NCBI RefSeq assembly: GCF_008974265.1
Contig: NZ_BKZW01000001.1
Coordinates: 310,001-374,000, forward strand
Direction of reading: 5' to 3'
Source of the DNA: Dictyobacter vulcani
Lineage (GTDB): Bacteria; Chloroflexota; Ktedonobacteria; Ktedonobacterales; Ktedonobacteraceae
DNA: 64,000 nucleotides
Shown here piece after piece: positions 1-64,000 of this stretch. The stretch's first letter is position 1. Every line of letters begins with the position of its first letter. The translations under genes and the position numbers were made by a program. The notes beneath the pieces were generated by a model. That model made no database searches, was not told where the DNA came from, and saw nothing but the letters and a program-made list of their open reading frames with translations.

Positions 1-726
1 AAAATGTATCTGCGGGACGAATAAGATACCAACAATGATGGCATAGATCCACCGCAAGTTTTTGGTTGGTGGGGCGGTCAGTGGCTCTGTAAGCATGATA
101 AAGGCGAAAAAGAAGAGTGGCGAGAGCAGTAACAATTGCTTCAGTTCGGTGACGATTGGCTTGCCCTGTAACACCGTGAAGATGCTCACCACTACCAGAG
201 CAACCGCGCAAAAGATGATTGTCATATCCAGTTGGCGCAGTTTACGGGCAATCAATACACCACCAATGATGACAACGGGCGCCATGCTCGCGGTCCCTAC
301 CCACCAACTCGCAGATTCATTGAGGGCAAATGCAGTAATCACAACCGCAATCGCTGCAGGATTAAAGATATGCTTTTTATAAATTGCCAGAATGTATTTG
401 GAAGACATCGCCAGGATGGCCGACCAGCCCAGGAACTGGAAAGTGATTGGAGATTGTCCTGGATCGATGATAAGGGCCAGTATCAGGGCGGTAATTGTCG
501 CTGATTCAATATTGGTCGGCACTTCAAAGACAAAGGCAAAGACGGTATTCATGGCCCAGCAAATAACCACCAGCAAGGCAGTTGATGCCAGGAGGGTTAC
601 TGGAGAGAAAGGCAGCAAGTGAAAGTATGCCAGAACAGCTCCCATGCCAATCAAAGCAATCAAGACATAGAGCACCAGGCGATACATAGTTATGCGGTCT
701 AAGAGAGAATCTATTTTAGCTATCAT
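1..726 (-). CDS. RnfD/NqrB-like integral membrane flavoprotein (partial, 5' part)
   Basis: This frame is open from an ATG at 726 to the left edge, so only the first 242 residues are visible. They are strongly hydrophobic, with about seven membrane segments, and contain the run VPTNIESATITALILAL followed by a lysine-containing loop (SSKYILAIYKKHIFNP). This is typical of the RnfD/NqrB family, membrane subunits that carry flavin and pass electrons in Rnf and Na+-NQR complexes. The ATG overlaps the stop of the upstream apbE by 4 nt (ATGA), so translation is probably coupled. The partners, an FMN transferase and an FMN-binding protein, support a small flavin-based electron-transfer unit. Stand-alone members are often fused to a ferredoxin-reductase domain at the C-terminus; that part would lie outside the window. 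Confidence 0.72.
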   Translation of the reverse strand, partial: MIAKIDSLLDRITMYRLVLYVLIALIGMGAVLAYFHLLPFSPVTLLASTALLVVICWAMNTVFAFVFEVPTNIESATITALILALIIDPGQSPITFQFLGWSAILAMSSKYILAIYKKHIFNPAAIAVVITAFALNESASWWVGTASMAPVVIIGGVLIARKLRQLDMTIIFCAVALVVVSIFTVLQGKPIVTELKQLLLLSPLFFFAFIMLTEPLTAPPTKNLRWIYAIIVGILFVPQIHF

Positions 727-1466
727 TGGTGATACACATACCTTTCAAATCCACTGGTAAAGGTTGCACGAGCATGAATATCAATCATATACCCTTCAAA
801 CCCCGCTAACTTTTCAATAAAAACAATTCCTTCTTTCCCCATTGCGAAAGCGGCAGTGGCGAAGCGATCGGCCTCATATACATTTGGGCCAATTACCGTC
901 AGGCTCACAATGTCTTCCAATGGGCTGGCTGGTTGATATGGATTGTAAATGTGTTGTCCACGGATAGCGGTACCGGAAGTAGCAATACCTTGATCTGAGA
1001 GGGTTAGGATCTTGACGTTCTGGTTCCGATTAAACGGATTCCGGATGCCAATTTTCCAGGGATGACCATCTTTCGTGCCTGCTACTTCAACATCACCACC
1101 CGCATCGATATAAAAATTTTGCCAGCCACGCTCCCTCAACTTATGGGCGGCATTGTGGATAGCCCATCCTTTGACAATGCCAGAGGGATCACAGACACCT
1201 TCGTGCTCAATATCAAAGTAGCCATTGGTGTCTTTTTTTGTTTGCTCACTCAAAACCAGAATTGTGTGCAAATCTGGACTGTATTGTTCCTCAGTAAGTT
1301 CACCTCGATTGAATTGTGAGATCTCACTGCTCGTTTTATAGGTACTAAAGGTCTCATCAACATATTCAAAGTATGCAAACACGTGATCCAAATCACCCTG
1401 GCTGGCGGAAGGATCCAGGATTTCAAGGGTGATGGGCATCCCCATAATTAAACGTGTGTCTTTCAT
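723..1466 (-). CDS. apbE: FAD:protein FMN transferase (ApbE family)
   Basis: A 247-residue protein of the ApbE family, which uses FAD to attach FMN covalently to a threonine of target flavoproteins (Mg2+-dependent). Visible family features are the N-terminal TFSTYKTSSEISQFN segment, the GVCDPSGIVKGWA motif (usual form DxGxIAKGxA), the central YIDAGGDVEVAG motif and the C-terminal ADRFATAAFAMG block. It lacks the lipoprotein signal found in many ApbE proteins, so it is probably cytoplasmic. It starts 2 nt after the stop of the FMN-binding gene and overlaps the RnfD/NqrB-like gene by 4 nt. Its likely substrates are therefore its two operon neighbours: the VTGAT threonine of the FMN-binding protein and possibly the membrane subunit. 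Confidence 0.9.
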   Translation of the reverse strand: MKDTRLIMGMPITLEILDPSASQGDLDHVFAYFEYVDETFSTYKTSSEISQFNRGELTEEQYSPDLHTILVLSEQTKKDTNGYFDIEHEGVCDPSGIVKGWAIHNAAHKLRERGWQNFYIDAGGDVEVAGTKDGHPWKIGIRNPFNRNQNVKILTLSDQGIATSGTAIRGQHIYNPYQPASPLEDIVSLTVIGPNVYEADRFATAAFAMGKEGIVFIEKLAGFEGYMIDIHARATFTSGFERYVYHQ

Positions 1467-1468
1467 GG

Positions 1469-1953
1469 CTATGCTTTAGCCTGGGTCAGAGCATCTGAAA
1501 GAGATTGGATAAACGCTTCACTTGAGTCCGTTGCGCCCGTCACAACATCAACATTCGCATTTTGAGCCTGAATAGCTTCCTGCGTCAGTTGTGGGTCAGC
1601 ATTATTGTTGATCATAATTGAGCGATTGCGATCATTAGGAAACTGCACAAATTGAACATCGGTAATCTTGCCACCTTGAATGATCGCTTTGACTTGAAGA
1701 TTTCCCCAGTGCGCATCTGCAACGCTACCAGTATAGGAACCATCCTTATAGCTACCGCCCTGTGTACCTGTAGTAGTAGGGACTGGTGTTGGCGCACTAG
1801 TATCCCCCGGGGTAGTAGTTGATGAACTGCCAGAAGATTTAGAATTTGTCGAGGTACTGGGGGCACAACCGCGACCTGATTAGCATGGCTATACAACAAG
1901 CTATAAAAGATAAAGGCGGCTATAATCAACACCGCCACCGTAAATTTTTTCAT
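1469..1953 (-). CDS. FMN-binding domain protein, signal-anchored (frameshifted)
   Basis: The start at 1953 has a GGAAAGG ribosome site and encodes MKKFTVAVLIIAAFIFYSLL, a signal anchor, followed by HANQVAVVPP. The frame then breaks in a run of five G (1859-1863 on the plus strand). Adding one base restores a Ser/Thr/Pro-rich linker and an FMN-binding domain (PF04205 type): GGSYKDGSYTG, ADAHWGNLQVKAIIQGGKI, and near the end DVVTGATDSS, where the threonine of the S/T-GAT motif is the expected site of covalent FMN. The gene ends at a TAG 2 nt before apbE. The break may be a sequencing indel or a true mutation in a homopolymer. It is probably an extracytoplasmic electron carrier for the adjacent RnfD/NqrB-like protein. 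Confidence 0.75.
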
Positions 1954-2417
1954 AATATATTTCTGACCTTTCCAGGAATATGCATTCGCTTCGGTTGTCC
2001 TGATAACGATGTTCTCTACCGCCACATCTATCTCCAGACCTGCATCTCGACATGCAAATAGACGCATACATCGCATCACTTGTCCAGCCAGAGAAAGAAA
2101 AATGCCGTCATACGATTTATTTACTACAACAGTATGAATCCTGGATGAGTGAAAACAGCAGATTAATACTGCGCTACTTTCCCAAACACATCTAGCTAAC
2201 GGCAATCGTGGATGTGAATGACTTACCTGTATCGTATCTCATTAATATCAAAAAAAAGGCCAAAAGCTGTAAAAAAATTGTAAAGGCCCAATCTACTGAC
2301 GCGCATCGTACGCGAACGCATAAATGGTTACAGAGACCCGCTAATTTAAATAAACCTGATGCTCTTCTATGCGATATAATACAGTATTATTGTCTACCTG
2401 CTAGAGGAGTAACTTAT
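1954..2417. other. Divergent intergenic region, no gene recognised
   Basis: 464 bp between the FMN-binding gene (minus) and the DSD1-family gene (plus). Frames can be extended through it on both strands, but their translations look random and they lack ribosome sites. It should hold the two divergent promoters. An AT-rich stretch around 2372-2392 (cgatataatacagtattat) is a plausible -10 region for the rightward gene. Confidence 0.4.
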
Positions 2418-3519
2418 ATGTATCAGCCACAAGTCGGAGATTCTCTGGAACTATTGGATACGCCATCTATGCTTGTAGATCTAACGTTGATGGAGGCCAA
2501 TATTTCCAGCCTGATGCAACGCTTACAGGCAAAAAAAGTAGCGGTCAGGCCCCATCTAAAGACCGTGAAAAGTCCGGAGCTAGCGCGAAAATTGTTGGAG
2601 TCTGGAGCGATTGGTGGCTGTGTCGCCAAGCTAAGCGAGGCCGAAGTAATGGCCAGTGCTGGTATTGAGGATCTTTTGATTACAACTGAGATTGTTGGTC
2701 AGCCCAAACTGACAAGGCTTATTTCACTGGTACAAAAACATCCAGCGCTTAAAGTCGTCGTTGATAGTCTGGCAGGAGCACAGGCACTCAATCAAAGGTT
2801 ATCTGAGGCCAGGTTAGAGATTGATGTGTTACTAGATCTCAATGTTGGTCAGAATCGCTGTGGAGTGAATCCCGGGGATGATGCGCGTACATTAGCCCAC
2901 CATATCGGCATGTTATCTCAACTGCATCTGATTGGAGTACAGGGCTATGAAGGGCACTTGCAGCATATTCATAATCCCGAGGAGCGCACGCAACGCTGCC
3001 GCCAGGCCATGCAGCTATTAACCGAGACGGCCACACAATTGAGGTCTGATGGCTTTCCCATCACGATTGTCACAACCGGTGGCACAGGAACCGCAGAAAT
3101 ATGTGCCGAGGTCGATGGCGTAACGGAGGTCCAACCTGGCTCGTTCATCTTTATGATACAGACTATCACACGCGCTTGGTCCAACATATGCTAACGCCCT
3201 GACCATTCTCTCTACTGTGATCAGCAGGCCCATTCCCACCCGTGCCATTGTAGATGCCGGACTCAAATCACTCTCAACCGATAGCGGCATGCCTGAACTT
3301 AAAGGACGCAACGATATCGCGTATCATCCTGGGGGTGACGAGCACGGCATCCTGACAACAACGAATAATTCAGCAGTAACACTGGAGATCGGTGATCGCC
3401 TTGAATTTATTCCAAGTCATATTGATACAACCATCAACCTGCACGATTATTACTACGCCCATCGCCATGGCATCCTGGAAGCGATCTGGCCGGTAGCAAC
3501 CCGTGGCAAGGTGCAATAA
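2418..3519 (+). pseudogene. DSD1-family PLP-dependent enzyme (D-threonine aldolase / D-serine dehydratase-like), broken by two frameshifts
   Basis: The start ATG at 2418 follows an AGAGGAG site. The first 245 residues match the alanine-racemase-type barrel of the D-threonine aldolase/D-serine dehydratase family: DTPSMLVDL, RPHLKTVKSPELAR (its lysine is the expected PLP ligand), CAKLSEAEVMASAGI, DLNVGQNRCGV and TTGGTGT. After SFIFM the frame shifts at about 3155 and again at about 3186, each consistent with one missing base. The correct continuation reads DTDYHTRLVQ, then YANALTILSTVISRP, IVDAGLKSLSTDSG and finally GDRLEFIPSHIDTTINL with HDYYYAHR, which should bind the divalent metal. Full length would be about 367 residues, normal for the family. 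The two indels lie within 31 bp; the IS element begins 23 bp after the stop. Confidence 0.8.
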
Positions 3520-3542
3520 ACAAGGTAAAGCTAAAACGCTAG

Positions 3543-4393
3543 GGCGTGTTTGCAAATAGCCGATAGAAAGGAGTATGAGAAGAGGCGAATTGAGCGATGA
3601 GCAATGGGAAAAGCTGGCCCCTTGCTGCCGCCGCAAAAGCCCCATGTGGGTCGTCCAGCACATGATCATCGTCTGATTCTGAATGGCATTCTTTGGATTT
3701 TACGGACGGGAGCCCCTTGGAGAGATCTTCCCGAGCGATATGGTCCGTGGAGAACCGTGGCAAGCCGATTTTATCGCTGGGTCAAGGCGGGAATCTGGCA
3801 GCACGTCCTGCAAGCCCTGCAGCAACAAAGCGATGCCGCAGGCCACATTGATTGGGAAACGCATAGCGTTGATAGTACCGTGATTCGTGCCCACCAACAT
3901 GCAGCAGGAGCAAAAGGGGGGATCAAAATCAAGAAGCATTAGGCAAGAGTCAAGGCGGTTTCAGCACGAAAGTGCATTTGCGAGTGGAAGGTCAAGGGAA
4001 ACCGATGACGGTTGTGCTTACGGCAGGACATCGCCATGAAACGACCAAATTCGAATGCCTGATGGAGCAAGGGGCTGTCAAGAGAGCAGGACGAGGCCGT
4101 CCCAAGCTACGGCCAAAGCGGGTCCTGGGAGACAAAGCCTACAGTAGTCGTAAGATCCGGCGGTACCTCAAAAAGCGAGGAATTGATTACACGATTCCCC
4201 GCCGCAGCGACGAGACGCGCACCGGGCCATTTAACCGAGCCGTATATAAAAAGCGGAACCGCGTTGAACGCACGATCAATCGTCTCAAGCAGTTTCGGCG
4301 AGTAGCCACCCGCTATGAGAAGCGGGCGGTCAACTTCCTGGCTATGGTCACGCTTGCCTCTATTCTGCTTTGGTTATGATTTGCAAACACACC
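3543..4393 (+). mobile_element. IS5-family insertion sequence (851 bp)
   Basis: The ends are near-perfect inverted repeats: GGCGTGTTTGCAAAT at 3543-3557 against ATTTGCAAACACACC at 4379-4393 (one difference). CTAG flanks both ends (3539-3542 and 4394-4397), fitting the 4-bp target duplication used by many IS5-family (IS427-type) elements. The interior carries a two-frame transposase. Size, ends and gene order fit a complete element copy inserted between the DSD1-family gene and the monooxygenase. Confidence 0.85.
3575..4379 (+). pseudogene. IS5-family transposase, two reading frames plus an extra frameshift
   Basis: The N-terminus starts at ATG 3575 (RBS AAAGGAG) as MRRGELSDEQWEKLAP, then shifts frame in the CCCC run at 3618-3621 and continues as LLPPQKPHVGRPAHDHR, ILRTGAPWRDLPERYGPW and VDSTVIRAHQHAAGA. 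The second shift, -1 at A-AAA-GGG-GGG near 3911-3920, is a typical programmed slippery site of this group. It leads into GGFSTKVHLRVEGQGKP, VLGDKAYSSRKIRRYL and NRVERTINRLKQFRRVATRYEK, giving a DDE-type catalytic core (D in VDSTV, D in LGDKAYSS, E in RVERTI). The first shift is not expected in the family. It would inactivate this copy unless it is a sequencing error or translation starts at ATG 3604. Confidence 0.82.
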
Positions 4394-4479
4394 CTAGACT
4401 GTAGGCAGTGCTGCGTATATCATACGTATAACAAACTATTACGATCATCAGACCATCATCTTCTGGAGGCAAAAGTAAT

Positions 4480-6051
4480 ATGTTCAAGGTATTTGCAGGC
4501 AAAGACGCTAGCGAACAACATGGTGATGCTTATCATGATGAGGATTTAAGCGAGCGGCAGCATGTGCATATCGCGATCCTGGGTACAGGATTTGCCGGAT
4601 TAGGTATGGCGATTCGCTTAAAGCAAAAAGGCTATAAGAATTTCGTACTGCTCGAACGGGCCTCCGATATTGGTGGAACCTGGCGCGATAATACGTATCC
4701 AGGATGCGCCTGTGATATTCCTTCTCATCTTTACTCTTTCTCTTTCGCTCTCAATCCCCAATGGAGTCGTACGTATTCACCCCAAAGTGAAATACAGTCA
4801 TATTTGCGCCGCTGTGCCAGGCGCTTTGGAATTATTCCTCATATCCGCTGGAATAGTGAACTACAAAATGCAACATGGCAGGAAGATGAGCAGTGCTGGC
4901 GCATTACGACGTCGAGAGACATATTACTGGCTGATATTCTGATTCTGGGCAATGGCCCCCTCAGCCAACCTTCGCTGCCACAGATTCCAGGACTAACAGA
5001 GTTTGAGGGAACATTGTTTCACTCTGCACAGTGGAAACATGAGTATGATCTGACCGGGAAACGCGTCGCGGTCATCGGAACAGGGGCATCAGCCATTCAG
5101 TTTGTGCCGCATATTCAACCTGTAGTTAACTCGCTCACCCTTTTCCTGCGCACGCCTCCCTGGATACTCCCCAGACTGGATCATGCTATCACTGATCGCC
5201 AGAAGCGCCTATATCAATTCTTGCCCATCTCCCAGCGCCTGATACGTACGCGGATGTATTGGGAACGTGAACTCACAGCATTAGGTATGGTCTATCGCTC
5301 CAACATGCTGAAAAAAGCTGAAAAAATAGCAGAGCGACATTTAGAAAGACAGGTACCGGATGCTACTTTGCGGGAAAAACTGACGCCGCACTATGCGATG
5401 GGCTGTAAGCGCATTCTATTATCTGATGATTTTTATCCCGCTATCAGTCAACCAAATGTAGAGGTTGTGAGCCAGCGTATCCGGCAGGTAAAGGGGAAAA
5501 ACATCATCACTGAGGATGGACAATCACACGAGGTTGATACGATTATCTGTGGCACTGGCTTTCATGTGACCGATACAGAGTTGCCTCATCATATCTATGG
5601 TCGCAATGGCCAGACGCTGGCCGACAAATGGCAGGATGGACCCGAAGCCTATTATGGTACAACTATCACAGGCTTCCCCAATCTTTTCCTCTTGATCGGT
5701 CCTAATACTGGCCTCGGGCATAACTCCATGGTCTATATGATCGAGTCCCAGCTTAGTTATATTCTAGACTGTCTGCGCATCATGCATAAAAGGGATATTC
5801 AAAGCGTTGAAGTCAAACCAACGGTTGAAGCAAATTTTATCCAGGAAATGCAACAACGCATGAAAGGAACCGTCTGGGCCTCGGGTTGCGTCAGCTGGTA
5901 CCTGGATGCTCGCGGACATAACACGACCCTCTGGCCAGGATTCACCTTTGAGTATCGACACCGCACCCGCCGCTTTAATACACAACATTACACTCTACTT
6001 GCGTCCGAGAAAAAGAAGTCTCCCGTCCAGGTTAGCAGCCCGGGCAAATAA
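4480..6051 (+). CDS. Flavin-containing / Baeyer-Villiger-type monooxygenase
   Basis: A 523-residue FAD- and NADPH-dependent monooxygenase. The FAD dinucleotide fold is at residues 29-34 (GTGFAG), followed by ERASDIGGTWRDNTYPGCACD, with GTWxxNxYPGxxCD as the typical Baeyer-Villiger signature. FEGTLFHSAQWKHE fits the FxGxxxHxxxW fingerprint, and the NADPH-binding fold is GKRVAVIGTGASAIQ. GPNTGLGHNS near the C-terminus is also typical. Members insert oxygen into ketones or oxidise heteroatoms; the substrate cannot be told from sequence. The start has a good site (CTGGAGG, 10 nt upstream). The gene stands alone between the IS element and a small membrane-anchored protein. Confidence 0.88.
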   Translation: MFKVFAGKDASEQHGDAYHDEDLSERQHVHIAILGTGFAGLGMAIRLKQKGYKNFVLLERASDIGGTWRDNTYPGCACDIPSHLYSFSFALNPQWSRTYSPQSEIQSYLRRCARRFGIIPHIRWNSELQNATWQEDEQCWRITTSRDILLADILILGNGPLSQPSLPQIPGLTEFEGTLFHSAQWKHEYDLTGKRVAVIGTGASAIQFVPHIQPVVNSLTLFLRTPPWILPRLDHAITDRQKRLYQFLPISQRLIRTRMYWERELTALGMVYRSNMLKKAEKIAERHLERQVPDATLREKLTPHYAMGCKRILLSDDFYPAISQPNVEVVSQRIRQVKGKNIITEDGQSHEVDTIICGTGFHVTDTELPHHIYGRNGQTLADKWQDGPEAYYGTTITGFPNLFLLIGPNTGLGHNSMVYMIESQLSYILDCLRIMHKRDIQSVEVKPTVEANFIQEMQQRMKGTVWASGCVSWYLDARGHNTTLWPGFTFEYRHRTRRFNTQHYTLLASEKKKSPVQVSSPGK

Positions 6052-6176
6052 GTTACATTGCTCCTGTCAACCAAAGCTAAAGCAAGTTCCTGGCACAGAA
6101 AGCCTACGACCTTGCCTTAGCTTTGCTATAATACGATATACATTCATTGATTATGACCAGGAGCTAAATATAGATT

Positions 6177-6701
6177 ATGGAACGACCAGCCAGGAAACGC
6201 TTCACTTTTCCTCGTAGGACAGGGACAATTATAGGCATTGTGGTGATTGCAATCGCGGTCATCGCTGTACTCATCGATGGGCCACATGAAGTGGAGCATG
6301 ACTCCTTGTTTGCTCCCCCTCCCCCACCGACGGTAGTGGTTACCAATCCCATTGCCAATACTCCTTTGCATCTAACGCATGATTATAGAGGGGTACACAT
6401 AGTTTTTACCAGCGCAGCCATGGCCACCAAATTTTCGGATGACTTTAAGCGTGGTGGCAAGTACGTCGTGCGTGTCTCTTTAAACACAACCAACAACAAC
6501 AAGGATACTATTGGCGTTGATTATTTTAATTTGCTGCGTCTGATCCTCCCCTCCGGTCAGGCAGTACAGGGAAAAGTATCTTCGATCAATGCCGCAGTTT
6601 ATCCAGGTCAACCACAAAGTGGCTATGTAGATTTTCCAGTAAATGAAAAGATAGACCTATCACAAATCAAATTGCAGTTCGATAACCAGCTACTTTCCTG
6701 A
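6177..6701 (+). CDS. Signal-anchored protein, DUF4352-like (Telokin-like) fold
   Basis: A 174-residue protein with a basic N-terminus, one membrane segment (about residues 15-33), a proline run (APPPPPTV) and an extracellular domain of about 120 residues. The latter has alternating beta-type segments: YVVRVSLNTTNNNKDTI, NLLRLILPSGQ and PGQPQSGYVDFPV. The pattern resembles DUF4352/Telokin-like extracellular domains, but no diagnostic motif proves it. The ATG has an AGGAG site 11 nt upstream. A TATAAT-like element occurs at 6126-6131. Function unknown. Confidence 0.6.
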   Translation: MERPARKRFTFPRRTGTIIGIVVIAIAVIAVLIDGPHEVEHDSLFAPPPPPTVVVTNPIANTPLHLTHDYRGVHIVFTSAAMATKFSDDFKRGGKYVVRVSLNTTNNNKDTIGVDYFNLLRLILPSGQAVQGKVSSINAAVYPGQPQSGYVDFPVNEKIDLSQIKLQFDNQLLS

Positions 6702-6977
6702 AAAGAGAGAACGCGTTGCAACGTCTGCCTTCCCATGGCAACAGAAAACAAGCGTTACAGCGCGTTCTACAACTCTCCTCACAACACTCCTCTCCGAGAA
6801 TGGCGGCATTACTTTCTTTTGTAGTGAACAGAAATATTATATGACATCGCACATTGACAGAGTCATAAGCACGAAGTACCATATACTTGAATAAAATAGC
6901 CAGAGGAAACAGCACAGAGTATTCATAGAAGATAATGCGCTATTCACTCTACTCATAAATACGGTGGGAGGGCCCAG

Positions 6978-7838
6978 GTGTCAACACAAAAAGATGTGAT
7001 TACATTGCTCATTTCCTGTCCCGATAAGCCAGGAATTGTCTCCACGGTTTCACGCTTCATCTATGAGCATAATGGAAATATCCTTGAATCAGATCAACAT
7101 TCAACCAACCAGGACGACTGCACATTCTTTATGCGTATCAGTTTTGCCGAGGAAACATTTCAGTTGGCACCTGCTGACCTGCGCAAGACCTTTCAACCAA
7201 TTGCAGAGCGATTTCAGATGCAGTGGAACGTGCGTTACTCACGAGAGCGCCTGCGCGTCGGCATTCTGGTCTCAAAATACGATCATTGTCTGGTCGACCT
7301 CCTATGGCGCTGGAAAATTGGTGAACTGACCATGGGTATTCCTTTTATTATCAGTAACCATCCTGATCTGGAAAATCTGGCCGCCATGTATGGTATTCCA
7401 TATCACCACTTCCCGGTAAAACGTGAAACGCGGGTTGCCGATGAACAACGCATGTTGGATTTTATTGGCGACAAGGCCGACTTACTGATTCTAGCGCGCT
7501 ATATGCAGATTCTGGAGCCTTTCTTTGTGGAAGCCTTTCCACAACGCATCATCAATATTCACCACAGTTTCTTGCCTGCTTTCATTGGAGCAAGCCCGTA
7601 TGGACAGGCATTCAAGCGTGGTGTCAAATTGATTGGTGCAACGGCCCATTATGTAACAAACAACCTGGATGAAGGTCCCATTATTGCGCAGGATGTCATT
7701 CATTGTGACCACCGTGATACCGTGAATGACCTTGAACGCAAAGGTCGAGATGTAGAACGTCGCGTCCTGGCCGAAGCCGTGCGCATGCATACAACTGATC
7801 GCGTACTCATCCACGAAAATAAGACCGTTGTCTTCTAA
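6978..7838 (+). CDS. purU: Formyltetrahydrofolate deformylase
   Basis: A 286-residue PurU, which hydrolyses 10-formyl-THF to THF and formate, balancing one-carbon pools and supplying formate to purine synthesis. The N-terminal ACT domain (about residues 7-85) begins LLISCPDKPGIVSTVSRFI. The C-terminal formyltransferase domain carries RVGILVSKYDHCLVDLL, the catalytic NIHHSFLPAF (Asn and His) and THYVTNNLDEGPII-like ATAHYVTNNLDEGPIIAQ with the catalytic Asp. It starts with GTG at 6978 behind GTGGGAGGG; no ATG gives a full ACT domain. Single gene, followed by a long imperfect hairpin. Confidence 0.95.
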   Translation: MSTQKDVITLLISCPDKPGIVSTVSRFIYEHNGNILESDQHSTNQDDCTFFMRISFAEETFQLAPADLRKTFQPIAERFQMQWNVRYSRERLRVGILVSKYDHCLVDLLWRWKIGELTMGIPFIISNHPDLENLAAMYGIPYHHFPVKRETRVADEQRMLDFIGDKADLLILARYMQILEPFFVEAFPQRIINIHHSFLPAFIGASPYGQAFKRGVKLIGATAHYVTNNLDEGPIIAQDVIHCDHRDTVNDLERKGRDVERRVLAEAVRMHTTDRVLIHENKTVVF

Positions 7839-7852
7839 ATAAGAAAATTGAG

Positions 7853-7918
7853 AATATTTTGCTGTACAGAATAAGCATAGCCAAGAGCTATGGACTTATT
7901 TTATACAGCAAAAATATT
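7853..7918 (+). repeat. Long imperfect inverted repeat / possible terminator downstream of purU
   Basis: The arm at 7853-7881 (AATATTTTGCTGTACAGAATA...) pairs with 7887-7918 (...ATACAGCAAAAATATT) with a few mismatches and a 5-nt loop. The position 14 nt after purU suggests a terminator, but no clear T run follows. It may instead be a small degenerate mobile palindrome. Confidence 0.45.
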
Positions 7919-8371
7919 TCATGGACACGTAAAACTAAAAATTCAAAATGTATCAAAATTTTATTAAAAAATCTGCAATTATCGACTGCTACAATGATAA
8001 TTGCTGACGATAAATACAACAAACAACTATTAATAATAACAATTAGTGTGTTGTAGCTGTTTTATGACTATTTTCTGCCTGTTCCGTGACACTTTTGTTG
8101 GAAATCAACCCCCAAAATTGATTTGCTCCCTTCACTTCCAATGCCGTGCATAAATGATTTGTGTATCAGCTTGTTTCCTGCATGCTCGCTAGCTATTCAA
8201 TAAGCACAGGTAGTGAATCATTTTAGAGGATTTTTATATCCGGAGAAAACTTAAAAATTACATCTCACAAAAAACGTTTTTTCGAAACAGGTGTTGAATT
8301 ATCTATCAGGTGTATGATACTATTATGCGAGATAAGAACGGCAGCACCCCAAATCCAAAAGAGGAGTTCAA
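7919..8371. other. AT-rich intergenic region, promoter for the next gene
   Basis: About 450 bp with no supported gene. The left part is very AT-rich. The right end holds a possible promoter: TTGAAT near 8293 and TACTAT 18 bp downstream. An AGAGGAG site sits just before the ATG at 8372. Confidence 0.35.
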
Positions 8372-8782
8372 ATGAGCGACGTGCTTCGGCTCGCACCGAC
8401 ATTTCGTAAACAGAAAATTGAGTTAAGTTTTGAGGAACGGGCTCAATTAAACACAATTATCGACTTACTTATACCGTCTGACAAGGATTTTCCACCCCCA
8501 TCTAGTCTTCATTTGATCGACGAATTACTTCTTCATCTTTTGCCCAAAGTCGGGCGAAAGCATAACACCCCAATGTTGAGTGAGAAGCGTTTGCGTACGG
8601 CATTAAATGAGTTAAATTTATCTGCTGGAGGTAATTTCTGCCTCGCCAATCCTGAAAAACAACAAAGCCTGTTACGCCATCTTGAATATCGAGATCCCGC
8701 TTTCTTTCAAGCGCTCTGGACGCTGGTCAATCATAGCTACTATACATTGCTCGCAACACGCTGGCATACGCAGCTCGCCTGA
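8372..8782 (+). CDS. Small protein resembling gluconate 2-dehydrogenase subunit 3
   Basis: A 136-residue soluble protein with a ribosome site AGAGGAG. The pattern LSFEERAQLNTIIDLLIPSDKDFPPPSSLHLIDELL resembles the beginning of gluconate 2-dehydrogenase subunit 3 domains (helix, then IPxDxxxPGA and D-helix), and the C-terminal half (FFQALWTLVNHSYYTL) fits the late helix of that family. There is no Tat signal and no adjacent oxidoreductase subunit, so any enzyme partner lies elsewhere. Assignment is tentative; it could be an unrelated small helical protein. Confidence 0.5.
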   Translation: MSDVLRLAPTFRKQKIELSFEERAQLNTIIDLLIPSDKDFPPPSSLHLIDELLLHLLPKVGRKHNTPMLSEKRLRTALNELNLSAGGNFCLANPEKQQSLLRHLEYRDPAFFQALWTLVNHSYYTLLATRWHTQLA

Positions 8783-8947
8783 TCTTATTTTCAGCTATAA
8801 CGGCAACACTGGTTTTTATTCACGCACTATCTATTTACAAAAATCAATTCAAAGATCCAGCAAGAGATATATCATGTTCTCTTGCTGGATCTATCTTTTC
8901 ATAAGCGCTGCAAGAGACTATTCAGTACCTACGAATTCCTGCAGAAT

Positions 8948-9622
8948 TCAATGATCAAAATATGCCAGCGTATCCCCATGCCAGACACGGAAAGCCTGCG
9001 GGATACGCTGGATGTGCCCTGGATCCAGATCTATAGGAAGGTTGTGCTCAGAAAACCACTTTACCTCCAGAACTTCATGCGCATGCGAAGGTGGATTGAT
9101 CACGTCGAAACCTGCCAGTGGACGGCATAAAAATGAAAATTGATAGAGTTGTTGAAGTGAGGGCGTGCCACAAAAACGCGAATCGTATACTCCTACCAAT
9201 GTAATTGGCTCGCAGGAAACGCCTGTTTCCTCCAGGACCTCTCGTACCGCTCCCTGGGCTGGCGTCTCCCCAACGTCTAATGCGCCACCAGGCATCGCCC
9301 ACAAAGCATTATCAGCTCGCCGGATCAATAAGATTCTGCCAGTTGTGTCAATGACTGCTGCATCACTGCACGGATAAGGTGCAGGATGGGCAAAGAGCGT
9401 GGTCCGTAATGGCTCGATCTCCGAGATAGCCTGCCCTGAAGCAAAAGCAAACATCTCTATAGCTGTATCCTGCAATCGCTGGTAGCGCTCGCGATCATAA
9501 GGATTTTCTGCAAAGTGTAATCCCAGGGCAGAACAATCCCGCAACACATCTGCCCATAAACCAATTCTTTGCGCTACTGATTCCTGCATAGATTTTTGCA
9601 CCTGTTCATGATTGGATTCCAT
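8948..9622 (-). CDS. NUDIX hydrolase with N-terminal helical domain
   Basis: A 224-residue protein. Residues about 18-75 form a helical domain like the NUDIX_5 N-terminal domain of ADP-ribose pyrophosphatase-like hydrolases. The Nudix box is complete ([23 protein letters not shown], read as GX5EX7REUXEEXGU), so the enzyme should bind Mg2+ and hydrolyse a nucleoside diphosphate linked to another moiety. The substrate is not determined. Transcribed alone and leftward; the upstream 9623-9755 stretch is AT-rich and shared with the promoter of the opposite gene. Confidence 0.88.
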
Positions 9623-9755
9623 AAAATGTACTTTCTTTTTATAAAGAAAAAATCCACAAAACCTCTTTTGCTTTTTTTACCTCATACATTCTAAAACAAA
9701 AAAGTAAAAATATCTAGCAATAAATTTTGTCCAACAAAAACAGTCATATTTTTGC

Positions 9756-9784
9756 TTGACAATCTAATGATATTAGATTAAATA
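9756..9784 (+). promoter_or_regulatory. Sigma-70-type promoter overlapping a palindromic operator
   Basis: TTGACA (9756-9761) and TAAATA (9779-9784) are separated by exactly 17 bp. The spacer is a palindrome, AATCTAAT-GAT-ATTAGATT (9761-9779), placed to block RNA polymerase. It should control the yrdB-like gene at 9845. The cognate repressor is not known from this window. Confidence 0.6.
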
Positions 9785-9844
9785 CACAAATAACAGTTCA
9801 GAAATCTCTACTGTATTATCAAGAGGATTGGAAGGATTCAACTT

Positions 9845-10186
9845 ATGCTCACGGTACTCAAATATACAAATCTCGCCGTCGCACTTTTGTTAGAACTATG
9901 TATGATCGCTGCCCTGGGATATTGGGGCTTTACAACAGGAAATGGTATCATCCTCAAAGTTATGCTGGGCCTTGGCGCTCCAGTCCTGGCAATTATACTC
10001 TGGGGCATGTTCGGAGCACCAAGATCAAAGTGGCGACTGCAGGGACTGGCATATGGTGCCTTTAAATTCATCATCTTTGGTGTAGCTATTGCTGCCCTCT
10101 TCGCAGCTCAACAAGAACAGTTGGCAATTGCATTCATCATCGTACTGGTAATCAACAATATCCTGCTTTATATCTGGCACCAGTAA
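9845..10186 (+). CDS. YrdB-family (DUF2568) small membrane protein
   Basis: A 113-residue protein with four predicted membrane segments: about residues 7-27, 32-58, 69-87 and 92-110. Features typical of YrdB/DUF2568 are the N-terminal LKYTNLAVALLLELCMIAALGYWGF and the loop MFGAPRSKWRLQG. Function unknown for the family. A purine-rich ribosome site (GAAGGA) lies upstream, and the promoter contains a palindromic operator, so expression is regulated. Confidence 0.78.
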   Translation: MLTVLKYTNLAVALLLELCMIAALGYWGFTTGNGIILKVMLGLGAPVLAIILWGMFGAPRSKWRLQGLAYGAFKFIIFGVAIAALFAAQQEQLAIAFIIVLVINNILLYIWHQ

Positions 10187-10291
10187 AAAGCAAACATTCA
10201 AAACAAACAGCAATTAAGCAAGAAAAATACACAATGATCTATCCACAACTCCATTTTATGCAACCTTATACCCAAAAGTGCGTATCTCTTA

Positions 10292-10345
10292 TTGACAACA
10301 ATACGATATATCGTATATACTATGAATACGATAACGATATATCGC
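10292..10345 (+). promoter_or_regulatory. padR promoter with two CGATATATCG operators
   Basis: TTGACA (10292-10297) and TATACT (10316-10321) are 18 bp apart. The spacer holds a perfect 16-bp palindrome, ATACGATATATCGTAT (10301-10316). The core CGATATATCG recurs at 10335-10344, 31 bp on (about three helical turns), just past the start site. Two in-phase sites in a repressor's own promoter point to autoregulation by PadR. Confidence 0.7.
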
Positions 10346-10378
10346 AAACTAGTGGACTCGGAAAGGAGACCCGCAGCT

Positions 10379-11137
10379 ATGTTTAGCCGTTTTAACAGAC
10401 GCTTTGCTTTTGGCTATGAGGGTGGCCCCCAGGATTGGGAAGGTTGGACCCCACCATGGTTAAACCGTGATGAACATCATCACCATCACCATCATCGTGG
10501 ACCAGGCCACTTCGCGATGCGCATGAGACGCGGACCGTTTGGTCCTGGTGGCCCATTTGGCCCTGGCGGTCCCTTCGGTCCAGAAGGTGGTCCTTTTAAG
10601 GAAGGTCGCCGCTTCTTTGGGCGCGGAGATGTAAAATACGCTCTGCTTGAACTGCTCCGTGAGCGGCCCATGCATGGCTACGAAATGATGAAAGCACTAG
10701 AGGAGCGCTCAGGTGGCTTCTATGCACCGAGTGCTGGCACCATCTATCCTACCCTTCAGTTACTGGAAGATCGTGGACTGGTCACGGTCCTGGAAGATCA
10801 AGGCAAAAAGGTTTATAGCATCACAGAAGAGGGTAAAACCTTCCTCAATGAGCGTCAGAAAGAGGAAGAGAATTTCATGCCCCCCTGGGCCCGTGGCAAT
10901 GGCCCTGGCCGTTTCTGGAATGAGCCAGAGATTCAGGCTATTCGGAGCGAGGCAATGGAGGTTGCACGCCTCTTCGCAATTGCCGGACGCTCATCATTCC
11001 GTGATACCGAGAAACTCACGCGTCTACGTGCTATTCTGGAGCACACACGCAAAGAGTTAAATGATTTCATTTACAGCACAAATGAGAAACCAGGCGAGCC
11101 AGAAAATGCCAACCCGGTCGGCGACCAGCAGATCTAG
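10379..11137 (+). CDS. PadR-family transcriptional regulator with His- and Gly/Pro-rich N-terminus
   Basis: The start at ATG 10379 was chosen for its AAAGGAG site; an upstream in-frame start would lie inside the promoter. The first 80 residues are unusual: a seven-histidine run and three GPFGPGG-type repeats. The PadR winged helix follows (VKYALLELLRERPMHGYEMMKALEERS, SAGTIYPTLQLLEDRGLV, KKVYSITEEGK), then a C-terminal dimerisation helix (REIRS-type AIRSEAMEVARLFAIAG ... LTRLRAILEHTRKELNDFI). PadR proteins repress efflux or detoxification genes and are released by small ligands. The histidine run could sense a metal, but this is inference. The twin operators in its promoter suggest autorepression. 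Confidence 0.88.
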   Translation: MFSRFNRRFAFGYEGGPQDWEGWTPPWLNRDEHHHHHHHRGPGHFAMRMRRGPFGPGGPFGPGGPFGPEGGPFKEGRRFFGRGDVKYALLELLRERPMHGYEMMKALEERSGGFYAPSAGTIYPTLQLLEDRGLVTVLEDQGKKVYSITEEGKTFLNERQKEEENFMPPWARGNGPGRFWNEPEIQAIRSEAMEVARLFAIAGRSSFRDTEKLTRLRAILEHTRKELNDFIYSTNEKPGEPENANPVGDQQI

Positions 11138-11157
11138 CCATAGGTAATCCAGTACGC

Positions 11158-11197
11158 AGAGAGGCGCGTCAATTTTGACACTCCTCTCTTTTTTTAT
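11158..11197 (+). terminator. Rho-independent terminator of padR
   Basis: AGAGAGG (11158-11164) pairs with CCTCTCT (11183-11189), with an inner GTCAA/TTGAC stem, followed by a T run to about 11197. Confidence 0.8.
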
Positions 11198-11256
11198 GCG
11201 CAGCAAAAGGTCAATTTATAGGCATTTATCCATCCAAAAAACATAGCCATGGGATG

Positions 11257-11571
11257 TCAAAAACGAAAAAAGAGGATCAGAAGAATTGTAATAATATGGA
11301 GCGCCTGATCCAACCAGATAGGATCGATAATTTTATACCGAGCTTTCAAGGGATCAACGACAAAATGAGTTCCAAAGAGCACTAACGTCGCCAGTACAGA
11401 TGTATGAGCAAACAAGATAAAGGTGGCAGTATAAGTCGCACAGTGATAAAAATTGACCTCCCAACTTTTCCCTTTTTCCATACTCATCCAGGTGCTTTGG
11501 AAAGCAAAATCACCAATAAAATGGCACGCCAGCCAGACTAAAAGTGTGGTCACTGAAAAAGTAACAAACAT
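11257..11571 (-). CDS. DUF3307-family small membrane protein
   Basis: A 104-residue hydrophobic protein with about three to four membrane segments. The N-terminal pattern LVWLACHFIGDFAFQSTWMSMEKGKS and the HFVVDPLKARYKI segment near residue 70 (conserved His/Asp in membrane helices) match DUF3307 proteins, whose function is unknown. It is a single gene, convergent with padR, and its start at 11571 is the only reasonable one. Confidence 0.72.
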   Translation of the reverse strand: MFVTFSVTTLLVWLACHFIGDFAFQSTWMSMEKGKSWEVNFYHCATYTATFILFAHTSVLATLVLFGTHFVVDPLKARYKIIDPIWLDQALHIITILLILFFRF

Positions 11572-11708
11572 ATATTTTTCTCCCTGATAATCTCTTGTCC
11601 CTAGTATAGAAGTGATAAAGGCAAAATGCAGTGTACTAACTCGCTAGAAGAGTGTGGTATGCATCACACAAGGAGAGCTTTCGATAAAGCCACAATACAG
11701 AAAAACGA

Positions 11709-11764
11709 AAAGAGCGGCCGGATACATCTTCCAATCGAGGGGGAGACGTATCCGGCCGCTCTTT
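11709..11764. terminator. Strong bidirectional hairpin terminator
   Basis: A perfect 17-bp stem: AAAGAGCGGCCGGATAC (11709-11725) against GTATCCGGCCGCTCTTT (11748-11764). It lies 16 bp past the stop of the leftward O-antigen ligase gene, with A/T tails outside the stem on both strands. Confidence 0.8.
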
Positions 11765-11779
11765 CCAGTAGACCAGCGA

Positions 11780-13459
11780 TTAGCGCCAGGACATATTAAT
11801 CTGGCTACGGATGAGGAGGAGTGTTGCCATCAGGAGCCAGAAACAAAAAGCCAGGTCCTGAGCCAGAAAGGCGCTATCTACCATACCTTGAATGATCGCC
11901 GCCAGCATCGCTGCTGCTGCCCCGATAGCCAGCCAGCGCCATTGCTCACTATGATCCACGGTCTGTACAGCCAGGTAGCGTAAGATGCGGGCAAATAGCC
12001 AGTAGAAAAGCAGCAATAAAGCGACAAAAGCCAGCAACCCAAAAATACCAATACTGACCCAGACATGCAAGAAAATATTGTGCGGATGAGAAAGGCCTGG
12101 CTCATTGTACATATAGGTATTTTTACCATTCTCTGCCGCAACAATATAATAGTGTGAAGCAAGTGGACACGACTTCATCCATGAATATTCAGGCAGATCA
12201 GGTTTATACTTGCCGCTCAAGGCAGGTACAGAGGGTACAACACGAGGATCAGCATAATGGCAGAGCCAGTTATCCAGTCCAACACCAAACCATGGGTGGT
12301 CCACAATCATGGCTTCAGCACTCTGCCACAAATGAACACGTCTCTGCAAGGTACTTACATTATTCGTATCAGAGTGTCCATTAATCACTGTATCCATGAT
12401 GATCCGATTGACCCTGGGATAAAACAGACCATAACCAATGGCGACAATAATCAGTGCAATTGAACCACCTATCAGCAATACTTTACGCTTGCGAATCGCC
12501 AGGCTGATCACAAACAAGAGGACAACTGGAAACGCAGCCAGCGCGGATCCGCGCGAATCATTATGCAAGAGGGCATAGATAAAAGGGATGCATAATAACA
12601 AAACAGGCAGGCGTAGCTTCCAGGAGATACGTGAAAAAATGATCGCCAGGCCTATCGGTAATGTGTAGTCAAAGAGCAAACCCACACTCGGAGGACCACC
12701 ATACACCGTATCTGTTTTACCAAACATGGTATAGTCGAGGATAGCAATAAGAGCGATGACTAAACCAGAGGTAAACAGAGCAACTAACAAACGGGTAATA
12801 TCCTGACGCGACCGTAAACAAAAGAAGATCAGGCCTACATAAAGGAGAGGATCCAGTATCTCCTGCCGAAACGCTCGGAGCGCCTCTGTTGGTGCGCTAA
12901 CACCGAAGAGAGAGATGATACCCGCCAGCACAAAAAGCAGAATGGGCCAGAGAAATGGACCAAAGCGCTGCCGCAATTCGCTCAATGAGAGTTGATATGG
13001 CCATTTACGGCGCAAGGTAGCAAACTGAACCACAGCCATACCCAGACAGATCCATAACACAATCTCCGCGGGACTGAATTGGGCTGAGCGCACAACAGTT
13101 TTAGGAGCAAGGTAATAGGGCAAGGCCAGGGGAAGAAGGGCAATTGCAAATGGCAAGCGATACCAGGCTAAAGCAATAAAACAGCCAAGAAAGGGCAATG
13201 CAAATAAAGGATGAAGTTGCGCCAGATGCCCGATAGAAAATTTCACATTTTCATTGCCAATCAGGTAGTAAAGAGCCATGGATAAAACAAGGCCACCTTC
13301 GATCAGCCGATTATGCCAGAAAGATGTCCTGCGTTCCCCACCAGATTGATCCACCGGAGGATCGGCCGCATTCGAAGATGCCGATCCAGCCTGTTTCATG
13401 GCACCAGAAGCCTGGGAAGTTATATTTGTTCGCGACAAAGGTATAGGTGAATCGCTCAT
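11780..13459 (-). CDS. O-antigen ligase / Wzy_C-family polymerase-like membrane protein
   Basis: A 559-residue membrane protein with about 12-13 transmembrane segments and a large extracytoplasmic loop of the Wzy_C type (PF04932): ALLHNDSRGSALAAFPVV, then the conserved HPWFGVGLDNWLCHY and the later HPHNIFLHVWVSIGIFGL, where H-N-x-x-L is the typical ligase/polymerase motif. In an organism without obvious LPS genes the substrate is more likely an exopolysaccharide or other lipid-linked glycan than O-antigen. The first 50 residues are a soluble Ser/Ala-rich tail. Single gene with its own terminator. Confidence 0.82.
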   Translation of the reverse strand: MSDSPIPLSRTNITSQASGAMKQAGSASSNAADPPVDQSGGERRTSFWHNRLIEGGLVLSMALYYLIGNENVKFSIGHLAQLHPLFALPFLGCFIALAWYRLPFAIALLPLALPYYLAPKTVVRSAQFSPAEIVLWICLGMAVVQFATLRRKWPYQLSLSELRQRFGPFLWPILLFVLAGIISLFGVSAPTEALRAFRQEILDPLLYVGLIFFCLRSRQDITRLLVALFTSGLVIALIAILDYTMFGKTDTVYGGPPSVGLLFDYTLPIGLAIIFSRISWKLRLPVLLLCIPFIYALLHNDSRGSALAAFPVVLLFVISLAIRKRKVLLIGGSIALIIVAIGYGLFYPRVNRIIMDTVINGHSDTNNVSTLQRRVHLWQSAEAMIVDHPWFGVGLDNWLCHYADPRVVPSVPALSGKYKPDLPEYSWMKSCPLASHYYIVAAENGKNTYMYNEPGLSHPHNIFLHVWVSIGIFGLLAFVALLLLFYWLFARILRYLAVQTVDHSEQWRWLAIGAAAAMLAAIIQGMVDSAFLAQDLAFCFWLLMATLLLIRSQINMSWR

Positions 13460-13709
13460 TAGTATAGTATACCTATCCGCACCCCAGCGTGCATATTTTT
13501 TTTGAGTTCGTCAATGTATTATAAGCTACCAGGAAAGAAGTATAACAAAACCCGGGCGGCTAGTCCATTTATAAGAGGGCGGTAGGACGCTTGTATAGCC
13601 ATTAGTCGTAGATTATTGGGAGAGAAAAGCTATTCCGTGAAACATATTACTACACTCAGGAGTAAACAAAAGTATCCACATATCTACTTTTGAAGTGGGT
13701 GTATTTTTC
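13460..13709. other. Intergenic, no gene recognised
   Basis: 250 bp upstream of the O-antigen ligase gene and downstream of the DtxR-type gene, both leftward. It should hold the ligase promoter. No hairpin or frame worth naming was seen. Confidence 0.3.
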
Positions 13710-14420
13710 TTAAACCAATACGACCCAGAGCTTAGATGCTGCCTCAGCACTAATGCAAACCACCCGCTCACCCGCCAGTAATCGCACCTGCTCTGGTGCT
13801 TCCTCGGCTGGCATATCTTCGCTGGCCTGCGCCAACATGACCAACTGCGTTCCCGGCGTTAATCCCTTCTGATGCATATACATAATCAACGCTTCTTCAT
13901 CTTCTACCACCTCCGAAACACAAAGAATCTTTACGCTGGTTCCATTGGACACAGTAGAAAGCCGCAACGCATGATTATCCTTAAGGTACGTACGAGCGTT
14001 AGAGACAGAACCAGGGATCGGGTTCCCATGGGGACAGGTCATAGGATTATTCAAGCTAGCAATAACCCGCGATTCAACCGCACCTGAAATGAAGTGTTCC
14101 AACCGGCAAGCCTCTTCGTGAACTTCGTGCCATTGCATTCCCAACATATCTACCAGAAAACGTTCCGTCAGACGGTGCCGGCGCAAAACAGCCTCAGCCG
14201 CTTGATTCCCCGCCTCCGTTAAAGATACATGGCGTTTTGTATTCATCTCTACATAGCCATCACGCACCAGACGTTTGAGCATTTCTGTAACCGTAGGTGC
14301 TGAAACCTGAAAACGCTCGGCAAGGCGAGCCCCGATCACCACCTCTTCTTCCATACTCATGTTGTAAATCATTTCCAGGTATTCTTCAACGGTTGCACTT
14401 AAAATATCTTCTGTTTTCAT
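13710..14420 (-). CDS. DtxR/MntR-family metal-dependent transcriptional regulator
   Basis: A 236-residue three-domain regulator. The N-terminal winged helix (TVEEYLEMIYNMSMEEEVVIGARLAERFQVSAPTVTEMLKRLVRDG) is followed by the dimerisation and metal-binding domain. That domain contains the conserved RHRLTERFLVDMLGMQWHEVHEEACRLEHFIS segment (His and Glu metal ligands) and CPHGNPIPG. The C-terminus is an SH3-like FeoA domain (about 150-236). Such proteins bind Fe2+ or Mn2+ and repress metal uptake. No metal transporter is adjacent, so targets lie elsewhere. Confidence 0.9.
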   Translation of the reverse strand: MKTEDILSATVEEYLEMIYNMSMEEEVVIGARLAERFQVSAPTVTEMLKRLVRDGYVEMNTKRHVSLTEAGNQAAEAVLRRHRLTERFLVDMLGMQWHEVHEEACRLEHFISGAVESRVIASLNNPMTCPHGNPIPGSVSNARTYLKDNHALRLSTVSNGTSVKILCVSEVVEDEEALIMYMHQKGLTPGTQLVMLAQASEDMPAEEAPEQVRLLAGERVVCISAEAASKLWVVLV

Positions 14421-14759
14421 GGCACTATGTCCTGTTTTTCTACTATCTTCAAAAAGCTACCAGACATACAGCAAGGAGGCTTTGAATTGGAGGTCGGAAA
14501 AGGAACAACGGAGGTTTCCTCTTCCATCAATTGTAGGTGCATTTCCCTGCTCCCTACATCATTACTAGTGTAGCATTTTTTGTAGGTTCAGTCTATATGC
14601 ACAATGCAATCATTACGTCAGGACAGGCATTCGCTTCATATTTTACTTACTACTTTATTTTTCCGCTAACGCAAAAGGATAACAATCCTTCGTACACTTG
14701 CATTTGTATTTAACAATTGCAGAGCAGACTATAGTGAATGGGAAAGGAGAAGTAAAAGT
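14421..14759. other. Divergent intergenic region between the DtxR-type and LysM genes
   Basis: 339 bp with divergent promoters expected. A short inverted repeat TGTAGG...CCTACA occurs around 14530-14556. No known metal-regulator box and no additional gene were recognised. An AAAGGAG site lies just upstream of the LysM gene. Confidence 0.3.
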
Positions 14760-15578
14760 ATGGAGCAGGACCCAATGCCAAAAGCGTCTGGCTATCATAA
14801 CAAAAGTCTTTCTTTTATAGCCAGAAGTCTACGGCTCTCTTTCCATTCTATAACCCCCAGGCAAATAACGTTGCTTCTATGCAGTATCTTACTGCTCTGC
14901 AGCTCATATGTGACCGCTCAGTGGTACCCAGAAGCCTACGCTGAATCAATGCGAATCAATAGAAGAGCCAGTTGCTCCTGGCATCGTGTAGCCAGCGGTG
15001 ATACGCTCAATGGAATTGCATCCGCGTATCGTTCCAGTACAGCCACGCTGGCGCGTATCAATAATATCCGCAACGTCAATCTCATATTTACCGGTCAGAA
15101 TCTCTGTATTCTTTCTAAAGCTGGATGGAGATCCGCCGGGATCAAGTCCAATGGTCGAGTTACATGGTATGCTTATGGCGCGTTGGAATGGTCGAACAGG
15201 CACCAGGCACATTATTTGTTGTGCAACGCAGCCGCACGCTATGGCCTGCCGCAAAGTCTGATGCTTGCCATTGCCTGGCAAGAGAGTGGTTGGAACCAAC
15301 ATGTGATCGCCCAGGATGGTGGCATTGGGATGATGCAAATTATGCCTTATACAGCGCAGGGACTCAACCGTCAGGTTAATGGTCACTATGATCCCTATAA
15401 ACTACAGGATAACATCGAGTTGGGGGCTATTTACTTGCGTTCACTCTGGCATGGCTTTCATGGTAACAAAACCCAAATTATTAGCGCCTACAACGAAGGA
15501 GGTTGGAACGTCCAGCATCGCGGTATTTTCAACTGGCGCTACGTCAACAGTGTCCATGCGCTCATGCGACGCTATTAA
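14760..15578 (+). CDS. LysM-containing lytic transglycosylase (SLT domain)
   Basis: A 272-residue exported cell-wall hydrolase. A basic N-terminus and membrane segment (about 37-54) act as signal anchor. A LysM domain follows (about 75-120: HRVASGDTLNGIASAY ... LARINNIRNVNLIFTGQNLCI). The catalytic SLT-type domain is at about 147-262: YGLPQSLMLAIAWQESGW with the catalytic Glu, then GGIGMMQIMPYTA and a late AYNEGGW. It should bind peptidoglycan and cleave the MurNAc-GlcNAc bond. Single gene, ending just before the trp promoter. Confidence 0.88.
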   Translation: MEQDPMPKASGYHNKSLSFIARSLRLSFHSITPRQITLLLCSILLLCSSYVTAQWYPEAYAESMRINRRASCSWHRVASGDTLNGIASAYRSSTATLARINNIRNVNLIFTGQNLCILSKAGWRSAGIKSNGRVTWYAYGALEWSNRHQAHYLLCNAAARYGLPQSLMLAIAWQESGWNQHVIAQDGGIGMMQIMPYTAQGLNRQVNGHYDPYKLQDNIELGAIYLRSLWHGFHGNKTQIISAYNEGGWNVQHRGIFNWRYVNSVHALMRRY

Positions 15579-15604
15579 CTACCCCAAAAAAACTAAGCTC
15601 AAGC

Positions 15605-15633
15605 TTGACATGCGAGGATTTTCGCTCTATACT
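15605..15633 (+). promoter_or_regulatory. Consensus promoter of the T-box / trp operon
   Basis: TTGACA (15605-15610), a 17-bp spacer and TATACT (15628-15633). The transcript would begin at about 15640, giving a leader of about 450 nt before trpS. Confidence 0.8.
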
Positions 15634-15639
15634 AGTGTC

Positions 15640-16046
15640 ATATACAATCGAATAATGAAGCCACGAACAGGAAGAGTACATAGCTGTGTATGGGCACAGA
15701 GAATCGGGTATGGTGGAAACCGATACCAATCTAGCTATGGAATGGACCTGGTAGCTAAAGAGCGAACATTTCAGTCAGGCTTAGAAGCAAGATGAAATAA
15801 GTAGTACTCTTTCGGAATGTCCCCCGTTACTGAGGACAGGATATAAAACTCGATAACGCTGTCTCCTCCTTGAGAGTTTTTATAGAGAGTGTTACGACTA
15901 TTGTATCCGGCAAAGAGAGGTTTCCTATTCATTTCAGAGGTACACAATATACTAATACCTCGGGATAGTTAACCTGAAACGAGGTGGTACCACGAAAGCG
16001 CTAAATATCACGCTTCTCGTCCTTGTAGGGATGAGGGGCGTTTTTT
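15640..16046 (+). ncRNA. T-box riboswitch, tRNA-Trp specific
   Basis: The conserved T-box core GGTGGTACCACG is at 15983-15994, within the antiterminator region, and is followed by a terminator: a hairpin ending GAGGGGCG and a T6 run (16041-16046). The Stem I specifier is read as UGG (15743-15745) in the context GGAATGGACC, the Trp codon, matching the downstream trpS. Uncharged tRNA-Trp would pair with the specifier and the T-box bulge, stabilise the antiterminator and allow transcription of trpS and the trp genes. Confidence 0.9.
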
Positions 16047-16093
16047 ATTGGGCATTTTTAATAGATATTATGAACAATCGCGGAGGAAACACT

Positions 16094-17137
16094 ATGTCAG
16101 TCGATATGAATCAGAAGGTACAGCCAGCCATGGCTCAGGATAAGCCTGCAACCAAAAAACGTGTCTTCTCGGGTATCCAGCCAACGAACAATATTCATCT
16201 GGGCAATTACCTGGGTGCCATTCGTAACTGGGTTGAGACACAAGATCAATACGATAACATCTTTTGTATCGTCGATCTGCACGCCATTACCTTACCAATC
16301 GAGCCCAAAGAGTTGCATAGTAATATCCGCAAGTTGGCCGCCTTATACCTGGCCTGTGGTCTGGATCTCAGCAAATGCAGTTTGTTTGTCCAATCACATG
16401 TGCATCAGCACGCTGAGCTGAGCTGGATCTTAAACTGCTATACGCCAATGGGCTGGTTGAATCGCATGACGCAGTTCAAAACCAAGGCGGGTGAAGATAT
16501 GGAGTCAGTTGGAACTGGACTGTACTGCTATCCAGTGTTGATGGCCGGAGACATTTTACTCTATCAAACTGATATGGTCCCGGTTGGTGATGATCAGCGG
16601 CAACACGTTGAGCTCACACGTGACCTGGCACAGCGTTTTAACGGCCTCTATAACAAACCAGTCTTTACAATTCCTAAAGCCGATATTCGCACCGCCGGGG
16701 CACGCATCATGTCCCTGGCAGATCCAACCAAAAAAATGAGTAAAAGTGATCCAAATCCCAATGCGTATATCACCTTGCTGGACGATCCAAAGACGATTAA
16801 GAAAAAGATCGGACGCGCCACCACCGACTCTGAACGCCTGGTCACGTTTGATCCTGCTCGTCCCGGTATTACCAACCTGCTAACGATTTACCAGGCGCTT
16901 ACTGGCCAATCACAACAACATATTGAAGCAGAGTTTGCGGGTAAAGGTTATGGCGATTTTAAAGCGGCCCTGACAGACTGCCTGGTAGAAACACTGGCAC
17001 CTATTCAACAGCGCTACCATGAATTGATCAGCGACATGCCTGCTCTGGAAGGTGTGCTCAAACAAGGCGCAGATGAGGTACGTCCACTTGCAGAAAAGAC
17101 GATGATTAAAGTCAAAAAGGCCATTGGCCTGGGCTAA
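16094..17137 (+). CDS. trpS: Tryptophanyl-tRNA synthetase
   Basis: A class I synthetase of 347 residues (start ATG 16094, chosen for its GCGGAGGAAA site) that charges tRNA-Trp. The HIGH-type motif is PTNNIHLGNYLGAI near the N-terminus and the KMSKS motif is KKMSKSDPN. FSGIQPTN, the tryptophan-site region GLYCYPVLMAGDILLYQTD and the VPVGDDQRQHVELTRDLAQRFN block are typical. It is the first gene after a tRNA-Trp T-box, and trpE follows 68 nt downstream with no visible terminator between them. Confidence 0.96.
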   Translation: MSVDMNQKVQPAMAQDKPATKKRVFSGIQPTNNIHLGNYLGAIRNWVETQDQYDNIFCIVDLHAITLPIEPKELHSNIRKLAALYLACGLDLSKCSLFVQSHVHQHAELSWILNCYTPMGWLNRMTQFKTKAGEDMESVGTGLYCYPVLMAGDILLYQTDMVPVGDDQRQHVELTRDLAQRFNGLYNKPVFTIPKADIRTAGARIMSLADPTKKMSKSDPNPNAYITLLDDPKTIKKKIGRATTDSERLVTFDPARPGITNLLTIYQALTGQSQQHIEAEFAGKGYGDFKAALTDCLVETLAPIQQRYHELISDMPALEGVLKQGADEVRPLAEKTMIKVKKAIGLG

Positions 17138-17205
17138 ATCACACGTAGGCCAGATGTCAACTAAAAAGGTGCCCTGCCAGGGGCAGTTGCATAGCGGTAG
17201 ACGAA

Positions 17206-18837
17206 ATGGGTATGAATATGTACTATCCAACATTAGATGAGGTAAAACAGATCCGGGCTGCACTTATGCAGTCCGAACAGAGCAGGACGGGTGAGCCAGA
17301 TAAACGCCGCCCGTTGCTGCCACTGTATAGCGATATCCTTGCTGATATGGAAACTCCGGTCTCGGCATATTGCAAAACGGCCCAGAAGCCCTATAGTTTT
17401 CTGTTGGAAAGTGTTTCGGGTGGTGAGCAGGTCGCTCGCTACTCTTTCATAGGGATAGATCCATACCTGGTCATGATTCATCAAGGCGAAACAGTCAGGT
17501 TGCGGAAGATGAATACAACGCGGGGAACATACTATGAAGAAGAGTTGGCCTGCCATGATCCGCTACAATTGCTTGAGGCAGAACTCGGCCAGTATCGGTT
17601 GATTAAACCACCTCATCTGGAACGGGCCCATGATCAATTGCCCAAGTTCTTTGGTGGCGCAGTCGGCTACCTTTCCTATGATACTGCGGCACGTTTTGAG
17701 CGGTTGCCTCAGCCAAAACCAAATGAACTGGATTTACCACTGGCAGTTTTTATGCTGACGGAAACGGTGCTGGTCTTTGATCATGTACGTCATAGCGTGC
17801 GTGTAGTTACCCATATCCATCTGGATGCGGAAGATATTGAGGCCGAGTATCAACGTACCAGAGCAATCGTGGATGATGTACAGGCACGGCTACAGCAGCC
17901 AGTGCGGTTACCAGCAGAGCCTCAACCTATTCATGATGCCGACGCGCTACGGGTAACATCTAATCGCACACAGGCAGAATTTGAGGAGATGGTCACGTGC
18001 GCGATCGAATACATCAAAGCCGGTGACATCTTTCAGGTGGTGCCTTCGCAACGCTTGAGCCGCCATGTCAATGCATCACCCTTTACCGTTTATCGCGCCC
18101 TGCGCGCCATCAATCCTTCGCCGCATATGTTCTTTCTTGACTTAGAAGATTTTCATCTGGTTGGGGCCTCGCCTGAACTTCTAGTGCGCTATGAAGACAA
18201 TGAAGTAACCATTCGTCCAATCGCTGGCACGCGTCCACGCGGCGCTGATAAACAGAGCGATGAGCAACTGGCCATCGAGTTACAGCAGGATCCCAAGGAA
18301 CGAGCAGAACATATTATGCTGCTGGATCTGGCCCGCAATGATGTTGGCCGCGTCAGTGAGGTTGGCAGTATCCAGGTAGACGATTTTATGACTATTGAAC
18401 GTTACTCCCACGTCATGCATCTGGTTACCAACGTTTCTGGACGGTTACGTGAAGGGGTTTCAGCCTTCGATGCGCTACGCTCGGGTTTTCCGGCTGGCAC
18501 AGTCTCAGGGGCTCCAAAGATTCGAGCCATGGAGATTATCAGCGAGCTTGAAGGAGAGACACGAGGCGTCTATGCTGGAGCCGTTGGCTACTTCAGTCAC
18601 ACCGGTGATCAGGAAACCGCGATCGCCCTGCGTACCATGGTCATCAAAAATGGTCGAGCCTACATTCAGGCAGGTGGTGGGGTAGTAGCTGACTCAACAC
18701 CATTCAATGAGTATCAAGAGAGCTTGAATAAAGCCAGAGCGCTACTGCGTGCACTGGACGAAGCTGAACAGATTGCTGATGTCAATCGACAGACAGCCCT
18801 TGAGTCGCCCACGATTCCACAGAGAGGGAGAAAGTAA
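17206..18837 (+). CDS. trpE: Anthranilate synthase component I
   Basis: A 543-residue chorismate-binding enzyme that makes anthranilate from chorismate and glutamine-derived ammonia, with TrpG. The LLES motif (YSFLLESVSGGEQVARYSFIG) for tryptophan feedback lies near residue 66. The catalytic domain shows FQVVPSQRLSR, PSPHMFFLDLEDF, GTRPRGADKQSDEQLA, LLDLARNDVGRVS, GFPAGTVSGAPKIRAME and YAGAVGYFS. Other ATGs close by (17212, 17218) are possible starts, as no strong ribosome site marks 17206. The trpG ATG begins 2 nt after the stop. Confidence 0.96.
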   Translation: MGMNMYYPTLDEVKQIRAALMQSEQSRTGEPDKRRPLLPLYSDILADMETPVSAYCKTAQKPYSFLLESVSGGEQVARYSFIGIDPYLVMIHQGETVRLRKMNTTRGTYYEEELACHDPLQLLEAELGQYRLIKPPHLERAHDQLPKFFGGAVGYLSYDTAARFERLPQPKPNELDLPLAVFMLTETVLVFDHVRHSVRVVTHIHLDAEDIEAEYQRTRAIVDDVQARLQQPVRLPAEPQPIHDADALRVTSNRTQAEFEEMVTCAIEYIKAGDIFQVVPSQRLSRHVNASPFTVYRALRAINPSPHMFFLDLEDFHLVGASPELLVRYEDNEVTIRPIAGTRPRGADKQSDEQLAIELQQDPKERAEHIMLLDLARNDVGRVSEVGSIQVDDFMTIERYSHVMHLVTNVSGRLREGVSAFDALRSGFPAGTVSGAPKIRAMEIISELEGETRGVYAGAVGYFSHTGDQETAIALRTMVIKNGRAYIQAGGGVVADSTPFNEYQESLNKARALLRALDEAEQIADVNRQTALESPTIPQRGRK

Positions 18838-18838
18838 G

Positions 18839-19402
18839 ATGCTCTTGCTACTCGATAACTATGACAGCTTTACCTACAATCTGTACCAATATCTGGCGGA
18901 AATCGGGGCGGAGATCATGGTGCGGCGCAATGATCAGATTACCCTGGCCGAGATTGACCAGCTACAACCAGGGCATATAGTGGTTTCACCAGGACCCTGC
19001 ACGCCGAATGAAGCGGGACTCTCCTGTGAAATCATCGCTACCTTTGGTCCACACATTCCGACTCTGGGCGTCTGCCTTGGTCACCAGTCAATTGGTCAGG
19101 TCTATGGTGGACGCGTGGTGCGCGCCCCCGAGCCAATGCATGGCAAGACCTCACAAATGCATCATGATGGTCATGGCGTATTTAAAAAGTTACCACAGCC
19201 ATTTGAGGCTATTCGCTATCATAGCTTAATTGTCGAAGCGGCCTCGCTTCCTGAAGAACTTGAGGTTACCGCCAGGACCGATGATGGCTTGATTATGGGA
19301 CTTCGCCACCGCGTGCATCCAGTACAGGGCGTGCAGTTCCATCCAGAATCGATTATGACGACCTATGGCAAAGATTTATTACGGAACTTCTTAGAGCAGT
19401 AG
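18839..19402 (+). CDS. trpG: Anthranilate synthase component II (glutamine amidotransferase)
   Basis: A 187-residue class I glutamine amidotransferase, starting MLLLLDNYDSFTYNLYQYL at 18839 behind a GAGAGGGAG site. Catalytic residues are visible: Cys in LGVCLGHQSIGQ, and His-x-Glu in VQFHPESIMTTYG. It supplies ammonia to TrpE; in some bacteria it is shared with PabB for folate. The HDGHG and RYHSLIVE segments are typical. Confidence 0.95.
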   Translation: MLLLLDNYDSFTYNLYQYLAEIGAEIMVRRNDQITLAEIDQLQPGHIVVSPGPCTPNEAGLSCEIIATFGPHIPTLGVCLGHQSIGQVYGGRVVRAPEPMHGKTSQMHHDGHGVFKKLPQPFEAIRYHSLIVEAASLPEELEVTARTDDGLIMGLRHRVHPVQGVQFHPESIMTTYGKDLLRNFLEQ

Positions 19403-19464
19403 AACATATTCAACACGAGCACAGCGTCTGCTGCCATTGCAAGCCAGAGAGGATAATTTTGATC

Positions 19465-20508
19465 ATGATTCGCGAAGCTATTGCTCATATCGCTTCGGGG
19501 GCTACACTCAATACTGAAGAGGCCGCTGCCGCCATGGAAGAAATCATGAACGGCACGGCAACTCCTTCACAGATTGGCGCATTTCTGACAGCCCTGCGCC
19601 TGAGACCAGGTGGAGAGACGGTGGAAGAGATCGCTGGGCTGGCCCAGGTCATGCGCGATAAGGCTGTACAGGTGCAGCTTAATGAACAAACATCCGGGCG
19701 TGCGATGGATACCTGTGGTACCGGCGGCGATGGATCTGGCACATTAAATATCTCGACCGCCGCAGGGATTATCGCAGCAGCCGCAGGAGCTACCGTCGCT
19801 AAACATGGCAACCGTTCAGCCACGAGTAAGTGTGGTAGTGCCGACGTATTAGAGGCCCTGGGAGTAAAAATTGACCTGGGACCCGAGGCACTGGCACGTA
19901 GTGTGCAGGAGTGTGGCTTCGGTTTTATGTTCGCGCAGACCTATCATCCAGCCATGAAATATGTTGGACCCACACGACGCGAAATTGGTATTCGTACCGT
20001 TTTCAATATTCTGGGCCCACTGACCAATCCAGCACACACACCCTACCAGGTGCTAGGGGTGGCAAATGACTCATTAATGCAGAAAATGGGCGAAGTTCTC
20101 TTGCACCTGGGCTGTAAACACGCTTTGATTGTCCATAGTGAAGATGGGCTGGACGAATGTTCGCTGAGTGCTCCTACCCATATTTGTGAGGTCCGCGCCG
20201 GTCAGGAGATGCGTACATATACAATTACACCTGAAGAAGTAGGATTAACCAGGATCACCGATAGACAACATTTTCAAGGTGGGGATCCAAACCATAATGC
20301 AGCTATCTTGCGCGATATTCTCTCAACATATCAGGCAACACCGGCTACCGATATGATCTGCTTGAATGCAGCCGCCGCACTGATGGCCAACGAACAGGTA
20401 TCATCCTTTAAAGAAGGTATTCGCCTGGCACGGGCTACACTACAAGAAGGAAAAGCAAAACGCAAACTCGCCGAGGTCATTGAATGTTCCCAGGCATATG
20501 GCAGATAG
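19465..20508 (+). CDS. trpD: Anthranilate phosphoribosyltransferase
   Basis: A 347-residue enzyme that joins anthranilate to PRPP, giving phosphoribosylanthranilate. The diagnostic DTCGTGGDGSGTLNIST motif (PRPP loop), KHGNRSATSKCGSADVLEALG and GFMFAQTYHPAMK are all present, as is IRTVFNILGPLTNPA. Start ATG 19465 fits the AGAGAGGA site better than the TTG at 19459. A 62-nt gap separates it from trpG, and only 9 nt from the trpCF fusion. Confidence 0.96.
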   Translation: MIREAIAHIASGATLNTEEAAAAMEEIMNGTATPSQIGAFLTALRLRPGGETVEEIAGLAQVMRDKAVQVQLNEQTSGRAMDTCGTGGDGSGTLNISTAAGIIAAAAGATVAKHGNRSATSKCGSADVLEALGVKIDLGPEALARSVQECGFGFMFAQTYHPAMKYVGPTRREIGIRTVFNILGPLTNPAHTPYQVLGVANDSLMQKMGEVLLHLGCKHALIVHSEDGLDECSLSAPTHICEVRAGQEMRTYTITPEEVGLTRITDRQHFQGGDPNHNAAILRDILSTYQATPATDMICLNAAAALMANEQVSSFKEGIRLARATLQEGKAKRKLAEVIECSQAYGR

Positions 20509-20517
20509 GTAAAACGT

Positions 20518-21963
20518 ATGTTTCTCAATAAAATTGTTGATCAGACACGCATAGACTTAGTCCAGCGCAAGCTAGAGCTTCCCCAGGAACAACTGCAACA
20601 GATAGCTCTGGAACAGCCACGCCCACGCGATGTCCTGGAAGCGTTTGAGCCTCGTGATAAAGTACATCTGATTGCCGAGGTCAAGCGCGCCTCGCCTTCT
20701 AAAGGCATGCTCGCGCCTGATCTGGATCCAGTAGAGACGGCGCTCTTATATGAGCGCCACGGCGCATCGGTTATCTCGGTGTTGACTGAGCCACATTTCT
20801 TTCTTGGCTCACCAGAATATCTGACTGCCATCAAAAACGCGGTCAGTATCCCGGTATTACGTAAAGATTTTATCATTGACGAATATCAGGTCTATGAAGC
20901 ACGGGCCTGGGGGGCCGACATGATTCTGTTGATCTGTGCTATTCTGGATGATCAACAGTTACGCCATCTGCTCCAACGAGCTACAGCGCTACGGATGCGT
21001 GTGCTGGTTGAAGTTCACAGTCGTGAGGAGGCCCAACGCGCCATCGATGCGGGAGCCATGATTATCGGCGTAAATAGCCGTAACCTGACTACCTTCGAGA
21101 TGAATCCGTATCTATTGCGCGATATCCGACAGATGCTCCCCGAAAATCGCATCATTGTAGCTGAGAGCGGTATCCATTCTGAAACTGATGTACGCCGCCT
21201 GGCTCGTTACGATGTGCAGGCTATGCTGGTCGGAGAATCACTGGTTGTCTCCAATAATATTCCTGACCAGATAGGAATGCTTCTACAGAGTACGACCCAT
21301 AGCATGCAGGTCAAAATTTGTGGTCTGCACGATACAGAGGGAATCGATGCGGCAGTAGAAGCTGGAGCAGATATGCTGGGCTTTATCTTCCATGAACCCA
21401 GTCATCGTTATATCGCGCCCGAGCAAGTTCCAGCGTTACTGCAAACCCGCCAGAGCTATAGTCAACCGCCCAAAGGACAACTACGTCCCGATCTGGTCGG
21501 CGTCTTTGTCAATAAAGATGTCAACTATATCAATGATGTAGTCGAACAGGCCGGCCTACACTATGTGCAACTCCATGGCAATGAGTCACCTGAATTCTGT
21601 CAGCAAATTAAACGTCCTGTGATCAAAGCGCTCGCGTTAAATGAGCAGGCTGATCTGGAAAAACTAGCAGCTTATCAGGAGGTAACATGGCGACTACTCA
21701 TCGATACGCCGACACCAGATTGGGGTGGCACGGGCCGAACCAGTAACTGGGATCTGGCTCATCAAGCAGCACAACGCAGTAAAATCCTTCTGGCCGGAGG
21801 CCTCACGGTCGATAATGTCAGGACTGCCATCCAACAGGTTCAACCCTGGGGCATCGACGTCAGCAGTGGTGTCGAAACCAACAAACAAAAAGATAGACAA
21901 AAAATCGCAGCCTTTGTGGCGCAAGCACGTTCGTCCATGGTAGGCGAGCAGGGAAGAAGGTAA
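20518..21963 (+). CDS. trpCF: TrpC-TrpF fusion: indole-3-glycerol phosphate synthase / phosphoribosylanthranilate isomerase
   Basis: One 481-residue frame encodes two TIM barrels. Residues 1 to about 260 are Trp[58 protein letters not shown] and VAESGI. Residues about 264-480 are Trp[47 protein letters not shown], then [11 protein letters not shown] and [10 protein letters not shown]. The protein therefore performs steps 3 and 4 of the pathway in the order TrpF, then TrpC. The fused order TrpC-TrpF matches enteric bacteria, but the genes are usually separate. trpB follows 2 nt later. Confidence 0.95.
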
Positions 21964-21965
21964 TC

Positions 21966-23195
21966 ATGCAACCAACACCAAACACGTATCAACACGGCTT
22001 CTATCCCGATGAACGGGGACGTTTCGGCGACTTCGGTGGCAAATTTGTTCCTGAGAATCTGATGGCGGTCCTGGCTGAATTAGAGGTCGCCTACAAAGAT
22101 GCCCTGCAAGATCCTGCCTTCATGGCTGAACTCAATCAGGAACTGGCCAGTTATGTGGGGCGGCCAACTACCCTGCACTACGTTCCACGCTTCTCTGAGC
22201 TGGTGGGCAACGATGTTAAGGTTTACCTGAAACGTGAAGATCTTGCCCATACTGGTGCGCATAAGATCAATAACGCACTGGGTCAGGGAATGCTGGCCAA
22301 ACGAATGGGCAAAAAGCGTATTATTGCGGAGACAGGAGCAGGCCAGCATGGTGTGGCCACCGCCACGGTATGTGCTAAACTCGGTCTGGACTGCATCATC
22401 TATATGGGTGAGGTAGATATTCAGCGCCAATCGCTCAACGTGTTCCGCATGAAGCTCCTGGGAGCCGAGGTACGCTCGGTGGATAGCGGAACTAAAACGT
22501 TGAAGGATGCGATCAACGAGGCCATTCGTGACTGGGTGACCAATGTCGAAACCACCTTCTACCTGTTTGGGACCGCCGCTGGTCCAGCCCCTTATCCACG
22601 TATCGTACGTGACTTCCAGGCCGTCATTGGTCGTGAGGCACGGCAGCAAATCATGCAACAGGAAGGTCGGATGCCGGATCAGATCTATGCCTGTGTCGGT
22701 GGTGGCAGTAATGCTATTGGCATTTTTTATCCTTTCGCTGATGCCAGCGATGTCGAGCTGATTGGTGTCGAAGCAGGTGGTAGCAGTATGGAGCCCGGTC
22801 AGCATGCCTCTACGCTGGTCGTTGGTCGCCCTGGAGTCTTACATGGAGCAATGAGCTATCTATTGCAGAATGAAGATGGGCAGATTATGGATACCCATAG
22901 TATCTCCGCCGGCCTGGATTATCCTGGTGTTGGTCCAGAGCATAGCTATATGAAGGATAGTGGGCGCGCCAGTTATGTGACCGCCAGCGATGCAACCGCA
23001 CTCAAGGGATTGGAAGCGCTCAGTCGTACAGAAGGGATTATTCCTGCTCTGGAGTCATCCCATGCAATCGGCTATCTACTGGAGCAGGGAGAGCAGGGGA
23101 AGATTCCTGCGGGCTCGCTGATTATCATCAATCTCTCAGGTCGTGGTGACAAAGATATGATGACGGTCGCCAAGGCATTTAATGTCAATCTATAG
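21966..23195 (+). CDS. trpB: Tryptophan synthase beta chain
   Basis: A 409-residue PLP enzyme that condenses indole with serine to give tryptophan. Family signature [20 protein letters not shown] contains the PLP lysine. [27 protein letters not shown] (phosphate loop) and GRGDKDM at the C-terminus are typical of TrpB1. Starts 2 nt after trpCF with a GGAAGAAGG-type site. It works with TrpA, whose gene begins 91 nt downstream after an intercistronic hairpin. Confidence 0.97.
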
Positions 23196-23219
23196 CAGGG
23201 ATCACCTGGATAAAACAGG

Positions 23220-23252
23220 CGTTGGTGCGCGTCTTTTGCAGGTGCACCAACG
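23220..23252 (+). repeat. Intercistronic hairpin between trpB and trpA
   Basis: CGTTGGTGC (23220-23228) pairs perfectly with GCACCAACG (23244-23252), with a 15-nt loop. No T run follows, so it is not a normal terminator. It may set trpA translation or mRNA stability. Confidence 0.5.
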
Positions 23253-23286
23253 TTCTCTATGGACAGTGGTTGCAGGAGAAAAAACC

Positions 23287-24144
23287 ATGGAAACAAGCTC
23301 GATTAGTGTCATTGAACAGGATGGTCATGGGGTTCCAGCCCAAAAAATTACCCGTGCTTTTGAACGGGCCCATGCGGAAAAACGGGGAGTACTCATTCCC
23401 TATTTCATGTGCGGTTATCCAGGCATCAAAGCTTCAGTAGATGTTATCCTTGCTGCCGCCGAAGGCGGAGCCGAGATCATCGAGTTAGGCATGCCTTTTA
23501 GTGATCCTCTTGCAGATGGAGCGACCATTCAACATGCGGGACACATTGCATTGGAAAATGGCATGAGTATTCAAGGCTGTATGGAGATCGCCAAACAGGT
23601 CTCGGCCAGATGTGATGCCACCTTATTACTGATGGGTTACTATAATCCTGTCCTCTCTTATGGCTTAGAACGTTTCTGTGCCGCAGCCAGGGCGAATGGC
23701 GTTAGTGGCTTGATTATTCCAGACCTACCAGTTGAAGAAGCCGATCCGCTACAGGCGGCGGCTTATCGCCATGGCCTCGCCCTGATCTTTCTGGTTCCAC
23801 CTACAGCTCCGGATGAGCGCATCGCTATGGCAGCTCAACGTACCACAGCTGGACCTGGTGGTTTCATTTACTGTGTATCGCTAAGTGGTGTTACTGGTTC
23901 ACGGCAGGAACTACCAGCACATCTACAAAGCTTTATCGCTCGCATTCGTGCTGCGACACAGGAACATCCATTGCCGCTTGCCGTCGGATTCGGGCTCTCA
24001 ACCCCTGAGCATATCGCCAGTGTCACCAGCTATGCTGAAGGGGCCGTCGTGGGGAGCGCACTGGTGAAATTAATTGAGCAACATCAAGCGGATGACCCTG
24101 CTGCCGCGGTTAAAACGTATATTCAGAGTCTACAAAAACAGTAA
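23287..24144 (+). CDS. trpA: Tryptophan synthase alpha chain
   Basis: A 285-residue TIM barrel that splits indole-3-glycerol phosphate and passes indole to TrpB. Signature LIPYFMCGYPG, IIELGMPFSDPLADGATIQ (catalytic Glu and Asp), GLIIPDLPVEE and GFIYCVSLSGVTGSR are present, with VGFGLSTPEH for phosphate binding. Start ATG 23287 has a GCAGGAG site; the frame stays open upstream to 23182 but without a ribosome site. Last gene of the compact trp block. Confidence 0.95.
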   Translation: METSSISVIEQDGHGVPAQKITRAFERAHAEKRGVLIPYFMCGYPGIKASVDVILAAAEGGAEIIELGMPFSDPLADGATIQHAGHIALENGMSIQGCMEIAKQVSARCDATLLLMGYYNPVLSYGLERFCAAARANGVSGLIIPDLPVEEADPLQAAAYRHGLALIFLVPPTAPDERIAMAAQRTTAGPGGFIYCVSLSGVTGSRQELPAHLQSFIARIRAATQEHPLPLAVGFGLSTPEHIASVTSYAEGAVVGSALVKLIEQHQADDPAAAVKTYIQSLQKQ

Positions 24145-24422
24145 TCGTGATGGCATCAGTATCACTAGCAGGATTGCGGCCTCTAGTGTTCGCTAATGCT
24201 TATCTTAAAGCAAGCAAGAGTCAAGGATCACAAGCTACAGCTATCGGAGATTTTAACTGATTTTAAGTGCTGGCGGACTATGTGTACATACGCGGACACA
24301 CACTAACAGTTAGATGATACAGATAAAAAATTGCTGTCATCCTTTACAATAGAGGATACATCCGCCTGTTCTTATCTCACAGAGAAGGCGGAGAGAGCCG
24401 TTGAAAGGGATGGTCTAATAGA
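24145..24422. other. Intergenic between trpA and aroH
   Basis: 278 bp with no gene and no clear terminator for the trp operon. A TACAAT element near 24344 may be a -10 for aroH. Whether aroH-aroF are read from the trp promoter cannot be decided by eye. Confidence 0.3.
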
Positions 24423-24791
24423 ATGTATTGTCGAGGAATTCGTGGTGCAACTACAGTAGAACAGAATGATCGCGAGGAGATTCTGGCAGCAACCAGAGAA
24501 CTGCTTGAACTGATAATCACCAGAAATGCACTGAAAACTGAAGATATTGCCAGCGCTATCTTCTCACTCACGGCAGATCTGGACGCAGAATTTCCAGCAG
24601 TCGCAGCCCGAGGATTAGGATGGACCGATACCGCGTTAATGTGTACCCGCGAAATCCCGGTTCCTGATAGTCTGGGAAAATGTATCCGGGTGCTCATACA
24701 TGTTAATACAACCCGTAGCGCTAACGAGATACAACATGTATACATTAAAGGTGCGGTAAATTTACGTCCTACATTTAGTGTGGACGCATAA
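24423..24791 (+). CDS. aroH: Chorismate mutase, AroH type
   Basis: A 122-residue monofunctional AroH-class chorismate mutase (trimeric pseudo alpha/beta barrel) that turns chorismate into prephenate. The conserved start RGIRGATTVEQND, ARGLGWTDTALMCTREIPVPDSL and IRVLIHVNT with downstream HVYIKGAVNLRP are close to the Bacillus type. It competes with TrpE for chorismate, so lying just after the trp operon and before aroF makes a local aromatic branch-point cluster. Confidence 0.93.
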   Translation: MYCRGIRGATTVEQNDREEILAATRELLELIITRNALKTEDIASAIFSLTADLDAEFPAVAARGLGWTDTALMCTREIPVPDSLGKCIRVLIHVNTTRSANEIQHVYIKGAVNLRPTFSVDA

Positions 24792-24981
24792 CTAAAACGC
24801 CATCATTTGTCTGAAACATAAAATGCATCGTCGCAACAAAGAGCAGGTGCCGGCAATCATGACGAAGAGGTCAAGATGGACCGTTCATGCTATCAATATA
24901 TGTGCAGGAACTATCGAGGTGCTACAATGCATCTTTTTATATTCCCGACCTCTGCATTATAATCATAAGGAGTAACTTTTC

Positions 24982-26061
24982 ATGATTGTCGTAATGAAAT
25001 CCACCAGTAGTAATGAGGATGTACACCACGTTATGGCCTTTTTAGAGAAACATGGACTAACAGGACACCTTTCCCAGGGTGTGGAGCGCACAGTGATTGG
25101 CGTGCTGGGGGCGGTTGGCTCAACAGGTGCGCCCGGTAGCATTGGTGGCATTAATCCCGCCATTGGTGAGGCGCTTGAGGGCTTGCCCAATGTGGATAAT
25201 GTGGTGCGTGTCTCCAAACCATATAAACTTGCCAGCCGCGAGTTCCATCCAGAAGATACGGTGGTTGAGGTTCCTTCAGCTTGCGTTGATGGTGGCATGG
25301 TCCGCATCGGTGGGAGCGAAGTTGTGATGATGGCCGGACCCTGTACCGTCGAGAGCGAAAAACAATTGATGACGACTGCCGCTGCTGTACGTAAAGAAGG
25401 AGCAGTGATACTGCGTGGAGGTGCCTTTAAACCATCGACCTCACCCTACGGCTTCCGCGGACTGGGTGAAGAAGGCTTAAAACTACTTGCCAAAGCCCGC
25501 GATGAGTTTGGCATGGCGATCATTACCGAAGTCATGACTCCAACCGATGTCGCTATGGTCTGTGAATATGCCGATATCCTGCAAATTGGTACCCGCAATA
25601 TGCAGAACTATATGTTGCTGGACGAGGTTGGGCGTACACGCAAGCCAGTCGTCTTGAAGCGTGGTATGTCAGCGACCTTTGAGGAGTGGCTACTGGCGGC
25701 GGAATACGTGCTTTCACAGGGTAATCGCAATGTTATTCTCTGTGAGCGTGGTATTCGTACCTTTGAGAAAACCACCCGCAATACCATGGATATCAGCGCC
25801 ATTCCTTTGATCAAACGCCTCTCCCACCTGCCCATCATTTCTGATCCCAGCCAGGGAACCGGCCGTCGCGACCTGGTGGGACCAATGTCTCTGGCATCCG
25901 TAGCCGCAGGCACTGACGCATTGCTGATCGAGGTTCATCCTAATCCAGATGAGGCCCTCAAAGATGGTGCACAATCCGTAACCATCGAGCAATTCCGCGC
26001 ATTGATGCCTCAGATACATGCCATTGCAGCAGCGATTGGACGTGAGGTAATCACCAGGTAA
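24982..26061 (+). CDS. aroF: 3-deoxy-7-phosphoheptulonate synthase (class I-beta DAHP synthase)
   Basis: A 359-residue enzyme catalysing the first shikimate step, from PEP and erythrose 4-phosphate. Residues 1 to about 70 form the ferredoxin-like regulatory domain ([22 protein letters not shown]) typical of the Thermotoga-like I-beta type. The catalytic barrel has [62 protein letters not shown] and [22 protein letters not shown]. The N-terminal domain usually mediates feedback inhibition by aromatic end products. Confidence 0.95.
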
Positions 26062-26071
26062 ACCTGATCAC

Positions 26072-26123
26072 TGAGAGGCATTAGAAGCTCACGCCTCGCG
26101 CGGAGCGATCCTGATGCCTCTCA
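26072..26123. terminator. Hairpin between convergent aroF and queD
   Basis: TGAGAGGCATTAG (from 26072) pairs with CTGATGCCTCTCA (ending 26123) with one mismatch and an inner GC-rich hairpin. It sits exactly between converging genes and probably ends both transcripts. Confidence 0.6.
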
Positions 26124-26129
26124 ATATCC

Positions 26130-26672
26130 CTATAAGCGCAGATCTTTTTGATAATAGGCCATCTGGGTCGGGGCCTCCTCTACGCCCACCATAATGCTGT
26201 GCAAACCAGCGCGTGGATACTCCTCAAGCACATTACATAACTCTTCACAAATATACTGGGCAAGCAATTCAGCGGTAGAATTTTCAATAGGAAGTTCAAC
26301 CACGTCTGTGATTGGAAAGACATAGCGCTTCTCACGAAAACGGATCTCCCAGGCATCCACCAAACGCGTTAAATCTAGCTGATCATTGTGCAACGGCAAC
26401 AAGAAACGATGGTCCAGGTGCTGACAAATCTCTTTGGTACGCTTCTTCAAGACCGTAAAATCAAATACTAAATTATCTGGCCCAAGCTCACCTTCCACCT
26501 CAACCAGCACACCATAATTATGCCCATGTAGGCGCTCACATTTACCACTATAGGTAATAAAATGAGCTGAGCTAAAATTTAAGTAGCCGCCTTCAACCTT
26601 CACCTTCCTCAAAATTTGCGTACCAGCCATACCAGGATCCTCATTTTCTCTTATATAGTGTTTAATGCCCAT
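26130..26672 (-). CDS. queD: 6-carboxy-5,6,7,8-tetrahydropterin synthase / 6-pyruvoyl tetrahydropterin synthase family
   Basis: A 180-residue QueD/PTPS-family enzyme, acting on 7,8-dihydroneopterin triphosphate in queuosine (7-deazaguanine) or related pterin synthesis. Zinc ligands are visible in NFSSAHFI and RLHGHNYG; the catalytic Cys is in YSGKCERLHGHNY, followed by DFTVLKKRTKEICQHLDHRFLLP and late NSTAELLAQYI. The first 16 residues (MGIKHYIRENEDPGMAG) may be an extension; an ATG at 26630 is another possible start. No other queuosine genes are nearby. Confidence 0.88.
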   Translation of the reverse strand: MGIKHYIRENEDPGMAGTQILRKVKVEGGYLNFSSAHFITYSGKCERLHGHNYGVLVEVEGELGPDNLVFDFTVLKKRTKEICQHLDHRFLLPLHNDQLDLTRLVDAWEIRFREKRYVFPITDVVELPIENSTAELLAQYICEELCNVLEEYPRAGLHSIMVGVEEAPTQMAYYQKDLRL

Positions 26673-26754
26673 TCTTTCGGTAATCTCTTCACCTGTTTTT
26701 TCATGGCTTCGACACTATACTATATCAATACTGCTATCAGATAGCTTGCTTTTT

Positions 26755-26897
26755 AATAGCATGCTGTCCAATCGCGTGAGCGAAGTCGCCGGCCAGGCTA
26801 TCACATTTCCGCCATACTGATCAGCTTGCCATTATTGCGTGGCGGCGACTTCGCTAGCCGCGAGTGAGCGGCATTCACGATTGCTTTTTCATAGCAT
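26755..26897. repeat. Palindromic dispersed repeat, copy 1
   Basis: A nested inverted repeat: AATAGCATGCTGTCCAATCG and GCGAAGTCGCCG on the left against GGCGGCGACTTCGC and TTCACGATTGCTTTTTCATAGCAT on the right. The outer sequences recur at 51320-51391 with a much shorter centre, so this is a family of short mobile or REP-like palindromes. It lies in the 355-bp gap between queD and the SCP2 gene. Confidence 0.65.
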
Positions 26898-27027
26898 ACC
26901 ATTGCACCAACAGTGGCACAAGAGCATGGCGTCCCATGGCTTGAGAATTGATCTCAGCAGAATATGGTATACTTAAAAAGGCTAGCAGGGGCTCTCCCTG
27001 CGCACATGACGAAGGAGACAAAAAACA

Positions 27028-27348
27028 ATGAATGTTGCTGATACGTTCGCATCTATGCAGAAACTCTTCAATCCCGCTGCCGCCGCCGGACTAAATAAGA
27101 CCATCCAATTAAATATTACTGGTGCTGATGCAGGCGTCTATGCTTTAAAAATTCAAAATCAAACCTGCGAACTTGTTCCCCCTGAATCGACAAAACCCGA
27201 TCTTACTTTAACAATGAGCGATCAGGATTGGATTGCCCTTACACAGGGACAGCTTAATCCGATGAATGCTTTTCTCTCGGGAAAAATAAAAGCTACTGGC
27301 GATATGTCTCTGGCCATGAAAATCCCTAATCTGTTTCCAGTAAAATAA
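27028..27348 (+). CDS. SCP2 sterol-binding domain protein
   Basis: A 106-residue single-domain SCP2-like protein. The conserved C-terminal half, PDLTLTMSDQDWIALTQGQLNPMNAFLSGKIKATGDMSLAMKI, is the family hallmark, forming a hydrophobic tunnel for lipids or acyl chains. In bacteria such small proteins have poorly known roles in lipid binding. An AAGGAG site precedes the ATG, and TATACT near 26970 preceded by TGG may be an extended -10. Followed by a strong terminator. Confidence 0.85.
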   Translation: MNVADTFASMQKLFNPAAAAGLNKTIQLNITGADAGVYALKIQNQTCELVPPESTKPDLTLTMSDQDWIALTQGQLNPMNAFLSGKIKATGDMSLAMKIPNLFPVK

Positions 27349-27370
27349 GCAGATATTTACACTTATAAAC

Positions 27371-27420
27371 GTACAAAAAAGGTATATGCTTCTCTATAAT
27401 AGTATATACCTTTTTTGTAC
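27371..27420 (+). terminator. Perfect 17-bp hairpin terminator after the SCP2 gene
   Basis: GTACAAAAAAGGTATAT (27371-27387) and ATATACCTTTTTTGTAC (27404-27420). The T6 tract lies inside the descending arm. It is 22 bp past the stop codon. Confidence 0.7.
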
Positions 27421-27544
27421 TTGTAATGTACCAAACCTGATCAACCTTGCAGTACTATAAGGACCTATGGTATACTCCTCTTGACTAAGTAATGTCTTTG
27501 CCAGGCACTTTTGGAATACGGCAATCCGTAGAAAGGCGTCCGAC

Positions 27545-28042
27545 ATGGTCCTTAGGAGCAGTGAGTTACACCATAATCTTCAATATCTCAATAGTATGTT
27601 GACCACTCATGAGGCAGCGAAACATCTCGATCTTAGTTATTGGCACTTTATGCATCTGGTAGAAGCCGGAAGGATACCTGGAGTACGGGTTGTCGATCGC
27701 TGGCTCTTTTCGCCAGATGACCTGAACGACTATAGACGAAGCAAATTCGGAGTTCTGGAAGATCTGGCCAAAACAGCCCTTGAAAATCCCAGAATTGGAC
27801 TGACAGAGAAACAGGCCGTCATCTGTCACTATCTACTCGCCAATCAACGTCCTTCTGAAATCGCTCGCAAGCTTCAACAATCTCGACAAGCAGTCCATTC
27901 ACAAATATCACTGATTCGTGAAAAAGTCACACGAGTACAGGCCACCCCACTTATCCCACCCGAATCAACCACAGCAAGGAATACAATGCCAGCCACAAAA
28001 CGCATAACGCGCAGTAAGCGCTTGCAAGCGCCGCTACCTTAG
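27545..28042 (+). CDS. DNA-binding protein with excisionase-type HTH and second HTH
   Basis: A 165-residue basic protein. Residues about 18-55 (MLTTHEAAKHLDLSYWHFMHLVEAGRIPGVRVVDRWLF) are an excisionase/MerR-like helix-turn-helix of the 'helix-turn-helix domain-containing' type. Residues about 92-130 (LTEKQAVICHYLLANQRPSEIARKLQQSRQAVHSQIS) resemble a sigma-70 region 4 or LuxR-type HTH. The C-terminal tail is Ser/Thr/Lys/Arg-rich. The ATG at 27596 is an alternative start lacking 17 residues. Role unknown; it is probably a transcriptional regulator or a leftover from a mobile element. Confidence 0.65.
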   Translation: MVLRSSELHHNLQYLNSMLTTHEAAKHLDLSYWHFMHLVEAGRIPGVRVVDRWLFSPDDLNDYRRSKFGVLEDLAKTALENPRIGLTEKQAVICHYLLANQRPSEIARKLQQSRQAVHSQISLIREKVTRVQATPLIPPESTTARNTMPATKRITRSKRLQAPLP

Positions 28043-28487
28043 TAAGAGTGAATTCAGGATAGCCAGGTACATCCAACATTCGATATCACTATATACCTGG
28101 ATTGCACACCAATATCTCTTTATGAATATATGAAAACAACAAAGAAGGGTTATGCTTCTGAAGAATCTTCCAGAAGGTGACGCGATATATCCTATTGGTA
28201 AACTAAAAAAATAACAACAATATGCCTTTATAAACTGAATAAATAATTCAGTAAGACTATCTTTGATAGCAGCCAACGTAGCATCCTACGGCAAATACCT
28301 ATACCTTCTTTTCATTGATAGGCATACTATTTTTGATAACTCGTGGCTCTATACGCACGGGTTATCAATATCTTTGTCACTTGATTTCCCCTCAATAATC
28401 CCAGATTACTTCAGGACTATGGGCTGCAGATGAAGGCGCAACTATCAATAAGAGCAGCACGTATCATATATAAAGAGAAATTCACAA
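28043..28487. other. Intergenic region with one hairpin
   Basis: 445 bp between the HTH gene and the GH15 gene with no supported gene. TTGATAACTCGTG (28333-28345) pairs with CACGGGTTATCAA (28356-28368) with one mismatch; it is either the terminator of an upstream transcript or a site regulating the GH15 gene 120 bp downstream. Confidence 0.4.
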
Positions 28488-30362
28488 ATGAGGAAAAGAA
28501 CGGTGCAAGAACAAATATTGCCAAGACAACTCAAAAATAAAACGTATCAGCCAATTGAAGACTATGGCGTTATTGGAGATTTACATACTGTCGCACTGGT
28601 TGGAAAAAATGGCGCGATCGATTGGTGTTGTATCCCACGCTTCGACGCTCCCAGCGTCTTTGGCGCCCTCCTCGATGTGAATAAAGGAGGTACATTCCGC
28701 ATTAGCCCGGCTTTTGATGAAACGACCAGTATGGGCCGCAAACAGATGTATCTCCCTGAAACGAATATTTTAATTACCCGCTTTTTGACGGCTGATGGGG
28801 TTGGAGAAATTACCGATTTCATGCCAATAAAACAGGCAGGCTCCAAAGTCCTTCAGCACCATATTATCCGTGAAGTCAAAGTTGTCCGTGGCTCGCTTCC
28901 TTTTGAGATGGTGTGTACTCCAGCCTTTAACTATGGACGTGATGAGCATACATTGTCACTCTCAAATCATGGCGTCGTTTTTCACAGTAAATCATTAAGC
29001 CTGGGACTGGCGGCAACGGTCCCGCTGGAAGAGGATGGCCAGGGTGGTGTAAAGGCAAAATTCACCTTGCACAATAATCAAAGCGCCTATTTTGTCTTAG
29101 AAAGCGCACAGGACCACGATCTGGAGCCCAAACCACTCAGTCAGAGACAATATGAGGCCGCCTTTCACGAAACGAAGGATTACTGGCAGCGCTGGCTCTC
29201 ACAGTGCCAGTATCAAGGCCGCTGGCGTGAGATGGTGCAGCGCTCAGCCCTGGTTTTGAAATTGCTAACCTATGCTCCCACCGGAGCCATTGTGGCGGCC
29301 CCGACAACCAGTCTGCCGGAGACGATTGGCGGCCAACGCAACTGGGATTATCGCTATACCTGGCTGCGCGACGCGGCCTTCACGATCTATAGCCTGCTCA
29401 TCCTGGGATTTTACCAGGAGGCTGAGGCGTTTATGGGCTGGCTTGATGCTCGTTGCCATGAACTCAAGGATAATGGCTCACTCCAACCAATGTATACGAT
29501 TGATGGTGGCCATGATTTAAGCGAGTTCAGCCTGGATCATCTGGAAGGGTACCGTCAGAGTGCGCCGGTACGCATTGGTAATGGTGCCTATAAACAAAAA
29601 CAACTGGATATCTATGGCGAATTAATGGACTCTATTTACATTTTTGATCGCCACCAGGATATCTCGTATGATCTCTGGCATAATCTACGACGCTTGCTGA
29701 ATTGGTTAGGCGAACACTGGCAGGAACCGGATGAAGGTATCTGGGAGGTTCGAGGTGGACAGCAACATTTTGTCCATTCGCGTGTTATGAGTTGGGTAGC
29801 CTTTGACCGCGCGATCCGTATCGCACGTCACCGTGGACTACCCGCCCCTATCACAGAGTGGACAAATATCAGTGCGCAGATCTATGAAGAGGTAATGGAA
29901 CAAGGCTGGGATGAAAAAACCAAAAGCTTTATACAATACTATGGTAGCGAAGCTATTGATGCCAGTTCACTGCTGATGGTCCTGACCAAGTTCACTGGCC
30001 CAACCGATCCCAGAATGATGGATACAATCAACCGTATTCAAAAAGAGCTGACCAGTGATTCGCACGTCTACCGCTATAATCCAACCCGTGCTGCCAGTGA
30101 TGGCCTGGGTAGCTTCGAAGGTACTTTTAGTCCCTGTAGTTTCTGGCTTGCCGAAACATTAGCCCGCGCGGGACGACTCAGCGATGCTCGTCTGGTACTG
30201 GAGAAGATGCTTACGTATTCAAATCACCTTGGATTGTACGCCGAAGAGATCGGGCCAACCGGAGAAGCCCTGGGCAATTTTCCACAGGCTTTTACCCATC
30301 TTTCATTGATCAGTACCTGTTACAATATGGATCGAGCGCTCAATGGTACATTGCTGCGCTAA
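28488..30362 (+). CDS. Glycoside hydrolase family 15 protein (glucoamylase/trehalase-like)
   Basis: A 624-residue cytoplasmic GH15 enzyme. The N-terminal beta-sandwich domain (YQPIEDYGVIGDLHTVALVGKNGAIDWCCIPRFDAPSVFGALLD) is of the trehalase-like type. The (alpha/alpha)6 catalytic domain has NWDYRYTWLRDAAFTIYSLL, the general acid region EPDEGIWEVRGG and the general base region YAEEIGPTGEALGNFPQAFTHL. Related proteins in actinobacteria and archaea hydrolyse trehalose or alpha-glucans; which is used here cannot be decided. No signal peptide. No other sugar genes adjoin it. Confidence 0.88.
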   Translation: MRKRTVQEQILPRQLKNKTYQPIEDYGVIGDLHTVALVGKNGAIDWCCIPRFDAPSVFGALLDVNKGGTFRISPAFDETTSMGRKQMYLPETNILITRFLTADGVGEITDFMPIKQAGSKVLQHHIIREVKVVRGSLPFEMVCTPAFNYGRDEHTLSLSNHGVVFHSKSLSLGLAATVPLEEDGQGGVKAKFTLHNNQSAYFVLESAQDHDLEPKPLSQRQYEAAFHETKDYWQRWLSQCQYQGRWREMVQRSALVLKLLTYAPTGAIVAAPTTSLPETIGGQRNWDYRYTWLRDAAFTIYSLLILGFYQEAEAFMGWLDARCHELKDNGSLQPMYTIDGGHDLSEFSLDHLEGYRQSAPVRIGNGAYKQKQLDIYGELMDSIYIFDRHQDISYDLWHNLRRLLNWLGEHWQEPDEGIWEVRGGQQHFVHSRVMSWVAFDRAIRIARHRGLPAPITEWTNISAQIYEEVMEQGWDEKTKSFIQYYGSEAIDASSLLMVLTKFTGPTDPRMMDTINRIQKELTSDSHVYRYNPTRAASDGLGSFEGTFSPCSFWLAETLARAGRLSDARLVLEKMLTYSNHLGLYAEEIGPTGEALGNFPQAFTHLSLISTCYNMDRALNGTLLR

Positions 30363-30415
30363 CGTACTCCCTAACGTCTTTCTACCTCGTTTTCGCGCCA
30401 TTGGCGCTCCAAGGA

Positions 30416-30472
30416 TTTTAACTGTGATGTAAAATTGTGTGCAAGGCGCACAATTTTACATCACAGTTAAAA
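30416..30472. repeat. 27-bp near-perfect palindrome downstream of the GH15 gene
   Basis: TTTTAACTGTGATGTAAAATTGTGTGC (30416-30442 arm, written in short: TTTTAACTG...) pairs with GCGCACAATTTTACATC... (30446-30472) with one G-T pair and a 3-nt loop. On the plus strand it is followed by A rather than T, so it is not a standard terminator for the GH15 gene. Confidence 0.6.
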
Positions 30473-30879
30473 AAGCATGGGTGCTCTAGCGCCCGAGTGT
30501 GGCTGGCTGCACCCTCCCCGATGATGGTGGGAATCAAACCCTATCTGACGATACGCATGACAAATCTATTTCCCCAGATCCAGTTCAGGGTGCAATCTAT
30601 GTAACTGAACTGCCGGGCAGGGAATAATGTGTGTACTGGATTTGTTACAATATACAAGAGCATACAGAGTGGGGATAAAGTATAATAGATACAGGTACCA
30701 GAAAACAGAGGAACTAAAAAAACATCACCTCTGCTTAATCGGTCCATCTATGTTTTTCAAATGCAGTTCTATTACCCCAAAAAAAACGTAGATACATGGT
30801 CTCCACATGGGAATGTCCTACTTTAGCTACTGCCAACTCGACAGAAACGCATTATTAGGATAAAATCTTACAGGGACTA
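30473..30879. other. Decayed region left of an integrase remnant
   Basis: About 400 bp with no intact gene. It lies between the palindrome and the integrase fragment and is probably degraded mobile-element DNA. A stretch resembling a tRNA T-arm on the minus strand (30530-30545) lacks the other tRNA parts. Confidence 0.3.
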
Positions 30880-31065
30880 ATGAAATTATTATGCAATCTG
30901 CAAGGACGCATAATTACCAGGATGCGATTTCATGACTTGCGACATTCCGCGGCCACTATTGTTTTGGCAATGAGCGTTGACCCCAATGTTGTACAGCAAC
31001 GACTCAGTCATGCAAACGTACAAATAATTCGAGGTGGGTATGGACATCTCAAAACGTCCATATGA
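30880..31065 (+). pseudogene. Tyrosine recombinase (phage-type integrase) C-terminal fragment
   Basis: 61 codons remain. RMRFHDLRHSAATIVLAMSV with DPNVVQQRLSHANVQII and GGYGHL match the C-terminal catalytic part of tyrosine recombinases (HxLRH box, then H/W region, expected Y in the final IYxH segment, here GYGH). The N-terminal half with the first catalytic Arg is missing, and no start or ribosome site is convincing. It is a relic of a prophage or integrated element. Confidence 0.7.
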
Positions 31066-31207
31066 CCAGAAGAAACAAACACTTCAAACATTCTTTTTTT
31101 AACGTTCGGCAGAAAAGCAAAATTCGTAAATAGTTGTGTCCAGATAAGCACATGCTGAAAAGTTTGCTGTCACATCTGCTGTCACACGGAGGGATTGATA
31201 AATTACT

Positions 31208-33073
31208 ATGCAGGCTGAAACGGCTTTACAGGCGGAATCAAAATTGGTTAAAAGAAATAATATCCGGAATGTCGCCATTATTGCCCATGTTGACCATGGC
31301 AAAACGACCCTGGTAGATGGGTTGCTCAAGCAGAGCCATATCTTCCGCGACAATCAGCAGGTGGGTGAGCTGATTATGGACTCCAATGATCAGGAGCGCG
31401 AGCGCGGTATCACCATTCTGTCAAAAAATACATCGATTGATTATCGAGATATTAGAATCAATATTATTGACACCCCGGGACACGCGGACTTTGGTGGTGA
31501 GGTTGAGCGCGTGTTGAATATGGCAGATGGCTGTATTCTACTGGTTGACGCTGCTGAAGGTCCTATGCCTCAGACACGTTTCGTGCTTCAGAAAGCCTTG
31601 CAACTGAATCTGCAACCAATCGTGGTCATTAATAAAATTGATCGCAAAGATGCACGTATCGACTATGTTATCGAAGAGACCCAGGACCTGTTCCTGGAGC
31701 TGGCTACCCATGATAGTCATCTGGATTTCCCAATACTTTATGCTATCGGTCGGGATGGCGTGGCTATGTATAAGCCAACAGATGAGCAAAAAGATCTCCA
31801 GCCTTTGTTTGACACCATTGTTAAAACGGTGCCAGCCCCCAATGTTGAGATCGATGCGCCATTCCAGATGCTGATAACCGCACTGGACTACGATGATTAT
31901 AAGGGTAAATACGCCATTGGACGTGTCATTCGTGGCCGCATTGCCCCCAATACACCAGTGGCACGCATTAGCCGCGATGGTGAGATTTCTCGCCAGAAAA
32001 TCAATCTGGTCATGAGTTATCGGGGTCTGCAGCGCTCTGAAGTGACTGAGGCTATCGCTGGCGACATTATCGCCCTGACAGGTATTGCTGATGCGAACAT
32101 CGGCGAAACCCTGGCCGATATCGATAATCCAGAGGCTCTGCCTTCGATCGAGATCTCTGAGCCAACCCTGAGAATGACTTTTGGTGTCAACACCAGTCCT
32201 CTCTCTGGTCGCGATGGTAAATTCTCGACCTCCCGTCAGTTACGTGCACGCCTTTATCGTGAGTTAGAGACCAACGTTAGCTTACGCGTTGTAGATGGTA
32301 ATACTCCTGATGAGTTCATTGTCTCTGGTCGTGGTGAGCTACACCTCTCAGTCTTGATTGAGACACTGCGCCGTGAAGGTTATGAACTACAGGTCTCACG
32401 TCCAGAGGTCATCACCCATGAGGATGAAAATGGTCATCTCATGGAGCCAATCGAGCACCTGGTTATCGATACCAAAGATACGTATATGGGTGTGCTGACC
32501 GAGGCATTGGCGGTGCGTAAAGCTCAGTTGACCAATATGACCAATGATGGTAGCAGCAATATCCGTATCGAGTACGATATTCCAACGCGTGGCCTGATCG
32601 GCTTCCGTAATGCCTTCCTGACCCTGACCAAGGGTAATGGAGCCATGAACAGTCTGCTTAAAGGCTTTGTCCCCTGGATGGGTAAGATCAACAGTGCCCG
32701 CATGGGTGCCCTGGTCGCCTCTGAACTCGGCACTGCTGTCACATATGGCCTGGGCAATGCCCAGATGCGTGGCGATACGTTCATTGAGCCTGGTACACCA
32801 GTATATGAGGGTATGATTGTAGGCCTCAACGCCCGTCCCGATGATCTGGTTGTAAATATCTGTAAAGAGAAGCAGAAAACCAATATCCGCTCCTCAACAT
32901 CAGATATCTCGGTTCGCCTGACTCCCCCAATTTTGATGAGCCTGGAGCAGTCGCTCGACTTCATTAATAATGACGAGCTGGTCGAAGTGACACCAAAAAC
33001 AATCCGCCTGCGTAAGCGCTACCTCACCCAGCACGAGCGTTCACGCGCACGCTCACGCGAAAACGATCAATAA
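31208..33073 (+). CDS. typA: Translational GTPase TypA/BipA
   Basis: A 621-residue ribosome-binding GTPase of the EF-G-like family, needed for stress adaptation and late 50S assembly. G motifs: [15 protein letters not shown] (G1), RERGITI (G2), [12 protein letters not shown] (G3), NKIDR (G4). Domains II and III and the TypA-specific C-terminal domain follow ([65 protein letters not shown]). RBS GGAGGG. Ends in a strong terminator. Confidence 0.96.
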
Positions 33074-33103
33074 ATAACTTTTGGGACTGATGAGTCTCTT
33101 CAG

Positions 33104-33151
33104 AAATATCCACCTCCGTTTAAATCTGTTTAAACGGAGGTGGATATTTTT
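33104..33151 (+). terminator. typA terminator
   Basis: A perfect 21-bp stem (33104-33124 and 33129-33149, core CCACCTCCGTTTAAA / TTTAAACGGAGGTGG) with loop TCTG, running into T. Confidence 0.85.
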
Positions 33152-33258
33152 TATGAGCAGGAAATATTGTGAATTTAGCCGGGGTAACTTCATGCAAAAA
33201 TCCAGTAATAACTAAATTTTGGTACTATTTTTTTTGCTAAAGCATAAAAATATATGCT

Positions 33259-33291
33259 TATACCTGAAAATATGTCTATGTATCAGGTATA
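33259..33291. promoter_or_regulatory. Inverted repeat in the promoter region of the small secreted peptide
   Basis: TATACCTGA (33259-33267) and TCAGGTATA (33283-33291) are perfect 9-bp arms, about 115 bp upstream of the peptide start. TATACT at 33288-33293 overlaps the right arm and may be a -10, so this could be an operator. The remaining 33152-33404 sequence is AT-rich and geneless. Confidence 0.45.
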
Positions 33292-33404
33292 CTATGACCG
33301 ATAAGTCATTATATATGACGAACTAGCGCCCGAATTCAGAAACGCCAAACGTTTCTATGTATCTGGTCGAAAACCAGAAGTATTCTGACAGAAATGGAGA
33401 TTCT

Positions 33405-33575
33405 ATGATGGCAAGATTTCTACGAAAAGTGGCTTTTGTCCTGTCTATCTGCCTGTTCCTTTCATTCTCCCCTGTATTTTGGAGCGGTTCGGCAACAGCA
33501 CATGCAGCAACCAATATGCACCATTCTGTTACCCCTCATGTCACCTGCCCACCACCACCATACGCCTGCTGGTAA
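33405..33575 (+). CDS. Small secreted peptide with C-terminal CPPPPYACW
   Basis: 56 residues from ATG 33405 (or 33408), with a GGAG site 7 nt upstream. A clear signal peptide (MMARFLRKVAFVLSICLFLSF...) ends at SATAHA, predicting cleavage before ATNMHH. The mature part is only about 22 residues, with several His and Pro and two cysteines in CPPPPYACW at the extreme C-terminus, which could form a small disulfide loop. I do not recognise a family. The gene has its own candidate operator upstream and a 15-bp hairpin just after the stop, so it appears to be a real, separately transcribed unit. Confidence 0.6.
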   Translation: MMARFLRKVAFVLSICLFLSFSPVFWSGSATAHAATNMHHSVTPHVTCPPPPYACW

Positions 33576-33581
33576 GTAAAA

Positions 33582-33617
33582 GGCCCAATGCATAGACGTT
33601 TATCTATGCATTGGGCC
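33582..33617 (+). terminator. Hairpin after the small peptide gene
   Basis: GGCCCAATGCATAGA (33582-33596) and TCTATGCATTGGGCC (33603-33617) form a perfect 15-bp stem. The downstream tract is CCTCTCTCT, a weak U-rich tail. It lies 6 bp past the stop codon. Confidence 0.65.
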
Positions 33618-33660
33618 CCTCTCTCTGTACCAGATTAAAGATGTTCCATTCAGGTTGATG

Positions 33661-33813
33661 ATCCAAATGGCAGGGCTTTCCAATTCTCGTTGCAAGCGGG
33701 GATGCAAGGGGCGGCCAGCCCCTTGCCGGAGCGCGAGGTGTCCTCGCATCTCCTCCCTCTTCTCCCGCCGAAGGCGGGACAAAAAGAGAATTGGAAAGCC
33801 CTGATCCAAATGG
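33661..33813. mobile_element. MITE-like element (133 bp) with 10-bp target duplication
   Basis: Perfect 18-bp terminal inverted repeats CAGGGCTTTCCAATTCTC (33671-33688) and GAGAATTGGAAAGCCCTG (33786-33803) enclose a non-coding, GC-rich, hairpin-rich interior. The direct repeat ATCCAAATGG flanks it exactly (33661-33670 and 33804-33813). It was probably mobilised by a full-length IS elsewhere; a 10-bp duplication would suit an IS4-type transposase, which is an inference. Confidence 0.85.
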
Positions 33814-33845
33814 CGCTGAGTTTTACCTGCTGAGCACAATATGAT

Positions 33846-34148
33846 ATGATTGAGGTGAAGATCATCACATGGAGCATTGTAACCGTGGAAGCAAAAACAG
33901 ACACACAAGCAAAACCACACGTAACATTTTATACAAAAGCAGGTTGTCATCTCTGTGATGAAGCCAGAGATATATTGGATGAGATTGCAGCAGAGATTCC
34001 TTATGATCTCACTGAAATCGATATACGCAGAGATATGGAACTCTTTGAGCAATATCGCTATCGCATTCCAGTTATTCTGCTCGACGAAACTTTGATTGCT
34101 GAGGGCCGTATAGAATATAGTGATCTGGCAACAGCGTTTGAAGTATAG
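33846..34148 (+). CDS. Glutaredoxin-like (DUF836) thiol-disulfide protein
   Basis: A 100-residue thioredoxin-fold protein. HVTFYTKAGCHLCDEARDIL holds the CxxC redox motif at the start of helix 1; EIDIRRDMELFEQYRYRIPVILLDE carries the cis-Pro region typical of glutaredoxin-like DUF836 proteins. The N-terminus is uncertain: the first 20 residues from ATG 33846 are poorly matched, and GTG 33885 would give a compact domain. The MITE ends 33 bp before the start, so it may have replaced part of the promoter. Likely cotranscribed with the DUF2085 gene 32 nt downstream. Confidence 0.75.
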   Translation: MIEVKIITWSIVTVEAKTDTQAKPHVTFYTKAGCHLCDEARDILDEIAAEIPYDLTEIDIRRDMELFEQYRYRIPVILLDETLIAEGRIEYSDLATAFEV

Positions 34149-34180
34149 TTAATAAAACACCTACAAACAAGGAAGTAGCT

Positions 34181-34820
34181 ATGGCCACACAACCATTTAT
34201 GCACAATCAACAACGTCGGGCAATACCGTCCCACGCACTACCAGGCCGACAAAAATCTGCGTTTGAACGCTTTGTCGATCGTTGTGGAGATTTTCTAACC
34301 GAGTATTGGGCTCATGTTGTCATGATTGGTTTGGGAAGTCTGGTTGTGACCGCTATCTCGATTCCTTTTCTCTCCTACTTTGGATTGGACAGCATCGCCA
34401 AACCCTTATTCTTCGCGCTCCACTATGTCTGTGCCCAGATTCCTTCACACTCCATCTATATCTTTGGCCATCAACTTGGTCTCTGTGAGCGTAACTTCTC
34501 TATCTATACCTCTATGTTTCTTACCAGCCTTGTCTTTGTCTTAAGCAAAAAACGGATGCCTGGTATTCCCTGGTGGCTCTGGATCCTGATGATCTTGCCT
34601 ATGGCCTGGGATGGGACGACTCAGATGTTTGGCTGGCGCGAAAGCGATTGGATGCTGCGTGATTACTGGCACGCTATTTGGTGTAGGCAATATCTGGTTT
34701 GCCTTACCATTGATGCAAAAAAGTATCCTGGAAACAACTCTTCCACCCCATCTGCAACAACCACTGGTACAAAGGGCACCTGATATTGCCACCATGCCAA
34801 CACAGGCACCACAAAAGTAG
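34181..34820 (+). CDS. DUF2085 membrane protein (frameshifted near the C-terminus)
   Basis: A protein of about 212 residues when read across a break. It has membrane segments at about 42-68, 100-130 and 120-140, and the DUF2085 hallmarks HYVCAQIPSHSIYIFGHQLGLCERNFSIYTSMFL and LPMAWDGTTQMFGWRESDWMLR. After LR (about 34658-34661) the frame must shift by one missing base to give VITGTLFGVGNIWFALPLMQ, which matches the usual last membrane helix. Without the shift the tail becomes hydrophilic and unrelated. Function of the family is unknown; a cysteine-rich, possibly metal- or redox-linked membrane protein. Confidence 0.72.
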
Positions 34821-34853
34821 CTCTGCCTGCCACGACTATCCATTAAGGATATA

Positions 34854-36422
34854 ATGCGTTATAATCTAGCGATAGAAAATGAAGAAGTACGTTATAGCAC
34901 ACAGGCATCACAAGGAAGCCAGGAACTAATAGAGAGTATGTCCGAGAATTTACAAGGACCAACGTTTGCAGTCACCACATTAGGCTGTAAGGTCAATCAA
35001 GCAGACAGTGAAGCCATTAGCGATCAGATGAATGCAGCTGGCTTTGCGCAACGCGACTTTGAGGAGTCGGCGGATATTTATATTGTGAATACCTGTACCG
35101 TGACACATCTGGGTGATAGAAGTTCACGGCAGTTGATTGCGCAAGCACATCGACGCCATCCTGATGCGCTTCTCGTCGTCACTGGCTGCTATGCTGAACT
35201 TAATCCAAAAGCAGTCTCTGCTCTACCAGGCGTCAATCTCGTCATTGGCAATACAATCAAAGAAGGATTAGTTTCCACGATCCGCGAAAAAATCTTAGAG
35301 CAGGAAACGGGCGAGAGCCAGGATATAACCACTGCATCAGCTACTGAAAGCAGTAGTGAGCCAGCAGCACGGCGCAGTTTACCAGTGCTGCCACTAGATA
35401 CCCAGCACATCGGGAGCGATAATGCTTTAAACTTCCAGGTACAGGAAGAAGAACCACAGGCCGACAATCCAGCCCTTCTAACACCATTTACCGATAATGT
35501 ACAAACAAGTGAGCTGGCTAACCACCGCATGTTCTCGCGCACACGCGTACAAATGAAGGTACAGGATGGCTGCGATAATCGCTGTACGTATTGTATCGTG
35601 CCATATGTACGCGGCAAATCACGCAGCCGCAGTATTGAAGCTGTGGTCGAAAATGTTCAGCGCAAAGCGCGTGCCGGCTATCAAGAGATCGTGCTGACCG
35701 GTATCCACCTGGGCGACTATCATCCCGATGCCGACGAAAAACTGGATCTGGGCGATCTGATCGCGACGCTCTTACGCGAAACGGAAATTCCACGCATCCG
35801 CGTCTCTTCCCTGGAACCAGAAGATTTCCAGTTAGAGTGGCTGGAGATGTGGGCTGATCCACGTATGTGTCGCCACTTACACCTACCAATGCAGAGTGGC
35901 TCGGACGCCATTTTGCGGCGTATGGCTCGTCGCTACAATAGCGACCGCTATCGCATAATCGTCAAAACCGCCAAGCGCCTGGTGCCCGGCATGGCGATCA
36001 GTACCGATATCATTACCGGCTTCCCCGGTGAGACCGACGAAGATTTTGAGCTAACCTACCAGTTAGCGCAAGAGTTGGAGTTCGCGAAGTCGCATGTGTT
36101 CCGCTTCTCCCCACGACAGGGCACACCGGCAGCACGGATGCGGGACCAGATTAAAGATGTAGTCAAAAAGGCCCGCAGCCAGCGTTTACTTGATCTGCAC
36201 GAAGAGCATAGCCGCCAGTTCCGCGAACAATTCCTGGGACAGGAAGTGCCAGTGCTGATTGAGCAGTTCAAACATGGCAAGTGGGAAGGTCTGACAGATA
36301 ACTACATTCGCGTAGAAGTGAATGAACTACCGGAAAATGCAGAGGGCTGGCAACATACCGTTGTCAAAGCACGCTTAAACTCCCTGATCGGGGATGGTGT
36401 TCATGGCACGTACGCCCAATAA
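34854..36422 (+). CDS. mtaB: tRNA (t6A37) methylthiotransferase MtaB
   Basis: A radical SAM methylthiotransferase that converts t6A to ms2t6A at position 37 of tRNAs. The N-terminal UPF0004 domain has TTLGCKVNQADSEAI and VNTCTVTHLGDRSSRQ (4Fe-4S ligands) and VVTGCYAE. The radical SAM cluster is QDGCDNRCTYCIVPYVRGKSRSR (CxxxCxxC), followed by ITGFPGETDEDFE and a C-terminal TRAM-like domain. An Ala/Glu/Gln-rich insert of about 80 residues lies between the first two domains and makes the protein (522 residues) longer than usual. An ATG at 34938 would remove a poorly conserved 28-residue extension. The stop lies inside the next gene. Confidence 0.92.
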   Translation: MRYNLAIENEEVRYSTQASQGSQELIESMSENLQGPTFAVTTLGCKVNQADSEAISDQMNAAGFAQRDFEESADIYIVNTCTVTHLGDRSSRQLIAQAHRRHPDALLVVTGCYAELNPKAVSALPGVNLVIGNTIKEGLVSTIREKILEQETGESQDITTASATESSSEPAARRSLPVLPLDTQHIGSDNALNFQVQEEEPQADNPALLTPFTDNVQTSELANHRMFSRTRVQMKVQDGCDNRCTYCIVPYVRGKSRSRSIEAVVENVQRKARAGYQEIVLTGIHLGDYHPDADEKLDLGDLIATLLRETEIPRIRVSSLEPEDFQLEWLEMWADPRMCRHLHLPMQSGSDAILRRMARRYNSDRYRIIVKTAKRLVPGMAISTDIITGFPGETDEDFELTYQLAQELEFAKSHVFRFSPRQGTPAARMRDQIKDVVKKARSQRLLDLHEEHSRQFREQFLGQEVPVLIEQFKHGKWEGLTDNYIRVEVNELPENAEGWQHTVVKARLNSLIGDGVHGTYAQ

Positions 36423-37542
36423 ATCATCCCATCGGTATAACCACAGGCCTGGCTGGAGCTACCTCCTCTTGCTGGGCCTTATGCTGTGTCTGACAGCTTG
36501 CAGAGATAATCCTCCTGACACAAGCCAGTTACGTAGCACCCCACGGGCTCAGGCCACGCAAACCAATGGAACCTTCAAGGAGTATCCTGTGCCGCAGGAT
36601 CGAAGTGGATTGATGCGGCCAGCCGTCGATCACACTGGACGTGTCTGGTTTGGCGAGATGGGACAGAACTATCTGGCGTCATTTGATCCCAAAAGCCACG
36701 CATTTGAACAGATCCATCCTCCCCATGGACAGGCTGGTATTATGGGCCTTATCGTTGCGCCAGATGACACCATCTGGTTTGCCGAACAGTATGCGGACTA
36801 TATTGGTCATTATGAGCCACGTACGAAGCACTTCACTACGTACATCCTGCCACCAATAACTACGCCCGATCCGGCTAATCCCAAGCAAACCTTGAGCCTG
36901 CCCAGCGCTCCCAACGAACTGCTGCTGGATCAACAAGGGCATGTCTGGTTTACGGAAATGAATGCTGATGCCATCGGTGAGTTGAATATAAAAACGGGCC
37001 AGTTTACTCATTATCCCCTCTCCAGGCCACGCACCGTCCAAAAACTCAGTCCCTATGGCATTACCTTAGATACACACGGCTTCATCTGGTTCACCCAATC
37101 CGGTGAAAGCAAGCTCGGTCGCCTCGATCCCAGGACAGGCAATATCCATACATATACACCACCTGTATCTGAACAACAGGTCCCTCTCTCTTTGATGGAG
37201 ATCCACAGTGATCCGACAGGGATGATCTGGCTGACAACCTTTAATACCAACAACTTACTACAATTTGATCCGCAAAAAGAGAATTTCACGGCGTATGCCG
37301 CCCCTATCACAGGACATGGCATACAAGGGATCTATGGATTGGTAACCACTTCTCCGGATGATATCTGGGCCACAGTAGCAACCTCCAATGCAATCGCTCA
37401 TTTCACTGTGAAAACAAAAACCTTCACCTACTATCCCATCCCCACCGAAAACTGTACACCACTGGGAATCAGCCAGGGACCAGATAAAAGCTTCTGGTTC
37501 ACGGAATCAGCCACCAATCAAATTGGACAGCTGATTCCATAA
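36403..37542 (+). CDS. Virginiamycin B lyase (Vgb)-like beta-propeller lipoprotein
   Basis: About 379 residues; ATG 36403 is preferred over ATG 36394 because a GGGGATGG site fits it. It overlaps mtaB by 20 nt. The lipoprotein signal ends LMLCLTAC (lipobox, Cys 1 of the mature protein). Seven WF-type blades follow, each with a motif such as GRVWFGEMGQNYLASFDP, DTIWFAEQYADYIGHYEP, GHVWFTEMNADAIGELN, GFIWFTQSGESKLGRLDP and KSFWFTESATNQIGQL. The fold matches streptogramin B lyase/SMP-30-like propellers, but most such extracellular proteins have unknown substrates, so resistance is not implied. Confidence 0.82.
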   Translation: MARTPNKSSHRYNHRPGWSYLLLLGLMLCLTACRDNPPDTSQLRSTPRAQATQTNGTFKEYPVPQDRSGLMRPAVDHTGRVWFGEMGQNYLASFDPKSHAFEQIHPPHGQAGIMGLIVAPDDTIWFAEQYADYIGHYEPRTKHFTTYILPPITTPDPANPKQTLSLPSAPNELLLDQQGHVWFTEMNADAIGELNIKTGQFTHYPLSRPRTVQKLSPYGITLDTHGFIWFTQSGESKLGRLDPRTGNIHTYTPPVSEQQVPLSLMEIHSDPTGMIWLTTFNTNNLLQFDPQKENFTAYAAPITGHGIQGIYGLVTTSPDDIWATVATSNAIAHFTVKTKTFTYYPIPTENCTPLGISQGPDKSFWFTESATNQIGQLIP

Positions 37543-37561
37543 AACATCCAGCATTCAGCGA

Positions 37562-39613
37562 TTATTGCAGGTAAGCAGCGAACCAATCCAGAATATGTTG
37601 CAGACGAATCTGACGTAATTTTGGATGGCCTCCACGTGAGAGGCCATGACTCTGACCCTCAAAGCGGATAAATTTCACCTCGCGTCCCAGCCATTTCAGG
37701 GCCGCAAAAAGTTGCTCTGCCTGCTCGATATTACACCGCAGATCTTGTTCACTATGGATGATCAGCAAGGGTGTGTGGATATTCTGGACATAAGCAATCG
37801 GAGAGTGCTGCATATACGTTTCCAGATTCTCCCAGGGTGTGGTACCCAATACATCACTAGCCAGATCCCAACCAACATCGCTACTACCAAACATGGAGGC
37901 CATATTGCTCACACAACGATCGGTGATCGCAACTTTGAAGCGATCAGAATGACCGACCAGCCAGTTGGTCATAAAACCACCATAACTACCGCCAGTCACC
38001 GCCAGGCGCTGCTCATCAATAGAACCACGGCGAATTACTTCATCCATGCCCAGCATGATATCGATAGAATCCTTCTCACCCCACGCGTTACGCACGGCAT
38101 CGGCAAATTCGTAACCATAGCCAAGACTGCCCCGAGGATTACAATAAAATACAACATAGCCCTGAGCCGTCAATAGTTGCATCTCGTGAAAGAAGCCATA
38201 ACCATAACCCGTATTAGGACCACCATGGATCTCGACAACCAGTGGATATTTCTGGGCAGGATCAAAATTGTGCGGCTTCATGATCCACCCTTCAATCTCC
38301 CAGCCATCGGCTCCAGCATAGGTGATCGGCTCAGGTGTCGAGAGTGATAATTCATTGATCAGCACATCGTTAGCATGCGTGACCCGCCGGAGTTCACTAT
38401 TCGCAGCACTGGACTGCACAAAAATTTCTTGTGGCTGCGTAGCTCCACCAACCAATAAGGCAAATGTTTGCGCAGTATGATCGGCACTGAGATCTCGCAC
38501 GTGCACTTCTCCAGGAGTAAATACTGGTGGCTCAACATTTTCCTCCTGGCTGGATAAAGCAAAGACATGTGAAGCACCACGGTATGTGGCAATTGCATAC
38601 AAAGTCTTTCCATCGGCAGACCAGATGGGAGCCGGCGCTAGATGCTCATCTCCAATATCCGAGTTGGTCCAGTCAGCAAAAGCGCCAATAAATTTACTTG
38701 TCAGGCAGATTGGTGCACTTTGCCGGGCATCGGCTGCGATACGATACAAACGCAACTGTCCAGAAGCATGGATTTTGGGGGCTGCCAGAAACGCCAGGGT
38801 TTGTCCATCTGGCGACCAGGCCAGTGATGAGCAACCAAGCTGACTGTCAGTAAGACAGCGCAAGTCATTATTTTGCAACGTTAGTAAATAGATATCATCG
38901 CCAGGATGCTGCCAGCGATCTTCGTTGTGGTTGGAGGTAAAAGCAATCTGCGTTCCATCTGGCGACCAGACCGCCTCGCCATCATCCCAATCGCCATCGG
39001 TAAGTTGCTGCACCTCGCCACCGGTGCGATTGATCAGGAAAAGATGGGAACGGCGCTCATGAATAAAACCAACTCCATCCAGACGATACCAGAGACGATC
39101 AATAACACGCACTTTCGGCAATGCTTTACCTTCGACGGTCTCTTCATCTTCCGGGCCCACTGGAGCGTTAAATGCCACCTGTGTTCCATCCGGAGACCAG
39201 ACGGGCGATGCTGCTCCATGCGGCATAAAAGTTAGCTGTTGCGCTTCCCCACCATCGGTTGGTAAGATCCAGATTTGCGGTTTCCCTTTGCCCTGCTTTT
39301 TTTGCACAGCAGGATCTTTGCTCAAATCTTCTCCCACGCGTTCGGAGACAAAGGCCAACCAGCGTCCATCGGGAGACCAGTCAGGACTATGAGCATTCGC
39401 AGTGCCGCTGGTAAAACGTCGTGCCTGACCATCTTGTAAAGACGCCACCCAGATAGCTGAATGGTATTCATGCTTCTGCTCATCGATTGTCGTCTCTACA
39501 TAAGCCAGACGCTGACCATCCGGCGAAATACGTGGTCGACTCACAAATTTCAAAGCATACAAATCATCAATGGTAATCGATCGTCCCATAGCTTTTTCAT
39601 CCTCTTTTTCCAC
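37562..39613 (-). CDS. S9-family peptidase (acylaminoacyl-peptidase / prolyl oligopeptidase type)
   Basis: 683 residues. An N-terminal seven-bladed propeller with WDxAP/TolB-like repeats (SPDGQRLAYVET, SPDWSPDGRWLAFVS, SPVWSPDGTQVAF) precedes an alpha/beta hydrolase domain. Catalytic Ser is in TGGSYGGFMTNWL, Asp in HSEQDLRCNIEQ and His in GQSHGLSRGG. No signal peptide, so cytoplasmic. It should cleave short peptides from acylated or proline-containing ends. Convergent with the Vgb-like gene, 19 bp apart. A hairpin lies upstream of the start. Confidence 0.92.
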   Translation of the reverse strand: MEKEDEKAMGRSITIDDLYALKFVSRPRISPDGQRLAYVETTIDEQKHEYHSAIWVASLQDGQARRFTSGTANAHSPDWSPDGRWLAFVSERVGEDLSKDPAVQKKQGKGKPQIWILPTDGGEAQQLTFMPHGAASPVWSPDGTQVAFNAPVGPEDEETVEGKALPKVRVIDRLWYRLDGVGFIHERRSHLFLINRTGGEVQQLTDGDWDDGEAVWSPDGTQIAFTSNHNEDRWQHPGDDIYLLTLQNNDLRCLTDSQLGCSSLAWSPDGQTLAFLAAPKIHASGQLRLYRIAADARQSAPICLTSKFIGAFADWTNSDIGDEHLAPAPIWSADGKTLYAIATYRGASHVFALSSQEENVEPPVFTPGEVHVRDLSADHTAQTFALLVGGATQPQEIFVQSSAANSELRRVTHANDVLINELSLSTPEPITYAGADGWEIEGWIMKPHNFDPAQKYPLVVEIHGGPNTGYGYGFFHEMQLLTAQGYVVFYCNPRGSLGYGYEFADAVRNAWGEKDSIDIMLGMDEVIRRGSIDEQRLAVTGGSYGGFMTNWLVGHSDRFKVAITDRCVSNMASMFGSSDVGWDLASDVLGTTPWENLETYMQHSPIAYVQNIHTPLLIIHSEQDLRCNIEQAEQLFAALKWLGREVKFIRFEGQSHGLSRGGHPKLRQIRLQHILDWFAAYLQ

Positions 39614-39620
39614 AAAATAG

Positions 39621-39673
39621 AATAACCCGTGGAGTCTTTATATTCTCTGTAAAGAATAATACCACGGGTTATT
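39621..39673 (-). terminator. Hairpin between the acidic protein gene and the S9 peptidase gene
   Basis: AATAACCCGTGG (39621-39632) pairs with CCACGGGTTATT (39662-39673), with a second inner stem (TTTA/TAAA). It lies 16 bp after the stop of the leftward upstream gene and 8 bp before the S9 start, so it ends the upstream transcript or attenuates read-through. Confidence 0.6.
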
Positions 39674-39688
39674 GCTATGCTGCTCTAT

Positions 39689-40522
39689 TTAACGGCGACG
39701 ACGGCTACGCCGATCACGCTCTAAGGCAACATCCAGGGTCTCATGCAAACGTTCAAAATCATCAACATCCAGTTGCAGTTCAATGGCAGGAAGATCTTCT
39801 GGCCGGGCACGACCATCCTCAAATAATTGTAGAACCATCACGAGCTCCACCTCATCCAGGCTTAACAAACCATCATCGGTGGGCAATTCTAACGGATTCT
39901 CAGTCGCTTCTTCGTCATCATTCTCCTCAGCGCTATCAGCTCGAGGAATAAACTCAATATTGGTACGAGCACATTTTAAGCGACCAGTGATTTTCAATGC
40001 ATCTGTTGACATCTCTTCAGCAAGTTCACGCACAACCTCCATCATCTGCACAAACGCATCCTGCAACTGTTCCAGAGCATCTTCATCACTATCTGAGTCC
40101 AGTTCTGAGGGTAGATCGCTATGGCTCAGGTTCCCAGTAGTCGTAGCATCTGGTAAGCGTTGTCGTGCCAGTTCGTTCAGTTGTTTAAGGGCCTGGGCGA
40201 ACGCTGGCGAAAACGAACTGCTATCACGTTCAGCAGACTTTACCTCTTCCTCATGTTCTGGTTCATCATGACTCAACACTGGCTTCTTATCATTATCATC
40301 ATCGTCATCATCATCCCCTACATCCAAACCAAGTGCCGCCTCAATCATCAAAATCTGCTGATGAAGTTGCTCAGCCACTTCACGTGGGAAGTACGAAATA
40401 ACACGAGCCTGACGTGATGCCGCCAGTAATTGAAACTGGGGCCAATCCCGGTACCGTTCACGGCCACGCAGATAGCGAACTTCGACTACACCTAGCGTGT
40501 CCAGCCGCAGCGAAATTTCCAT
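39689..40522 (-). CDS. Acidic, low-complexity hypothetical protein
   Basis: 277 residues that I do not assign to a family. Residues 1-65 look like a small folded domain (ISLRLDTLGVVEVRYLRGR ... QILMIEAALGLDV). A seven-Asp run and Glu/Ser-rich linker follow, then a helical segment (about 145-165: EDALEQLQDAFVQMMEVVRELAEEM) and a second acidic stretch. The tail is basic (ERDRRSRRRR). The strong acidic/basic bias suggests a nucleic-acid- or ribosome-associated protein, which is speculation. Expressed leftward with its own terminator. Confidence 0.6.
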   Translation of the reverse strand: MEISLRLDTLGVVEVRYLRGRERYRDWPQFQLLAASRQARVISYFPREVAEQLHQQILMIEAALGLDVGDDDDDDDNDKKPVLSHDEPEHEEEVKSAERDSSSFSPAFAQALKQLNELARQRLPDATTTGNLSHSDLPSELDSDSDEDALEQLQDAFVQMMEVVRELAEEMSTDALKITGRLKCARTNIEFIPRADSAEENDDEEATENPLELPTDDGLLSLDEVELVMVLQLFEDGRARPEDLPAIELQLDVDDFERLHETLDVALERDRRSRRRR

Positions 40523-40946
40523 GACTCCCTCCTCATAAACCGAACGAACCGGCTATTAGATCCATTTGTAAGCTTATAATCTCTTACTTTCATGCCAGAT
40601 AAATCCGCATGAACCAGGAGATAGCTGCTTTCTCTATAAAAAGGAATATAGACCATCTATATACATTACCACCTTAACGCATAGAAATTTCTTACGCCCT
40701 CCCTGGGCTATTAGTTCTCTAGAAGAGATACGCCTCCTTCTAGACTACCTGATAGCCAGGCCGCTGTCATCAGGTCTAATAGAGGACGAAGACGGTGATA
40801 GGCAGATGTAACTTGGATATAGCCTGCTTCAGAATATACGCCATCATCATATCACAATGAATAGGAATTGAGACAATTCTAATGACCAGTTTCCTTCAAT
40901 TAAGAACATCTGGTTGATTCCTCGGGCAGAATAAGACAAAAACATA
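40523..40946. other. Intergenic region upstream of the acidic protein gene
   Basis: About 420 bp without a gene. One small inverted repeat ACCTGAT...ATCAGGT occurs at about 40746-40774. It should contain the promoter of the leftward acidic protein gene. Confidence 0.35.
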
Positions 40947-40990
40947 AAGAGGAGTTCGGGATACTAAAAGCATTATCCCGGACTCCTCTT
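40947..40990 (-). terminator. Terminator at the end of the IS605-type relic
   Basis: AAGAGGAGTTCGGGATA (40947-40963) pairs with TATCCCGGACTCCTCTT (40974-40990) with one mismatch. On the minus strand the stem is followed by TTATGTTTTTG, a T-rich tail. It lies about 18 bp beyond the element's right end and would end a transcript coming from the minus strand. Confidence 0.6.
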
Positions 40991-41004
40991 CTTATTTAAA
41001 GACG

Positions 41005-41415
41005 TTCTTAGTGACACTCCGCACACCCTGAAGGGGCGGCGGCTTCTTGTACTCCTACGTAGTCGGCCCCCTGAGTCGGTGCCTCGTTGAGGCAACTCGT
41101 TGAAGACCGTAGTGGGTGAGGAATACACTCAAGCACAGATCCACACATCTGCTCGCTTGAAGGGCGGTGCCATGCCTGTTCACCGTTTCATGCCGTACCC
41201 GACGGGTGTGCAGCCAACGTCGGGTGTTTGGCGACCTGGAAAGGGTGAACACCTTTCTCTTTCGAAAACTGATGCATGCATCAGTGGGAGGCTTTTCTTG
41301 AACGATTTTGCCTGGCAACACTTCCTAAGGCCGTACAGCCTGTGCTGCCGTGCCTTCGTTGCACCTATGCAGTATAATCCAACCATGCATTCTATGCAAC
41401 AAGCAAGACCCAAAG
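41005..41415 (-). mobile_element. Transposase-less IS200/IS605 (TnpB)-type element with omega-RNA-like right end
   Basis: Read on the minus strand, the right end is AAGAAGCC-GCCGCCCC-TTCA-GGGTGTGCGG-AGTGTCAC, the hairpin-with-TTCA-loop and GTGTCAC terminus typical of TnpB-element right ends, which double as the 3' end of the omega (guide) RNA. The left part has a GTTGCAT...TGCAAC hairpin and a promoter (TTGCAT 41399-41394, 17-bp spacer, TATACT 41376-41371) with GCAACGAAGG after it. Between them, where tnpB should be, only about 300 bp of structured, non-coding sequence remains. I infer an internal deletion derivative; exact ends were not determined. Confidence 0.5.
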
Positions 41416-41426
41416 CCCAGGAGTAA

Positions 41427-41475
41427 CCCGCCTATCCGCCTGGGTTTAAACCACAGCGGCTTGCGGCGGGTTACG
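41427..41475 (-). terminator. Hairpin at the end of the giant membrane protein gene
   Basis: GTAACCCGCC (41427-41436 region) pairs with GGCGGGTTAC (41466-41475), 2 bp past the stop of the leftward gene. The loop also contains CCTGGGTTTAAACC. No T run, so termination is not certain. Confidence 0.45.
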
Positions 41476-41477
41476 CT

Positions 41478-44400
41478 TTAGTCAGCATGCGCCCAGAAAG
41501 CTGCCAGACGGGTACGTACAAGCAGGAGGGTAGTTGCCAGCACAACGAGCAGGATGCCAAGCAGGAAAAGAGCCATGAAGGTGGGAATACCTAGTGATGG
41601 AAGAAACAGGACATGGATCGCAGCTACGATTACTAGCGCCGCCGAACTAAGCACAAAGACACGGATGCGTGTAATAAAGCCAAGCAGCAACAAGAGGATT
41701 GATTCACCCGTGAGTAGAAGTGAAGGAGCAACATTACTATACTGAAAGCTAAGCACGAGGGTCGGACCTAATAATAAGCATGCTCCAGCAATCGAACAAA
41801 GCTGGCCAACATTCTCATGCTCAGCAATCTTCTCGTCGCGGCTAATAAAAGGCGCGATGACGATAAAGTATACAGCCGGCGAGGCACAGAGCAGTGTCAA
41901 TTCAGCCTGACCAAGGGCCCACAATTCCCAACTGATCGTCAATGAACACAGGAATCCCACCACGTAGAACGCTCGATGGCGGTGGGCAGGCTCAGTTTGT
42001 AACCAGCCCCACCAGGCGACCAAAACGGCCAGAACCAGCAGGGAGATTGCTCCAGCATGCGAGATGGCGCCACCATTGAATACGAAAAGGCCAGCAAAGA
42101 AGACTACAAGAAATTGCCCCAGCAGGGGTATAGCTCTGGATACCAGCGTAGCAGGTACAAAGAAGGTCAGAGGTGAACGAATCGACCAGATGTATTGGGT
42201 TGCAAAGAGAGCCAGGAAGAATATGCTCATCAGCTCCAGTTGTCCCCAAAGTGGTATCGACAGGTGCACAATCGTCCATATTGCGAGCAAAGCCACTAGC
42301 ACACTTAATTCCGGAAGTCGCTCCAGGGCCATCACACAGAATGCCAGGATCGTGAACAGGGCGAACATTCCCACCATCACCGGCATCGATAAGTTGGTTC
42401 GCTGCCCCTCACTCCAGACACTGATAATCACAACATCACAAAGTGCCATGACATACCAGATCCAGCCCCAGGATCGTAGAGCGAGGCCAGACGAGAGGCG
42501 CTCCAGGCGTAGAATGATGGCTCCCAGGATACAATAGAGCAGCACACCACTAGTCAAAACGGCGAGTACCAATTGTGTCTGTTGCTGACAATTCACCCCA
42601 CCAATAATTGGTAGCTGAACAAGCCGGGAGCAGGTCACGATAGAGGGTAACAAGAGCATGCCCCAGATAATAAAGAGAGCCACCAGCCACAGTCCTGATT
42701 TCTTACGCTCCAGGAGTGAAATGCTATATGCTGTCAAAGCATAGAAAAAAAGGAACAATGGGATCGCGGCGTAAAATGGTACATTCACGCCTTTAAACAT
42801 ACCCTGGATACCAGTCAGGATGGCGGCAAAGAGGGCTGTTGTATACAGTGGTAAAACATAGCGTATCCGATGATGGCGTTGCTGGCCTATACTTGCGTCA
42901 AAAAAACCAGAGCGCAGTGAGCGCACCCCAACACCTACAACAGCAAAGGTCAATGTTAATACTGGCGGTCGATAAAAGTCTCCCACCACTCCGGCCATAT
43001 AGATAGCCCAGCAAGCCAGGACAACAGATATCCATAAGATGGCTACCTGTAACAGTTCATTGCGTTCAATTACACCAGTTAGATAGACGAGCAGCGCAAA
43101 GAAAAGCAAGGACCATGATGCTGCCTGACTCCATCCCTGCATGGTTCCCTGGATTCCCATCATGAGCGCGGCCCCAATTGCCACTACATACCAGGGTAGG
43201 GCCCACTTCACAGTGGCTAAGCGACGCATTGTGATAGCTAGCAGCAAAGTAACAACAGCCACACCAGTCAACCACCAGTACTGATTACCCGGCATCAACA
43301 GCGCAACCAGACCAAAGAGAGTAGCAATAACCAGTTGCAATCTCCCATCATCAATGGCAGCAGCCACATACCAGACCGATGCCAGCAGGGCTAATTCTAA
43401 TGTAAAGGCGGCAGAGAAAGAGAACCAGTTGCTCAGGATTGCTTGTGGAGCACTATACTCGAGCAAACCAAAGGCGACACCATATAAAACTGCCAGCACA
43501 TATGCTGCCCAGGAACGAGACAAAGCCTTACCATTACCCATTGATAAAGTAGCTGATCGCCGCTTTTCCCAGCGCCCAAAACCGGATGCCAGTAACGGCG
43601 TCAACAAGCTCAAAAGCAAAAAGAGGGAAACTTGATGGGTCAGTGGATACAGGGAGATGAGTGCCAAACCAATGGGTAACAGTAACCAGCCATTCTGCCG
43701 CAGATAATATGCCAGGGCATACGAACTAATAATGTACAGCAGCAGGAGCGCAATCAGGCTTTCTGTCGGAAGACCCAGACCCAGCATGATCGATTCCAGT
43801 GCTACGCACAGAGCCAGGATAGCCAGTGGATACGCCCAGGTATTATGTGTCCATCTATAGACAAAACAGGCAGCCCCGGCCGCTCCCAGCGCGAACCAGC
43901 ATAATCCCCAACTCAGTGGAAGATGGGTTCCCAACAACACCTGGGCATATGCATCATTTAAGATCAGTCCTGCCAGCAATAAAAGCCAGGTCCAGGGAAC
44001 CTGCTCGCGTGTAAGGGATTTCCGCCAGCCAACATGATTGCTAACCACGCCACAAAGGAGCGCGCTACCAACAAACAACGTCACTAACACAACGGGAAAC
44101 CACATACCTGTCACCAGAGAAGAGGTAAACATTAACGGGTACTGGTATGTCTGAAAGAAGAGTTGGAGGATGATAGCTGGATCACTGAGATAAGCCACCA
44201 GGACCACCAGCGCCACTACCAGAATATCTAACTGCTTGACGACAGCTTTGAACGGTCCGCTGCCCTGTAAAAGCTGCCGAGCTATATACCAGTAACAGGC
44301 AGCAAGTATGGTCAGTACGAGTATAAACCCGATAATAGCAACCTGGATCAGAGCAAGTAATGAGCATATCCAGACCAGAAGCAGATACGGGACCAATTGG

Positions 44401-45566
44401 GCCAGCATGTATTTTCTGGTTTGCCAGATATACAAACATACCCAGATTAATAAGACGAATAAAAAAACTGAGCACGAAAAACGTAACTCTCTATCAATCG
44501 TATGAGACAATAATCCAAACAGATAAACGACGAAGGAACCCAGTATTTCTATACAGACACTTACTGCCACAGAAGCATACAACAGGAATAACCCGGGTTT
44601 ACGCAAGAGCTCTCTGCCACTGTTATTACTAGGGGAGGCCGCATGTGCTCGCCGCACAAAGCCAAGCATGGGAAATGCCAGCAACAAGAAGATACAGGGC
44701 CACCAATACACTTGTAGATGGAAGGCTGCAGCAACCGCTACATCGGTAACCGCCAGTGAAACCGCTGCCAGATAACCAAATGGCTGAAAGCGTTGATAGA
44801 TCGCCAATGAACCATAGGCCAGCGTGGCATAGGTCGCCGCGATAGCAATCAACATTGCCGGTGTCAGTTGTATATCACTGACCATGCGATAAAATGAGAA
44901 GCCCACCAGTGGTACTTGTAAGGCAAAAATGGCAGTATAGATGATGGAAACAATGCGCACCTGAGGAAAGCGAAAGGTAATCGCACCAGTTGCGCCAAAG
45001 AAGGCATGTACCCCCAATAAGACCAGAAAAGCAAGCAGAAGATCTGAAGTTGTGGCAATAAAACTTAAAGATCCAACGAGGATCAAAAACGCTCCCAATG
45101 AAGCAACAATATTAATTGATTGATCGGCAAAAAAATCCTGGAATGAAAATGCTGATTTTGCAGCAGGCGCAGACAACGGTCGGGTTTGCGCTCGACGCGG
45201 TGGTGATAAGGGGTTGGAGGCTGGCTCTTGACTAACCGCTGGTGTTGTAAGTTCCCCACCAGTAGACGAGGAAGCTTGTGAAGATATTGGTGATTCTTCA
45301 GCATCCGAGGCTTGTTTTTTTGCTTCAGCAACTGGCTGATTTTGCACCTTACTCAGGTACGACAAACGACGCTGATAGCGGCTCATAAGATCTGAGATAC
45401 TTAGAGCGGCTCCCCCAAAGGTTACCACCCGTCCCAGGTCAAGGAGAGATTGTTCCAAAAAATGCTTTTCTTTGGTAAGCTCCGTCGGATAGCCACAGCG
45501 TGGACAATCCTGACTGCTGGCAATGGATAAACCACAGCAGTCACAATAGGTTACGTATCGTTGCAT
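41478..45566 (-). CDS. Giant polytopic membrane protein with N-terminal zinc ribbon
   Basis: 1362 residues. An N-terminal zinc ribbon (YCDCCGLSIASSQDCPRCGYPTEL, two CxxC pairs) is followed by a helical piece and a Ser/Pro/Ala-rich linker (to about residue 135). The remainder is almost entirely hydrophobic, with roughly 35-40 predicted membrane segments and short loops, no soluble catalytic domain, and few charged residues inside helices. The architecture resembles long DUF2157/DUF2339-like bacterial membrane proteins, but no signature is certain. Leftward single gene; the start at 45566 follows a plausible AGGAG-type site (revcomp of CTCCTTA). Function unknown. Confidence 0.65.
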   Translation of the reverse strand: MQRYVTYCDCCGLSIASSQDCPRCGYPTELTKEKHFLEQSLLDLGRVVTFGGAALSISDLMSRYQRRLSYLSKVQNQPVAEAKKQASDAEESPISSQASSSTGGELTTPAVSQEPASNPLSPPRRAQTRPLSAPAAKSAFSFQDFFADQSINIVASLGAFLILVGSLSFIATTSDLLLAFLVLLGVHAFFGATGAITFRFPQVRIVSIIYTAIFALQVPLVGFSFYRMVSDIQLTPAMLIAIAATYATLAYGSLAIYQRFQPFGYLAAVSLAVTDVAVAAAFHLQVYWWPCIFLLLAFPMLGFVRRAHAASPSNNSGRELLRKPGLFLLYASVAVSVCIEILGSFVVYLFGLLSHTIDRELRFSCSVFLFVLLIWVCLYIWQTRKYMLAQLVPYLLLVWICSLLALIQVAIIGFILVLTILAACYWYIARQLLQGSGPFKAVVKQLDILVVALVVLVAYLSDPAIILQLFFQTYQYPLMFTSSLVTGMWFPVVLVTLFVGSALLCGVVSNHVGWRKSLTREQVPWTWLLLLAGLILNDAYAQVLLGTHLPLSWGLCWFALGAAGAACFVYRWTHNTWAYPLAILALCVALESIMLGLGLPTESLIALLLLYIISSYALAYYLRQNGWLLLPIGLALISLYPLTHQVSLFLLLSLLTPLLASGFGRWEKRRSATLSMGNGKALSRSWAAYVLAVLYGVAFGLLEYSAPQAILSNWFSFSAAFTLELALLASVWYVAAAIDDGRLQLVIATLFGLVALLMPGNQYWWLTGVAVVTLLLAITMRRLATVKWALPWYVVAIGAALMMGIQGTMQGWSQAASWSLLFFALLVYLTGVIERNELLQVAILWISVVLACWAIYMAGVVGDFYRPPVLTLTFAVVGVGVRSLRSGFFDASIGQQRHHRIRYVLPLYTTALFAAILTGIQGMFKGVNVPFYAAIPLFLFFYALTAYSISLLERKKSGLWLVALFIIWGMLLLPSIVTCSRLVQLPIIGGVNCQQQTQLVLAVLTSGVLLYCILGAIILRLERLSSGLALRSWGWIWYVMALCDVVIISVWSEGQRTNLSMPVMVGMFALFTILAFCVMALERLPELSVLVALLAIWTIVHLSIPLWGQLELMSIFFLALFATQYIWSIRSPLTFFVPATLVSRAIPLLGQFLVVFFAGLFVFNGGAISHAGAISLLVLAVLVAWWGWLQTEPAHRHRAFYVVGFLCSLTISWELWALGQAELTLLCASPAVYFIVIAPFISRDEKIAEHENVGQLCSIAGACLLLGPTLVLSFQYSNVAPSLLLTGESILLLLLGFITRIRVFVLSSAALVIVAAIHVLFLPSLGIPTFMALFLLGILLVVLATTLLLVRTRLAAFWAHAD

Positions 45567-45744
45567 ATGCGCTCCTTATGAAAGACCAGCACAGCTATAT
45601 ATTTTCTCAAATACATCTATGTACAGCAGACCAAAATGGCAATATAAGAATGTATCAGTCATGTACGTTATTCGTAGTCTACTCTAGCTGGTATTATACT
45701 CAACAGTGTCACATGCCCCATGTTTTGTCGCCGCTTCTCGATAC

Positions 45745-45773
45745 TTGACAAAAAGCAATAAATAGGTTACGCT
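45745..45773 (+). promoter_or_regulatory. Promoter of the ABC exporter leader
   Basis: TTGACA (45745-45750), a 17-bp spacer and TACGCT (45768-45773). A transcript starting near 45780 would carry the leader peptide frame at 45821 and the attenuator. Confidence 0.5.
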
Positions 45774-45820
45774 TCTTTTACCTAAAAAAGAAATATACAT
45801 CTGGAAACTTCAGGAGTATT

Positions 45821-45940
45821 ATGCAACGTACGACAACCCTCAACTTCTGGCTGGATCTGCGCCACCCCGGTGGGCTGCCTTCCCACGCCCACAGTCGTAC
45901 TATGCCTGTTTATCGGTACTTTTCTTTCAACTTCTGCTAA
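45821..45940 (+). CDS. 39-residue leader peptide of an ABC exporter attenuator
   Basis: ATG 45821 with a CAGGAG site 6 nt upstream. The peptide begins MQRTTTLNFWLDLRHPGG and ends YRYFSFNFC, then TAA. It lies wholly in the leader of the exporter operon. Codons 23-26 overlap the 5' arm of the antiterminator hairpin, so ribosome position would decide which hairpin forms. No similarity to a functional protein is evident. It is too short for automatic gene calling. Confidence 0.6.
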   Translation: MQRTTTLNFWLDLRHPGGLPSHAHSRTMPVYRYFSFNFC

Positions 45941-45990
45941 ACCACTGAACACGACTGTGGACGACCTGATTGAAGTCCATGGTTTTTTTT
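45889..45990 (+). promoter_or_regulatory. Antiterminator/terminator switch upstream of the ABC exporter
   Basis: Antiterminator: CCACAGTCGT (45889-45898) pairs perfectly with ACGACTGTGG (45951-45960). Terminator: ACTGTGGAC (45954-45962) pairs with GTCCATGGT (45975-45983, two G-U pairs), followed by a T8 run ending at 45990. The two structures share 45954-45960 and exclude each other. The intrinsic terminator lies about 105 bp before the exporter start, the standard layout of translation-controlled attenuation. Confidence 0.65.
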
Positions 45991-46094
45991 ATGTCTGCTT
46001 TCAGACCTCAGCGTGTATTGACCACTAAAATCATGGCATAACCCACGCCTTTTTTGTCGTCTTGTCGTCTTATTGCTCACTGAAAGGAGCTTCT

Positions 46095-47840
46095 ATGCGC
46101 ATTCCGCTCAAAGATTATCGGGATCTTTTATGGCGCTATCTCTCACCTCAACGTATACGAGTCCTCTTATTGGTATTATTACTCTGTGCTGAAATAACGT
46201 TACAACTCATTAATCCGCAATTTTTGCGCATGTTTATTGATACAGTCACCTCAAGTGGACCGCAGTCATCATTGCTGGGAGTAGCTATCCTCTTTATTGT
46301 GGTAGCTATCTTCCAACAACTCATAACTATTGCCGCCACCTATATCAGTGAAGTAGTGGGCTGGCGCGCTACAAATGCCCTTCGTGCCGACCTTGCACTC
46401 CATCTGGTCAAGATGGATATGTCTTTTCACAAGGTCCATACACCAGGTGAGTTAATCGAGCGCGTGGATGGAGATGTGACCAATCTGGCAAATTTCTTCT
46501 CCCAGTTCGTGATCAAGATTCTGGGTGGACTGCTACTCTTGATTGGGATCCTGGTGGTGCTCTGGTATACAGAATGGCATGTCGGACTGGTGCTGAGTCT
46601 CTTCGCCTGCGTGGCATTAGTCGCTATCAACAGTGCTCGCAGCATTGCCGTGAAGCCCTGGAAAACCTTTCGCCAGCTAAGTGCAGAACTCTTTGGTTTT
46701 TTAGAAGAGAGGCTACGTGGTACAGAGGATATCCGCTCCAGTGGTGCCCAACCCTATATCATGCGTCGGCTATTGATGCTCACGCGTAAGCGCTTCATCT
46801 ATGGTCGACAGGCACGCATCCTTTCATCTATTCCATGGAGTTTGCCAGCATTGTTTTTTGCGATTGGTTACATTATCGCTTTTAGCTTGATCGCATGGCT
46901 CTATAGCAGCAAAGGTATCAGTATCGGCGTCGCTTTCTTGATTTATTACTACACACAACAGCTCTCACAACCAATCATGATGATCTCAACCCAGTTGGAG
47001 GATTTTCAAAAGGCCAGCGCAGGCGTTGTGCGCGTGAATGAACTGATGGCACTGCGTAGCCAGCTGAAGGATGGATCAGGCGCGGTCCTGCCGGCTGGTG
47101 CGTTGAGCGTCGATTTTGAACAGGTAAGCTTTGGCTATGAAGATGAAGAACTGGTACTGGACGATATCTCTTTACAAATACAGCCAGGCGAAGTATTGGG
47201 ACTCCTGGGCCGAACTGGTAGTGGAAAAACGACTATTACACGGCTACTCTTCCGTCTCTATGAGCCAGCATCCGGCAGTATTAAGCTAGGGGGAGTCGAC
47301 CTGGCTCAGGCCCGCCTGGCCGATATACGCCAGCATATCGGGATTGTGACACAGGATGTGCAGCTCTTCTACGCCACGGTACGTGACAATTTGACGCTTT
47401 TCGATTCCAGCATTGCTGATCAAAAAATCCAACAGGCGCTGCAGGACCTGGGTCTGACGGACTGGTATGACAAATTAGAGAATGGGTTGGATACAATGCT
47501 GGCAGCCAATGGTGGGGGACTCTCAGCCGGGGAAGCTCAATTGCTCGCCTTTACCCGTGTCTTCCTGCGCGATCCCGGCCTGATTATTCTGGATGAAGCA
47601 TCATCACGCCTGGATCCAGTCACTGAACAGTTAATTGAAAAGGCTATAAGCAGATTACTGGCTGGCAGAACTGCGATTATTATCGCGCATCGACTTGGCA
47701 CGGTGAAACGCGCCGATACCATTCTGATCATGGAAGCCGGTCACATTGCTGAATATGGAGACCGAAAAATTCTGCAAGAAGATACCCGTTCCCGTTTCGC
47801 ACAACTCTTGCTTACTGCTCAGGAAGAGGTACATGCATGA
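46095..47840 (+). CDS. ABC exporter, first subunit (TMD-NBD)
   Basis: 581 residues from ATG 46095 (AAAGGAG site). Six membrane helices (about 20-310) of the type-IV exporter fold are followed by the nucleotide-binding domain: Walker [14 protein letters not shown]-loop, signature LSAGEAQ instead of LSGGQ, Walker [13 protein letters not shown] with catalytic Glu, and H-loop AHRL. It overlaps the second subunit by 4 nt (ATGA) and so probably forms a heterodimer. Exporters of this type move drugs, lipids or peptides outward. The leader attenuator hints at induction by a compound that slows translation. Confidence 0.9.
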
Positions 47841-49621
47841 AAACCTGGCAATTTTTCCTTGGCCTTATACGCTTTCGCCCCTGGAACTATAGCTTAAATT
47901 GTCTATCAATTATAGCGGTGCTGCTTTTTGAAATGGTGACTGGACTGGTTGGCCGAGAGTTTTTCAATCGCCTGACCGCCAGACCAGCAGTTGAGATGGG
48001 ACTCTGGTGGCTGATCGCGCTTTTATTAGGCTCAACGGCAGGTCGTATCGCTGGCTTAGTAGGATGCCAGTTCACGAACTCACCATTTATTCTCTGCAAC
48101 ACAGCCCTGCTGCAAAAGAATATCCTGTCTCGCATTCTTGAATTGCCGGGCGCACACGCCCTGCCAGCATCATCTGGAGAAGCCATCAGTCGTTTGCGTG
48201 ATGATGTAGATGAAAATGCTGTTTTTTTAATGGTATTTAATGATCTGATCGCCCTTACAAGTTTTGCCATCATTGCTCTGATCGTAATGCTCCAGATTAA
48301 CCCGGTCATTACGCTGGCCATTTTCTTGCCCTTAGCGGCCATCACCGCGACGGTAAATATTGCCAGTGTGCAGATTAAAAAGCGCCGTGATGCAAATCGT
48401 CGGGCTACTGGAGATGTTACAGGCTTCCTTGGAGAACTCTTTGGCGCAGTACAGGCTATTCAAATTGCTAATGCGGAAGAACAAGCCATCCAGCATTTTA
48501 AGGGACTCAATCAAAAACGTATGGAGATGACGGTACGTGACCGCATTTTTGATCAGGTCATGCAGTCCTTTTTCGCCAACACTGTCAGCCTGGGCACAGG
48601 CATAATCTTACTCCTTGCCAGTCAGACCATGCATGCCGGCACCTTTACGATCGGAGACTTTGCACTTTTCGTGTATTATCTGGGCTGGATCACCGAGTTC
48701 ACTACCCTCTTTGGGGGCGTACTGACACACTATAAACAGGCAGGCGTTTCAGTAGAACGTATGTTGACCTTACTCAAAGGAGCACCGGCCCACACATTGA
48801 TTCAGCCAGGCCCCATCTATACAAAAGGTCCTTTTCCAGAGGTGCCGGAAATCCCACATATTGGAGAGAATCGACTTCAATATCTGACCACCAGCAATCT
48901 GACTTACCATTATCCCGATAGTTCTCATGGCATTGAAGAGATTAACCTGCGCCTGGAACAGGGTTCATTCACAGTGATTACCGGGCGCATTGGGGCTGGC
49001 AAAACCACACTCTTGCAAACATTATTGGGCCTTTTGCCCAGGGAAAAAGGTGATATTTTTTGGAATGGAAAGGTTATTACTGATCCGGCTACGTTCTTTA
49101 TCCCACCCTATAGTGCTTATACTTCGCAGGTACCACATTTGTTCAGTGATACCTTGCGTGATAATATCCTGCTAGGATTACCTGACGATGAGCACAAAAT
49201 TCAGGAAGCACTGCGCCTGGCGGTGCTTGAGCCTGATATTGCTGAAATGAGTGAAGGTCTCAAAACACTGGTCGGACCAAAGGGGGTGCGACTTTCAGGT
49301 GGACAGATCCAACGTTCCGCGGCAGCCAGAATGTTCGTTCGACCAGCTAATCTGCTCGTGGTAGATGATCTATCCAGCGCCCTTGATATCGAGACCGAAG
49401 GCTTACTCTGGCAACGCATCTTTGCACAAAAGGACCGCACGGTCCTGGCGGTCTCTCATCGCAGGACCGCTCTGCGCCAGGCCGACCAGATTATCGTCCT
49501 TAAAGACGGAAGAATAGACGCACAGGGAAAACTTGATGACTTACTCGCTCATAACAGAGAAATGCAGCACCTCTGGCATGGGCAAAGCCACGCGTTTCAG
49601 AACGAAGAAATCCTCATGTAA
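47837..49621 (+). CDS. ABC exporter, second subunit (TMD-NBD, degenerate Walker B)
   Basis: 594 residues. Six membrane helices are followed by the NBD with Walker [15 protein letters not shown], canonical signature [15 protein letters not shown], and Walker [13 protein letters not shown]. Here the usual catalytic Glu is Asp. Together with the altered LSAGE signature in subunit 1, this predicts one degenerate and one competent ATP site, as in TM287/288-like heterodimeric exporters: the degenerate site combines this Walker B with the partner's signature. Coupled to subunit 1 by ATGA. Ends before a strong terminator. Confidence 0.9.
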
Positions 49622-49663
49622 ACACTAGATTCAGATACGTATTCAACATTTTAGCGCTTGTTT

Positions 49664-49712
49664 ATCCTAGTAGTGAGACTAGCAAATCGCTAATCTCACT
49701 ACTAGGATTTTG
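49664..49712 (+). terminator. Terminator of the ABC exporter operon
   Basis: Perfect 15-bp stem ATCCTAGTAGTGAGA (49664-49678) / TCTCACTACTAGGAT (49694-49708), followed by TTTTG. Confidence 0.75.
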
Positions 49713-49745
49713 CTAATCCTTCTTGAGAAAGGAAATACGTATCTC

Positions 49746-50507
49746 ATGAATACAAATGATGATCGGTCGCTCGATAATGCTAAATCTAACTTGCTTGAAA
49801 TGATTTCCGCTCAGCGCGCACGACGTACTGTTCTCAAAGGAGCTGTAGCTGGCCTGGCTTCACTCTCTGCATTAGGAACAAGTGCGTTAGTCGGATCAGG
49901 AGAAGTATTTGCAGATAGCTCACGTTCAAAGCTCCAAAAAATCCTAGATGTTCTTGTCACGACTGAACAGCTGGCAGTCACTACCTATAGCAATGCTGTT
50001 ACCAATGCTGCAACCCTGGGAATCACTGGAGACAATCTGACATATCTACAGACGGCCCTCATAGAAGAGCAGCTTCACGAACTCTTCCTTGAGTCCCTGG
50101 GCGCTCAAGCCGTTAGCAGCTCTTTCAGTTATCCAAATGGCGCGACAACCTTCACTGATCTCACAACATTCATTGATTCACAACAGGCTCTTGAGAATGC
50201 CTTTGCTTCTGTCTATCTGAATGCTATCGTCGAAGTTGCCAAGCTCAATGGATATCGCATGGCACAGATCTTCAGCCAGATTGCCTGTATTGAAGCTGAG
50301 CATCGTGTTTTGGGACGCTTCATTGCTGGAGCACAACCTGCGAACAACTATGCCTTTGCCCCCGTTCTCACGAAAAAGGTCTCAGAGACGACAGATGTAT
50401 TGAATACCGCTGGTTTCCTCACTCCTGCCACGGGTAATACCTATACCTATGCGCAAATCAGCACCAGCGCTCCTAACATCGAGTATCGCATGCCTTTTAC
50501 TGTCTAG
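49746..50507 (+). CDS. Ferritin-like domain protein with Tat signal
   Basis: 253 residues. The N-terminal region has a twin-arginine (RARRTVLKGAVAG) followed by a hydrophobic stretch and a cleavage region (EVFADSSRS), predicting Tat export. The mature part is a four-helix ferritin-like domain (PF13668 type): ILDVLVTTEQLAVTTYSNAV, LTYLQTALIEEQLHELFLESLG, and QIACIEAEHRVLGRFIAG, with Glu/His residues that could bind a di-iron centre. Such secreted proteins occur in Actinobacteria and Chloroflexota; their substrate is unknown. RBS AAAGGAAA. Confidence 0.82.
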   Translation: MNTNDDRSLDNAKSNLLEMISAQRARRTVLKGAVAGLASLSALGTSALVGSGEVFADSSRSKLQKILDVLVTTEQLAVTTYSNAVTNAATLGITGDNLTYLQTALIEEQLHELFLESLGAQAVSSSFSYPNGATTFTDLTTFIDSQQALENAFASVYLNAIVEVAKLNGYRMAQIFSQIACIEAEHRVLGRFIAGAQPANNYAFAPVLTKKVSETTDVLNTAGFLTPATGNTYTYAQISTSAPNIEYRMPFTV

Positions 50508-50640
50508 TACCACGTATCATGGCGCACCTACCGGGAAGCAAGATATAGTTGGCGCTCGCTACCCACCCATATACCCACGAGTGACAACCTGAAGCCTCCT
50601 GGTAGGAAATGGTGGGTAAGGCTGGCAACAGCTTCACCCA

Positions 50641-51282
50641 TCACTCATCCTGCTCAGCCTGGTCTTCTTTATGATACAGATAAGCCATCGCCCCATCGAG
50701 TGGTACAGTATAGCCTGAACATAATGCGCGCAGGATGAGCGCACTATATTGATCAGTTAACTGTGTAAATGTCAAAGCATCGTTGGCTGTAAACCACTGA
50801 TGTGTCCACTGCAGGGCGGATAAAACGAACAAACAAGCGAGCAGGGTATCCGGTACATCAAATACTCCTTCCTTCACCCCGGCATCAATCACACGATAAA
50901 AGTAGGAGTCATAGGTCTCACGCATTGACTGAATTTCTTGTCGATGGATATCATCCAGCAACGCCCAGTCGCGCAAGAATACCAGGACATAATCTTTATC
51001 CTGAGCAATCACTTCCAGGTGACGATAAATCAGCAAATGCAGTTGTTCCGCTGGCGAGATACTCCGTGGTACGGTCCGGGCCTGGGTCAAAAACAAGCGC
51101 GCGACGCGGCTGACAATATGCCAGAGTATATCTTCTTTAGAACCCATCAAAGTATGGACATGCGCCTCGCTCAAATCCAATGTACGTGCAATATCACGCA
51201 TTGAGGTACCCCGATACCCATAATTACCCAGTAAATTCACCACCAATAACCATTGCTCATCTTTGCTACGCATACTCTTCAC
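50641..51282 (-). CDS. TetR-family transcriptional regulator
   Basis: 213 residues. The N-terminal TetR HTH is clear: LGNYGYRGTSMRDIARTLDLSEAHVHTLMGSKEDILWHIVSRV. The C-terminal ligand domain (about 75-200) is helical and variable, with a pattern common in regulators of fatty-acid or aromatic catabolism. Divergent to a thioesterase gene at 51541, which it may control. A copy of the palindromic repeat lies in the shared 258-bp intergenic region. Confidence 0.88.
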   Translation of the reverse strand: MKSMRSKDEQWLLVVNLLGNYGYRGTSMRDIARTLDLSEAHVHTLMGSKEDILWHIVSRVARLFLTQARTVPRSISPAEQLHLLIYRHLEVIAQDKDYVLVFLRDWALLDDIHRQEIQSMRETYDSYFYRVIDAGVKEGVFDVPDTLLACLFVLSALQWTHQWFTANDALTFTQLTDQYSALILRALCSGYTVPLDGAMAYLYHKEDQAEQDE

Positions 51283-51319
51283 CTCTCAACATTCCCCCTG
51301 GACAGTAACTTTTCTGCAC

Positions 51320-51391
51320 ACCATGCTGCTCAATCGAGTGAACTATTATCAGCGGAGTTCACGATTGCTTTTTTATAGCATGTATTAAAGA
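51320..51391. repeat. Palindromic dispersed repeat, copy 2
   Basis: CATGCTGCTCAATCGAGTGAACT on the left and AGTTCACGATTGCTTTTTTATAGCATG on the right form an inverted repeat, closely similar to the outer parts of the 26755-26897 copy (shared: AATCG-GTGA ... TCACGATTGCTTTTT-ATAGCAT). The inner 80 bp of copy 1 are missing. Confidence 0.6.
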
Positions 51392-51540
51392 AATACCAGG
51401 ATCAGCACAAAAAATGGAAAGGCAAGCTATTTCGAACCAGAAATATGTGTAGCCAGCAACCTTGTTGCCAGTGTCAGAATGCAGTATAGTAATGATCGCA
51501 ATAACATCCATGTATTGAAACTATAAGAGATGAGAACAAC

Positions 51541-52101
51541 ATGAATCCATTTGATAGAATATTTAACCGCTACCGCAATTTCCCGGACGTAGATCTGAAT
51601 CAGGGCCGCAGCATTGCCTATTCTCGTAGTACAACGCGCCGCATGATGGAACTCATCGACGCCAATGGCCATGGCAATGTCCATGGAGGCGTTATTATGC
51701 GCATGGTGGATGAAGCAGCCGCCATCGTAGCTATCAAACATAGCCAGAGTCCAACGGTCGTCACGGCCAGAGTCGAGCGCTTCGACTTTCTGGCTCCCGC
51801 TTTTATTGGAGATGTAGTCGCAGTACACTGCACTATGCACTATGTTGGACGCACCAGCATGGAGGTCGGCGTCGAAGTGACCGCCGAAGATTTAATTAAT
51901 CGTGAGGTACGTAAGATCGCGAGCAGTTACGTTATCTATGTCTCATTAGATGAGAACCGTAAACCCCGACCTGTACCGCCATTACAGCCTGCCGATGAGG
52001 AAGAGGCAAAGATTATCGAGCATGCTCGCCAACGTCGACTGCGCCGCCAGAAAATCGACGAAGAATTCAAACAACTGCAAGCGGCTAACGATGCCCAATA
52101 A
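51541..52101 (+). CDS. Acyl-CoA thioesterase, hotdog fold (YciA/BFIT type)
   Basis: 186 residues. The hotdog domain (about 25-140) has GHGNVHGGVIMRMVDEAAAIVAIKH, with the Asp/Glu and His typical of acyl-CoA hydrolases (GGxxxxxxD), and RVERFDFLAPAFIGDVVAVHCTMHYVGRTSMEVGVEV. The C-terminal tail is highly charged (KIIEHARQRRLRRQKIDEEFKQLQ). It should split acyl-CoAs to free acid and CoA. Divergent to the TetR gene, a common regulator-enzyme pairing. Confidence 0.85.
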   Translation: MNPFDRIFNRYRNFPDVDLNQGRSIAYSRSTTRRMMELIDANGHGNVHGGVIMRMVDEAAAIVAIKHSQSPTVVTARVERFDFLAPAFIGDVVAVHCTMHYVGRTSMEVGVEVTAEDLINREVRKIASSYVIYVSLDENRKPRPVPPLQPADEEEAKIIEHARQRRLRRQKIDEEFKQLQAANDAQ

Positions 52102-52111
52102 ACAAAAAAGA

Positions 52112-52141
52112 ATGAGGCTCCATTGAATAGTGGAGTCTCAT
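52112..52141 (+). terminator. Terminator after the thioesterase gene
   Basis: ATGAGGCTCCATT pairs with AGTGGAGTCTCAT (one mismatch, loop GAAT). It lies 10 bp past the stop, between converging genes; A6 on the left gives a T run for the leftward peroxiredoxin transcript. Confidence 0.6.
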
Positions 52142-52171
52142 CCTTTGCCTGATTAAGTATGAAGCAGAGAG

Positions 52172-52669
52172 TTAGAGGTGAAGTGCCTCAACGGCCTCAA
52201 GGACCTCATTGGCGTGATCGTCTGGCTTTACCTTGCGCCAGACTTTGCGCACAATACCTTCTTTATCAATCAAAAAGGTCTGGCGATCCACGCCCATGTA
52301 AGTCTTGCCATACATGCTCTTCTCTTTCCAGACATGATACTGCTCCGCTACCGTCTTTTCGGTATCTGCCAGCAGAGGAAATGGTAAAGAGAACTTATCA
52401 ATAAACTTCTGATGCGACTTAATGCTATCCACACTGATACCCAGCACCACCACACCACGCTGCTGTAACACATGATTGGCATCGCGGAAGCCGCAAGCTT
52501 CTTTGGTACATCCCGGAGTATCGTCTTTTGGATAAAAATACAATACCACGTTATGGCCTTTCAGGCCACCCAGATGAACTTGCCCATCTTTCACAATCTC
52601 TTCACTACCAATAGCAGGAAGCGTAAAATCGGGGGCGGGTTGCTGTTCCTGAATTTCTGTTTCGCTCAT
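52172..52669 (-). CDS. bcp: Thioredoxin-dependent thiol peroxidase (Bcp/PrxQ)
   Basis: 165 residues. Peroxidatic Cys in YPKDDTPGCTKEACGFRD and resolving Cys five residues later (atypical 2-Cys PrxQ layout). Typical Bcp pattern: GLKGHNVVLYFYPKDDTPGC and HVWKEKSMYGKTYMGVDRQTFLIDKEG. It reduces H2O2 and organic hydroperoxides with thioredoxin electrons. The first 20 residues are a short extension. Leftward single gene. Confidence 0.93.
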   Translation of the reverse strand: MSETEIQEQQPAPDFTLPAIGSEEIVKDGQVHLGGLKGHNVVLYFYPKDDTPGCTKEACGFRDANHVLQQRGVVVLGISVDSIKSHQKFIDKFSLPFPLLADTEKTVAEQYHVWKEKSMYGKTYMGVDRQTFLIDKEGIVRKVWRKVKPDDHANEVLEAVEALHL

Positions 52670-52719
52670 AAGAACACCTCATAACATTTACAATAAAGCC
52701 TGAAATCTCTGGCAAAATC

Positions 52720-52743
52720 AGAGCGGGTAATAGTACCCGCTCT
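52720..52743 (-). terminator. Terminator of the MFS transporter gene
   Basis: AGAGCGGGTA (52720-52729) and TACCCGCTCT (52734-52743), a perfect 10-bp stem with a 4-nt loop, and GATTTTGCC downstream on the minus strand. Confidence 0.65.
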
Positions 52744-52795
52744 AATCTTTTACGCATGCATATAGCGTATCACAAAATTCTATTTTCTACAGACC

Positions 52796-54118
52796 CTACT
52801 GCATAGAAGTAGGTTTATATACTGCATCTTCCTGAACAATTTCTTCTGGCATAGTAATCTGCTCAATACGACCTAACAGGAAGATAAAGCAGAAAATGCC
52901 AACCACCAGGATGGCGCCTGCAATCAAGAAGTTGGCAGCAAACGAATTGGTGTTATCAATCACCAGACCAGCGACAATTGGAGCAGCAATACCAGAAAGA
53001 TTGCCCAGCATATTCATGATACTGCCAACTGAACCAACAGTTCCCTTAGGAGCAATGATACTTGGAATACTCCAGGCTACAGGTGCGGCAAAGGCCAGAC
53101 CGCCAATAGCGATACTGATCCAGATAGTAGCTATAGTTGCATCGCTGGTAAAAGCAGCACCGATGACAGCCAATCCAAGCAACATACCAATGGTTACAAT
53201 CGTTTTACGCACTTTGGTTCCGTCGTAGCCTCGGCGGATTAAAACATCTACAACGATACCACCGATAACAATATCCGTGATGGTGGCTACGATCCAGGGG
53301 ATAACCGTATACCAACCACTCTTCAGCACTGACATGTGCATGGATTTTTGCAAATATCCAGGTAGCCAGGTGAGAAACAGGTAGAACGAATAATTATAGG
53401 CGGCAAAGCCAAGGCTGAGTCCCCACACTTTGGGCTGGCGCAAGAGAAAACCCAAACTGGCCAGCGCATTCGTGGGTGCAACCTTTTCCGGCTGCGCTCC
53501 ACCTTCGACGATATAATGATGCTCTTTTTCAGAGAGGGCCTTCGATTCACTGGGATCGCGATAGAAAATCCAGTAGATGATGGCATACACGACATTGATG
53601 GCACCTGCAACCAGAAAAGCGGCGCGCCATCCATAGCCCGCAACGATAACCGCCATTAAGGGTGCACCAATGACCGAAGAGAACTTGGCAGCAGCGTCAA
53701 AAGCTGAGGTTGCCAGTCCACGTTCTTTCATTGGAAACCAGTAGCCTGTTGCTTTAGAGGCACCTGGAAAGACTGGAGCTTCACCAATACCAAGCAGGAT
53801 ACGTGAGAGCATGATTAAGCCAAAACCACTCACAAGACCTGTCATGAATGTCGCTAAAGCCCAGATAATGCTACCAATACGATTAAGCCAACGAACACCA
53901 AACCGATCCAACCATGCACCAACCGGGAGCTGCAAAATAGCATAACTCCAGAGAAATGAGGATAGTATCAGACCAGTCTGAAAATTAGAGAGCCCAAGCT
54001 CTTTTTGAAGTGGAGACAGCGCAACTGATATGTTCACACGGTCCAGGTAATTAACGATAATACCTAAACTCAACAAGCTCGCAATGCCCCAACGCACATT
54101 CCCAACACGTTCTTTCAT
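52796..54118 (-). CDS. MFS transporter, ACS (anion:cation symporter)-like
   Basis: 440 residues and 12 membrane helices. NYLDRVNISVALSPLQKELGLS at the first helix is characteristic of the ACS subfamily (hexuronate, D-galactonate, phthalate and related organic acids), with the conserved Asp-Arg after Y. RFGVRWLNRIGSIIWA is the loop 2-3 motif, and GIGEAPVFPGASKATGYWFPMKERGLATS matches the ACS GxxEAxxFPG pattern. Substrate not known; no catabolic neighbours. Single leftward gene with terminator. Confidence 0.9.
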   Translation of the reverse strand: MKERVGNVRWGIASLLSLGIIVNYLDRVNISVALSPLQKELGLSNFQTGLILSSFLWSYAILQLPVGAWLDRFGVRWLNRIGSIIWALATFMTGLVSGFGLIMLSRILLGIGEAPVFPGASKATGYWFPMKERGLATSAFDAAAKFSSVIGAPLMAVIVAGYGWRAAFLVAGAINVVYAIIYWIFYRDPSESKALSEKEHHYIVEGGAQPEKVAPTNALASLGFLLRQPKVWGLSLGFAAYNYSFYLFLTWLPGYLQKSMHMSVLKSGWYTVIPWIVATITDIVIGGIVVDVLIRRGYDGTKVRKTIVTIGMLLGLAVIGAAFTSDATIATIWISIAIGGLAFAAPVAWSIPSIIAPKGTVGSVGSIMNMLGNLSGIAAPIVAGLVIDNTNSFAANFLIAGAILVVGIFCFIFLLGRIEQITMPEEIVQEDAVYKPTSMQ

Positions 54119-54460
54119 TGTAAATTAACCTCCATATATGCCCTTCACCGGGCATCTCTACTGTAGCACAAATAGCTTACCCCAACAATATGATTGTTCG
54201 ATTAAAAATAACACTTCATACAAATAACAATAAAACTCCTGGTGAGTAAAAAAATATGTGACTGTAGAATATTTCTACAGATTTGACATAAATTAAGACG
54301 TTGGTTTATAAAAAAACGAGAATGAAATAAACCCTGATAGAACCATCGTTTACGTTGACAGGCCCTTTGCTTTCTATTATGCTTGAAAAATACTGACTGA
54401 TTAGCATCTTTACCTATCCTGCCAGATAGGATAGGTAAGTAAAGAAAGCGATAAGAACAG
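54119..54460. other. Divergent intergenic region with a 10-bp inverted repeat
   Basis: 342 bp between the MFS gene and the DUF1330 gene. TACCTATCCT (54411-54420) and AGGATAGGTA (54428-54437) form a perfect palindrome with a 7-nt centre, only 23 bp before the DUF1330 start. It could be an operator or a 5'-UTR hairpin. Confidence 0.45.
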
Positions 54461-54751
54461 ATGGCAGCATATTTTGTGGTTGATGTGAAAGTAACTGATC
54501 CTCAACTATATGAGGAGTACCGCAAACAGGTGGGTGCAACCCTGCAAACATACGGCGGCAAATTTATTGTCCGTGGCGGACAGGTTGAAGTCATTGAAGG
54601 TGAATGGCCGGTGCAACGTCTGGTGATACTGGAGTTTGAGGATACAGAACAATTCAAACGCTGGTATCATTCGCCCGAATATACCAAAATCCGCGCTATT
54701 CGCTTCCAGGCATCCGAAGGCCGGGCATTACTGGTTCAAGGGATTGAGTAG
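54461..54751 (+). CDS. DUF1330 domain protein
   Basis: 96 residues: a ferredoxin-like (dimeric alpha-beta barrel) DUF1330 protein. MAAYFVVDVKVTDPQLYEEYRKQVGATLQTYGGKFIVRGG, VLEFEDTEQFKRWYHSPEYTKIRAIR and the final RALLVQGI are diagnostic. Function unknown; small dimeric barrels often bind or detoxify small molecules. Followed by a strong bidirectional terminator. Confidence 0.9.
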   Translation: MAAYFVVDVKVTDPQLYEEYRKQVGATLQTYGGKFIVRGGQVEVIEGEWPVQRLVILEFEDTEQFKRWYHSPEYTKIRAIRFQASEGRALLVQGIE

Positions 54752-54792
54752 CATCATCCCGGTCTATCTTTAAGCGATTCTGAGTTAAAGAG

Positions 54793-54850
54793 TAATAAAT
54801 AACAGCAGACCCAAACTTTAGTAGAAATCGAGGTCTGCTGTTATTTATTA
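54793..54850. terminator. Bidirectional terminator between DUF1330 and EcfT genes
   Basis: Perfect 19-bp stem: 54793-54811 and 54832-54850, core AACAGCAGACC / GGTCTGCTGTT, with AT-rich flanks giving T-rich tails on both strands. Confidence 0.8.
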
Positions 54851-54863
54851 TGTAGCTAAAAGT

Positions 54864-55694
54864 TCAGAAAGCGATGATATTCACAATCACAAGCATGCTA
54901 GAGACAAGGATAGTCAGTATCAGCGCCAGCACATCAAAGCGCTGCAACTGGAAAGCACGCAACCTGGTGCGATGCCACCCACCAGAGCTACCATAACAGC
55001 GTGCCTCCATTGCGATATTCAAGACTTTGACTTTCTTAAAGCCGCTGACAAAGAGAGGAATCAACAATAAAGCCATCTTGGAGACGCGCTGAAACAGATT
55101 TCCCTGATCAAAGTTTAATCCCCGGGCCGTCTGGGCCTTCATCAGGCGCTCCACTTCAGTTACAAATATCGGCACAAATTTTAAGGCAATCACCAGCACC
55201 ATGATCAGCGCATTAATAGGAATACCAATCTTTTGTAGTGGTGCGCCCAGTGACTCCATGCCATCCGTCAAGTCGACCATCGAAGTGGTGAAAGAAAGCA
55301 TCGTGGCTAAATAATAAAGGAAGAGCACCCGCACAATGGTTAACAGGCTTGCAAGGATACCGGCCTGACTGATGCCAAGGATCCACCAGTGCCAGAGCCA
55401 CTGTGGCGCTTTAGCTGGCGTATAGAATAACACTTGAAAAATAAAAGCGATGAACAAAAAGATGATGAATGGCCGCAGGCTACGCAGGATATAGCCCAGT
55501 GAGAGATGTGACATGCGATGCAGCACAATGCAAAACAGCAAACATAATGCAAAGGCGAGATATGAACTGAGAAACGAAGTCAAACCAATCAGGAGTACGG
55601 CACAGATCAGCTTGACGCGCGGATCCATACGCGCCAGGGCCGAGCTATTATTGACATATTGTCCAAAAGTTACATAGCGTGATAGTTCAAGCAT
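54864..55694 (-). CDS. ecfT: ECF transporter transmembrane subunit EcfT
   Basis: 276 residues from ATG 55694 (AGGAG site 8 nt away), which fits better than an ATG at 55718. Five to six membrane helices. The cytoplasmic coupling helices carry the two signature motifs, Ala-Arg-Gly in MKAQTARGLNFDQG and Ala-Arg-Cys in AMEARCYG, which contact the ATPase subunits. DPRVKLICAVLLIG near the N-terminus is typical of CbiQ/EcfT. It couples ATP hydrolysis to the S component in vitamin or metal uptake. Third gene of the EcfS-EcfA-EcfT set. Confidence 0.92.
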   Translation of the reverse strand: MLELSRYVTFGQYVNNSSALARMDPRVKLICAVLLIGLTSFLSSYLAFALCLLFCIVLHRMSHLSLGYILRSLRPFIIFLFIAFIFQVLFYTPAKAPQWLWHWWILGISQAGILASLLTIVRVLFLYYLATMLSFTTSMVDLTDGMESLGAPLQKIGIPINALIMVLVIALKFVPIFVTEVERLMKAQTARGLNFDQGNLFQRVSKMALLLIPLFVSGFKKVKVLNIAMEARCYGSSGGWHRTRLRAFQLQRFDVLALILTILVSSMLVIVNIIAF

Positions 55695-55721
55695 AGATAC
55701 CACTCCTACAATCAACACTAC

Positions 55722-57506
55722 TTAAAGAATATGATCATGTATTTTCCGCAACTCGGCCTCCAACTCAGCCTGATCTAACACATCGGTACGCAACGAGGGA
55801 AACCTGGAGCGTAATGAGAGTGCAATCTGTACAGTTTCAGGCAAGGCAATATCCAGAGCATGCAATTCGTGTGCCTGAGCCAATATCTGACGGGGTACAT
55901 CACTAAAAAGCACGCTCCCTTTATCCAGGATATGAATGGTATCAACCAACTCAATAACATCCTTCAAACTACTAGACGCATAGATAACGGTCAGGTCTTC
56001 ACTCTGCTTGAGCGTTTGAATCAAACCGAATAGTTCTCGACGTCCCCTTGGATCCAGGCCAGCCATTGGCTCATCAAAGATTATCACTTTGGGCTCACAT
56101 GCCAGCACACCCGCAATCGCTACCCGACGCTTCTCCCCTCCGCTTAATGCATACGTGTAGCGTGAGCGAAAATCTTCATAGGAAAGGCCAACGGCTTCCA
56201 GCGACTCTTGCACCAGACGCCGCGACTCAGCCAGCGTGACCTTGCGCTGACGCGGACCAAACGAAACATCTTTACCGACCGTCTCCTCAAAAATCTGGGA
56301 ATCAGGTGATTGGAAGACCACCCCTACACGTGAGCGCAGACGTGCCATGTTAAAGCCCTTGATCGCTGTATTTTCTGCCTCAAAAAAGAACAAACCAGAG
56401 GAGGGCTTGATAAGTCCAGCCAACACATCAATCAGAGTAGATTTACCTGATCCAGTTGGACCGACGAGGCCCACAGTCTGGCCAGCACGGATTGAAAGAG
56501 AGACGCGCCGCAATGCCTCGTGCGCAAAAGGGGTATCCTTTCTTAGAATATAAGAAGCTTCTTTCAGTGCAAAAATTGCTGACGGATCAGGCACGGATAA
56601 ATGCACTGGTGCCTGCGCAGATAAAAAATCTGCAGATACGGGAGGGTCAACTACAATAGCAGAAGACGACTGCTCAAGATCAAGTGGAGGAAGTAATTGT
56701 TCGGGGGTAAGTACAACTGGAGGGATATTCGCCCATCCTTGCGCACGCAATACGTGGCCCAGTTGTGTCACTAGTGGTACATCGAGACCCACAGCCTGCA
56801 ATTCAGCCATACGGGCAAAAATCTCGTTCGGAGTGCCATCCATCAGTATCCGGCCCGCATCCATCACAATCACGCGATCAAAGGAGACAATTTCCTGCAT
56901 AAAATGGGTAATATGAATAACCGCAATCCCTTGCTCATGCGCCAGCCTTTGTACGGTTTTCAATAACTGGTCTGCAGTCTTGCCTGAGATCATAGTGGTA
57001 GGCTCATCCAGGATCAGGTAACGTGGTTGCATTGCCAGTACACCAGCAATGGCGACCCGCTGCTTAAGACTGACCGATAATTCGCTGATAGACAGTTGCG
57101 CGTAGGCTTCTAATTCCAATACCTGTAATGCATTCTGCACGCGAGCCGCGATCTCAGAGCGTGAAAATCCCAGATTTTCGGGTCCAAACGCAACTTCATC
57201 GATGACGGTACTGGCAATCAACTGATCATCAGGATTCTGAAATACGATCCCGACACGCTGGCGAATCTGCCAGAGATCTGCTCCCAGGCTAGCGGTAGGC
57301 AACTCATCCACCAGGATTGAACCAGACTGAGGAACCAGAATTGCGGCGAGCAGTTTGGTCAGTGTACTCTTACCGGAACCATTGTGGCCGATAATGGCCA
57401 CCGTTTCGCCGGCATGAATCTGCAGGGATATATCCTGAACCGCAGGAGGAATACCAGCTTCCTCCTGCGTACTATAGTTAAATGTAACGTTCTTAAGCTC
57501 AATCAT
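55722..57506 (-). CDS. ECF transporter ATPase, EcfA1-EcfA2 fused in one chain
   Basis: 594 residues holding two ABC domains. Domain 1 (to about 240): Walker A IIGHNGSGKSTL, Walker B YLILDEPTT, but signature LSVSLKQRVAIAG instead of LSGGQKQR, and DEPTTMISGK instead of DEPTxxLDP. Domain 2 (about 310-560): Walker A LVGPTGSGKST, signature LSGGEKRRVAIAG, Walker B VIIFDEPMAGLDP. A short Pro/Ser-rich linker joins them. A single-chain A1A2 with a degenerate first half suggests asymmetric ATP use. Lies 3 nt from the S-component gene and 27 nt from ecfT. Confidence 0.9.
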   Translation of the reverse strand: MIELKNVTFNYSTQEEAGIPPAVQDISLQIHAGETVAIIGHNGSGKSTLTKLLAAILVPQSGSILVDELPTASLGADLWQIRQRVGIVFQNPDDQLIASTVIDEVAFGPENLGFSRSEIAARVQNALQVLELEAYAQLSISELSVSLKQRVAIAGVLAMQPRYLILDEPTTMISGKTADQLLKTVQRLAHEQGIAVIHITHFMQEIVSFDRVIVMDAGRILMDGTPNEIFARMAELQAVGLDVPLVTQLGHVLRAQGWANIPPVVLTPEQLLPPLDLEQSSSAIVVDPPVSADFLSAQAPVHLSVPDPSAIFALKEASYILRKDTPFAHEALRRVSLSIRAGQTVGLVGPTGSGKSTLIDVLAGLIKPSSGLFFFEAENTAIKGFNMARLRSRVGVVFQSPDSQIFEETVGKDVSFGPRQRKVTLAESRRLVQESLEAVGLSYEDFRSRYTYALSGGEKRRVAIAGVLACEPKVIIFDEPMAGLDPRGRRELFGLIQTLKQSEDLTVIYASSSLKDVIELVDTIHILDKGSVLFSDVPRQILAQAHELHALDIALPETVQIALSLRSRFPSLRTDVLDQAELEAELRKIHDHIL

Positions 57507-57509
57507 AAG

Positions 57510-58121
57510 TTAGTACGGCAATTCATCCCGAGATTTTGTATCAGGAGCATGAACGAGGCGAGCTTCCAGGATATAGAAGATACGCACCAGGACGACGGTC
57601 ATGATGGCGGCGATGATCGCTTCGATGATTGATTGTACCAGCACCACTGGAATAATTACCTGGGCTGGAAAATAGCCACGGATAATCAAGGCCCCAACCA
57701 CCAGAATAGTGTTCGTTGCGGCACCAACAAAACCAGCAGCAGCAGCAGCCACATCTCGATTAAAGCGTACTAACGCGGCAAAGGTGGCCCAGGCAGTCAA
57801 GCCAATAAACATACGTGGCAAAATAGCAACGGTAGGATCCTTAAAGAAGGGTTCGGTAGCTCGGAAGAAACTTAATACACCAAAGATAAGGCCCGAAATA
57901 AGACCAACAATCGGACCAGCAATCACACCTCCAATAATGGTTGGAATATGCTCAATGGTCGCATTTCCAATGGCATTGGGCAAAGGAATAAAACCGAGAT
58001 TAGGTACCACCCCAAGAATGATGGTAATTGCCGCCAGCACGCCTGCAATAATAATACGTTCCGTGGTAAGTGACCATGGACGTGCAGTGGAAGGATTTGC
58101 GCTAACGTTGCTCAAATTCAT
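57510..58121 (-). CDS. ECF transporter substrate-binding S component
   Basis: About 203 residues from ATG 58121; a start at 58223 would add a hydrophilic 34-residue extension. Neither start has a well-spaced ribosome site. Six membrane helices. IPLPNAIGNATIEHIPTIIGGVIAGPIVGLISGLIFGVLSF matches PF12822-type S components, the integral membrane proteins that bind a vitamin and hand it to the EcfT-EcfA motor. Substrate unknown; its position behind the nad genes makes a pyridine (niacin-type) compound worth testing, while folate, thiamine or riboflavin remain possible. Confidence 0.82.
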   Translation of the reverse strand: MNLSNVSANPSTARPWSLTTERIIIAGVLAAITIILGVVPNLGFIPLPNAIGNATIEHIPTIIGGVIAGPIVGLISGLIFGVLSFFRATEPFFKDPTVAILPRMFIGLTAWATFAALVRFNRDVAAAAAGFVGAATNTILVVGALIIRGYFPAQVIIPVVLVQSIIEAIIAAIMTVVLVRIFYILEARLVHAPDTKSRDELPY

Positions 58122-58387
58122 GCTCCTTCTGGAAGAAAAACGCTTCAGAGAAAAAGGCGATTCATTCTCCTGTGTAAAATCGGGCACGTTCAGATACCAG
58201 GAAGTTTTCTGCCAGGCCTCCATTCTCTGCAATGATTAATGTTACAAGCTTATGCAACCACTTCCATATTTGTCAATAGCAATTATTTGGATGAGTGTCT
58301 GGCCGTCCTCGTAAATGGATAAAACCTGGCTCATCACGAGTGATTCGTAAAATTAAAATGTTGCGGCTGTTACTTTCCTGTCAACAT

Positions 58388-58432
58388 AAAGAAAGCAGTC
58401 AGCCTTTAACATGAAGGCTGACTGCTCTCTTT
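58388..58432 (-). terminator. Terminator between nadA and the ECF genes
   Basis: AAAGAAAGCAGTCAGCCTT (58388-58406) pairs with AAGGCTGACTGCTCTCTTT (58414-58432) with one mismatch. It lies 28 bp past the nadA stop, with T-rich sequence on the minus strand. It separates the nad operon from the ECF genes. Confidence 0.75.
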
Positions 58433-58459
58433 CACAGTTTGCATGAGTAGTAAAAACTA

Positions 58460-59658
58460 TCAGGCCAGATCAAGCATGCGCTGTAAGGCAACACGGGCCC
58501 AGTGGGAGGTCTCTTCATCGACACTCACCTGATTGATCACGTTATCATCCAGTAACCCTTCCAGTACCCAGGCCACGTAAGCGGGATGAATGCGATACAT
58601 GGTTGAACAAGGGCAGACAATGGGATCAAGGCAGAAGATGAATTTATCAGGATTTTCCTGAGCCAGGCGATGCACCAGATTAATCTCAGTGCCAACCGCC
58701 CACTGGCTACCTGCAGGAGCTTTCTCAATCTGCTCGATAATGTATTCGGTTGAGCCATAGAGATCAGCCGCTTCAACAACTTCCTGTCGGCATTCAGGAT
58801 GCACGAGAACATTAATGCCAGGATAGTCGACACGAGCTTTCTCGATCTGCTCTACACTAAAACGCATGTGGGTCGAACAATGACCTTTCCACAGGATGAT
58901 TTTGGAATTGGCAAGTACTTCTTCCGCATCATCAAAAGCCATCGGATCTTTGGGATCCCAGACCACCATCTGCTCTGCCTGAATTCCATAATGGGTAGCC
59001 GTATTACGTCCAAGATGCTGATCAGGAAAGAAAAGCACGCGCTTTCCTTGTTTAAAAGCCCAATCAATAACTTTGGGCGCATTGGAAGAGGTGCATACAA
59101 TACCACCATTAGCACCACAAAAAGCCTTCAGATTGGCAGCCGAATTCATATATGTAACAGGAATAATGCCAGCATCATCTCCCAGGGTTTCATGCAATAG
59201 TTCCCAGCATTCTTCGACTTCGGCAATATTAGCCATATCCGCCATCGAACAACCAGCCGCAGGATTAGGCAAGATCACTTTTTGATGGGAGAACTCAATA
59301 CATCAGCGCTCTCCGCCATGAAATGGACGCCGCAGAACACAATATAATCCGCGTTCGGGCGTTGGGAAGCCAGTTGCGCCAGTTTAAAAGAATCACCCCG
59401 ATAGTCAGCATATTTAATAATTTCGTCACGCTGATAATGATGACCCAGGATTACCAGACGTTCACCCAGAGCCTCACGGGCCACTGCGATACGTCGATCT
59501 AATTCCTCTCCACCCATCTCTGCATAAAACAAAGGAATAGAGTCAATGCGTTTTGAGACATCGTAACGGGCGCGTTTCTGCGGCTGAGCAGTGGTAGAAC
59601 ATGCGTCTCCTGGCTCACTGCACACTCGGACTTGATCGCCATGGTTTTGCTCCTTCAA
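58460..59658 (-). CDS. nadA: Quinolinate synthase NadA (frameshifted)
   Basis: Joins iminoaspartate and DHAP to quinolinate, with a 4Fe-4S cluster. N-terminal part: [32 protein letters not shown] and [21 protein letters not shown]. The frame then breaks at the CCC run (59287-59289); one extra base gives [20 protein letters not shown] and the rest of the enzyme, [62 protein letters not shown] and [19 protein letters not shown] strong site (GAAGGAG) points to ATG 59642, which is in another frame, so a second indel near the N-terminus is possible. Middle/last gene of nadBCA. Confidence 0.88.
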
Positions 59659-59666
59659 AAAGTGCT

Positions 59667-60508
59667 TTATGCGAACTCTAGAGAGATATTAAAGTTGGGT
59701 GCAGAGTGCGTCAGGGCCCCAAGTGAGATAAAATCCACGCCCGTGGCAGCCACAGCGGCTAAACGCTCAACGTCAGTGCCAATATCACCCGAAGCCTCAA
59801 TCAAAACCCGAGGACCTTCCTCACGGATAACGGCGACCGCCTGACGCATCTGCTCTAGCGTCATATTGTCTAACAGGATCACGTCTGCACCCGCTGCAAT
59901 AGCAGTATGCACTTCATCTAACATCTCACACTCTACTTCAATTTTGAGCAGGTGCGGTGCATAGTGGCGTGCGGCAGCGACTGCCTCGGCAATGCCACCC
60001 CAGCTTTAATATGGTTATCTTTAATCAACACGCCATCACTTAAACCAAAGCGATGATTCTGACCACCACCCATTTGCACTGCCCTCTTCTCCAGAGCACG
60101 TAATCCAGGGGTCGTTTTACGTGTATCGAGGATGCGCGTCCGAGAACCCTCTAATGCCTGCACGCACTTCGCAGTTAAGGTAGCAATCCCAGAAAGCCTT
60201 CCCAGAAAATTGAGCGCCACACGTTCTGCGCTCAACAAGGAACGCGCAGGACCTTTTAACAGCAACAGATCCTGATTGGCTTGTACAGCGGCTCCATCAT
60301 CCACCAATTGCTGAATTTGTATGCGTTCATCGACCTGACGAAAAACCTCACAGGCCACAGCAATCCCTGCCACCACACCAGACTTACGAGCCAGGATACG
60401 CGCCTCGGACCATTGATCCTCGGGGACCGTACTCAGCGTTGTAATATCAGCAAACGCCCCATCCTCTTCCAACGCCTGTGTAATCAGATCTACCGGTAGT
60501 TTATACAT
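59667..60508 (-). CDS. nadC: Nicotinate-nucleotide diphosphorylase, carboxylating (frameshifted)
   Basis: Converts quinolinate and PRPP to nicotinate mononucleotide. Starts at 60508 (GGAGGCG site) inside the nadB 3' end (8-nt overlap). Motifs: [73 protein letters not shown]. After HIKAG the frame breaks in a GGGG run (59998-60001 on the plus strand). One extra G restores [24 protein letters not shown], then [17 protein letters not shown] and [32 protein letters not shown]. Likely a sequencing error because both neighbours are conserved NAD genes. Confidence 0.9.
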
Positions 60509-62171
60509 AAGAAATCGCCTCCTTCTGCAAGGCCATTGATCCATATGGATCAATGGGCAGAGGAACAAAAGCTAGATGTCGAGCAGCCAGATCTTGATCG
60601 GACAATTGATAATCCTGGCGCCAATGACTTCCCCGACTCTCACAACGTTCAAGTGCTGCAGTAATCACCAGTTCAGACACAAGCAACATATTCAATGTTT
60701 CTAAGCAAGACACATCTAATTCATCCAGCGACTGCACCTCTGCACGCAGTTCACGTACCTGCTGCTTCGCTAGCAAGAGTCCTTCATGATCGCGACAAAG
60801 AGAGACATACTCCCACATCAACTGCCGCACCTGGCGAGACACCTGTGCTGTTGACGGCTTGTGCGTCAGACGTGATGACGGAATGGACTCCAGATCATCT
60901 TCATAAACAAAGAACTGAGAAGAGTGCTGCAAAGAAGAGGTATGCTCCCACTGTAATTGATCCAGCGGTAAAAGATGATCCGCGATCCGAATACCATAGA
61001 CCAATCCCTCCAACAACGAATTGCTGGCCAGACGATTGGCTCCATGAACTCCGGTACAGGAAACTTCACCAACAGCATAGAGCCCTTCAACAGTGGTCCG
61101 CCCATACGTATCCACCAGCACACCCCCCATACAATAGTGAGCCGCAGGTGCAATCGGCAAAAGATCGCTTGCCAGATCCAGGCCATATTGTTGACAGAGA
61201 GCTGAAATTGTCGGAAAACGCGCATGCATCTTCTGAGATGGTAGATGGCGTAAATCCAAATACTGACAATCAGTCTTTTCTGTCAGCATCTCGTTCAAAA
61301 TTGCACGTGCCACCACATCGCGAGGAGCCAGTTCCTCTTGAGCACTATAGCGAGGCATAAAACGTTCACCAGCGTGATTGCGAAGATAAGCACCTTCCCC
61401 ACGCACTGCCTCAGAGATCAAGTGAGACGAACCATCAGCAACCAGCACGGTTGGATGAAATTGCATAAATTCCAGATCCGCCAGGGCCGCGCCTGCCCGC
61501 CAGGCCAGCGCCAACCCATCAGCTGTCGCACCAGATGGATTCGAGGTATGGAGCCAGAGTCCACCTGCCCCTCCACTCGCCAGCACTACAGACTGAGCAT
61601 ACAGCTCAAAGGTCTCACCATTACTGCGAGTCGCCTGTAAACCCACACAGCGACCATCACGCAGTAATATATCCTGCACAAAGGTGTCTTCATATAATTC
61701 TATCGAGGAACGTGTCTGTATAGCAGCTAACAACGCACGTTCGATCTCTGCACCAGTTGCATCACCACCAGCATGTAAAACACGCCAGCGGCAGTGAGCA
61801 CCTTCGCGGCCTAACAGCAGCCCATCAGGTGTCATATGTGCATCTTCTCCAGGCTGAGCGCGATCGAACTGGACACCCATTTCAATCAACCAGCGCACAG
61901 CATCTGGAGCTTGCTCAACCAGAATCCGTACCGCTTCTTCGTCACACAATCCAGCACCAGCAGCCAATGTATCCTGCAAATGAAGCTCGGGGCTATCATC
62001 ATCCCCCAACGCCACAGCAAGCCCACCCTGCGCATAGCGTGTATTACTCTCACCAAGTTGTCCCTTGGTAAAGAGAGCGACACGTGTCTGCTCCGATAAA
62101 CGTAAGGCCACTGAGAGTCCCGCGATGCCGCCACCAATAATCGCAACATCAAACGGTTGGCAGTGAGTCAT
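60501..62171 (-). CDS. nadB: L-aspartate oxidase
   Basis: A 556-residue FAD enzyme of the fumarate reductase/succinate dehydrogenase flavoprotein family, oxidising L-aspartate to iminoaspartate for NadA. VAIIGGGIAGLSVALRLSE is the FAD-binding fold; SNTRYAQGGLAVALGDDDS, HTSNPSGATADG and AAHYCMGGVLVDTYGRTTVEGLYAVGEVSCTGVHGANRLASNSLLEGLVYG are diagnostic. Start 62171 has a GAAGGAG site. Intact, unlike nadC and nadA downstream. First gene of the nadB-nadC-nadA operon. Confidence 0.96.
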   Translation of the reverse strand: MTHCQPFDVAIIGGGIAGLSVALRLSEQTRVALFTKGQLGESNTRYAQGGLAVALGDDDSPELHLQDTLAAGAGLCDEEAVRILVEQAPDAVRWLIEMGVQFDRAQPGEDAHMTPDGLLLGREGAHCRWRVLHAGGDATGAEIERALLAAIQTRSSIELYEDTFVQDILLRDGRCVGLQATRSNGETFELYAQSVVLASGGAGGLWLHTSNPSGATADGLALAWRAGAALADLEFMQFHPTVLVADGSSHLISEAVRGEGAYLRNHAGERFMPRYSAQEELAPRDVVARAILNEMLTEKTDCQYLDLRHLPSQKMHARFPTISALCQQYGLDLASDLLPIAPAAHYCMGGVLVDTYGRTTVEGLYAVGEVSCTGVHGANRLASNSLLEGLVYGIRIADHLLPLDQLQWEHTSSLQHSSQFFVYEDDLESIPSSRLTHKPSTAQVSRQVRQLMWEYVSLCRDHEGLLLAKQQVRELRAEVQSLDELDVSCLETLNMLLVSELVITAALERCESRGSHWRQDYQLSDQDLAARHLAFVPLPIDPYGSMALQKEAISYV

Positions 62172-62189
62172 GCCTTATTCTCCTTCGAA

Positions 62190-62210
62190 TAAGTGTAACT
62201 TGTACACTTA
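62190..62210 (-). promoter_or_regulatory. Candidate operator upstream of nadB
   Basis: TAAGTGTA (62190-62197) and TACACTTA (62203-62210) form a perfect inverted repeat around ACTTG, 19 bp before the nadB start. A similar GTGTA/TGTAC motif cluster lies at 62262-62278. The shape recalls sites of NAD-responsive repressors (NrtR, NiaR, NadQ types), but the regulator is not identified here. Confidence 0.5.
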
Positions 62211-62950
62211 CGACTCAGACAAAAAAGAAAAGGTGTTTTCTATACACTAAGTCATACCTTTGGTGTAGAGTGTACCCTATTTTGGGGCGTTTGTCCATGC
62301 CAGATCATGCCAATCTGCCAATATCCTCGAATTTCCTTGTATAGTACGACTGTTCAGTTTTTTCCTCACAATACCTGAGCGTGTGTCTGAACCTCGCTTT
62401 TATGGGATACTTTGTCGCCAGGTTTTCGCGCCTGCGGCGCTCAAAATTTTAGGAGGTGGTGAAAAAGATCTAATACTAACCATCCATTTCTTCTTTGAAG
62501 TGCCTGCTGACATATGGGCCCTTTACATTAAAGTATTTTTATATTTATAGAAGAAGTGATTGTAGCTTGACAGCATATTGAAAGTATGGCATAGTGTTAA
62601 AAATGCAGTAGTTGGTCTATACAACCTATCGACTATAACAGCTAGCATTCTTAAAGGACCAGGGAAGGAGCCAGCGCCAACAAAAGCATTGCGTAAATAT
62701 TTCTCGCAATATACTTTATGTCTCTTTCTTCACTTATCCTTCGGTAAAAGCATCTGATGGATCTTTCTTCGAGCAAGGCAAAAGGTATTTCAGATCAATT
62801 TTGCTTAAAAGCAGTATTTGGCATTGAGGGAGAAGAACAGAGAGCGATGGATGCTCCCTTTGTTCGCAGATGGCAAAGATGCTATTATAGCAAAATACCC
62901 TATTTACACCCATGCGGGCCCCAAACATAGCACATTGAGGAGAAATAAGC
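62211..62950. other. Divergent intergenic region between nadB and the solute-binding protein
   Basis: 740 bp without a supported gene. A consensus-like promoter reads rightward: TTGACA (62567-62572), 17-bp spacer, CATAGT (62590-62595). This leaves a leader of about 350 nt before the solute-binding protein; I saw no known riboswitch in it. Confidence 0.45.
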
Positions 62951-64000
62951 ATGAGTACTGTTACACGGCGACAGTTTTTCATTGAAGGTGGTAAGGCGGT
63001 AGTGGGCACCAGCGCCCTGGCGGCGCTACTGGCAGCCTGCGGCGAGGCAGGTACAGGTTCCACCGCAACCCAGGACATTACGTTGAAGTACTGGACACTG
63101 GGCTATCAACCAGGTGGAGCTAATACCACTGGCAAACTCACTGATGCGGCAGTAGCAGCCTATAAGAAAAAACATGCCCATATTGATGTCAAAATTACCG
63201 GCTACACAGGTGATAATGCTGGCTTTACCAAGGTGACGCAGGCAGTCGGTGGTGGCGCTTCTGTAGATCTCTTCCGCTTCCCAGCCGATAATCTGCCTTT
63301 GCTGGTCAAACAGGGTATGGTTCAGCCTATCGATGATTATTTGACAGCCGATGATAAAGCTGATATGTATCCTAATCTGCTTGATGCGATCAAGTTTAAT
63401 GGCAAAACATATGCCTGGCCACTGTGGGTTCCGCCTGTTGGTATGTATCTAAATCTGGATATCTTTAAAGAGCGTGGCGTACCTGTTCCTGATGATAACT
63501 GGACGTATGAGCAGTTTGTGGCAATTGCACAGAAATTGACCTTTACCCGCGCTAATGGACAAAAGGTCTATGGTTTTACAGGTGCGATCGATCCTGACCT
63601 GGTCAATACCTGGCCTATCATCATGGGCGATGGTGGCGTGCCGATTACTCCAGATAATAAGAAGTATGCCTTTGATACCCCTGAAGCCATCAGTGGTTTG
63701 CAGAAGTTGGCCGATCTGGCTCTGAAGTATAAAGTCACACCTCCTGACTTTGGTACACAATCTCCCGATGATATTGGCACTGGTTTTAGCCAGCACAAAA
63801 ATTATGCCATGTACTGCGCACCCAGCGGGGACTCGGGTGGCTATGCAGCGATGAATATGAACTTTACGGTCAAGCCAATGCCCATTGGTAAACTTGGCAA
63901 GCATTTAACCACCGGTGGCATCGGTCTGATCGCGGTCGCGAAGTCAGGCAATACAGATAAGACAAAAGCTGCGATGGACATGGCACGCTACCTGACCGGC
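62951..64000 (+). CDS. Extracellular solute-binding lipoprotein of a sugar-type ABC importer (partial, 3' end missing)
   Basis: The first 350 residues are visible; the frame runs off the right edge. RBS TGAGGAGAAAT. The N-terminus has RRQFF (twin-arginine-like) and a lipobox ending LLAACG. The mature domain is a family-1 (UgpB/MalE-like) binding protein: ITLKYWTLGYQPGG, KVTQAVGGGASVDLFRFPADNLPLLVKQGMVQPIDDYL, GKTYAWPLWVPPVGMYLNLDIFKERGVPVPDDNWTYEQFV. It probably binds a sugar or polyol. Permease genes would be expected beyond the window. Confidence 0.9.
   Translation, partial: MSTVTRRQFFIEGGKAVVGTSALAALLAACGEAGTGSTATQDITLKYWTLGYQPGGANTTGKLTDAAVAAYKKKHAHIDVKITGYTGDNAGFTKVTQAVGGGASVDLFRFPADNLPLLVKQGMVQPIDDYLTADDKADMYPNLLDAIKFNGKTYAWPLWVPPVGMYLNLDIFKERGVPVPDDNWTYEQFVAIAQKLTFTRANGQKVYGFTGAIDPDLVNTWPIIMGDGGVPITPDNKKYAFDTPEAISGLQKLADLALKYKVTPPDFGTQSPDDIGTGFSQHKNYAMYCAPSGDSGGYAAMNMNFTVKPMPIGKLGKHLTTGGIGLIAVAKSGNTDKTKAAMDMARYLTG

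Follow-up and report, generated by a model that had tools for sequence, protein, structure and literature searches.

The leader in front of two ABC half-transporter genes in the window (the whole 64,000-nt stretch of Dictyobacter vulcani DNA analysed here) is very probably a ribosome-mediated transcription attenuator that works with four RNA strands and feeds the exporter pair. The computed basis of this reading comprises the strands, their covariation, the reading frame, the family of related elements and the dependence of folding on ribosome position; termination and antitermination in the cell would be the expected outcome of these models. Across Ktedonobacteria and other Chloroflexota, we lean, with slightly more confidence than doubt, towards a broader view—that strands 2-3-4 form one plug-in module which has spread before unrelated genes, each copy carrying upstream sensor codons tuned to a different drug class or to leucine, and that the genome thereby holds a cis-wired translation-stress regulon without a master regulator.

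Layout of the leader and the exporter genes

The leader sits between a large divergent gene and the ABC pair, and its features, together with the genes that follow, are these:

45745–45773, + strand: likely promoter (TTGACA 45745–45750, 17-nt gap, TACGCT 45768–45773)
45812–45816, + strand: Shine-Dalgarno (SD) sequence AGGAG of the leader ORF, read from the sequence
45821–45940, + strand: leader ORF of 39 codons, MQRTTTLNFWLDLRHPGGLPSHAHSRTMPVYRYFSFNFC (ATG at 45821, stop at 45938–45940)
45823–45834, + strand: strand 1 (a), over the first leader codons, pairing with 45894–45905 (12 nt, 83%)
45870–45875, + strand: strand 1 (b), GTGGGC in codons 17–19, able to pair with 45887–45892
45882–45992, + strand: match to covariance models R1 and R2 (G000:C1:355882-355992)
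45887–45898, + strand: strand 2, the 5′ antiterminator arm, codons 23–26 (A-H-S-R)
45951–45962, + strand: strand 3, common to antiterminator and terminator
45975–45990, + strand: strand 4 with T8, intrinsic terminator
46095–47840, + strand: ABC half-transporter A, 581 aa (ABC_membrane, ABC_tran)
47837–49621, + strand: ABC half-transporter B, 594 aa, overlapping A by 4 nt (ABC_membrane, ABC_tran)

A preliminary description of this DNA had proposed the leader coordinates, the 39-codon frame and its SD, all of which hold on direct reading; the ORF at 45821–45940 was confirmed (100% at that place). A short ORF with an SD upstream of a regulated gene is what an attenuator should have, and here AGGAG forms a duplex of −6.9 kcal/mol with the anti-SD. 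An inverted repeat (45886–45898 with 45951–45963, 92%) contains a perfect 10-bp core, 45889–45898 with 45951–45960, which is the antiterminator; as had been claimed, its 5′ arm lies in codons 23–26. The overlapping intrinsic terminator was likewise borne out: GACUGUGGAC (45953–45962) pairs with GUCCAUGGUU (45975–45984), followed by T8 at 45983–45990. The same description had named a promoter, and a likely one is present—TTGACA and TACGCT stand at 17-nt spacing, TACGCT is a weak −10 when the sequence is read directly, and the promoter scan places this site nowhere among its predictions, giving another site instead. Absent from that description were a third pairing, of strand 1 with strand 2, and the occurrence of a family of such elements before many gene types. 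Counting against the attenuator reading, the folding energy of the leader alone was ordinary (z −1.21). Searches of Rfam 15 gave no matches in the window at the gathering score and, at 11 related loci, four matches that all fell below gathering scores.

Downstream, the two half-transporters already recognised from the sequence were confirmed by ABC_membrane and ABC_tran domains in both, and two adjacent TMD-NBD half-transporters are the arrangement of a heterodimeric type IV ABC exporter. The Walker B motif of half-transporter B reads VVDDLSS, with Asp where Glu is usual, presumably as in the degenerate sites of heterodimeric exporters. Among relatives of solved structure, ABCB1 appears for both proteins, and A additionally resembles YheH, taken here to be BmrD, TM_0288, and 5mkk_A, a chain of a multidrug exporter; no NCBIfam model among the 25 listed for either protein reaches its cutoff. 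The divergent gene (41478–45566, − strand) encodes a 1362-aa polytopic membrane protein with, by eye, a zinc-ribbon-like CxxC start at the N terminus, and neither Pfam nor NCBIfam gave it a match at E ≤ 0.01. Directly following the exporter pair, 49710–50507 encodes a Ferritin_2 domain protein whose N terminus looks signal-like by eye.

Conservation in exporter orthologs

With protein A as query, the 47 class genomes yielded orthologs of 81, 80, 70, 64, 64, 64, 62, 62, 61 and 59% identity. The three closest (L009, L010, and L011) share the same layout, with TTGACA before the leader, an SD, a leader ORF, both helices, and a U-run. Beyond these, several results count against uniform conservation: the exporter leaders of G031 and G036 keep frame and helices and show no clear U-run, those of G032–G034 retain the helices, lack a U-run and have the conserved frame closed, and two orthologs, L015 (62%) and L017 (61%), have no covariance-model match. 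Of the nine model-matching exporter orthologs, four are complete, and the other five lack a clear U-run. Conservation of frame and stems in relatives had been set beforehand as a test; the proposal survived it, with the exceptions of the closed frame in G032–G034 and of the five leaders without a clear U-run. A reading of L018 in another frame was rejected, leaving the closed frame confined to the exporter leaders of G032–G034. In L012 (G034) and L016 (G031), the 3:4 loop GAUGGUC is complementary to GACCAUC near the exporter start codon, and in these hairpins without a U-run, translation control may have replaced termination.

Among eight aligned exporter leaders, the antiterminator was paired in 85.9% of cells and the terminator in 97.2%, compared with 23–39% and 33–45%, respectively, when the same leaders were slid by one to three columns. 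The covariation score exceeded all 500 shuffles for both helices. Doubly changed pairs (three and two) lay within the shuffles, 345/500 and 180/500 of which reach them, and pair-type counts were not clearly above shuffles in either this alignment or the larger one of 56 members described below. Terminator and antiterminator are mutually exclusive and conserved, as an attenuator demands.

Searched against the 47 class genomes, the 39-aa leader peptide returned itself and two weak matches (E 0.09), and a plasmid search gave no more than three weak ones (E 3–5); these nearly empty results pointed to conservation at the RNA level. With 83 synonymous and 143 non-synonymous leader changes, the codon-position test, itself weak, gives little sign of peptide selection, and the strand 2 block A-H-S-R-T-M-P is conserved mainly as nucleotides. 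LDLRHPGG, once put forward as the peptide core, did not prove conserved: what the three closest orthologs have in common is no more than [P/R][G/A]G, shifted by one codon in L011.

A family of related modules

Covariance model R1 was built from the eight exporter leaders and R2 was rebuilt from 56 members. Besides exporter leaders, R1 gave many strong matches elsewhere in the same genomes. At E ≤ 0.001, R2 matched 23 of the 47 class genomes at 93 distinct places (100 matches in the class, less 7 overlapping stronger ones; the gene in G045 is unchecked), with up to 13 copies per genome (G032, overlaps removed). The module consensus is TCGCCCARGGCCRTACTATGCCCTTTTTCAGG, a variable middle, GGCCGTGGGCGA, a loop and TCGCCCACGGCCTTTTT.

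Outside the class, R2 matched 15 of 353–357 Chloroflexota genomes, mostly weakly, the sample being 400 drawn genomes of the phylum that included at least 43 of the 47 class genomes. The 66–71-nt matches in G056, G057, G101, G144, and G263 are probably unrelated hairpins, while the ones in G311 and G317 and several upstream of ABC genes appear genuine, judged by their leaders and genes. In G317, L233 has a leader ending AHGHAVPKFRR; in G311, L253 stands before an ABC exporter gene with the leader VVAHTHTAP; and in G299, L252 stands before a gene that is ABC-F-like by eye, with no leader passing the SD filter. Judging from these three loci, the module may predate the class or be mobile beyond it. 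In 30 genomes from other phyla, each with a protein A relative, R2 matched nothing, an empty answer that alone proves little.

Across the 56 members, pairing covered 82.1% of cells for 2:3 and 96.3% for 3:4, and the covariation scores of both exceeded all 500 shuffles, in an alignment that was itself fitted to 2:3. Doubly changed pairs were again not clearly above expectation (393/500 and 37/500 shuffles reach them). The conserved frame had an SD-led start in 43 of the 56 members, versus 21 and 11 for the other frames, with close relatives retained. In a swap test on 49 members, 2:3 was matched by 5/2000 permutations and 1:2 by none of 2000, a result to which relatedness contributes; against shuffled partners, 2:3 reached a mean z of −2.69 in the same 49. 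Counting against the third pairing, 1:2 was weak relative to shuffled upstream sequence (mean z −0.69; 11/49 below −1.5). A second pairing, 2b:3b, which joins ACTATGCCCTTTTTCAGG to the middle region, looked good in some copies and was rejected after failing the swap test (254/2000). The class-specific sensor signal was equalled by 0/2000 permutations, a result that common ancestry of element and gene may be enough to explain. Three leaders (L135, L137, and L264) carry two similar blocks, GHAMPI and AQ[SGA]xSVPI, within one ORF; L264 and L135/L232 stand before ABC ATPase genes.

Genes behind the module

Downstream genes were assigned by protein-family scans (12 proteins, 7 proteins, and LeuA) and otherwise by BLAST clusters, adjacency to a leuA match, or by eye (L213, L264, L265, and L266). 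Among the 93 places, MFS pumps were the most frequent (18; three scanned ones give sub-cutoff scores to Mef, Tet or Tap models), followed by ABC exporters (13, nine of them in the window exporter's ortholog group), acetyltransferases (12), other ABC ATPase genes, most then followed by a permease-like gene (11; type by eye), APH-type phosphotransferases (8), leuA (8), and SpoU RNA methylases (6; L178 has sub-cutoff scores for RlmB and NshR/TsnR models). Less common were S9/S15 hydrolases (4), a SAM methyltransferase (1), and a MOSC protein (1); four places have no gene assigned, one of them unchecked. The window's own genome, G000, holds six distinct copies—three before MFS genes, one before a phosphotransferase, one before an acetyltransferase, and the one before this exporter. 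At one of its loci (L148, G000:C1, behind 4178454), the MFS frame is split into two ORFs of 309 and 104 aa, which may mean a broken gene.

The remaining seven places precede a family without assignment (L159, L161, L164, L166, L170, L176, and L200), of about 260–290 aa with a DYWDWSYL-like motif. Its only scanned member, L161, had no Pfam or NCBIfam match; by eye, the family resembles SAM methyltransferases, and it may represent a candidate unrecognised resistance gene. L175 (G031) has a leader like those of this family with no long same-strand ORF directly behind it, and is perhaps an orphan element left after gene loss.

Copies before leuA as an internal control

The gene at L216:700-2418 encodes a 2-isopropylmalate synthase (TIGR00970, 744.7 bits, cutoff 697.4). 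Among 16 leuA matches in 15 class genomes, seven have an R2 match just upstream (G022, G031, G032, G033, G034, G035, and G043), and in G021 an eighth copy stands before a leuA-like gene; leuA of G000 and of the other four Dictyobacter-group genomes has none. In the conserved frame, the leuA leaders include ELTLPGLGLLLMRVVQG (G032–G034), SSLLELLSLRCVAQG, and, in further copies, ELTLPGLTLLLMRVVRG, SSLLELRSLTLRCVAQG, NSLLGLGLLLTCVAHS, and NLLGLGLLTLTYVAQG, with strand 2 encoding the last residues of these peptides. In four leuA leaders, three of which share one peptide, the 12 codons leading up to strand 2 include 5, 5, 5, and 6 for Leu; 69 other leaders average 1.04 and never exceed 4. A leucine attenuator is marked by Leu-rich codons where the ribosome stalls, and because the leuA copies carry them there, the module appears to read ribosome position just upstream of strand 2. 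The window's putative sensor stretch, L11–S21, occupies the same position.

Ribosome position and folding in silico

Folding was computed under assumptions about footprint size and equilibrium, with one model stopping at strand 4 and the other comprising the full leader. With the window's RNA extending up to strand 4, the ribosome-free state had 2:3 at 0.22 and 1:2 at 0.68. Placing the P site at codons 7–17 raised 2:3 to 0.84–0.87, whereas at codons 19–26 it was 0.01 or less, the zero value with the ribosome on strand 2 being so by construction. The claim that a stall before about codon 19 frees the arm therefore agrees with folding (0.87 at codon 17, 0.01 at codon 19). In the full leader, the terminator stood at 0.95 without a ribosome, and a ribosome at codons 4–13 gave mainly 2:3. 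Two features of this model count against a clean switch: at codon 16 the terminator reached 0.57 versus 0.36 for 2:3, making the transition less sharp, and 2:3 rose again to 0.23 once the ribosome had passed strand 2 (+8).

Other family members were less regular. Of 66 leaders modelled up to strand 4, 47 reached 2:3 of at least 0.5 with a ribosome upstream; against general position dependence, only 25 gained more than 0.2, and 24 formed 2:3 without a ribosome, so that their off state lies beyond the simple model and RNA polymerase timing must matter. Also unfavourable are the full-leader results, in which the terminator exceeded 0.5 at every upstream position in 9/15 leaders, including the 80% ortholog L125, and L126 was antiterminated without a ribosome. 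The leuA leader L215 reached 0.91 for 2:3 when the ribosome stood at codons −13 to −6, the stretch holding most of its Leu codons, versus 0.06 when free; another, L222, counts against the scheme with 2:3 at 0.80 ribosome-free. Pairing thus depends on ribosome position in the window, in silico only, and in a part of the family.

Proposed mechanism and alternative explanations

In an untranslated leader, strand 1 (the leader start region and codons 17–19) would pair with strand 2 (codons 23–26), leaving strand 3 free for strand 4, and transcription would end at T8. This third pairing is needed because the off state without translation must be explained. A freely moving ribosome would also mask strand 2 and so favour the terminator. 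If translation slows or stops before roughly codon 18, the ribosome would instead break 1:2 and free strand 2, allowing 2:3 to form before strand 4 is made, and RNA polymerase would continue into the exporter pair. With other upstream codons, the strand 2-3-4 module would serve other resistance-type genes and, with leucine codons, leuA. The natural stall signal, we infer from gene context, would be a ribosome-targeting antibiotic removed by the exporter; genes behind the module are mostly pumps, drug-modifying enzyme families, and RNA methylases.

That same context is what weighs on the most serious alternative, in which the leader responds to scarcity of an amino acid or charged tRNA and the exporter moves a metabolite or peptide. 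The module's presence before leuA with Leu-rich leaders speaks for it, as do the three Leu in the 12 codons before strand 2 of the window (four and three in the close orthologs L118 and L125, against the non-leuA mean of 1.04). We nevertheless consider it unlikely, since L11–S21 contains no run of a single amino acid (L7, L11, L13, and L19 are not adjacent, and the run of Leu codons expected of a leucine attenuator is missing from the window's leader), L123, L124, and L126 have 1, 0, and 1 Leu, and most copies precede pumps, phosphotransferases, acetyltransferases, and RNA methylases.

Two further accounts dispense with a sensing ribosome. A plain regulatory terminator behind a chance or vestigial ORF, with read-through set by terminator strength or a protein in the manner of patAB (see below), would explain why conservation is highest in the terminator (96.3% of cells) and why the frame can be closed in G032–G034; it is very improbable given that the alternative helix covaries, that one frame is preferred (43/21/11 of 56), and that Leu-rich codons lie in precisely that frame before leuA. 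The idea of a ligand-binding riboswitch, with the conserved strand 2 block and ACTATGCCCTTTTTCAGG as its aptamer, draws on the behaviour of block codons 5, 6, and 8, whose third positions hardly vary while first or second positions do. Yet no further conserved paired element was seen, 2b:3b failing its swap test; the SD-led frame runs through the block, the block persists in the leuA copies, whose sensor codons are different, and Rfam gives no match, which together make an aptamer extremely improbable.

Comparison with known systems

In the leucine and tryptophan attenuators, strands pair as 1:2, 2:3, and 3:4, and a ribosome stalled on strand 1 leads to antitermination. The module follows the same strand logic, with Leu-rich codons in its leuA copies, and differs in that strand 2 lies inside the ORF and strands 2-4 also serve resistance-type genes. 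Among ABC-F genes, vmlR and msrD also have ribosome-mediated attenuators; ABC-F attenuators resemble the window in leader ORF and switch and control a different target family. To our knowledge, drug-sensing leaders have so far mostly been described gene by gene. If the module is shared as proposed, the leuA copies show what the sensor position reads, so that the exchange of stalling codons in evolution becomes testable, as do, through their leaders, the drugs answered by unknown resistance-type genes. The module would also be a search handle for unrecognised resistance genes such as the DYWDWSYL-like family behind seven copies, in a class noted, in the part of the source consulted, for its secondary-metabolite potential (PMC6497799).

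The closest parallel is bmrB-bmrC-bmrD of Bacillus subtilis, induced by the 50S-targeting drugs lincomycin, erythromycin, and chloramphenicol and dependent on bmrB translation, according to sections that also summarise the trp attenuator (PMC4191407). There too, the genes of a heterodimeric multidrug ABC exporter follow a leader ORF that is translated, and the leader can form a terminator or alternative stem-loops, a likeness in layout; unlike in the window, the bmrB leader has 53 codons with the terminator inside the ORF, and those sections do not mention sharing of the module with other genes (PMC4191407). The ABC-F gene lmrC is described, in the excerpt seen, as having a leader ORF and a terminator/antiterminator switch set by drug-bound ribosomes (PMC8546547). 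The uORF toiL of E. coli senses several classes of ribosome-targeting drugs and, as far as the consulted text goes, acts on translation and on Rho termination, whereas the window's leader has an intrinsic terminator (PMC12121999). In Streptococcus pneumoniae, terminator mutations raise expression of patAB, like the window's exporter an ABC transporter under a leader terminator; the abstract of that report does not mention a leader peptide (PMC4319486). Among the matches listed in a search of open-licence literature, no report of the module was found. The principle is known from bmrB-bmrCD, the ABC-F genes, and the leu/trp attenuators; the new part is one module with exchangeable sensor codons standing before about a dozen gene families.
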